Shown here: piece after piece, positions 1-35,016 of the stretch | How the letters are laid out: each line of letters begins with the position of its first letter | How positions within the stretch are numbered: the first letter of the stretch is position 1 | From: Methanobacteriota archaeon | Lineage (GTDB): Archaea > Thermoplasmatota > Poseidoniia > Poseidoniales > Poseidoniaceae | Assembly: GCA_018659375.1 (NCBI GenBank) | Contig: JABJMO010000021.1 | Span: forward strand, 1-35,016 | Direction: 5' to 3' | DNA: 35,016 bases | Program-made: the position numbers and the translations under genes | The notes under the pieces: model-generated | The model's database searches: none | What the model was told of the DNA's origin: nothing | The model's input: the letters and a program-made list of their open reading frames with translations, nothing else

Positions 1-963
1 AATGGCGATATCATCTCGATGTCGTGGTACCCCTATGCGGGTGGCGATTTGAAATTAGACAAATTTTATGCGATTCTATACGACGAATCTGAAGATGAAT
101 GGAAATGGTGTTACAATAGAATTACCGAGCCTTTCTATGACCGCTCTTGGCAAGTAGAAGTGATTGGGCCAATCCAATCTTCGATGGGCAATGGTGATTG
201 GGCTAGTATAGTAGTGTCTAATTTTTGGCACCAGAGTTTGAATGCTGGCGGTCAAATTAGTGTTGACGGATTAAATTACTATCCATTCCAATTCCCAGAC
301 CGTAGTGGCGGAGACCCAGAAGTTGAATTAGACCTTGACTTTACAGAATCGGGGCTATCCGCATACTATGACGTTAACAAACCGCACAAAGAAATGCGCG
401 CATTCCCGGTCCCAAGCGGTGGTTTACTATTCCCGTCTTACTATGATAACGGCAATGCTGCCTACATGGACACCTCACTGTCTTGGAATGAATTGTACGT
501 TCAATTCCCCAGCGAATACTGCCAAATCGATTCAGCAGGAATTATCCATTGCGTAAACAATAGCGGCACCTCATTTACCCATTACATGTCTAACGATGGA
601 GCAGTCAATTGGACTAACTACACCTACGAACTTAGTGACCAAGCTACCCAAATTGAAGAATGGGAATTCCAGGCCAATGGTGAGTTAGACCTATTTGTCT
701 TGAATGTCCGCTATCAAAGTTCCAGCGGTCCTGACGTAGACACAATTTACCATGTTCGAGGTTACTCAGAAGATATGTCACCTGATACTCTCACTTACAT
801 CGGACAAGGCGACCTAGATTCGACATCGGGGGCAGGCAATGATATTCGGTTTGATTTTGCTTCCTTAGCCATCCTCAATGATGGTGGCGTTGTTGTTGCA
901 TACCATGATTCAACAGACCCTGACCCGCTTTTTGCGGTTGAGATGATGATGCCAGAATACTGA
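1..963 (+). CDS. Secreted beta-rich protein of unknown function, 3' end only
   Basis: The reading frame is open from the first base, so this is the C-terminal part (about 320 residues) of a longer gene whose start lies outside the window. I do not recognise a named family. The composition (many Asp, Ser, Tyr, Trp and Asn, few Lys, almost all predicted beta strand) is that of an extracellular protein. One segment, around residues 200-212, has the feel of a BNR/Asp-box repeat (a short Ser/Asn-Asp-Gly-x-x-x-Trp pattern), so a sialidase-like or other beta-propeller fold is possible. No C-terminal membrane anchor or sorting motif is visible, so the protein would be anchored upstream or released. 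The TGA stop directly abuts the stop codon of the convergent MutS-family gene with no spacer. Confidence 0.6.
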   Translation, partial: NGDIISMSWYPYAGGDLKLDKFYAILYDESEDEWKWCYNRITEPFYDRSWQVEVIGPIQSSMGNGDWASIVVSNFWHQSLNAGGQISVDGLNYYPFQFPDRSGGDPEVELDLDFTESGLSAYYDVNKPHKEMRAFPVPSGGLLFPSYYDNGNAAYMDTSLSWNELYVQFPSEYCQIDSAGIIHCVNNSGTSFTHYMSNDGAVNWTNYTYELSDQATQIEEWEFQANGELDLFVLNVRYQSSSGPDVDTIYHVRGYSEDMSPDTLTYIGQGDLDSTSGAGNDIRFDFASLAILNDGGVVVAYHDSTDPDPLFAVEMMMPEY

Positions 964-2952
964 CTAAAACATCTTCAATATATCAGCAAATAATGACTTA
1001 GCATGTCCGTTACTACGCTCTACTAATCGCTTGACAATTAGTTCCGGAGTTGACCTAGCAAGATGATTTCTGATTGGCGTCCTATCTACAATCAATTCTA
1101 GATTAGAATCTAGACCTCTAGCTTCAATACCATCAACTCTAAAGTCGTCCCGTCCTGAAGCCTTGATTATAGCAGGTGCAAGATGAGTAACCAGCATCAT
1201 ACTAGTGTCTGGTTGTGAACGGGCGGCGATTAGCATACCGGCAATAATCCTAGCACCAGCGCCGGGTTCAGTAATGGCTTCCAATTCATCTGCCAAAATC
1301 AATTTTGGTGTCGGATCGCTGACTACATTGGCTAGTTCAACTAAGGTTTGTTCAAGCGCTCCAGCACTCTGTGTACCACCGGCTTTGGCAAGAATGTGGA
1401 GAGCATCTACATTACCGACTCTAGCCTGTTTAGCCGGAACTGGTAAACCCATGTGTGCTAATATGCACGTGTGAGCGAGTAATTCTAATAATGTGGTTTT
1501 ACCACCAGAATTAGCTCCAGTAAGTAATGCTAGAGGTTGCATGTCACCCTTTTCAGCTGCCTTCCCTAATCCATAAGTCACTGGGTCTGCTGCTATACCG
1601 AGTAGTAAATGACGACCTTCCTTTACCCAGATACCATGCTTTACTAGTTCTGGCATGGTGCATAAATTATGCTTTGCCCAACGAGCAATGGTCAACCACT
1701 GATCTATTATTATCAAGGATCTTACTGCATCCTCACAAGATTGTTTTAACGGCCCAAGTTTCCTAGCCATAGTGTATACATGGTCGCTCTTTTGGGCATT
1801 AATCCGCTTTTCTAATGCACTATCGATTTTATCGATTACTTGCCGGTCTATTTTTGCTGGCCAGTCTGATGTGAAAATAACTGGGGGATTTTTTACTCCT
1901 GAGCCCTCCATAAATTCCCCTAATTTGTTGACAGCTTGTTGCATAGCATTGTCAATTACATGACCTGTGGCTTCCTTTAGTTTTCTCTGAAAACCGGTTC
2001 CGTCTGCTAGGGCGTCGAGTAATTCTGCCCCAGATAATGCCATTTTGGCGTCATTCATGGTTTTCTCCACTTCGACGTTTACGCCACTTTCTAAGGATTT
2101 AACAAATGACCACAGTTCATCTTTTACTTGCTCGGCCTTTGCTGTGTCACCTTCATCATATAGCGTGTGCAATAAATCTGGTAATTCTGTTAATCCAGTT
2201 AGCGAATCACTAAAATTCAACATAAATTCATGATTGCTTTCTTGGTCATTGATTATTTGAACCATATCTGCAATTGCCTCGAGCGTCTTACGATTCTTTC
2301 TGAACCAGTCAAGAGTCATTTCAGGAACGATTACCTCGGTTTGCGGATTATTTCCTAGCACGATCCAGCCTTCAGGCGCCTCACTAGGGGCACCAGAACC
2401 AACCCATGTGACTTGGTCAAACACGGTATAATCTTTCCAAGTTTCACCTTCACCTGGTGTTAACACTCGGCAAAAGCGCTTCAAATGGTCTATTGGTGTT
2501 TTACTAACAACGACACGTTGGTAACGCTGCGTAGTGTTTTTAGTGACCGTAATGTGGCTCAATTTACTATTAAGTTCTAATTCAAGAGTGTTGTGCTTGG
2601 ATAAAAAATCCATTGCTGCCGATATTTTTTCTCGCCTAGTTTCCGGTTGTTGAACCGGTGTGAGAAGTTGAAGACGGCCCTTGGTTGCTGGTGAAGCGGT
2701 AAACCGCGTTATTTGGTCGATTAATTTTTGATGTAACTTTTCTGCTTCTTTAGTGGCGAGGAATTGTCCATTATCACCAGCAATGCTCCTTGCCATTGCC
2801 AAGGCACGCTTAGGTGAAACACCGTCTATTTCCGCAATTTGACCGATATCCCCCGATTTTAATGATTTGATCACGGCATCCTCTGAACCAAAATGGTCAG
2901 TCATTTTCTGGGCTAATCTTTCGCCAACTCCTGGTAGCGCACTAAGAACCAT
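964..2952 (-). CDS. MutS-family ATPase with N-terminal helix-hairpin-helix (MutS2/MutS5-like)
   Basis: The first 58 residues read as a helix-hairpin-helix DNA-binding module (LPGVGERLAQ then EIDGVSPKRA). A long, largely helical middle part matches the core/lever/clamp region of MutS proteins. The C-terminal ATPase has the P-loop GANSGGKTT (about residues 478-486), a Walker B ending LILADELEAIT (about 547-557), a following TEPGAG segment and the H-loop VTHLA. At 662 residues it lacks the mismatch-recognition domain of MutS1 and the C-terminal Smr nuclease of bacterial MutS2. By family knowledge this points to an archaeal MutS2/MutS5-type protein acting on branched or recombination DNA rather than on mismatches; that function is inferred. 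ATG start at 2952, 61 bases after the S15 peptidase gene, so it may be the last gene of the trx-peptidase-mutS run. Confidence 0.8.
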   Translation of the reverse strand: MVLSALPGVGERLAQKMTDHFGSEDAVIKSLKSGDIGQIAEIDGVSPKRALAMARSIAGDNGQFLATKEAEKLHQKLIDQITRFTASPATKGRLQLLTPVQQPETRREKISAAMDFLSKHNTLELELNSKLSHITVTKNTTQRYQRVVVSKTPIDHLKRFCRVLTPGEGETWKDYTVFDQVTWVGSGAPSEAPEGWIVLGNNPQTEVIVPEMTLDWFRKNRKTLEAIADMVQIINDQESNHEFMLNFSDSLTGLTELPDLLHTLYDEGDTAKAEQVKDELWSFVKSLESGVNVEVEKTMNDAKMALSGAELLDALADGTGFQRKLKEATGHVIDNAMQQAVNKLGEFMEGSGVKNPPVIFTSDWPAKIDRQVIDKIDSALEKRINAQKSDHVYTMARKLGPLKQSCEDAVRSLIIIDQWLTIARWAKHNLCTMPELVKHGIWVKEGRHLLLGIAADPVTYGLGKAAEKGDMQPLALLTGANSGGKTTLLELLAHTCILAHMGLPVPAKQARVGNVDALHILAKAGGTQSAGALEQTLVELANVVSDPTPKLILADELEAITEPGAGARIIAGMLIAARSQPDTSMMLVTHLAPAIIKASGRDDFRVDGIEARGLDSNLELIVDRTPIRNHLARSTPELIVKRLVERSNGHAKSLFADILKMF

Positions 2953-3013
2953 ATTCGATTTTGTTTGTCATCGGCTTAAGAGAATAGCGCAAGAAAGATA
3001 CTGTTGGGACGTA

Positions 3014-4855
3014 TTAGCAAACTGTGTTGTAATACATCTCATCATCATATTCAATCATGGGGACTTTAAACAAATCATCACAATTCCGGTCGACTATTGG
3101 TAGAGTTAGAGTTGAAGACGCCCAATCAACAGAATAACCACCAATCGAAGAGGATGACGGAACATAATCCTCACCTGTTTGAGTTAAGGTAATTATAATT
3201 GATTCACCAGCTTCTAGGTATACATCCATTGGCATGAATTCCATTAATCCCATTACCTCCACGAGAGGCACCATGTTTAGTTGGCCATCACGGCCACCTG
3301 CATGAAATCTGAAGTCCATCACAGCATGTCCAAGGTGCATGCCAGATTCATCAGTCATTTCTAAAAATCCATGGGCGCCATTAAGCGTACTTGGAGTGAC
3401 TGGTAAATGGAAAGTTGGCATACCTGCAATGTAGGTATTATTCTCAAATGGACCATAAGTCATGGTAATTGTCGATGAGGCAGAAATTGAGACACCATCG
3501 GGCCCTAAATCATTACCATTGATCTCTAAATATTGTGTGTCTGGTGCTGGATATGTCGATTCAAATCTCCATCCGCCACGGTTATCTTGCATCTCAACGC
3601 CCAGAGTTGGCGCTCTGCCTTCGTCTCTTAGATACCAGTCAAACCAGTATAGCATCTCATCAGCCCAATCCCACCTCAGAGTGTATGGATAGGCTTCTGC
3701 ACCTCTCCCATTACTTTGTGAACTGTGCCCGCTTAATCTGTCCGGATAATCATGCGCCCATTGCCCTGCTAGAGTCTTTACTTCGATGCCAGCATCGGCG
3801 ATTTGTTGATGGATTGGAAAAGCCATGTGCGGGTCGACGTTCCAGTCTTGCATTCCTTGAATGATGTAAACTGACCCTTGATAATTTTCCAATACTCTGC
3901 CAATAAACGAACGCTCTGTCCAATAGGTATTACCGGCGTAATCAACCATGCCACCAGTTTGATATGCGGCAGGTCCATTGATGTAACCTTCAATGTAGCC
4001 TTCACAGAAATTTTCCGCGTCGCCAGTATCGCCATCAACGCCAAATGTGCCATAAACTCCATTGTGCATTATTGCACCTCGAGCCTCCATGCTTCCATTG
4101 CGCCACATTAATTCGTGAACACCAATCAATCCAGACATCGGCACAATTGTCGCCAAGTATGGATTGCCAAAGGTCGCAGCTTGCCATGGAGTTGAGCCAT
4201 CGTATGATTTACCAATTAAGCCGACTTTACCGTTTGACCAACCAGCTTCTCCTAACCAAGTAACTGCTGCATCAATGCCGCGTTGCTCATCAGTACCCAT
4301 CAAGTCCATACAATGGTTGGAATTCCCGGTACCAAATACTGATACTTGCGCAACTCCATAGCCATGTGGAACATAATTTTCTATTAGAAAACGGCCAAGA
4401 CGATCTGCAGGAGTAGTTGCAGAAACATCCCCATCATCATAGTAAGGACCTACATCGGCAATGACCGGGACACGACACTCATCAGAAACATTAGTCGCAG
4501 TGTAATCGCAACCATCTATTTCAGGCAACCAAAGACCAAGGTGAACTTCAGCCCCACCAGTCAGCCCTGCGCCACCATCAGCAGCAGTGATTGAAGGAAC
4601 AGCAACATAGACTGACTCTGGACTTGAAATATTGTAGGTACCGTTGACACTTACTCTGCTAAACACATCTGAATTATCATAACTGACATCAGCTCTATTC
4701 CAAGGTTCAAGATAGTATTCATCATCCCCAATCGTAATGGAGTCTTCAGAATTTTCACCAAAACACCCTGACAAACTAAGACTAACCATCAAGGTCATCA
4801 TCAGCCAAGGCTTCCAGTCCATGTACAACCCTATGGCTGGTATTATTGAAATCAT
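3014..4855 (-). CDS. Lipoprotein S15-family peptidase/esterase (CocE/NonD, X-Pro dipeptidyl peptidase type)
   Basis: A 613-residue alpha/beta hydrolase. The N-terminus carries a lipoprotein signal with lipobox LSGC, the lipidated Cys being residue 31 (or 20 if translation starts at the internal ATG at 4822, which gives a tidier signal peptide). The nucleophile elbow is GKSYDG, as expected for S15/CocE hydrolases. A likely acid is in [14 protein letters not shown] and a likely catalytic His in [10 protein letters not shown]. The last ~200 residues look like the jelly-roll domain typical of X-Pro dipeptidyl-peptidase C-termini. The inferred role is cleavage of Xaa-Pro peptides or esters at the outer face of the membrane. 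The gene begins 14 bases after the thioredoxin stop, so the two are probably co-transcribed. Substrate cannot be read from sequence. Confidence 0.85.
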
Positions 4856-4869
4856 CGCATGAGTTGTAC

Positions 4870-5244
4870 TTACTCTGATTCTGTATCATTGATTTTTTTC
4901 ATCTCTTCTCGGACTTCATCCATATCAAGGGTTTCCAACATCTTAACCAAGTCACGAAGCGCATCTTCTGGTAGTGCGCCTGGCTGCATGAAGACCCCAA
5001 TTTGTTGCTTGAATGCAATGGTTGTTGGTATCGATCTAATATTGAACATCCGACCAAGTTCTGGTTGTTCTTCAGTATTTATCTTGGCAAATACGACATT
5101 CGGAAATTCTTCCGAAACTCGCTCATAGACTGGACCATAAGCCTTGCATGGACCGCACCATTCAGCCCAAAAGTCTAGTATTACAATTTCATTATTGTCA
5201 ATAGTTTCGGCAAAGACAGGTTCACTGAGTTCTAAAGTAGCCAT
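4870..5244 (-). CDS. trx: Thioredoxin
   Basis: A 124-residue protein with the canonical active site WCGPC (Cys30 and Cys33), the preceding FWAEW strand and the cis-proline loop SIPTT. There is no signal peptide, so it is cytoplasmic and would act as a dithiol reductant. After the thioredoxin fold (about 105 residues) a charged helical tail of about 18 residues is added. It is the first gene of a probable minus-strand operon with the S15 lipoprotein peptidase. The 87-base divergent gap to the amidohydrolase gene contains an AT-rich element (5271-5279) placed about right for a short-leader archaeal promoter of this gene. Confidence 0.93.
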
Positions 5245-5331
5245 ATTCCATCCATTTTAAACGGGTCTATGATATAATCGTAGTTAACACTTGACCGCTG
5301 AGTTAATGTCCTTGGTATGTAAGGTCGACAT

Positions 5332-8280
5332 ATGCGACGAATGCTTGTGGCCTCAACAATCCTTCTGCTCATGGTTCTAAGCCCTTGGACTTATGCTACT
5401 GACAATCTTGAACAAAACAACGAGAGTAATGCTTCCGGGAGGGCTGCTGACATCGTTATTTCAGAATTATTTATCAGCCCAAATAATCTAGTTTCTAATG
5501 AAAATAGTACTAATCTGTACGGTGCGGTTGATTGGAACGGTGACCAAGATTATGGCAAATATAGTGACCAATTCATTGAAATTTGGAACTCTGGAGATTC
5601 TGCAGAAGATATATCCAGCTGGATTTTATCAACTACTAGTGGTAGTCCACCGTGTCAGTTAGCCTACGATACAATGCTAAACGCTGATGCGAGGGTTGTC
5701 GTATTCCGTGCTGACTCAGACCTTGACCTGAACTATTTTGATGGCGAAACTGTATCGATTACCGATACGTCTTCAAATCTTATCGATAGCATGTCATTCC
5801 CAGCTTCAGACTCCAGTTTCGGCAAATCATATATCGAAGAAAATGGTGTTCTAACAAAGGATGATCCTACTCCAGGAAGAGCTGCAGACTTCTCTGGAGA
5901 TTATACTGTACCTGATAACATCGTAAAGTGTTACAAATTAAGCAATACTGATTCCTCTAGAGCATTCTTACTCAAAGGACGAGTCGTTACTATGGACGGC
6001 GAAACCAACGTCATCAATGACGGTAATGTGATGATTCGTGATGGCAAAATCACTGGTGTGTGGGCGTCAAACGCTAACCCGCCCGCTGGCGTTGATTTCG
6101 CAGATGTGCCGATTGTTAATACTGAAGGTACAATCTATCCCGGCTTAATTGATTTACATAATCACGTACATTACAACCACATCCCACTTTGGGACTTTGA
6201 TGTGCATCTGAGTGATGCACAACAATCCGAGGAAGGGGGCTATACCAACAGGTACCAATGGGGCAATAATTATGATTACGGGCCAAGTATTACTTGGATG
6301 AAGACCAATATCCAATCGAATTACCGATGGGATATGGCTAGTGAGCAAATGAAATATGCAGAAGTCCAAGCAGTATCTGGTGGTGTAACTGCAATGCAAG
6401 GCTCACCAAGTTCTGGTACTCAAGCATGGGATAGCATACTTTCACGCAATGTTGAATTGTACAACTTTGGTCAAGATGGTATCTCAACATGTGCTGTTTG
6501 CGGTGCTGCTGATAGTGATTATACTGGTAGTCACCTAATCAGTCAAAGTGAATCTGGCACCCTCAATGCCTGGTTTGTTCATCTTGCAGAAGGTGTCGAT
6601 TCGTCCAGTAAAGCAGAATTCGATGCGCTTTGGGATAAGGGTTTGATCATGGATGAAACCGTTGTTATCCACGGCACAGCGCTTGATTCCTCACAGTTTA
6701 GTAAGATGGCCAGCGTTGGCTCTGAACTTGTTTGGTCGCCACTATCTAATCTTCTATTGTACGGCGACACTACTGATGTGGTCGCTGCTGACCAAGCGGG
6801 AGTTAGTATCTCAATCTCTCCTGATTGGGGACCTAGTGGTTCAAAGAATAACTTCCATGAACTGAAAGTCGCTGACCTGTGGAATAGTAACAACATGAAC
6901 GGACACTTCAGTAACTATGAGTTGGTAGAAATGGTCACCTCTAACCCGGCTGATGCTACCGGTTGGACGCCGTTTGTTGGACGAGTGAAAGCAGATTTGT
7001 TTGCTGATTTAGTCGTTATAGACACCTTCCATGAAGACCCATATCGAAACCTGATTGAAGCGATTGATGCAGATGTTGCACTAACTGTTGTTCAAGGCAA
7101 AGCGGTATTTGGTGACATCGATTTGATGCAGCAATTACAAGGTGATGACTGGGAATATGTCAACGGCCCTGATTTCCAAAAAGCCGTTGATGTAACCTCA
7201 ATGACTGAAGTTGATGGCAGCCAAACTTTCCAAGAAATTGAAGCAGGACTAGCTATGGCAATGCGCCACGAATTCAATGACATGAAGGAAAACTGGGGCG
7301 AATTCAGTGATATGACTGATAGTGAAATCAATGCTTGGCTAAATTCAAGTTTTGATGGAGATTATCGAGATGATGTATCGCGTTTAAAGAACCTGACACT
7401 AGACCCAATTTTTACTTCTGGTGATGCACGTTATTTCGACGTGATTAACCGCTCTTCCCATGCTAATTACCACATTGATATGACCAAACTATACGATGAC
7501 TATTACACCGTTGAGATGGTAAATGGTGACAGAACAAATGTCAATGTAGTATTACCTGGTGATGATAATTCCGGCAATAACAACGATGGTAATTCGAATA
7601 ACAATAATGACAACACTGGCGATAATAACGGCAATACCGATAATACTGGTGACACAACTACTTTGCCTGGCCCAATTGACGACAATAATACTGACGACCA
7701 AGATGACATGTTTACTGATTTACCAGATGATGATTTTATGGATGATGCTGAGGCTGATGAAGGCACTAAGAATCAATTAAAGTTGATTTTACTAATCATC
7801 GTAGTTGCGTTAATGTTCGGATTATATGTAATCAGTAAAACCAGTGATGATGACGAATTACTAACCTCGCAAAATTCAGTTGTTGACAAGATATGGGATG
7901 ATGATGAGCTCAATGATACCACCATGCCGGAAACAGAAGAAACTGAAGACCAGTCAAGCACTGCGAAATCCATTGATATCAAGGATAAAGTTGCTAGTGC
8001 CATGAAGTCATCTGGATTGTCAGCTGTTAGACTATTCACCGCCATTGACCAAACCAACGATGGCTATGTCTCGAGGAGAGAAATTAGGACTGCAGTTAAC
8101 ACACTACTCAAAGATTCAGTCAAGGTCTCAGACATTGACGCAATGCTGGAAACCTTCGATGAAAACGGAGATGGAGTAATCAGCCTTGATGAATTCCTTA
8201 GTGTAATGGAAGAACACGAACCAAAACAATTTGTTCCAGTTCTACCTGATCTTAAACCACCAGGCAAAAAGAAGAAGTAA
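5332..8280 (+). CDS. Membrane-anchored ectoenzyme: lamin-tail + amidohydrolase domains, Asn/Asp linker, TM helix, two EF-hands
   Basis: 982 residues. Order: signal peptide (1-22); lamin-tail-like domain (about 38-185, with the EIWNSGDSAEDISSW pattern); metal-dependent amidohydrolase (about 212-730); a low-complexity Asn/Asp/Gly linker (7561-7770); one transmembrane helix (about 816-836); an acidic stretch; two EF-hands. The amidohydrolase shows DLHNH (His276, His278), HLAEG, VIHGTALD and a late Asp in SISPDWGPSGS, the arrangement of TRZ/ATZ and imidazolonepropionase-like deaminases/hydrolases. The EF loops run Asp906-Glu917 and Asp943-Glu954, each with all liganding positions filled. By topology the enzyme faces outward and the EF-hands face the cytoplasm, if the single helix is a stop-transfer anchor. 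Substrate is unknown. The gene stands alone between divergent trx and convergent cysS. Confidence 0.88.
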   Translation: MRRMLVASTILLLMVLSPWTYATDNLEQNNESNASGRAADIVISELFISPNNLVSNENSTNLYGAVDWNGDQDYGKYSDQFIEIWNSGDSAEDISSWILSTTSGSPPCQLAYDTMLNADARVVVFRADSDLDLNYFDGETVSITDTSSNLIDSMSFPASDSSFGKSYIEENGVLTKDDPTPGRAADFSGDYTVPDNIVKCYKLSNTDSSRAFLLKGRVVTMDGETNVINDGNVMIRDGKITGVWASNANPPAGVDFADVPIVNTEGTIYPGLIDLHNHVHYNHIPLWDFDVHLSDAQQSEEGGYTNRYQWGNNYDYGPSITWMKTNIQSNYRWDMASEQMKYAEVQAVSGGVTAMQGSPSSGTQAWDSILSRNVELYNFGQDGISTCAVCGAADSDYTGSHLISQSESGTLNAWFVHLAEGVDSSSKAEFDALWDKGLIMDETVVIHGTALDSSQFSKMASVGSELVWSPLSNLLLYGDTTDVVAADQAGVSISISPDWGPSGSKNNFHELKVADLWNSNNMNGHFSNYELVEMVTSNPADATGWTPFVGRVKADLFADLVVIDTFHEDPYRNLIEAIDADVALTVVQGKAVFGDIDLMQQLQGDDWEYVNGPDFQKAVDVTSMTEVDGSQTFQEIEAGLAMAMRHEFNDMKENWGEFSDMTDSEINAWLNSSFDGDYRDDVSRLKNLTLDPIFTSGDARYFDVINRSSHANYHIDMTKLYDDYYTVEMVNGDRTNVNVVLPGDDNSGNNNDGNSNNNNDNTGDNNGNTDNTGDTTTLPGPIDDNNTDDQDDMFTDLPDDDFMDDAEADEGTKNQLKLILLIIVVALMFGLYVISKTSDDDELLTSQNSVVDKIWDDDELNDTTMPETEETEDQSSTAKSIDIKDKVASAMKSSGLSAVRLFTAIDQTNDGYVSRREIRTAVNTLLKDSVKVSDIDAMLETFDENGDGVISLDEFLSVMEEHEPKQFVPVLPDLKPPGKKKK

Positions 8281-8329
8281 AACTGATAATAACCAAAGTG
8301 GCAAAATTGCCTGCTGAAATAATAATCAG

Positions 8330-9817
8330 TTATTCTAAGTCCCAAATTGGACCATCTGCAGAATCAGTCACCACTACGCCCATGGACTTCAATTCATCAC
8401 GGATTAAATCAGCAGTTGGCCAATCTTTGTTGGCTCTTGCTTCTGCTCTTTTGACTAAGAGTTCTTCTACTCGAGGCGCTATTTCTACCCTTCTCGGGTC
8501 TTCTTCAGGCTCTAGCAAAGCGAATTCACGGGTCGGCAAAATCCCCAAAACTGTACCTGCGGTTTCTTCTAGCCAATCAACCGCGTAATGAGAAAATGCA
8601 TCCTTATCGGCATCATCAAGTCCACTAGCCAACGTTTTAGAAATCTCACGAACGGCTCCAAGAACCTTAGCGACTGCATTTCTGGAGTTGAAATCATCAT
8701 CCATTGCCATGGCAAAACCTTCACCCATTTTCTCAAGCATTGCTAGTGATTTAATCAGGGGCTGCTTGGAAGTCATATCTGGGTGTGGTAAGGTCACAGG
8801 AGATTCGGTAACCATGCCTTTCAAAGCACTGATATAACATTCAAGCACTCTGTTGTAATTTCGTTCTGCGTCTTTGAGCAGAACCTCATTCATGTCGATT
8901 GGTGAGCGGTAATGGGCATTGATTAAAGCGAACCTTAGCACCATTGCATCAACTTGTTGAAGAATGTCTTTGATAGCCCAAAAGTTGCCAAGAGATTTAC
9001 TCATCTTCTCACCATCAATATTGACAAATCCATTATGCAGCCAATGATGGACAACTGGGGAGCAGCCTGTATGACATTCACCTTGGAAAATCTCTGCCTC
9101 ATGGTGAGGGAACCGCAAATCATGACCACCGCCATGGATATCGAATTGTTGACCAAAGTAATCCATTGACATTGCGGTACATTCGATGTGCCAGCCGGGT
9201 CTGCCTGGACCCCATGGAGAGTCCCAAGTCGGCTCTCCGGGTTTGGCTGCTTTCCACAATGCGAAATCTTTGTGATCTCGTTTTGACGAACCAGTCCCTT
9301 GAACTCTTCCACCCGCTCCTGAACGTACTGCATCGATGTTTTGCCCGGTTAGCACACCATACTTTTCCGGTGCTGAATCAACGTGAAAATAAACTCCATC
9401 ATCTGCTACATAGGCATTTTCTTTATCGATAAGGTCTTGAGTTATTCGAATCATGTCATCAACATAGTCTGTACATCTTGGATAATCATCTGCGCGTAAA
9501 ATGTTCAATGCGTCCATATCTTCGTAGTATCCTGCGATGTTATCGTCAACCAATTTCCGCCAATCACCGCCAATCTCATTAGCGCGAGTGATTATTTTAT
9601 CATCGATATCGGTGAAATTTTGCACATAATGAACATCAAATCCAGATGCTTCGAGCCAGCGGTGAATCAAGTCAAATGCGAGATAACATCTTGCATGACC
9701 CAAGTGGCAACTATCGTAAACAGTCACTCCACAGACATACATCGATACTTTACCTGGATGCAGTGTCGAGAAGATAACCTTCTCTCTGCGTCTTGTATCA
9801 TGCACCTTTAGAGCCAT
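8330..9817 (-). CDS. cysS: Cysteinyl-tRNA synthetase
   Basis: Charges tRNA-Cys with cysteine in the cytoplasm. Starting at the ATG at 9817 (495 residues) the protein begins [13 protein letters not shown], as family members do. The longer reading frame up to 9904 adds 29 residues with no family character and would overlap the divergent neighbour, so I reject it. Class I signatures: HLGH (38-41) and KMSKS (271-275). Zinc ligands expected from the E. coli enzyme fall at Cys29, Cys213, His238 and Glu242 with matching spacing. FTDIDDKII and the [12 protein letters not shown] segment are also typical. The C-terminus keeps the DALR/anticodon-binding region, ending near [14 protein letters not shown]. 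It is slightly longer than the bacterial enzymes. Confidence 0.97.
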
Positions 9818-9872
9818 TGGAAACAACTGCCGGTGTTGGCTCTCACACTTGAAGGTTATAGATACGATATCT

Positions 9873-10607
9873 ATGGGACGGCTTAGTGTGCCTATGGAAG
9901 ACATGAATCAAGGGTATAAGATTGGTAATACCTACATTAGTGATGAGTTCACTGTTCGCATCAGTTGGTTATTACCTGCAACAATTGCTCCATTAGCCAT
10001 GGTCATCCACTTACTAAATGGTAATTCCAGGGATTTTCCATTCTTTATTTCGGAAGCTGATTATCCGGGCGTTGAACGCTGGGTATTCACTATTGGTTTG
10101 GCGTTAAGTGGCTTATTCCAAATGATTTTTGCTTATCGGATGTGGCATAAAATGCGCAATATTGGACGACCAAAGCTATTGTTTGCCGCAATGATATCCG
10201 GACTTTTCACTGGGGCAAATCTATTTGTCATGTCATTTGCTGATATGTATGATCACATAGAATTACATGTACTAACCGCATCATTGGTATTTCAAGTTGG
10301 AATCTTATGGGCGATACTTGCCCATTTTGCGTTACCTAATGCCGACAAATCAGGACGTCGGTTGCGAGTTATTGGCATTCTAGTTTCATTCATCTCTTAC
10401 ATTGTCATGTCGCAGGCCATTGTAAGAGCAATTCGGGATTTAGATTCTTTTGGACTAGAAGATGACACCATGTTCACTCTTGATAGAATCCAGTATGCAG
10501 TTGATGTGGCAGCGTATGCAGAATACGCACTTTTTGTTGGATTGATAATTTGCCTATACTCTTTCGAGCGGGATTTGTTATCGTTTAATTCATCAAACGA
10601 GGAGTGA
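9873..10607 (+). CDS. Polytopic membrane protein, possibly Frag1/DRAM/Sfk1-like
   Basis: About 244 residues with roughly six predicted transmembrane helices and short loops. The segment FPFFISEADYPGVERWVFTIGL, just after the first helix, resembles the IS-(D/E)-x-G-x-x-P-x-x-x-x-F-x-x-G-L stretch of the Frag1/DRAM/Sfk1 (CWH43 N-terminal) family. That assignment is by eye and moderate. The start is uncertain: the longest frame begins at a TTG at 9849, but ATG codons at 9873, 9894 and 9903 are better. A TATA-like GATACGATAT at 9861-9870 would suit a leaderless start at 9894. The gene is divergent from cysS and its last 15 bases overlap the 3' end of the convergent glutamine amidotransferase gene. 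Confidence 0.7.
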   Translation: MGRLSVPMEDMNQGYKIGNTYISDEFTVRISWLLPATIAPLAMVIHLLNGNSRDFPFFISEADYPGVERWVFTIGLALSGLFQMIFAYRMWHKMRNIGRPKLLFAAMISGLFTGANLFVMSFADMYDHIELHVLTASLVFQVGILWAILAHFALPNADKSGRRLRVIGILVSFISYIVMSQAIVRAIRDLDSFGLEDDTMFTLDRIQYAVDVAAYAEYALFVGLIICLYSFERDLLSFNSSNEE

Positions 10608-11240
10608 GTCACTAACATTGATCAACGGTTTTGACATATCAAAAACCGCAGCTTCCTGCCTAGTCATATCGCCTGACTTTATTGCCTCAAAGATGATTCT
10701 TGAAGTTGCCTCTGGATGATACTGAACTGTTCTGATTGGCCGCGTGGGGTGAACACAAGCCGCAATTGGACAATGTTCTGCTGAGGCTATTACTTGAAGT
10801 TCTCCAGCATCAATAACATGGTCTTGATGAGTAAATACAGCATTTACCTGTTTACCATCGCGGTAGGTTACTGGTGATACGAAATGACTACCCTCTTTAG
10901 CCCGTATTACTTTACCGCCAAGTGCGGCAGCAATTATTTGGTGGCCAAAACAGATACCAATTATTGGAACTTCTGCCCTTCTTACCAATTCGGCAACTTC
11001 ATCCATCCATGGTTGCCAGTCACTGACATTACTCCTCGAGCCAGTAACCACAATAAAATCACATTCAACTGGTGCCTCTATTACTGTACCAAAGCCATAA
11101 TCGGTTCTTTGCTCGGTATGAGGAGCCCATAGAAATACCTCTGGATTGTCAAAATGTGAAACTATTTCCCTGACACCTTCTTTACCGAATGCTTTCCGTT
11201 CAGCCAATAGGTCGACAACTAATAGACGCATGTCAATCAT
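10593..11240 (-). CDS. Class I glutamine amidotransferase domain protein
   Basis: 215 residues consisting of one GATase1 fold. The nucleophile Cys97 lies in GICFGHQI, and the His175/Glu177 pair lies in QYHPEA, giving a complete triad. By family it should release ammonia from glutamine, or belong to the GMP synthase-like/gamma-glutamyl hydrolase group that stands alone without a synthetase domain. No synthetase partner is adjacent, so the acceptor is unknown. The start ATG overlaps the stop of the upstream FadF-like gene as ATGA, which implies translational coupling with that gene. An internal ATG at 11231 is a less likely start. The C-terminus overlaps the convergent membrane-protein gene by 15 bases. 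Confidence 0.85.
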   Translation of the reverse strand: MIDMRLLVVDLLAERKAFGKEGVREIVSHFDNPEVFLWAPHTEQRTDYGFGTVIEAPVECDFIVVTGSRSNVSDWQPWMDEVAELVRRAEVPIIGICFGHQIIAAALGGKVIRAKEGSHFVSPVTYRDGKQVNAVFTHQDHVIDAGELQVIASAEHCPIAACVHPTRPIRTVQYHPEATSRIIFEAIKSGDMTRQEAAVFDMSKPLINVSDSLLV

Positions 11241-13339
11241 GCTTCGACAGGTTCTACTGTATCGGTTTTCTTCGCTTCAATGGCCGCATCGTTGGCTTTT
11301 ATTTGTTCCCAAACAATCTCAGCAATGTCTTTGACTTCCATTTGTGAGCCTATCGCAGATAAGCCGTCGGTAACCATTGTCGAGCAGAATGGGCAGCCAA
11401 CTGCAACCGTATCTGCTCCAGTTTCTGCCAGTTCCTTAGAGCGAATTACGTTGACTCGGTCATAGCCTTCGTCAACATGTTCTTCCATCCACATCTGAGC
11501 GCCACCAGCACCACAACAGAATGAGGACTTGCCGCTTCTTTCAGTTTCAATATCAACGCCGCCAATCGCATTTCTTGGAGCATCTAACTCGCCACCAATA
11601 CGACCTAAGTAACAAGGGTCGTGATAGGTAACTGAACCATCATGCTTAGGTTCAGGCAACTTACCTTCAATTTGTAAATGATTAATTAATTGAGAGTGAT
11701 GCATAACTTCGATGTCTTGGCCACCATAGTCTTTGTACTCCTTGCCCAATGTGTGGAAACAGTGTGGACAAGATGCTACAATTTTCTTAACACCGATTTC
11801 TTCGAATGTTGCTAAATTTGTTTCTGCTAGCATTTGGAACAAATATTCGTTACCTGCTCTGCGAGCAGCATCCCCAGTACAACCTTCTTGCATACCTAAA
11901 ATACCAACATCTAAGCCGGCTTCTTTCATGATACTAATGGTATCTCTGGCTACCTTCTTGTTACGCTCATCAAAGGACGCAGCACATCCTGCAAAGTAGA
12001 TATATTCTGCAGGCTCTGCAACTTTCACATCAAGATCTGCAGCCCAATCGCCTCGCTCATGCGATGGAAGGCCGTATGGATTAGAATCGGATTCGAGGTT
12101 TTCTATTGTTGCCATTAGTGGCATGATAGTTGCTTCGACTTTTTCATCAAACTCCATTCGCTCCATCATCAAGTGCCGTCGTGCGTCAGTCAATTTTGGT
12201 ACGTGATCAATGTAAATTGGACAGGCTTCTACACAAGCATGACAAGTAGTACAAGCCCAAATTGCATCTTCACCAAAACGTGCGATAATATCTTCTTCTG
12301 GAGTTTCTTTGGCCATCAATGTAGTGTAATTATCGTTAGCATAATTACGGACATCGTGGATTATTTCCATTGGATTAAGTGCCTTTCCAGAAGCATGAGC
12401 AGGACACACATCCTGACAACGAGCACATGACGTACAAGCCCATCCATCGATTAGATTACGCCAAGTTAAATCAGTGTAATTTGCTGTTCCAAAAGACTCA
12501 AGATCCAATTCTTCCAAAAGAACAGCCTTACCCTCGTCGTTAGTCTGTAATGGTTCCATTGTCGCCATAGGGCGCATGTCGTGGAAAAATACATTGGGAA
12601 AAGCCATAACTAAGTGCATGTGCTTTGAAAGTGGAATCAAGAACAAGAATGTCGCAATAGCCAACATGTGTGCCCAGTATGAGCCGACTACCAAACCTGT
12701 TGATGGATTAAATGTATCAGCGACCCATGCGCCGATTGGCTCGTAGGTCGAAGAAACTCCTGCCTCACCGGCTTCAACGAAAAATGAAGTTACGGTTATT
12801 GTCATGATGAGTAGTAGAATTGCATTACCTTCAAGTTGCGATTTGCCCTTGAGTTTTTCAGGAGTAAATACTACTCTTCGAGTTAATGCCGCCATGCAGC
12901 CAATTAACGCAATTGTATAACCGGTTTCAACCATTAAGTTCCACGGGCCGCGTAATAATTCAGGCAGTACATTATGGGAAAACCAATTTGCTGTAGCGAG
13001 GTCTAACATATCAGAGGAAAGCATTAGGAAGCCCCAGAACATCAAGACGTGAATACCACCAGCAACCTTGTCTTCCAGTACCTTTTTTTGACCTAGCCAG
13101 CCAGTAGCGACTTCTTTGATTCTAGCAGGCCAATTATCAAACCGATTGTCCGGTTTTCCAATCATGACAAGCCTAGTTGCCTTGGTGACTTGATAGCCAA
13201 AAAAGGTGATTGAAACTAAACCAATAACTCCGAGAATAGCCCAACCTGGAATTGGTCCATAATTCATCGAGAGTGGGTGTTCCATAGTGTCGACTATCCT
13301 GTAATAACTATCGGATAATGGGACATCTATTGAAGTCAC
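11237..13339 (-). CDS. fadF: FadF-like ETF:(methyl)menaquinone oxidoreductase, membrane Fe-S protein
   Basis: 700 residues, close to Bacillus FadF. The N-terminal half has five membrane helices (about 30-52, 95-117, 135-153, 172-190, 220-240) in a NarI-like arrangement, with His97, His224, His240 and His242 as candidate haem ligands. Two 4Fe-4S motifs follow: Cys302/305/308/312 and Cys363/366/369/373. Then come two CCG (HdrD-type) domains. The first reads AGCAAS, EGCTGDAARR and SCPHC, with CT instead of CC as I recall for FadF. The second reads HDPCYLG, FCCGAGG and GCPFC. Family knowledge: it passes electrons from acyl-CoA dehydrogenases via electron-transfer flavoprotein to quinone during beta-oxidation. 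A GTG start at 13339 is used, with an AT-rich element about 20-25 bases upstream. The downstream glutamine amidotransferase overlaps by four bases. Confidence 0.9.
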   Translation of the reverse strand: MTSIDVPLSDSYYRIVDTMEHPLSMNYGPIPGWAILGVIGLVSITFFGYQVTKATRLVMIGKPDNRFDNWPARIKEVATGWLGQKKVLEDKVAGGIHVLMFWGFLMLSSDMLDLATANWFSHNVLPELLRGPWNLMVETGYTIALIGCMAALTRRVVFTPEKLKGKSQLEGNAILLLIMTITVTSFFVEAGEAGVSSTYEPIGAWVADTFNPSTGLVVGSYWAHMLAIATFLFLIPLSKHMHLVMAFPNVFFHDMRPMATMEPLQTNDEGKAVLLEELDLESFGTANYTDLTWRNLIDGWACTSCARCQDVCPAHASGKALNPMEIIHDVRNYANDNYTTLMAKETPEEDIIARFGEDAIWACTTCHACVEACPIYIDHVPKLTDARRHLMMERMEFDEKVEATIMPLMATIENLESDSNPYGLPSHERGDWAADLDVKVAEPAEYIYFAGCAASFDERNKKVARDTISIMKEAGLDVGILGMQEGCTGDAARRAGNEYLFQMLAETNLATFEEIGVKKIVASCPHCFHTLGKEYKDYGGQDIEVMHHSQLINHLQIEGKLPEPKHDGSVTYHDPCYLGRIGGELDAPRNAIGGVDIETERSGKSSFCCGAGGAQMWMEEHVDEGYDRVNVIRSKELAETGADTVAVGCPFCSTMVTDGLSAIGSQMEVKDIAEIVWEQIKANDAAIEAKKTDTVEPVEA

Positions 13340-13395
13340 CGTCTACAATCATGCATAAAACAATAACATAAGCAATATCTACAGGGATTCAAGAA

Positions 13396-13401
13396 GAGGT
13401 G
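13396..13401 (+). promoter_or_regulatory. Shine-Dalgarno site fixing the mevalonate kinase start
   Basis: GAGGTG lies six bases upstream of the ATG at 13408. The open frame could begin nine bases earlier at a GTG (13399), but that codon is inside this site. The site therefore favours the ATG, which also gives the normal family N-terminus. Confidence 0.6.
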
Positions 13402-13407
13402 TTTCTA

Positions 13408-14571
13408 ATGGAATGTGTCACCGCCAGCGCGCCAGGAAAATGTATCCTATTTGGTGAACACGCAGTAGTCTACGGGCATCCTGCAGTTGCGGTAGCTATC
13501 GACCAACGCATATCTGTCAAGATTCAGCCGTCGCCAAATAATCTCTGGTTACTTGATGGCAGCAGCCTAAACATGAATAGAAACCCACACATCAAGGGCC
13601 TGATAGAAAAGTTATGGCCTGAACAATTTGGCGCACCACCATTATCAATTCATATCGAGGGCAACATTCCAAGAGCATCTGGCTTGGGCTCATCCGCCGC
13701 ATTATCGGTGGCCACCGCTGCTGCACTGCGTACAGCAAGAGGCCGCTGGGTCAGCAAAACTGATGGAACTCAACAACAACACTGGTTGGAGGGTTTTGGG
13801 TCAACGATTACCAACTCTGAACCATATGACAACTCACTCGGGTTTTTTGCCCAAGAATCGCCAGCAGAAAGGTATCACATTACCGGTAAAAGTTCAGTTG
13901 ATTACGATGAGTGCGCTATCTTAGCACACGGTGTTGAAGCTGCAGCACAACAGGGTAGAGCCTCACCGATGGATTCTTCAACCTGTTCTCATGGTGGAAT
14001 GATAATAATTTCAGATGTGATTGAACAAGGTGTTGATTACCTCTATCAGCGTACTCTAGCAATGGCAGATGCGACTAGACATTGGCATATTCATAAAATG
14101 ACACCACCTAGTAACGCTGAGGATATGTTCCTGGTTATTGGCAACACTGGCATTTATGCTCCGACAGGAAAACAAGTTGCTAACGTTGCCGACATGTTAC
14201 TGCAAGACCCGTCACGTATGAAAGAAATCGACACCATTGGACAAATTGCTAGAAGAGGCATAGAAGCCTTGAAAGAAGGAGATTTTGACAGAGTCGGGCG
14301 AACGATGACTGAGAATCAACTGATGTTAAGCAGCATCGGCGTATCTAGCCCTGAATTAGACAACTTGATCAAAGCAGCCTCACCCAGTTCATTGGGAGCA
14401 AAATTGACTGGTGCAGGGGGCGGCGGTTGTATGGTCGCATTGACCAAAAAACCCAAAGAAACTAGCGATGCGATTGAACTTGCAGGAGGTAGAACATTGA
14501 TTTCTCGTTTGGGAAGTTCCGGTTTATCAATCGATGACTCTCAAAACGCTCCACTTTGGACAAAAGCGTGA
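13408..14571 (+). CDS. mvk: Mevalonate kinase
   Basis: GHMP-family kinase of 387 residues that phosphorylates mevalonate in the archaeal isoprenoid-lipid pathway. The N-terminus SAPGKCILFGEHAVVYG is diagnostic. The ATP-binding motif PRASGLGSSAA is at 88-98, the catalytic-base segment RASPMDSSTCSHGG gives Asp189, and the C-terminal motif is LTGAGGGGC. The spacing between the ATP motif and Asp189 is about 95 residues. I remember 50-60 in the Methanocaldococcus and animal enzymes, so there is an apparent insertion of roughly 40 residues around 112-165, rich in Trp, Gln and Ser. ATG at 13408 is chosen because of the upstream Shine-Dalgarno. TBP follows 69 bases downstream under its own promoter. 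Confidence 0.93.
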   Translation: MECVTASAPGKCILFGEHAVVYGHPAVAVAIDQRISVKIQPSPNNLWLLDGSSLNMNRNPHIKGLIEKLWPEQFGAPPLSIHIEGNIPRASGLGSSAALSVATAAALRTARGRWVSKTDGTQQQHWLEGFGSTITNSEPYDNSLGFFAQESPAERYHITGKSSVDYDECAILAHGVEAAAQQGRASPMDSSTCSHGGMIIISDVIEQGVDYLYQRTLAMADATRHWHIHKMTPPSNAEDMFLVIGNTGIYAPTGKQVANVADMLLQDPSRMKEIDTIGQIARRGIEALKEGDFDRVGRTMTENQLMLSSIGVSSPELDNLIKAASPSSLGAKLTGAGGGGCMVALTKKPKETSDAIELAGGRTLISRLGSSGLSIDDSQNAPLWTKA

Positions 14572-14603
14572 CGCTGCAGGACTCTAAACGCCCAAAGAGA
14601 AAA

Positions 14604-14618
14604 GCGGCTATTTATATA
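14604..14618 (+). promoter_or_regulatory. BRE/TATA promoter of the TBP gene
   Basis: A TTTATATA box occupies 14611-14618, with a purine-rich BRE-like stretch just before it. The box is centred about 26 bases upstream of the ATG at 14641, the standard archaeal TATA-to-initiation distance. This predicts a leaderless transcript starting at or next to the A of the start codon. No Shine-Dalgarno is visible. Confidence 0.65.
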
Positions 14619-14640
14619 CCACTTATAAGTCGCTTTGGGT

Positions 14641-15255
14641 ATGACAACTGATGAAGAACGTCTAACAGTAGTAAATGTAGTAGCTAGCACAAGGGTCGCT
14701 GAAGAACTTGATCTTCCTGACATCGCAATTCAATTGAACTGTGAATATGAACCAGAACAATTCCCTGGTGTGGTTTATCGTGTAACAGACCCTAAACTTG
14801 CAATACTAATGTTCCGCTCAGGCCGTGCAGTTTGTACTGGTGGTAAAAATGAAGATAATATCCATACTGGTATTGAAAGAATGATCGACGACCTTAGAGG
14901 TGCTGGTATCTCTACATGGGATGTCAAAGATGTTGAGATTGAAGTTCAAAATATGGTAGCAACATATGCTCTACATTATCCTGAAGATTACGACGGCAAT
15001 GACAAGTTCATTGGCGAACCTCAAGCAGGAGTACCAAGAAAGTTGAATCTAAACAACTTAACATTCCACTTGCCGTTCGACAAAGTTGAATATGAGCCAG
15101 AACAATTCCCAGGTCTAATCTACCGACTTGACTATCCAAAGGTTGTATGCTTGATTTTCGGTAGCGGAAAAATGGTAATTACCGGCGCACGCCACAAAGA
15201 TGAGATTCTGGAAGCTGTAGAAATCATCAAAGACGAATTAGCCGACTTGCTGTGA
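14641..15255 (+). CDS. tbp: TATA-box-binding protein (TBP)
   Basis: General transcription factor that binds promoter TATA boxes and recruits TFB and RNA polymerase. The 204 residues hold the two imperfect direct repeats of the saddle fold. Repeat one contains EYEPEQFPGVVYR and FRSGRAVCTGGK; repeat two contains EYEPEQFPGLIYR and FGSGKMVITGAR. It is somewhat longer than typical archaeal TBPs (about 180-190), with extra residues at the N-terminus and in the inter-repeat linker (about 110-130). The frame can be extended six bases to a TTG, but the ATG at 14641 is preferred from promoter spacing. A strong consensus TATA box in its own promoter makes autoregulation conceivable, though nothing here proves it. 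Confidence 0.97.
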   Translation: MTTDEERLTVVNVVASTRVAEELDLPDIAIQLNCEYEPEQFPGVVYRVTDPKLAILMFRSGRAVCTGGKNEDNIHTGIERMIDDLRGAGISTWDVKDVEIEVQNMVATYALHYPEDYDGNDKFIGEPQAGVPRKLNLNNLTFHLPFDKVEYEPEQFPGLIYRLDYPKVVCLIFGSGKMVITGARHKDEILEAVEIIKDELADLL

Positions 15256-15265
15256 AACAACTGAA

Positions 15266-15287
15266 TCTCCCGCCCTTCGGCAGGAGA
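15266..15287 (+). terminator. Hairpin downstream of TBP, possible transcription end
   Basis: An inverted repeat with a nine-position stem (one C-A mismatch) and a CTTC loop begins 10 bases after the TBP stop. It is GC-rich and the only obvious strong hairpin between genes in the window. No T-run follows closely, so a terminator or 3'-end stabiliser is only a possibility. Confidence 0.35.
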
Positions 15288-15321
15288 AGCGTTCATTTCC
15301 TATGTGCAGCGTGGTTTACCT

Positions 15322-18300
15322 ATGCGGGGCTCAAATGGCCAAGGTTTCAAAGCAGCCGCATTGGTTCTAATAATGCTTATTTCAACCACCTTAACCTATC
15401 AAGCCCCAAATGAAACTCTTGACTTAGACTACGAAATTTCCCAGTCTAGTAAGTCAACAAATAGTGCTATTGATGTACCTGTATGGCGTGTTGGTGATAG
15501 GTGGAAATATGCCGGGACTTTTGACCCAACACAACTAGTTGTTGACTCAGGGGTATCGGCAACTGTCGGGGAAATCTATGGCGATTCAATTACCGAGGTA
15601 TTATCGATTACTGAAGAAAATGTTGCCGGCATACCAACCTTAGTTTACACTGTAAGAACCTCTGCCAATTTCGACAAATCTGGAGTTTCTCTTGATGCAT
15701 ATACTGGTACTGCTGAAATTGTATTTACTCAAACTGAGGTGCTGCGAGTTAGTGATTTAGCATCATTACGCAACGATTTAGATCTATTTATTGAATTCAC
15801 TCCAAGTGGAATTAGTTTCCTAAAACAAACAGTTGGGGACATCACAATCTCCAGCACATATTCCCCACCAAGTGAGAACTATGACTTTCCTCTTCGGTCT
15901 GGAGAACGATGGACTACTACAGTGACTTCTGGCTCACAATGGTCTGGATCTAGTGATTATATCACGCCATTCCCACCGCCATCTTCCGACACTAATAGCA
16001 CCACATATGAGGTGACTACTGTAGGCAAACCAATCAATCAATATGGCCAGACAATCAATTATGGCGGCTGTGACGATTCTTATGAAATCACATCATTCAA
16101 TTCTGCTGGCGATGAAGAAGGATACTCTTGGTATTGTCCTGCAGCCCGAAATTTTGCTTGGAAGCATTCTGATGATGATGTTGGTTTGACGATTGATTTT
16201 AGATTAAAGGAGTATATTCCGAAAGATTCCTCTGGAGTTAACATCTACAATAACCCCGGAGTAAGGGATGATTGTTTGCAAATCTCAACAGTAAACGACG
16301 TAACTGCTTTGGACACGACTATTGATTTGTGGGTCAATGCCACTTCTGCCAGTGGCTGCCTGTCTAATTCTGCTGGTGTTGCCTTAGAAATCCGTAATGA
16401 AGCGACTGGAGAGGTTCAGGCACTAACTACTGCCGCTAACGGTAGCGCTTGGACGACTATGGACATCGGTAATGCCCAAGACGGGTCGACCACTTCAATT
16501 GACTGGGCAAGTCACGGTTTGGTGGCTAGAACAACTGATGGAAGCAACTTAGTGGGCACCAAAACCATAACTCTTGATGACAACCTTGTGGTGCTAGATT
16601 TATTCGCCGATGCTGAACGTGCAGTGATTACTAGAAGTAGGGATGGCGTTGAAAAGGAACTCAATACCTTATCGGGCTATAACGTCTTACCAGGGGATCA
16701 ATTAATTATCGAGGTCGCAATTCAAAATAATGGCATATCGGCTAGTATACCGACCGATTTGAGAATTTATCCAGCATCGGGTAATGATTTCAACCTGCCA
16801 GTCCCTTCACTTTCGACTTATGAGATTTACAAAACTAACTTCACCTGGAGTGTACCTGAAAATCAGCCCGTTGGACAAGTACCAATCGCTTGGGAATCGG
16901 ACCCCGATGAAATTAATTCTGCTGATGCCAACCCCGACAATGATTATGCGATAATTAGCTTATTTGTGGGCCGTCTCCCAACACCGGTATTAAACAGTAA
17001 AGACTCCTTGACCTTACAAGAAGTGTTCATCAATGCTAGCGGTAGTTATGACGATGATGGTGGCAGTGTATCATGTATCTTTGAGATTCCTTATGATGAT
17101 GGTTCGCGTTCATGGGCTTACATGAAGGTAATATCCCAAAGTTGCCAAACCAATTGGACTTGGACTGATGATGGTAACTATCCAATCTCTGTTACTGTGG
17201 TTGATGAAGAACGTGATGAGGTAGAGGGATTTCTGTATGCCAACATCAGTAATCGTGCTCCAAAATTGGAAATTAGAAGCATGAGAAATGAGGCAAGGGT
17301 CGAACACCCAATCACCCTATACGCATTTTCTAATGATTCAGATTCCGAAGACCCTTTTCCTGGAGTTGTGGATGTATTTTGGCCAGATGCTCTGTGCATG
17401 GAAGGATATTACACCAAAACTTGTACCACAACTGCTACTACTGAAGGATATCATTCATTCAAAGCAGTTGGTGTTGATGATGACAGTGCACAAACAGAAG
17501 CTACCATTGACATTCTATTCACTAACATTGCGCCTTATAGTACGATAATCAATCTATATGACCAAGTAGGTATAATCGACTCTGATGAACAACAGATATG
17601 GCAATTAGATGAAGATCAACTAGTCACAATCAAGGGTCAAGCAGAGGATTCTGTGGATGATATCGATCAATTGTCTCATACTTGGTGGCCTGATGACCAA
17701 CAGAGTTCATTGATTTATTTCCTAACCGGTAGAGTCACTCAATTTGATATGAGTTGGACCACCGCCGGCCTTCACACAATTCGCTTGGATGTGACTGATG
17801 ATGATGGTGCTAAAAGCACCACTAATGAACGCTGGGTCAACATTAGAAATGTACCACCGGTAGTTCAACCATTGAATAGTATACTACCAATTGCTGAGGG
17901 ACAATCAATTACCATAACTGGCAACTCTACTGACACACCAAGTGACATCCCATCGTTGGTAAAGTGCTGGGATATTGACCCTGGTATTGACAGTGATGGA
18001 ATTGGCGGTGCAAGTGATGATTGTGACATTATTGGTGATGAGTTAAATTATGCTTGGAATAGAAGTGGGTCTCACACAGTGGTATACCATGTGACCGATG
18101 ACAACAGCGCAACAACTAGCGAAGTTGTAGTTGTTGAAGTGGTTAATATCCCACCGATTGTCAGAGTGAAAAGTGTGAACTGTCGTGCCTATGACGAGTG
18201 TGTTTTGGATGCTAGAACTACTATCGATTCACTCAATGACATAGCCGACTTAAATTACGTTTGGGATTTAGATATCTCGTTTGATAGTAACGGAGATGGC

Positions 18301-18849
18301 GTCAAAGATAACGATGCAGACCTAACTGGGGCTAGAGTTGAACATATGTTCAAGAAAGAAGGCAAAGTTAGCGTAAAAGCCATTGCCTGGGATGAAAATC
18401 CAGAGAAACCTGGTTCAGCAATATTAATCATTAATGTTGGGACTGCAGATCGGAATATTGTCCAAGAAGCCGGGGCTCTGCTAGCTGGTGAGGAAGCCAG
18501 CCCAGTAGCCCAAGTTGGTTTGGTGCTAATCCTGATTCTGTTGTTGGTTCTCGTGGCAAGACGTCGTGAAAATTCTTCAAAGGCTAAAAACTGGCAGCGA
18601 GATGAATTAGATGATGCATTTGATAATGAGAGTAATTTAGAAACTATAACTCGAAAACCAGCCTCTCCTCCTCCTGGCTTTGTCTTCGAGCAGGCATTGC
18701 AAGTCCCTCCTAGTTCGGTTGACAATGGAAATATCTCCATCGATGATTTGCTTGAAGGGCCAAAATTACCAGAAGCAGGGCTCCCTGATGGCTGGTCAAT
18801 GGAACAGTGGAATTATTACGGCCACGAATGGTTAAATTCTCAAAAATAG
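15322..18849 (+). CDS. Giant membrane-anchored surface protein with CARDB/PKD-like repeats, paralogue A
   Basis: 1,175 residues from the ATG at 15322; the frame can extend to a GTG at 15304, but the ATG gives a normal signal peptide. Order: signal peptide (to about 25); an N-terminal domain starting VPVWRVGDRWKY with conserved Cys in GCDDSY and SWYCP; a CARDB-like domain (around VLPGDQLIIEVAIQNNG); several PKD-like repeats; one transmembrane helix (about 1062-1082); and a basic then acidic cytoplasmic tail ending with LPDGWSMEQWNYYGHEWL. Some PKD repeats carry Asp-rich inserts and Cys pairs. Domain order and Cys positions match the next gene, so the two are tandem duplicates. Function is unknown; an adhesive or structural surface role is inference from PKD content. 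No catalytic motif is visible. Confidence 0.85.
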   Translation: MRGSNGQGFKAAALVLIMLISTTLTYQAPNETLDLDYEISQSSKSTNSAIDVPVWRVGDRWKYAGTFDPTQLVVDSGVSATVGEIYGDSITEVLSITEENVAGIPTLVYTVRTSANFDKSGVSLDAYTGTAEIVFTQTEVLRVSDLASLRNDLDLFIEFTPSGISFLKQTVGDITISSTYSPPSENYDFPLRSGERWTTTVTSGSQWSGSSDYITPFPPPSSDTNSTTYEVTTVGKPINQYGQTINYGGCDDSYEITSFNSAGDEEGYSWYCPAARNFAWKHSDDDVGLTIDFRLKEYIPKDSSGVNIYNNPGVRDDCLQISTVNDVTALDTTIDLWVNATSASGCLSNSAGVALEIRNEATGEVQALTTAANGSAWTTMDIGNAQDGSTTSIDWASHGLVARTTDGSNLVGTKTITLDDNLVVLDLFADAERAVITRSRDGVEKELNTLSGYNVLPGDQLIIEVAIQNNGISASIPTDLRIYPASGNDFNLPVPSLSTYEIYKTNFTWSVPENQPVGQVPIAWESDPDEINSADANPDNDYAIISLFVGRLPTPVLNSKDSLTLQEVFINASGSYDDDGGSVSCIFEIPYDDGSRSWAYMKVISQSCQTNWTWTDDGNYPISVTVVDEERDEVEGFLYANISNRAPKLEIRSMRNEARVEHPITLYAFSNDSDSEDPFPGVVDVFWPDALCMEGYYTKTCTTTATTEGYHSFKAVGVDDDSAQTEATIDILFTNIAPYSTIINLYDQVGIIDSDEQQIWQLDEDQLVTIKGQAEDSVDDIDQLSHTWWPDDQQSSLIYFLTGRVTQFDMSWTTAGLHTIRLDVTDDDGAKSTTNERWVNIRNVPPVVQPLNSILPIAEGQSITITGNSTDTPSDIPSLVKCWDIDPGIDSDGIGGASDDCDIIGDELNYAWNRSGSHTVVYHVTDDNSATTSEVVVVEVVNIPPIVRVKSVNCRAYDECVLDARTTIDSLNDIADLNYVWDLDISFDSNGDGVKDNDADLTGARVEHMFKKEGKVSVKAIAWDENPEKPGSAILIINVGTADRNIVQEAGALLAGEEASPVAQVGLVLILILLLVLVARRRENSSKAKNWQRDELDDAFDNESNLETITRKPASPPPGFVFEQALQVPPSSVDNGNISIDDLLEGPKLPEAGLPDGWSMEQWNYYGHEWLNSQK

Positions 18850-18903
18850 GCTAAATGTCCAATAAATCGACTCTCTCAAGTAATAGAACGATATGGGAGT
18901 GTC

Positions 18904-21900
18904 ATGTTTAAGCAACGCTGCTTGGCTATACTTCTAATTTCAATTATGTTTATTGCCCCATTGACTAGCCTCAATGAGTCTAAACAAGACAGCCTAGCAG
19001 ACACTCCAACAATCAGTGAAAGTAGTACACTAAATGGTTGGCCTGATGTGCCAACATGGCGAATTGGTGACAAGTATACCTATGAAACCCAATTCGATGT
19101 TCAGCAACTTATCCAACAAGCTAACGTTGCTGCATCGCTTAACACATTGACCGGAGACACCGTTTACGAAGTGACTGACATATTCTTCATCAATGTGAAT
19201 AACATCCAAACATTAGCGTACAAGATGGAAATCGATGGAGATTTCACCTCAGGAAATAGTGGCGCCAATTTGGAAGGAACTAGTGGTCGGCTTGAGATAG
19301 GTTACTCGGGAGAAGATATTGTTCGAGTTAGAGATTTGGCAGTGATAAATTCAGAATTCACTCTCGATGTAAGTTTCGCACCGTTTAATATCGGTTTCCT
19401 TGCTATAGATGTAGCAGAAATCTCGTTTGATACCGCTTATAATCCACCCAAAGAAAAGTATGATTTCCCACTACATACGGGTGATCAATGGTACATGGAA
19501 TTCTTTTCTTCCACTGATGTATCAGGTTCTTCGGATTATTTTGACCCATCAGAATTTGACACCGCAGGCCCAGAAAATAATAGTTGGCAAATTACTGCTG
19601 AAGGAATACCAACCGAAGATGGCGTTAATATTGGTTACTCAGGGTGTGACGATTCTTACAAAATTAATGAGTGGAATGTTACTGGAGTAAGTCAGGGATT
19701 CAATTGGTATTGTCCTGATGTGCGTTTCAATTCTTGGATGAGAATTAGTAATGCTGCTGGATTTACCATTGACTGGCTACTAAAGTCATACGAACCTGCT
19801 GACTCAAATGGCGTCAATGCTAATTCAAACCCAGGAAATCGTGATGTTGAAATTGATATCGGCCTTCAAGGTATTGCTACACTTCCTAATGTTGAGCAAG
19901 CGATTACGATTGACTATGGCGGGCAACAAAATAACCCTCAAGCAAATACAAATCTACAGATGAGATATGAGGTGGCCGAAACCTTACTTAATCCGACAAC
20001 AGATGCCAATGGACAGGCTACAGAAATCGTAAATTCATCTGACGTGGTTGATACAACAAATTCTAGTGATGACTTTTCCAGTAACGGATTAATTGTATGG
20101 GACCCTCAAGCAGAGATTATCGGCGCTGCCACAATTGTGATTGATCTTACATTGACGCCAGTGGATTTGATTGCTCAAACCGATGCAATAATAGTTACTA
20201 GAACCAGAGACGGAGTTGAATCTATACTCACTAAGTCAATTGGCTACAACTCCCTACCTGGTGACACATTATCATTTTCAATTCCAACACAAAATCGAGG
20301 TTTACTTGCATCCACTGCCACTACAATAGATGTAACGACTCCTAGTGGCACAGTGATTACTGAATCATTACCACCAATCCCTTCCTATGGTGAATCAAGA
20401 GTTGACATTGATTGGATTGTACCTGCCAATGAACCTGTAGGGACTCAAAATCTGCTAATTGAAGTAGACCCTGATAACCTTGTTACTGAAGACTCAAACC
20501 GTACCAACAACCTAGCCAATGTTGAGATATTTGTTGGACGGGTGCCTACTGCTCAAGTGACTGTTATGGATGAGGTATATACTTTTGAGAATGTCACAAT
20601 TGATGCATCTGCTAGTTTTGATGAAGATGGCGGTGATGTAACCTGTCGATTCTCAGTAGAAAAACAACCAGGACTGATTGACAATGTTGACAGTGAAGAT
20701 TGCATCATCGAATACAACTGGAGTGATGGTCGTACTTGGAATATTGAATTAGTTGTCACTGATGATGAACTTGATACCGACGTAATCGATATTTCAGCGA
20801 CGGTGTTAAACCGAGCACCTTACATGAATTTGACTGTTGTCGATAGCATTGATGTCAACCAATTTGTTCTAGTTGATGCAACTGATAGTGGAGATGTCGA
20901 CACCATTTCTCCATCTGGTCAAGAGGTGACAATAACCTGGCCTGGCCTAAATTGTAATGAAGGAACTACTCAACCAACATGTACTTTCCTGGCTAATCAG
21001 GAAGGGCCGATTACCATAACAGCAATTGCTGAAGATGATGATGGAGAGATTACGAGCATTACCACTACCCTAGATGTATTGAATGTAGCACCAACTATAT
21101 CTAATCCAGAACTTTGGCAAGCTGGACAAAATCAATCCGTTGATGAAATGGGACACTGGAACCTCAAGGAAGACGAGACCGTAATTCTAAGAGCAGTAGC
21201 AGATGATACACCACTAGACAAAGATACTGTTATTATTGAATGGATGCCATCTGACTTAGATGAAAATTGGACCATTACAACTGTTGGACCTTCATCGCAA
21301 ACAACGGTATCTTGGCCGACTTCCGGACTTCACACACTTACTGTAGTAGCATATGACAATGATAATGTCAAATCGGAAGTCCGCAGTGGCATTGTCAACA
21401 TCACAAATGTCGCTCCATCAATTGCCAGCCTGGGCTCGACACAACCAATCTTTGAAGATAACAATATTACCTTCACTGCTGAAGTGGATGACACTGCTTC
21501 TGACTTAGAATCACTAGTTGTATGTTGGGATTTGGATTCCTTAGCCGATGAAGACAGTGATGGTTTTAGCGACAATGATTGTGATGTCAAAGGCTTAGAA
21601 ATGACTGCATCATGGCCTACTAGTGGCGTCAGATGGATTACCGCAACCGTAACTGATGATAACGGAGCTACTGATTCAACCAGCATCAATGTCAGCGTAA
21701 TTAATACTGCACCTAGAGCAAAAATAACCAATTCCACTGACGTTTTAGCACTCAATGAAGGTGACAACCTAACGTTGTCTGGAATTACTACAACTGATAC
21801 TGCTTATGATAAATTATCGTTGATATATGCCTGGGACAGTAATCATATCGATTCAGATTTAGACGGTGAAAAATCTGGAGATATTGATTATTATGGTAAA

Positions 21901-22584
21901 GAATTCTTGATGGCAGACCTGCCTGCTGGATCGTGGACAATAACCTTGACTGTAACTGATGACGATGGTGAATTCAGCACTACTACTATCGATATCAAAG
22001 TAAAAGCCAAGCCTGCTGATAATTTCCTAGAATCAATTACTGATTCTGTCGGGGGAGTTGGAACTATGGTAATTGGAATTCTAGCAATAGTAATAATCGG
22101 CTTAGCAGCATTCCTACTATTTACCAGAAATTCAAACCCTTCGCCTGAAAAATTCACAGATTTCAATATTGGCGGCACAACCAGCCAATTTAGTGACCCA
22201 ATAAGCACACCTGGAGCAGATGCAGGATTTGGTTTGTACCAACAAGAAACGGTTCAACCTGACCCATATGCTGCTGCATATAACCCGGTTGCGCAAGACA
22301 ATGTGCAAATAGACCCATATTCCACATACAATCCAACAACTCAAATGGTAGCTCAACCAGCGCCAATCCCTGCACCAGCACCTGCACCAGTACAACAAGG
22401 CCCACCACTCCCGGCAACAGGGCTCCCACAAGGCTGGACTATGGATCAATGGCAACATTATGGCGCACAATACCTAGCCGCTCAAAACGCCGCTCCGGCA
22501 CCAATTCAACCAACAACTACAGGTACCACAACACAATCGGCAACCAGTAATCTAAATGATTTATTAGATGACCTTGACTTGTGA
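18904..22584 (+). CDS. Giant membrane-anchored surface protein with CARDB/PKD-like repeats, paralogue B
   Basis: 1,226 residues with the same plan as its upstream neighbour: signal peptide (1-23), VPTWRIGDKYTY domain with GCDDSY and NWYCP cysteines, a CARDB-like domain (SLPGDTLSFSIPTQNRG), PKD-like repeats, transmembrane helix (about 1053-1073) and cytoplasmic tail. The tail differs: it has a Pro/Ala/Gln-rich linker, the shared motif LPQGWTMDQWQHYGAQYL at about 1175-1192, and a further Thr-rich end finishing LNDLLDDLDL. A purine-rich GGGAGT sits four bases before the ATG, a short but possible Shine-Dalgarno. The stop lies 9 bases before the SepF-like gene, suggesting one transcript. No enzymatic signature was seen; a role as a surface or cell-envelope protein is inferred. 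Confidence 0.85.
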   Translation: MFKQRCLAILLISIMFIAPLTSLNESKQDSLADTPTISESSTLNGWPDVPTWRIGDKYTYETQFDVQQLIQQANVAASLNTLTGDTVYEVTDIFFINVNNIQTLAYKMEIDGDFTSGNSGANLEGTSGRLEIGYSGEDIVRVRDLAVINSEFTLDVSFAPFNIGFLAIDVAEISFDTAYNPPKEKYDFPLHTGDQWYMEFFSSTDVSGSSDYFDPSEFDTAGPENNSWQITAEGIPTEDGVNIGYSGCDDSYKINEWNVTGVSQGFNWYCPDVRFNSWMRISNAAGFTIDWLLKSYEPADSNGVNANSNPGNRDVEIDIGLQGIATLPNVEQAITIDYGGQQNNPQANTNLQMRYEVAETLLNPTTDANGQATEIVNSSDVVDTTNSSDDFSSNGLIVWDPQAEIIGAATIVIDLTLTPVDLIAQTDAIIVTRTRDGVESILTKSIGYNSLPGDTLSFSIPTQNRGLLASTATTIDVTTPSGTVITESLPPIPSYGESRVDIDWIVPANEPVGTQNLLIEVDPDNLVTEDSNRTNNLANVEIFVGRVPTAQVTVMDEVYTFENVTIDASASFDEDGGDVTCRFSVEKQPGLIDNVDSEDCIIEYNWSDGRTWNIELVVTDDELDTDVIDISATVLNRAPYMNLTVVDSIDVNQFVLVDATDSGDVDTISPSGQEVTITWPGLNCNEGTTQPTCTFLANQEGPITITAIAEDDDGEITSITTTLDVLNVAPTISNPELWQAGQNQSVDEMGHWNLKEDETVILRAVADDTPLDKDTVIIEWMPSDLDENWTITTVGPSSQTTVSWPTSGLHTLTVVAYDNDNVKSEVRSGIVNITNVAPSIASLGSTQPIFEDNNITFTAEVDDTASDLESLVVCWDLDSLADEDSDGFSDNDCDVKGLEMTASWPTSGVRWITATVTDDNGATDSTSINVSVINTAPRAKITNSTDVLALNEGDNLTLSGITTTDTAYDKLSLIYAWDSNHIDSDLDGEKSGDIDYYGKEFLMADLPAGSWTITLTVTDDDGEFSTTTIDIKVKAKPADNFLESITDSVGGVGTMVIGILAIVIIGLAAFLLFTRNSNPSPEKFTDFNIGGTTSQFSDPISTPGADAGFGLYQQETVQPDPYAAAYNPVAQDNVQIDPYSTYNPTTQMVAQPAPIPAPAPAPVQQGPPLPATGLPQGWTMDQWQHYGAQYLAAQNAAPAPIQPTTTGTTTQSATSNLNDLLDDLDL

Positions 22585-22593
22585 AGTGGAAAA

Positions 22594-23184
22594 ATGGCGA
22601 ACCTGTGGAGTTTCTTTGGCTTACCTGACCCTGATGGCAGTGTCAAGAAACAAAAAAAATCCAGCGGTAAAAAACCAGAAAGCCAACCCGTAAACGAATT
22701 AACAACTAACAGGCTGACTCAACAAACGATTGTCGAAATAGAATCCGAGACTCCTGCATTATTACCAGCACCGACCGAACGGAAACCAATCCCTGCAAAA
22801 AGTGTCGTGCCACTTAATTGGAACGGACCGTTAACTGCTGATGGGGAAGCATTTCATGACTTAGGTGTTCAGAATTTGGCTAGAAGATCATTTCCATCTC
22901 GAGCATTAAGATATATTGCACCTAATGAAAAGAAACAGATACCAACACGAGGTATTGCTCAAAGAGTTACTAATGGAGATACCGTTATTGTTGATTTACG
23001 AAGTATGTTTCATATGGATTCACACCAGAATGCCTGTCGCAGAGAATTAAAGATGATGAGTGAGGAAGTTGGTGTCGGAATTTTCGCTTTGGACTCAGAA
23101 GATAAGTTGTTAATGATACCCGGAAGTGATGTAATTGTCGACACCGGTAACCATGATTTAGGCATAAGTACACTGATGAATTAA
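22594..23184 (+). CDS. sepF: SepF-like protein (archaeal FtsZ membrane anchor candidate)
   Basis: 196 residues. The N-terminus MANLWSFFGLP could form a short amphipathic membrane-binding helix, followed by a Lys-rich and then disordered linker to about residue 100. The C-terminal 80 residues fit the SepF/DUF552 core: VTNGDTVIVDLRSMFHMD, a helix with CRRELKMMSEEVGVG, and the closing strand KLLMIPGSDVIVD. In archaea SepF polymerises on the membrane and tethers FtsZ for division. The assignment is by eye, without alignment. It begins 9 bases after giant paralogue B, so it is probably in the same operon, which may link those surface proteins with division or envelope shape (inference). Its linker is longer than I expect for many archaeal SepF proteins. 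Confidence 0.68.
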   Translation: MANLWSFFGLPDPDGSVKKQKKSSGKKPESQPVNELTTNRLTQQTIVEIESETPALLPAPTERKPIPAKSVVPLNWNGPLTADGEAFHDLGVQNLARRSFPSRALRYIAPNEKKQIPTRGIAQRVTNGDTVIVDLRSMFHMDSHQNACRRELKMMSEEVGVGIFALDSEDKLLMIPGSDVIVDTGNHDLGISTLMN

Positions 23185-23202
23185 CAAAAACGTCGGAACT
23201 CG

Positions 23203-23211
23203 CCTTAAAAA
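23203..23211 (+). promoter_or_regulatory. Candidate TATA element for the 23233 gene
   Basis: CCTTAAAAA is centred about 26 bases upstream of the GTG at 23233, which would suit a leaderless transcript. The element is also part of a small inverted repeat (GCCTT/AAGGC, 23202-23214). The match to an archaeal TATA consensus is modest. Confidence 0.35.
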
Positions 23212-23232
23212 GGCCATTTGACTGCGTAGGTT

Positions 23233-24522
23233 GTGGCCGGTAAGTTAAAACATCCATTTTCGGGATTAAGCGGGTCATATGTGCCCCACTTTACCTCCTC
23301 TATGGTCATGACTGTTCCTTTCATGTTGGCTGTTTCATGGCTCTCTTATACCGAATCAGAATATTCGTTTCGACAAGATAATTATCGACTAGAAATTGCT
23401 TTCATCCTTACAGCTCTAATCACACTTGGCTGGTTAATGTCAATGGTTGTTGGAATTGCCTTCGATTTATTTCCAATAACTCATGATAGTAAGGCATACA
23501 CTCATACCCACTCAAATCAGTATCTATTAGTCAATATTATTGGACAACTACTGATTATTGGGGGGATTTTCACTAATGATTTAGAATTGATGTTGGAGAT
23601 GGCAACTGTTGGACTTGTTCTATTATGTTGGGGCGCGTTTACTATCGCGTGGCCTAGTTGGAAATTGCACCTCAGTGCGATGAGTAATGGAATTAATTGT
23701 GGTAATATCGCAATGATACCAGCACTGCTTATTCCAGGTTCAGCACTAGTGATTTTGTCTTGTTGGATTTTCCGGCAAAATACTGGTTTACTTGATTTCG
23801 GTTTTTCATTCAATGTTGTTGTTATGATGGGCACTATTGCCCTATCCCTGATTCTGGCTCACTTTAACAGAAGGCTATCATGGGATTTGGTGAAATTCAA
23901 TGATTTTAGGCCAGTAGTAGCTATTTATCTGGTTTTAGCCCTCATTCATTGCTTCTCGGTGTTAATGTATGAAAGAGGTCAGGTGACAGAAAAGTTAGCA
24001 AATGTCACTCAATCCTTGCCGTTTTTATGGGCATTTATTTCTACTAGACCGATTAAAATGCTGCGGTATGCAATTGGCAAAAATGCAAAACCTCACTCCA
24101 CACTAATTGGTTCGGCTCAATGGTATTTTCTGATCGCGGGAGTCATGGCCTTAATTCCAAATTTGGATGAAGGGAAATTCACCAATATTTCTTATGTGAC
24201 CCTAATATTCTCAACAGCGATGCTTTCAATATGGGGATCTGGAGTTTACCTACACAGGGACCATTTACACCAGTCGATACATAGTCGTTCTAAACTTTAC
24301 AAATTATTGACATTTAATGCAATCGGAGTTACGTCGTTACTGATGATTGGATTCAGAGTAACTATATTTGGTGACGATTCTGATTTGGTATACTTTTTCA
24401 TGAGGAATTTTGCCTTAGGATCAATGATGATTTACATGGTAATTATCTTATTCAAGGATTTGATTCTATCAATGGATACGTGGCACCGGATGCCAATGCA
24501 TTATGAGCGTTATATCTCGTAA
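23233..24522 (+). CDS. Polytopic membrane protein of unknown function
   Basis: 429 residues with about 11-12 predicted transmembrane helices and short loops; I do not recognise the family. Noticeable features are an HTHSNQYLL segment at the mouth of a helix near residue 95, a His in the helix ALIHCFSVL, and a His-rich loop YLHRDHLHQSIHSR near residue 350. His clusters next to helices could bind metal or haem, but no known signature is complete. The GTG at 23233 is taken as the start because an AT-rich element lies about 26 bases upstream; the first ATG in frame (near residue 24) would cut into the first helix. The gene follows the SepF-like gene by 48 bases, and its last 13 bases overlap the convergent maf gene. 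Confidence 0.65.
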   Translation: MAGKLKHPFSGLSGSYVPHFTSSMVMTVPFMLAVSWLSYTESEYSFRQDNYRLEIAFILTALITLGWLMSMVVGIAFDLFPITHDSKAYTHTHSNQYLLVNIIGQLLIIGGIFTNDLELMLEMATVGLVLLCWGAFTIAWPSWKLHLSAMSNGINCGNIAMIPALLIPGSALVILSCWIFRQNTGLLDFGFSFNVVVMMGTIALSLILAHFNRRLSWDLVKFNDFRPVVAIYLVLALIHCFSVLMYERGQVTEKLANVTQSLPFLWAFISTRPIKMLRYAIGKNAKPHSTLIGSAQWYFLIAGVMALIPNLDEGKFTNISYVTLIFSTAMLSIWGSGVYLHRDHLHQSIHSRSKLYKLLTFNAIGVTSLLMIGFRVTIFGDDSDLVYFFMRNFALGSMMIYMVIILFKDLILSMDTWHRMPMHYERYIS

Positions 24523-25082
24523 TGACTTAGTGAAACTAATAGTTCCATTGCATCTGCGGCAATACCTAGAACAGTGGCCTCATCTCCCTCAACTAATCGA
24601 GCATAATTACTCATTGGACCAGCCAAATCATAAGCACCGGCTTTACCAACCCAAGATTTGTTTAACACCATTTCAACAAGAATATCATCAGTCAGTATAT
24701 CAAACTCTACAATGGATTGATTCAGATGAAATTCCCATTCGCCCTGGTGAAAAATACCGGTAGCAGACCAAACCCTATGTCGACGACCAGACAAGCGATG
24801 CAACATAGCCGCCGCTTCAATTGCATCGTTTGCTTTACCCATGGCTAAGTCGTCAGAATCCGGGTCTTGTAGCATTGTGTCACTAACAATCACCACATCA
24901 AAATCCTGTGAATTATTTACTGCAGCTGCTTTTTTTTGACATATTTCTAATATTTGCCCGGGAACCGTATTCGCATTGGATGACTCGTCAACTAACTCAA
25001 GTGCCTGGCATTGAAGGTGATGAAACAGTGGCAGCAACATCTCCTTGCGTCGGTTTGACGCTGAAGCAAGCCATACCCTCAT
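24510..25082 (-). CDS. maf: Maf/YhdE-type nucleotide pyrophosphatase
   Basis: 190 residues from the ATG at 25082, which gives the family start MRVWLASASNRRKEML; the frame extends to 25136 but those 18 residues are not family-like. Motifs: SASNRR (substrate phosphate binding), VIVSDTML (catalytic Asp region), LSGRRHRVWSATG, and VGKAGAYDLAG. Family members hydrolyse non-canonical or excess nucleoside triphosphates such as dTTP/UTP and their modified forms to monophosphates. The usual I-Q-G after the GKAGAY motif is replaced by LAG, and the catalytic segment reads SDT rather than ADT, so specificity is uncertain. The 3' end overlaps the convergent membrane-protein gene by 13 bases. The gene is divergent from the KaiC-like gene across 104 bases. 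Confidence 0.88.
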   Translation of the reverse strand: MRVWLASASNRRKEMLLPLFHHLQCQALELVDESSNANTVPGQILEICQKKAAAVNNSQDFDVVIVSDTMLQDPDSDDLAMGKANDAIEAAAMLHRLSGRRHRVWSATGIFHQGEWEFHLNQSIVEFDILTDDILVEMVLNKSWVGKAGAYDLAGPMSNYARLVEGDEATVLGIAADAMELLVSLSHYEI

Positions 25083-25186
25083 GGACCAAAGGCGTTCATT
25101 ATACTGAATCAACATTGTTATTTTTGCACGTTTCAATTTTTAGACATATTCAAGTGATTGATAGCAATCCGACAAACGGTGGCCGA

Positions 25187-25906
25187 ATGTCTGCAATAGA
25201 AAGAATACCAACCCACATTGAAGGATTAGACGAAAATATGCAGGGCGGAATCCCACAAGGTCACATATGCTTAGTTGCAGGTGCGTCTGGAGCAATGAAG
25301 TCAAGTTTGACTTTTTCCATGCTTTACAACGCAGTATTGTACGGGGAGACCAGTGGAATCTATATCACTCTAGAACAAGGCAAAGAATCGCTGCGTGCCC
25401 ACATGGGCAATATGGGAATGAATGTTGATGACCCTAGAGTTAGAAATCGTATTGCGATTATCGACTTAGTAGACTTACGAGTCCAACTGGATGAACAAGG
25501 TATGAGCAATCGAGTAGATTGGATGGGTCAATTAATCAAACAATTGACGTCCTACCGGCAATCTATCGGATTTGAATTATTGGTGTTTGACTCACTAGGT
25601 GCATTCTTTACCCTGACAAAAATGGAAAACCCACGAGATGAAATTTTCCGATTATTTGAGGCGGTTAGAAGACTAGGATTGACTTCATTCTTCATCTGTG
25701 AAATGACAGGAGAGGATCACAAACAATTTGGTGAATATGGCATCGAAGATTACCTTGCAGATGGTGTAATCCATCTGGTAATGGAACGCTCTAATGACGA
25801 TGTTAGTAGAAAATTAAGCGTGATCAAGATGCGTCACACTAACCATATTCTAGGGTACAAACCGTTCACGTGGAAGTCTGAAGAACAGAGATTTACCACA
25901 CTTTAA
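25187..25906 (+). CDS. KaiC/RadA-like single-domain ATPase with altered P-loop
   Basis: 239 residues from the ATG at 25187. The frame continues upstream to 24908, but those 93 codons are antisense to maf and are rejected. The start MSAIERIPTHIEGLDENMQGG is typical of KaiC-domain proteins (trigger strand, then G-I-P-x-G). The P-loop GASGAMKSS (32-40) has Met37 where Walker A normally has Gly before the Lys. Other motifs remain: YITLEQGKESL, with Glu63 at the catalytic Glu position, and the Walker B strand LLVFDSLGAF, with Asp135. Late signatures such as DGVIHLVMER and VIKMRHTNH are also KaiC-like. Archaeal relatives act in regulation, but partner and role are unknown here. The stop abuts the glmS stop with no spacer. 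Confidence 0.85.
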   Translation: MSAIERIPTHIEGLDENMQGGIPQGHICLVAGASGAMKSSLTFSMLYNAVLYGETSGIYITLEQGKESLRAHMGNMGMNVDDPRVRNRIAIIDLVDLRVQLDEQGMSNRVDWMGQLIKQLTSYRQSIGFELLVFDSLGAFFTLTKMENPRDEIFRLFEAVRRLGLTSFFICEMTGEDHKQFGEYGIEDYLADGVIHLVMERSNDDVSRKLSVIKMRHTNHILGYKPFTWKSEEQRFTTL

Positions 25907-27727
25907 TCATTCAACGGTAACTGATTTCGCCAAGTTCCTTGGTCTATCGACATCACAGCCAAGTGCTAGTGCTGTATGATAAGCAATTAATTGCAGAGGA
26001 ATTACCGAAAGCATTGGTGAAAGATAATTATTGACTTGCGGAATTGGAATATTTATGTCTCCTTCCCCACTAATATCATCTCCAGCCTCGTGGATTAAAA
26101 TTATTTTAGCACCTCTAGCACGACATTCATGGATTGCCGAACGTGATTTCTCTTTTACGTGGTCATTAGGTACAACGAAGACTACCGGACTACCCTCTTC
26201 TAATAATGCAATAGGGCCATGCTTCATCTCACCAGCTGGATATGCTAGGCACGGAATGTAAGCTACTTCCATTAATTTTAGTGCGCCCTCTTTAGCCACA
26301 GGTGCTGAGATACCACGGCCAAGAAATAGTACGCATTTGGCATTTTTTACTAGATCCACTGCTTCCATTATCGGTCCTTGATTTTCTAGATACTCTTCAA
26401 TTAAGTGCGGTAGTTGTTGAAGATTTTCGATTATGTCCTTACCCTTTTCCTTGCTCAAGGTTCTGGAACGACCAACTTGAATCGCGAAAATTGTTAGCGC
26501 AGTCACCATATTAGAGAAAGCCTTAGTCGATGCTACAGCTTGTTCGGGTCCTGAATGGATGTAAACTCCTTGACCACATAGTCTAGCAATTGATGAACCG
26601 ACTACATTTACCACACCGTGAACTTTGCCGCCTTTTACCAGAATTTCCTTTATCGCCGATAAAGTATCGGCGGTCTCACCTGATTGTGATACTGCGAAAT
26701 GTAGAGCATTCGGGTTTATCACCGGCTCATTGGTTCTAAATTCACTAGAGATATGAGCTACTGATGGGATTCTAGCAAGGGATTCAATCAAAAACCCACC
26801 TATTTCTGCAGCGTGGTTTGCTGTACCACAGCCTAGTAGCCTAACGTGTGGGAGTTTAGAAAGTTCGAGTGGCGTCAATTTCAGGCCACCTAGACGACCG
26901 TTCCCTCTAACTCTGTCAAATCGTCCGTTGATACATTGTCTTAGAGCGTCCGGTTGTTCATAAATCTCCTTCAACATATAATGTTCAAAGTCACCGAGTA
27001 CCGCTTCTTCCCATTCTTCCTCAAGGATGGTAACATCTGTATCTAAAGAATGTCCATGGATGTTACTCATGGTGATATCATCATAAGTCAAGGTGGCGAT
27101 ATCGCCATCTTCCATGAATACAACTCGCTGTGTATGTGTAGATAGCGCATGTGGATCGCTTGATACAAACGTTTCTCCATCACCTTGTCCGATAATAAGT
27201 GGTGAACCATTTCGAGCACACACCATAACATCATGTTCCAAGAAAATAGCACATAGACCCCAGGTTCCTACCAGTTTAGAGAGCGTCCTACGCAATGCCT
27301 TAGTTGGTGAATTATCTCTTGCCAGTTCATATTCTAGAATATGTGAAATTACCTCTGAATCTGTTTCGCTTTGAAATACTACTCCTTTTCGAGTTAGTAT
27401 TGAACGAAAGATGCGGGCATTTTCAATGATGCCGTTATGAACTATTACCACCTTACCGTTTTCTGATAAGTGGGGGTGAGCATTTGGGTCTGTTACTCCA
27501 CCGTGAGTTGCCCATCTAGTGTGGGCTATTCCGACATTACCGGGGATTTGCTTAGGGAGTATTGATTGCAATTCACCAACCTTGCCTATTTTTTTGTAGA
27601 TTTTGAAATCACCATTTTTTATTGCAATGCCTGATGAATCATAACCACGGTATTCGAGTTTACGTAACCCTTCTACCAAAATAGGTGAGGCTTGTTTAGG
27701 CCCCATATATCCAAAAATGCCGCACAT
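25907..27727 (-). CDS. glmS: Glutamine--fructose-6-phosphate aminotransferase
   Basis: Makes glucosamine-6-phosphate from fructose-6-phosphate and glutamine, the entry to UDP-GlcNAc for glycoprotein and surface sugars. At 606 residues it is the normal family size. The N-terminal Ntn glutaminase begins MCGIFGYMG, with Cys2 as nucleophile, and contains RWATHGGVTDPNAHPH. The C-terminal half holds two SIS domains (LLGCGTANHAAEIGG, VSQSGETADTL, LFLGRGISAPVAKEGALK), and the protein ends with DVDRPRNLAKSVTVE, the conserved C-terminal loop. It starts 8 bases after the stop of the protease/anchor reading frame, so it is probably the distal gene of that operon, which may connect sugar supply to surface-protein production (inference). 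Confidence 0.97.
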   Translation of the reverse strand: MCGIFGYMGPKQASPILVEGLRKLEYRGYDSSGIAIKNGDFKIYKKIGKVGELQSILPKQIPGNVGIAHTRWATHGGVTDPNAHPHLSENGKVVIVHNGIIENARIFRSILTRKGVVFQSETDSEVISHILEYELARDNSPTKALRRTLSKLVGTWGLCAIFLEHDVMVCARNGSPLIIGQGDGETFVSSDPHALSTHTQRVVFMEDGDIATLTYDDITMSNIHGHSLDTDVTILEEEWEEAVLGDFEHYMLKEIYEQPDALRQCINGRFDRVRGNGRLGGLKLTPLELSKLPHVRLLGCGTANHAAEIGGFLIESLARIPSVAHISSEFRTNEPVINPNALHFAVSQSGETADTLSAIKEILVKGGKVHGVVNVVGSSIARLCGQGVYIHSGPEQAVASTKAFSNMVTALTIFAIQVGRSRTLSKEKGKDIIENLQQLPHLIEEYLENQGPIMEAVDLVKNAKCVLFLGRGISAPVAKEGALKLMEVAYIPCLAYPAGEMKHGPIALLEEGSPVVFVVPNDHVKEKSRSAIHECRARGAKIILIHEAGDDISGEGDINIPIPQVNNYLSPMLSVIPLQLIAYHTALALGCDVDRPRNLAKSVTVE

Positions 27728-27735
27728 GAAAATAC

Positions 27736-30519
27736 CTACAATTGAACAATGCTAGAGCATATTGGACATTCTACCTTGGTAAGTCTAAGGTCCTTAATAG
27801 TGAATTTAGCAGAGCATTCACTACATTTGGCTTCCTTTTGTGGAATTGACACCCCCATCGCACCTGGTAGAGGAGGCAATAGGCCATCGCCTATTGGTGG
27901 CAATTCTGGGAGTGAGGGTAACACGGCGTCAGTGACAGGCATAGCGATTGGTAACTGTCCATCTAGAGCAGGTAACGGCGGTAAGTTGGCCATCATATTC
28001 TCAGTTATCTCGACTAAGTCTCTCTGTTTCTTACGCTTCATTCGACGTTCAAGACGAGAATTTCCTTGACCGGATTCTGCTTTTATTTCTAAGGTCTGAG
28101 CCAAACTGTCCTCTTCTACTACAGGTTCATCGACAATTGTGGCAACTAGAGATTGTACTACTAACTCCTCAGAATCTAAATTTATCGCCATTGAGGGTTC
28201 ATCATCACTCTCAATGTCAACCATTATATCAACTGAATCATCATCTTCAACCAGAGTAGCAGATAGCATCTTTTCCTCGGTTTCTCTGTTAGAGGTACGT
28301 AAAGAAACTACAAGGTAAAGGAAGATAGATGCAATCAATAACGCAGTAATAATCAACATCAATGCTTTAGTATTTTCATCACCAGGTAATGGTTCAAGTA
28401 AACTATCGAGGAATGATTTCTCTTCTGCCTCAAGCCTTTCATCTTCTAAGGAGACTATTGTTCTAAACGACAAAGTTCCACTGCTGGAGGATACCAAGAT
28501 AATCGAATCGCTATTTGTTGTGGCGTAACCGGTCATGAATCCTTCAACGATTAGGTTTGAAAGGGCAAAATGGTTGTTATCTAAATCCAAAACACCATAC
28601 CGAGTCATTGGCCCATAGGCATTAATTTCATCATATACGATGGAAGTTTCTTCACCATTTGAACTCATAACCATGTTGGTAATTCCGCTAGCTATGATGT
28701 AGTCTGGTTCTTCAGCAGACCATGAATTATCAGTAACAACATATGCGATCTTTGATTCTCCGCCAAATCCTTCGACCCATGTTGCCGCTAAGATATCTCT
28801 GTCATTTTCTTGATAAACTTCTAATTGAGCATTAGAGGCATAGTCTCCAACTGAGTATTGGAATGTCCATGAAGGGTTCCATTCTTGTCCGTGAGCATAC
28901 ATCAAACCAACGCGGTCAATTCCAGTCACGTCATCTCTTATTTCTTGATAAAGAATATGCATATTTTCCTCTCCAAGACCAATTGCTAATTTGTCCCCTT
29001 GAGAAGGTTTGATATCGATATTGGATAATATGTTACTTGAACTCCATGAACTTTCTATATGTGCAGTATCTGACATTAAGACAAAGATTGAGGTTAAATC
29101 ATTGTAAGAGCCACCCGTAGCGATATCCCGATAGTATCCGGCAAGCACGACTCTATCGCCCTTCTTAGCCATATCAAGGCCCCAATAACGGCCCTCTGAT
29201 AGTTTCAAAGCTGGCATGTGGGTTTGTTTTTCTGTGGTTTCACCTGCGTTTGTTATTGATGTCATTGCCACATGTGACAAGAAGTACCCTTGATCACTTA
29301 GAATGTTTTCAGTCCATGCTGCGTGAACAAGGCCGTCATCTCGTAAGATTGCCGTTAATTCTCCTGCCCAAGAGTCAGCCAGTTTGACATCTGCAAGAGT
29401 CGACCATGCCCCCGAAGATGATTCTGTAACGGTTCTAACGTGAAGTTCCCCGTCAACAGTGGTGAAAAGCAATCCGCCATCTTCCATTCCGACAAAATCA
29501 ATTACTGATTCGCCTGAGAGTAAATTTAGCCTAACCTGTGAATCAATTGCGACATTATTCACTACCACTGTGAACCGTAATTCTGAATACTCAGTATCGA
29601 CACCATCACCTGACATTACCACTCTAAAATCAGTGCCTCCATAGATAGATAAATTACTTGGAACTTTAAACGAGGCTTCATCATATCCAGAACTTGAGTC
29701 AGACCCTGGTATTACTAAGATACTGTCTTGTTCAATCTCTGTCCAACCATCAGATTCAATCTTGGCGTATAATGTAAGAGTAAGTCCTGTTGCATCATTC
29801 TGCCCAAGATTGTCAACTCTCACCATAAGTGTATACTTTTCACCAGGTGTGGGAATTAATGGATTTGTTTGGTAAGCTCCTTGCATAAACCGGAGGGTCG
29901 GTTCTTCCGGTCTCTCTTCAACTCCAAAGGAAAAAGAATATGAATTATCTTCCGGATTGGGATCATTATAATTGCTTGATGGATCGATGGAAATGGTCAC
30001 TGTATGAGTGCCAACTTCAGTAGCCCACCAGTACAGTGTAACTTGTACAGAATCACCATCGTCAAGATTTGACAAGGTGACGTCAGACGGATAAATATCA
30101 GAATTATCACCTGGGGCAATCAACTTGATGTAGACATCATCAGCATCTAAGTCTCCAACATTTTCGATAGTGAACTTAACGGTTAAAATTGACCCTGCTA
30201 CGGCAGATAATACTGGTAAGCCAACTTCATCTTGGATTTCAACCACGCCGGCAAAGGCAAAATCTGGAGCAGCAGGCATGTTATCAACATCAAAAGTTCT
30301 CCTAACATCATCTGTTTTTACTCCAGATTCATTGACCATTCTAAAACTAATCCTTGTAGAGCCATCAGAAACAGTTGTCGAGTCCCAACTAAACGACCAG
30401 TCTTGACTACCTACTTCCAATTCAGGCAAGTCTGTACCAAACTCCCATTGACCGTTGTCGACTTTGAATTCAATGTAGTCATGTTGAACTCCATCAACAG
30501 AACCTGAAAAGTCCACCAT
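27736..30519 (-). CDS. Distal half of interrupted S8 protease: CARDB domains, TM anchor, zinc ribbon
   Basis: 927 residues from the first ATG after the internal TGA. As an independent gene it makes no sense: it starts in the middle of an Ig-like domain, lacks a signal peptide, yet has extracellular domains and a membrane anchor. It is in the same frame as the S8 protease upstream, separated only by TGA and five sense codons. Order: rest of an Ig-like domain (1-80); two CARDB-like domains (about 85-330); a beta-rich region of about 350 residues resembling a propeller; transmembrane helix (about 717-738); acidic and Pro-rich cytoplasmic linkers; and a C-terminal zinc ribbon with two CxxC knuckles (CSEC, CPIC). 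There is no visible ribosome-binding site of note before the ATG. Confidence 0.75.
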   Translation of the reverse strand: MVDFSGSVDGVQHDYIEFKVDNGQWEFGTDLPELEVGSQDWSFSWDSTTVSDGSTRISFRMVNESGVKTDDVRRTFDVDNMPAAPDFAFAGVVEIQDEVGLPVLSAVAGSILTVKFTIENVGDLDADDVYIKLIAPGDNSDIYPSDVTLSNLDDGDSVQVTLYWWATEVGTHTVTISIDPSSNYNDPNPEDNSYSFSFGVEERPEEPTLRFMQGAYQTNPLIPTPGEKYTLMVRVDNLGQNDATGLTLTLYAKIESDGWTEIEQDSILVIPGSDSSSGYDEASFKVPSNLSIYGGTDFRVVMSGDGVDTEYSELRFTVVVNNVAIDSQVRLNLLSGESVIDFVGMEDGGLLFTTVDGELHVRTVTESSSGAWSTLADVKLADSWAGELTAILRDDGLVHAAWTENILSDQGYFLSHVAMTSITNAGETTEKQTHMPALKLSEGRYWGLDMAKKGDRVVLAGYYRDIATGGSYNDLTSIFVLMSDTAHIESSWSSSNILSNIDIKPSQGDKLAIGLGEENMHILYQEIRDDVTGIDRVGLMYAHGQEWNPSWTFQYSVGDYASNAQLEVYQENDRDILAATWVEGFGGESKIAYVVTDNSWSAEEPDYIIASGITNMVMSSNGEETSIVYDEINAYGPMTRYGVLDLDNNHFALSNLIVEGFMTGYATTNSDSIILVSSSSGTLSFRTIVSLEDERLEAEEKSFLDSLLEPLPGDENTKALMLIITALLIASIFLYLVVSLRTSNRETEEKMLSATLVEDDDSVDIMVDIESDDEPSMAINLDSEELVVQSLVATIVDEPVVEEDSLAQTLEIKAESGQGNSRLERRMKRKKQRDLVEITENMMANLPPLPALDGQLPIAMPVTDAVLPSLPELPPIGDGLLPPLPGAMGVSIPQKEAKCSECSAKFTIKDLRLTKVECPICSSIVQL

Positions 30520-30534
30520 TCCGCTGATTGAATC

Positions 30535-30537
30535 TCA
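30535..30537 (-). other. In-frame TGA interrupting the S8 protease frame
   Basis: The plus strand reads TCA here. The upstream frame from 32685 and the downstream frame to 27736 share the same phase, and the five codons between the TGA and the next ATG are all sense (Asp-Ser-Ile-Ser-Gly). Confidence 0.9.
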
Positions 30538-32685
30538 AACCGCAGGGCTTGCTAAAGTTACTTTCATCCTGGCCAGGTTGATAACTCTAAAATCGATATT
30601 AGATTCTGCCTCAGTTCCTGTATCATAAGCCCTAGCACTAACTATGACGTACTCTTCATCACTTTGTACCCAGTCTTCAAGGACGTTAACGTTCAAATTC
30701 CAATTGGCAACATCTCCACCTGCGATAGTCCACGGCTTCAATTCACGCTCAGTCCCTGATTCCAAGAATTGAACGATTCGCACTTGTATTTGGTCAAATT
30801 GCTGTGAAGAGGGGAAATTCGTGGCCCCTGAAATCGTCACCCGGTTGCCTTCAAGCCACCATGTATCGTTAGATGGTTGAGAAATATCAACATAATCGCC
30901 ACTTCCATTACCACTTGGTGGCGGATTAACAACACCTGTATCTTCTAGCGGAGTACAAGGTTGGTCAAGTGCGAAATCGATTGCACATGAGGCATCAATT
31001 AAACCAAAGCCCCATTCTTCATGCCATCTATCTGAAACTGTGTTGGCTGCTTTTTCTCTAATCTCTGAAGAGTTACGGATAACATCCATTACTTCAAAGG
31101 CATCAAGAGATGGTGCCGCCTCGCGGACTAGAGCTACTATTCCTGAAGCAATTGGTGTTGCCATGCTTGTGCCGTCTTTTTCATCATAACTGGAATCTGC
31201 TTCGGGCCTTGGAGCCCCTGGTAATGATGTTCCAGTAGCCGCAGTTGCCGACATAATATTCGACCCATAGGCAGCGATGTCTGGTTTCAATTCATCCCAT
31301 TCATTATCATCACCATCATCTAACCTTGGTCCGTAGTTTGAGAAGCTAGATATTCCATCATTAGTCCGATTAACGTTGCCAAAGTCTGAGGCAGATGCTA
31401 CAGCAAATCCAAGATCTGCACTTGCTGGAGATGGTACTCTTTTTGAGCCATCATTACCCATTGCAATTACGCACACGATATCTGCGGTTTCAGTTGCATT
31501 GTTGATTAGCCTAGCTTCTGCACCCGTACCGTTGTCACCTTCATCTCCGGGATTAAGTGGAGAGGAAACTGAGCCAAATGACATTGAGCCAATTTGTATA
31601 CCACGACTAGAGGAATTATGCCCCCAATCAGTATCTGCATTGTTAATCATCCACTGGATACCGCTTACTGAATATTGTGAATTTGTCCCACCCGTGTCGG
31701 TTAATACCTTGATGTCTACGAGGTAAGCCCCAGGCGCAGTCCCGCGATGTTCGCGTGATGAATCTCCTGTACCTAACGCAGAACCTGCAACGTGAGTACC
31801 ATGTCCTTGACCATCGTCTGGGTCTTGTGTGCCATCCGGGTTGGCTGCTGCCGAAGTTGCATCATATCCCGCCACCCACTTGTGGTCATCATATGACAGA
31901 GCATCAGTGTCTGGTGCGTCATTATTATCATCAAAATCGTTTAGTGAACGGTGTTCATTATCAACTCCGGTATCAAGAATAGCAATAACTACTCCTTCAC
32001 CGCTGTAGCCTCTCTCATAAGCAGATTCGGTATATACATCAGAAGGCATTGCCCTAGTTGCTTTACCGGCCACATCATTGGTTGGAACCATGACATTTTG
32101 CATCTCAATTACGACCACTCCGGGCAGGTGATAAATATCCATCAAAGCACTAACTGGAACTTTATCGACCACTATCGCATCAATACTTTCTGGAAGATCT
32201 AACCAAGCACCATTCTCTTCACCTATCCAATTATGCGAATTTAGCACATCGCTAATTTGATTTACTTCCAAATCACTTGGATGCCATGCGTAATCAACAA
32301 TAATGGCTACAGTCTTTTTCCCATCATCGCCAATAATGGCAGTAGGAGAGATAGAATCATAGCCTGAAATAACTCGCTGCAGGCGATCATCCATACCGTT
32401 CCAATCTAAATCAGGCCCGTAACCCAACCACCAGCCTGCTTTTTCCGATGCTGGTTGGTTGTTGCGCAAGTCAATCCTTAGGGGACGGTCACACAATTCA
32501 TCATCACACAACAATGGTGGTAGACCGTCGATTAGGATTGGGTCACCATACATTGATGCTGAATCACTAGAATTGTTGGCTTCGTCAGCACCAACATTGT
32601 AAGAGGCTGCGGCAGAGACATCTGCAATTAAGAAAATGAGTGCTATAAAAAGCGCTGAACGGCGTATTCCAGTTGTCGATTTCAT
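30535..32685 (-). CDS. Secreted subtilisin-family (S8) serine protease, proximal part
   Basis: 716 residues from the ATG at 32685. A longer frame reaches 32742, but the ATG at 32685 has a good ribosome-binding site and gives the signal peptide MKSTTGIRRSALFIALIFLI. A propeptide-like region of about 200 residues comes first. The catalytic triad is complete: Asp238 (AILDTGVD), His295 (GHGTHVAG) and Ser507 (GTSMATP), with the oxyanion Asn region near IAMGNDGS. After the protease comes an Ig-like domain (VDISQPSNDTWW...), then the beginning of a second one that breaks off at the TGA after TLASPAV. As it stands the product would be a soluble secreted protease without the membrane anchor encoded in frame beyond the stop. 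Likely role: extracellular protein degradation. Confidence 0.9.
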   Translation of the reverse strand: MKSTTGIRRSALFIALIFLIADVSAAASYNVGADEANNSSDSASMYGDPILIDGLPPLLCDDELCDRPLRIDLRNNQPASEKAGWWLGYGPDLDWNGMDDRLQRVISGYDSISPTAIIGDDGKKTVAIIVDYAWHPSDLEVNQISDVLNSHNWIGEENGAWLDLPESIDAIVVDKVPVSALMDIYHLPGVVVIEMQNVMVPTNDVAGKATRAMPSDVYTESAYERGYSGEGVVIAILDTGVDNEHRSLNDFDDNNDAPDTDALSYDDHKWVAGYDATSAAANPDGTQDPDDGQGHGTHVAGSALGTGDSSREHRGTAPGAYLVDIKVLTDTGGTNSQYSVSGIQWMINNADTDWGHNSSSRGIQIGSMSFGSVSSPLNPGDEGDNGTGAEARLINNATETADIVCVIAMGNDGSKRVPSPASADLGFAVASASDFGNVNRTNDGISSFSNYGPRLDDGDDNEWDELKPDIAAYGSNIMSATAATGTSLPGAPRPEADSSYDEKDGTSMATPIASGIVALVREAAPSLDAFEVMDVIRNSSEIREKAANTVSDRWHEEWGFGLIDASCAIDFALDQPCTPLEDTGVVNPPPSGNGSGDYVDISQPSNDTWWLEGNRVTISGATNFPSSQQFDQIQVRIVQFLESGTERELKPWTIAGGDVANWNLNVNVLEDWVQSDEEYVIVSARAYDTGTEAESNIDFRVINLARMKVTLASPAV

Positions 32686-32691
32686 CGCGGA

Positions 32692-32697
32692 CTCACC
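32692..32697 (-). promoter_or_regulatory. Shine-Dalgarno site deciding the S8 protease start
   Basis: On the minus strand GGTGAG lies six bases before the ATG at 32685. This supports that codon over the in-frame ATG at 32742. The 152 bases between this start and the rhomboid stop contain only AT-rich sequence; a CTATAAATG element at 32821-32829 is a possible TATA box for a leadered transcript. Confidence 0.55.
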
Positions 32698-32837
32698 CTT
32701 CTCCAGTCGACCGATTGTTTGCCATGTTTTGATAGTATCCATTTCTCGACCTTACAATAACCAACTTTCACACCAATGTATTACGATTTTACTACAGATT
32801 TTAATGAACCAAAAATCCCACATTTATAGTGTGCACA

Positions 32838-33878
32838 TCAGGGCCAATTAAAGTGCTCAGGATGGTTTGAGCATTGGATATGAGGGCCATCTGAACGCTC
32901 AATTACTCCTAGCGGATTATCACACTGTGGGCAATTAGCTAGGTCTGCAATATGTTCCATCCAAGCCTGCCTAGTTTCTGGCTCATCGCTTGAATCCATG
33001 AGGCTTTTAACGGATTCTCGTACATTTTTGGGCAACTCATAATCCTGAGCAGTCCAAGGGTCTTCTGCGGATTTCAAATCTTTCATTTGTTTTTTTATGC
33101 TCCGCAATCTGTTGATTACCTCACTGGAGGAAGAGGGCCCTCCATCTTCGACACCTAGTGGAACAGGTCCACCTTTGGCAACTAAAGGCAAGGTGACATA
33201 CGCTAACATGAAACCTCCCAAATGGGCCATGTGCCCAACATCACTGGGTCTTTCAAGTCCGTATGTCGAATAAGCCCTGAATACTTCCAGCCCAAAATAG
33301 ATTAATGCTAAATAAAACACTGGCCACTTACGTATTAGAATTAGCGGAAATGGGATCTCGTCTTTTGGCCAACCTGCTAGATATGCCCCAAATAATCCAA
33401 ATGCTGCACCAGAAGCTCCAAGAGCAGGCCTTGATGACTCAATATTAAATAAAAACCAAGCGATTGACCCGCCAATTAAACCAATGAAGTAAACTGCAAA
33501 GAATCTATTTCGGCCCAGCCTTTGCTCAAGTGGAATCCCAACAAGAGCAATTACCATTATGTTACCAAGTACATGAGTTGCATCGAATTGGCTGTGTAAA
33601 AACCCGGCGGAAATGAAGGTAATCCAGCCTGATGGTTCCTTAGCTTCGGTTGGCCGCATCCACAAGTCTTCCCATAGCCAAAGGTCAACAAAGCCCATGT
33701 TGTAAAACAAGGACCATATGACCTGAACAAGGTAGCCCAGCAACAGCCCGACGGTCATCGATAAAGCAAACGAAGTCTTGTGGCGAAATGAATAGTATAG
33801 CGGCCACAAAATTACTGTCAACCACACTACGAATAATGCCGTTTCAACTTGGTTGAACTGCATCAACTGGGCGGCCAT
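32838..33878 (-). CDS. Rhomboid-family intramembrane serine protease with C-terminal zinc-binding tail
   Basis: 346 residues with seven or so membrane helices. Catalytic elements of rhomboids are present: nucleophile Ser156 in GASGAAFG, His219 in GHMAHLGG, and the oxyanion Asn106 in HVLGN. Family function: cleaves transmembrane segments of substrate proteins within the membrane. After the last helix (about residue 235) there is a charged cytoplasmic region and, at the very end, a treble-like motif CPQCDNPLG...CSNHPEHF, with Cys/Cys/Cys/His that could bind zinc. The loop after the first helices contains a Trp/Leu/Glu-rich stretch (FVDLWLWEDLWMR), as in other rhomboid L1 loops. It lies directly upstream of the interrupted S8 gene in the same direction. 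Substrate is unknown. Confidence 0.92.
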   Translation of the reverse strand: MAAQLMQFNQVETALFVVWLTVILWPLYYSFRHKTSFALSMTVGLLLGYLVQVIWSLFYNMGFVDLWLWEDLWMRPTEAKEPSGWITFISAGFLHSQFDATHVLGNIMVIALVGIPLEQRLGRNRFFAVYFIGLIGGSIAWFLFNIESSRPALGASGAAFGLFGAYLAGWPKDEIPFPLILIRKWPVFYLALIYFGLEVFRAYSTYGLERPSDVGHMAHLGGFMLAYVTLPLVAKGGPVPLGVEDGGPSSSSEVINRLRSIKKQMKDLKSAEDPWTAQDYELPKNVRESVKSLMDSSDEPETRQAWMEHIADLANCPQCDNPLGVIERSDGPHIQCSNHPEHFNWP

Positions 33879-33967
33879 GAGTGGCGATAAGGCGTGTTAC
33901 TTTTGAACTACTGTAGGTTTTATTGCCAAATGGTAGCATTCATGTCACACTGCCAACTGGGCAAAAC

Positions 33968-35016
33968 ATGGCAGACCCAATACTGGAACTGGACAAGGTC
34001 ACAGTTCGTCGAGGTATGGGGGTAGTCCTACAAGATTTTTCTTTGCAAATCAAATCTGGTGAATGTGTAATTTTACATGGCAAAAACGGCGCCGGTAAAT
34101 CAACTATTATCGAGACTGCTGCAAGATTATTACCAATGGAATCTGGCGCAGTAGCTCACCATGGCAGTCTAGTATGTGACGGCCAAGGCAGAAGGTTAAA
34201 TCCAAAAAAATCATTTGGTTTAACCCTCCAATCAAATTGTTTGGTTGCTAGTCAAACTGTAGAACAACACCTAACTAATGTGATGGATTTATGTGCCAAG
34301 TCAATTGACCTGAAACCGATTTTATCGGCATTTAAGATTGCTAATCGAAGGAATGATAAAATTGCTCATTTGTCAGGCGGGCAACAGCGAAAAGTAGCGG
34401 TTATTGCGGGGCTGATTCCTGCCATGGTTGAACAGCAACCTAGGCTTGTGGTACTAGATGAACCAGATTCTGGACTCGATGATGCAGCAATCACAGTTCT
34501 TGTCCAGACTATTCATGAATTAAGAAATATTGGCCATTGTTTCATGATTGCAACGCATGACTCGAGGTTGTTTGAGTGTGGCACATCACTAAATGATTTA
34601 CATTCAGAGAAAACTCAAGAAGTCAGTAATGACGCTGGATGGGTAGTAGAATCTGAATCAAAATCACTCAAGTTGTTAAAGACCAAGATTGGGTGGAAAT
34701 ATAATTCTTCAACCTTAGTTTCAGTTCAACGGAACTGGTTGGCAGCCCTATTAGTAATGGGAGGATTATTATCAATTGTTGACCCACTGACTTTGAGCGA
34801 TGAAACCGTGATTCTGATGGGTTTCACGCTTGCTCCTGCCTTTACCCTAGGTCTAGTGGGTGATGCTGTATTCAAGATACTCAACGAGCAGAGATCTATT
34901 GATTGGTGGCGAGCCCAATATAATCAAGTACCAAATTCCTATGTTGAATCGTTCATTAGTGGTCTAATTCTCACTACAATTTCTAGTCAAATATTCATTC
35001 AATCTGTGGACTACCG
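33968..35016 (+). CDS. ABC transporter ATPase fused to a membrane domain, 3' end outside window
   Basis: I translated the frame by hand; it is open to the window edge (349 codons). Residues 1-200 are an ABC ATPase: Walker A GKNGAGKS (38-45), signature LSGGQ (135-139), Walker B LVVLDEPDSGLD (Asp164, Glu165) and H-loop His197. The domain is compact and resembles CcmA/ABC-2 type exporter ATPases. After a linker (about 205-255) come hydrophobic stretches at about 258-270 and 282-302 and a third beginning near 328, indicating a fused permease half. It might be a CcmAB-like haem-export fusion or a generic ABC-2 exporter; the rest of the gene is needed. A TATA-like GTTTTATT at 33916-33923 may start transcription near 33942, giving a leader of about 26 bases. 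Confidence 0.85.
   Translation, partial: MADPILELDKVTVRRGMGVVLQDFSLQIKSGECVILHGKNGAGKSTIIETAARLLPMESGAVAHHGSLVCDGQGRRLNPKKSFGLTLQSNCLVASQTVEQHLTNVMDLCAKSIDLKPILSAFKIANRRNDKIAHLSGGQQRKVAVIAGLIPAMVEQQPRLVVLDEPDSGLDDAAITVLVQTIHELRNIGHCFMIATHDSRLFECGTSLNDLHSEKTQEVSNDAGWVVESESKSLKLLKTKIGWKYNSSTLVSVQRNWLAALLVMGGLLSIVDPLTLSDETVILMGFTLAPAFTLGLVGDAVFKILNEQRSIDWWRAQYNQVPNSYVESFISGLILTTISSQIFIQSVDY

Follow-up and report, generated by a model that had tools for sequence, protein, structure and literature searches.

A single in-frame stop, probably a base error of the assembly, interrupts the gene of a predicted membrane-anchored S8 protease in a Poseidoniales genome

On the minus strand of a 35,016-nucleotide stretch of DNA from a Poseidoniales assembly (the window), a frame running from ATG 32685 to a final stop at 27736 spans 1,649 codons and is broken only by a TGA at codon 717. 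This stop is followed by GAT TCA ATC AGC GGA and then by an ATG (30519) in the same frame, which remains open to 27736. What does such an interruption stand for? Are these two genes, one gene whose stop is read through, a gene recently truncated, or an intact gene with an error in its sequence? The initial annotation, whose coordinates (30529-30543) comprise the stop and its flanking codons, had described a single in-frame TGA splitting a protease from its membrane anchor and zinc ribbon, and both the position and the anatomy hold (Table 1).

Near its N-terminus the first half of the frame resembles a signal peptide (residues 9-26, with a hydropathy of up to 2.1), and it matches the full Peptidase_S8 profile with 151.5 bits against a curated cut-off of 21.8, all the catalytic Asp, His and Ser motifs being present (DTGVDN at residue 238, GHGTHVAG at 294 and GTSMATP at 505). 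By profile and motifs the protein belongs to the subtilase family (Peptidase_S8, PF00082), with a predicted protease activity, and the whole architecture suggests a large exported surface protease with a C-terminal helix anchor and a small, zinc-ribbon-like cytoplasmic tail. It is a member of a conserved family and not a new protein. As the second half lacks a signal peptide, its extracellular part of about 700 residues would not be exported. A longer ORF starting at 32742 was rejected, since relatives have stop codons between 32742 and 32685, and the start at 32685 is the correct one. In one study (PMC6864105), between one and four extracellular S8 peptidases were present in every MAG of Marine Group II (MGII, Poseidoniales), and at least four S8 frames are found in the source genome. 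The protein is like those peptidases in its S8 domain, its export signal and the order of archaea to which it belongs, but the source copy is one base away from intact, and its architecture is not described in the accessible text of that study.

Table 1. Coordinates of the interrupted gene and its parts in the window; residues and codons are counted from ATG 32685.
Feature	Position	Strand	Basis or remark
Whole interrupted gene, S8 protease with C-terminal anchor	27736..32685	-	1,649 codons and final stop; the frame of about 1,650 aa in relatives is uninterrupted
In-frame TGA, codon 717	30535..30537	-	GGA in the two nearest relatives
Putative signal peptide hydrophobic core, residues 9-26, MKSTTGIRRSALFIALIFLIADVSAA	32608..32661	-	Hydropathy only
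Peptidase_S8 domain, residues 229-561	31003..32001	-	Pfam PF00082, 151.5 bits; DTG, GHGTHVAG and GTSMATP motifs
Ig-like (Big_7) domain, residues 709-779, cut after its first strand	30349..30561	-	Sub-threshold match in L005; structure model; beta-sandwich matches
CARDB domain, residues 825-917	29935..30213	-	PF07705, 56.6 bits
First ATG past the stop, GCGGAATG, without spaced Shine-Dalgarno core	30502..30519	-	Sequence inspection
Sole predicted membrane helix, residues 1441-1462	28300..28365	-	Kyte-Doolittle up to 2.9
CxxC/CxxC zinc-ribbon-like tail, residues 1621-1643	27757..27825	-	Sequence CSEC...CPIC; putative metal binding

The relatives of the source genome give the clearest answer to whether one gene or two are involved. 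The region around the stop is matched in 160 of 171 genomes of the family, the source genome included (159 others have the gene), and an uninterrupted gene is seen across 11 genera. The nearest genus relatives (96% and 93% amino acid identity) have a continuous frame of about 1,650 codons, and the orthologue in Candidatus Poseidoniales archaeon isolate NorthSea_HE361-13_A07 (QXXX01000020.1; L054, genome G022) shares its 96% over all 1,649 positions and has the same neighbours, whereas its codon 717 is GGA and that of the window TGA. GGA is also found in G040, the other of the two nearest relatives, and among the 48 same-genus homologues that cover the site the codon encodes Gly in 43 (GGA in 16, GGT in 16, GGC in 6 and GGG in 5) and Ser in five (AGT), and is never a stop; the one-base change from a Gly GGA that the initial annotation proposed thus agrees with its relatives. 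Since the same frame is uninterrupted in them, the interruption of a single frame here goes beyond chance. The continuity of the domains across the stop, claimed from the sequence at the outset, is borne out as well: in the intact relative L005 a Big_7 (Ig-like) match at residues 709-779 spans residue 717, with 19.2 bits, below the cut-off of 24.1, and a structure model of the stretch in the nearest relative (mean pLDDT 82, pTM 0.63) contains two beta-sandwich domains, the second of which has its first strand (707-713) ahead of the stop position and the remaining six beyond it. The idea that the stop lies at a domain boundary was discarded, as the model places it in a loop after that first strand. 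A Foldseek search of the modelled stretch returned generic tandem beta-sandwich matches (RbmA, FnIII, Fab), useless for assigning a function. The domain logic runs on across the stop, as that of one gene and not two, and the homologues are single genes and not the pairs of separate genes that would contradict this.

Among the matches listed, a stop lies inside the region in only two genomes, the source genome and G024, where the TGA is elsewhere. In the G024 homologue (L034, about 5016-5018; G024:C53) this in-frame TGA stands where sisters have TTA, with more differences nearby, GTT to GGT among them, and these may be base errors of that assembly. The homologue in the single-contig genome G001 shifts frame near residue 910 (L051:4181-4208; G001:C1 near 1714985), possibly through an assembly indel, and a 15-base run of N lies some 220 bases beyond the frame change. 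Runs of N in or near the gene are also present in L012, L016, L037, L047 and L049 (about 380-780 bases in all per locus); as these are scaffold gaps, they account for the split matches at those loci.

How old might the stop be? Compared with G022, omega is 0.042 both before and after it, with dS of 0.44 and 0.53, respectively. With G044 as outgroup, the branch leading to the window has 63 synonymous and 13 nonsynonymous changes before the stop and 81.5 and 12.5 after it, and neither indels nor a second stop were found in the 932 codons that follow the TGA. With constraint unrelaxed and no further lesions, the gene does not look like a pseudogene under decay. If the downstream part had become neutral, a rough Poisson bound would limit this state to no more than about 1-4.5% of the branch after the divergence from G022. 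Because constraint is undiminished and later lesions are absent, the stop must be very young, false or read through.

In 1.891 of the 1.899 Mb of the source genome (G000), we looked for pairs of ORFs in one frame with a single stop between them and a coding appearance on either side, a design that would miss frameshifts and interruptions near gene ends. The screen yielded 33 such pairs. One (L112) was set aside from the comparison with relatives for its low-complexity frame, and in all compared pairs except two the relatives also have a stop between the frames, which makes these genuine gene boundaries. Many true boundaries in this genome, between close genes on the same strand, have the form stop-GGTGAT-ATG or the like, with a Shine-Dalgarno core directly after the stop codon and the next start in frame, three codons on. 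The two lone-stop interruptions are the S8 gene (GGA to TGA) and thrS (GAA to TAA), the threonyl-tRNA synthetase gene, both being G-to-T changes on the coding strand. The thrS gene is present once in the assembly (G000:C64, 61272-63029, + strand; TAA at L187:2500-2502). At this position 30 genomes of the genus have GAA or GAG, and G022 and G040 have GAA within a 29-mer otherwise identical to that of the source genome. A cell cannot live without threonyl-tRNA synthetase. A similar break in an indispensable gene of the same assembly, as base errors would leave, was thus found, thrS being the only case, and since this sole copy is indispensable yet broken in the same manner, base errors are the simplest common cause of both stops. 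Since about 4.5% of coding-sequence substitutions create a stop, some 3.5e-5 errors per base would be needed for two of them. That both changes are G to T would occur by chance in about 5% of cases under flat errors; a surplus of such changes, taken as a sign that the DNA had been damaged, was rejected, given that only 2 of 99 changes on the window's branch within the S8 gene are of that type.

Against this background, the readings that take the stop as functional fare poorly. A secreted protease and an anchored protein independently translated from ATG 30519 by reinitiation would be in line with the position of that ATG, just five codons past the stop, a spacing like that of many genuine gene pairs of this genome. 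However, the frame is continuous in relatives, the second half has no signal peptide, and upstream of 30519 no Shine-Dalgarno core was found at the usual distance, unlike at many true boundaries (in the source genome, a core lies 4-14 nt upstream of the start in 31% of the ORFs that begin with ATG, and of 9% of the ATGs inside frames). The two-gene reading is largely refuted by the single frame of the relatives, and we regard it as extremely improbable. The initial annotation had also suggested that a fixed or read-through stop could let the cell make a released as well as a tethered protease from this gene. The released product would be truncated and would keep the signal peptide and the complete S8 domain, the tethered one would be full-length, and the strong purifying selection on 932 downstream codons free of indels is what translation of the whole frame would require. 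Yet this constraint is equally predicted by an error or a recent stop, therefore the dual-product idea gains no support of its own from it; the cut follows the first strand of an Ig-like domain in the model and does not respect a domain boundary, and the downstream frame is conserved while the stop at codon 717 is in no other genome, so that it is not kept in orthologues. Among the 41 tRNAs of the genome (90.65% complete) none has a suppressor anticodon (UCA included), and no RF01852 match to tRNA-Sec exceeds the gathering score. Selenocysteine was rejected on this account and because the orthologues have Gly or Ser at this residue and neither Cys nor Sec. Recoding of TGA across the genome was likewise discarded, as TGA is the ordinary and commonest stop here, ending 387 of 686 scored coding frames, and the tested same-frame pairs other than the S8 gene and thrS are boundaries. 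In the accessible text of PMC8037382, selenocysteine and pyrrolysine are the only established cases of stop readthrough in Archaea; compared with the recoded archaeal genes it treats (Sec, Pyl and a -1 frameshifted alpha-L-fucosidase), the gene is alike in having an interrupted frame that is intact downstream, but no recoding signal or machinery was found here and the interruption is not conserved. With no trace of the stop elsewhere and thrS pointing to base errors, the proposal of a released and a tethered protease is not supported, and functional readthrough is very unlikely. It is even harder to credit a real stop that is partly read through in one population, yielding a released protease and a small anchored share; this would call for suppression at the thrS stop too, and so for an unusually leaky termination in the strain.

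There remain youth and error, the alternative that the initial annotation had left beside the dual product and that the evidence supports. A real and very young nonsense mutation, fixed or segregating, would leave a truncated, anchorless protease of 716 residues, which may be released or misfolded, with the downstream half not made. The S8 gene is not known to be essential, the genome contains three or more further S8 frames, and the short span of neutrality allowed by the constraint data fits such an allele; against it, the stop in thrS could not be tolerated likewise and would need an explanation of its own, and relatives throughout the family keep the Gly codon and the full gene. This reading is rather unlikely. 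The continuous frame of the relatives, the Gly codon that they conserve, the undiminished constraint and the second lone stop in thrS together favour an error. The locus is one gene of Poseidoniales (Marine Group II), for a large, probably secreted subtilisin-like (S8) protease with a predicted C-terminal membrane anchor. One G-to-T substitution in a Gly codon (GGA to TGA) interrupts it in the assembly, and the cause would be an erroneous base of the assembly or a minority allele taken into the consensus. We consider this the probable explanation, in which the gene is intact in the population. Some points count against it: the thrS stop might be a true minority allele, a second thrS might lie in the missing 9% or so of the genome, unlikely as that is, and two G-to-T changes are weak evidence for damage, since genuine mutations can be G to T too. 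That both stops are errors is our inference, and the secretion and anchoring of the protein are inferred from its sequence.

The case carries a caution that goes beyond this locus: with consensus error rates of the ordinary kind, each MAG should contain about one or two lone in-frame stops, even ones with a perfect domain logic across them, and a housekeeping gene broken alike in the same assembly provides a cheap internal control. The archaea of the living population most likely carry an intact gene and would make the anchored protease as their relatives do; if the stop were real, it would represent a natural loss of the anchor in a conserved surface protease.
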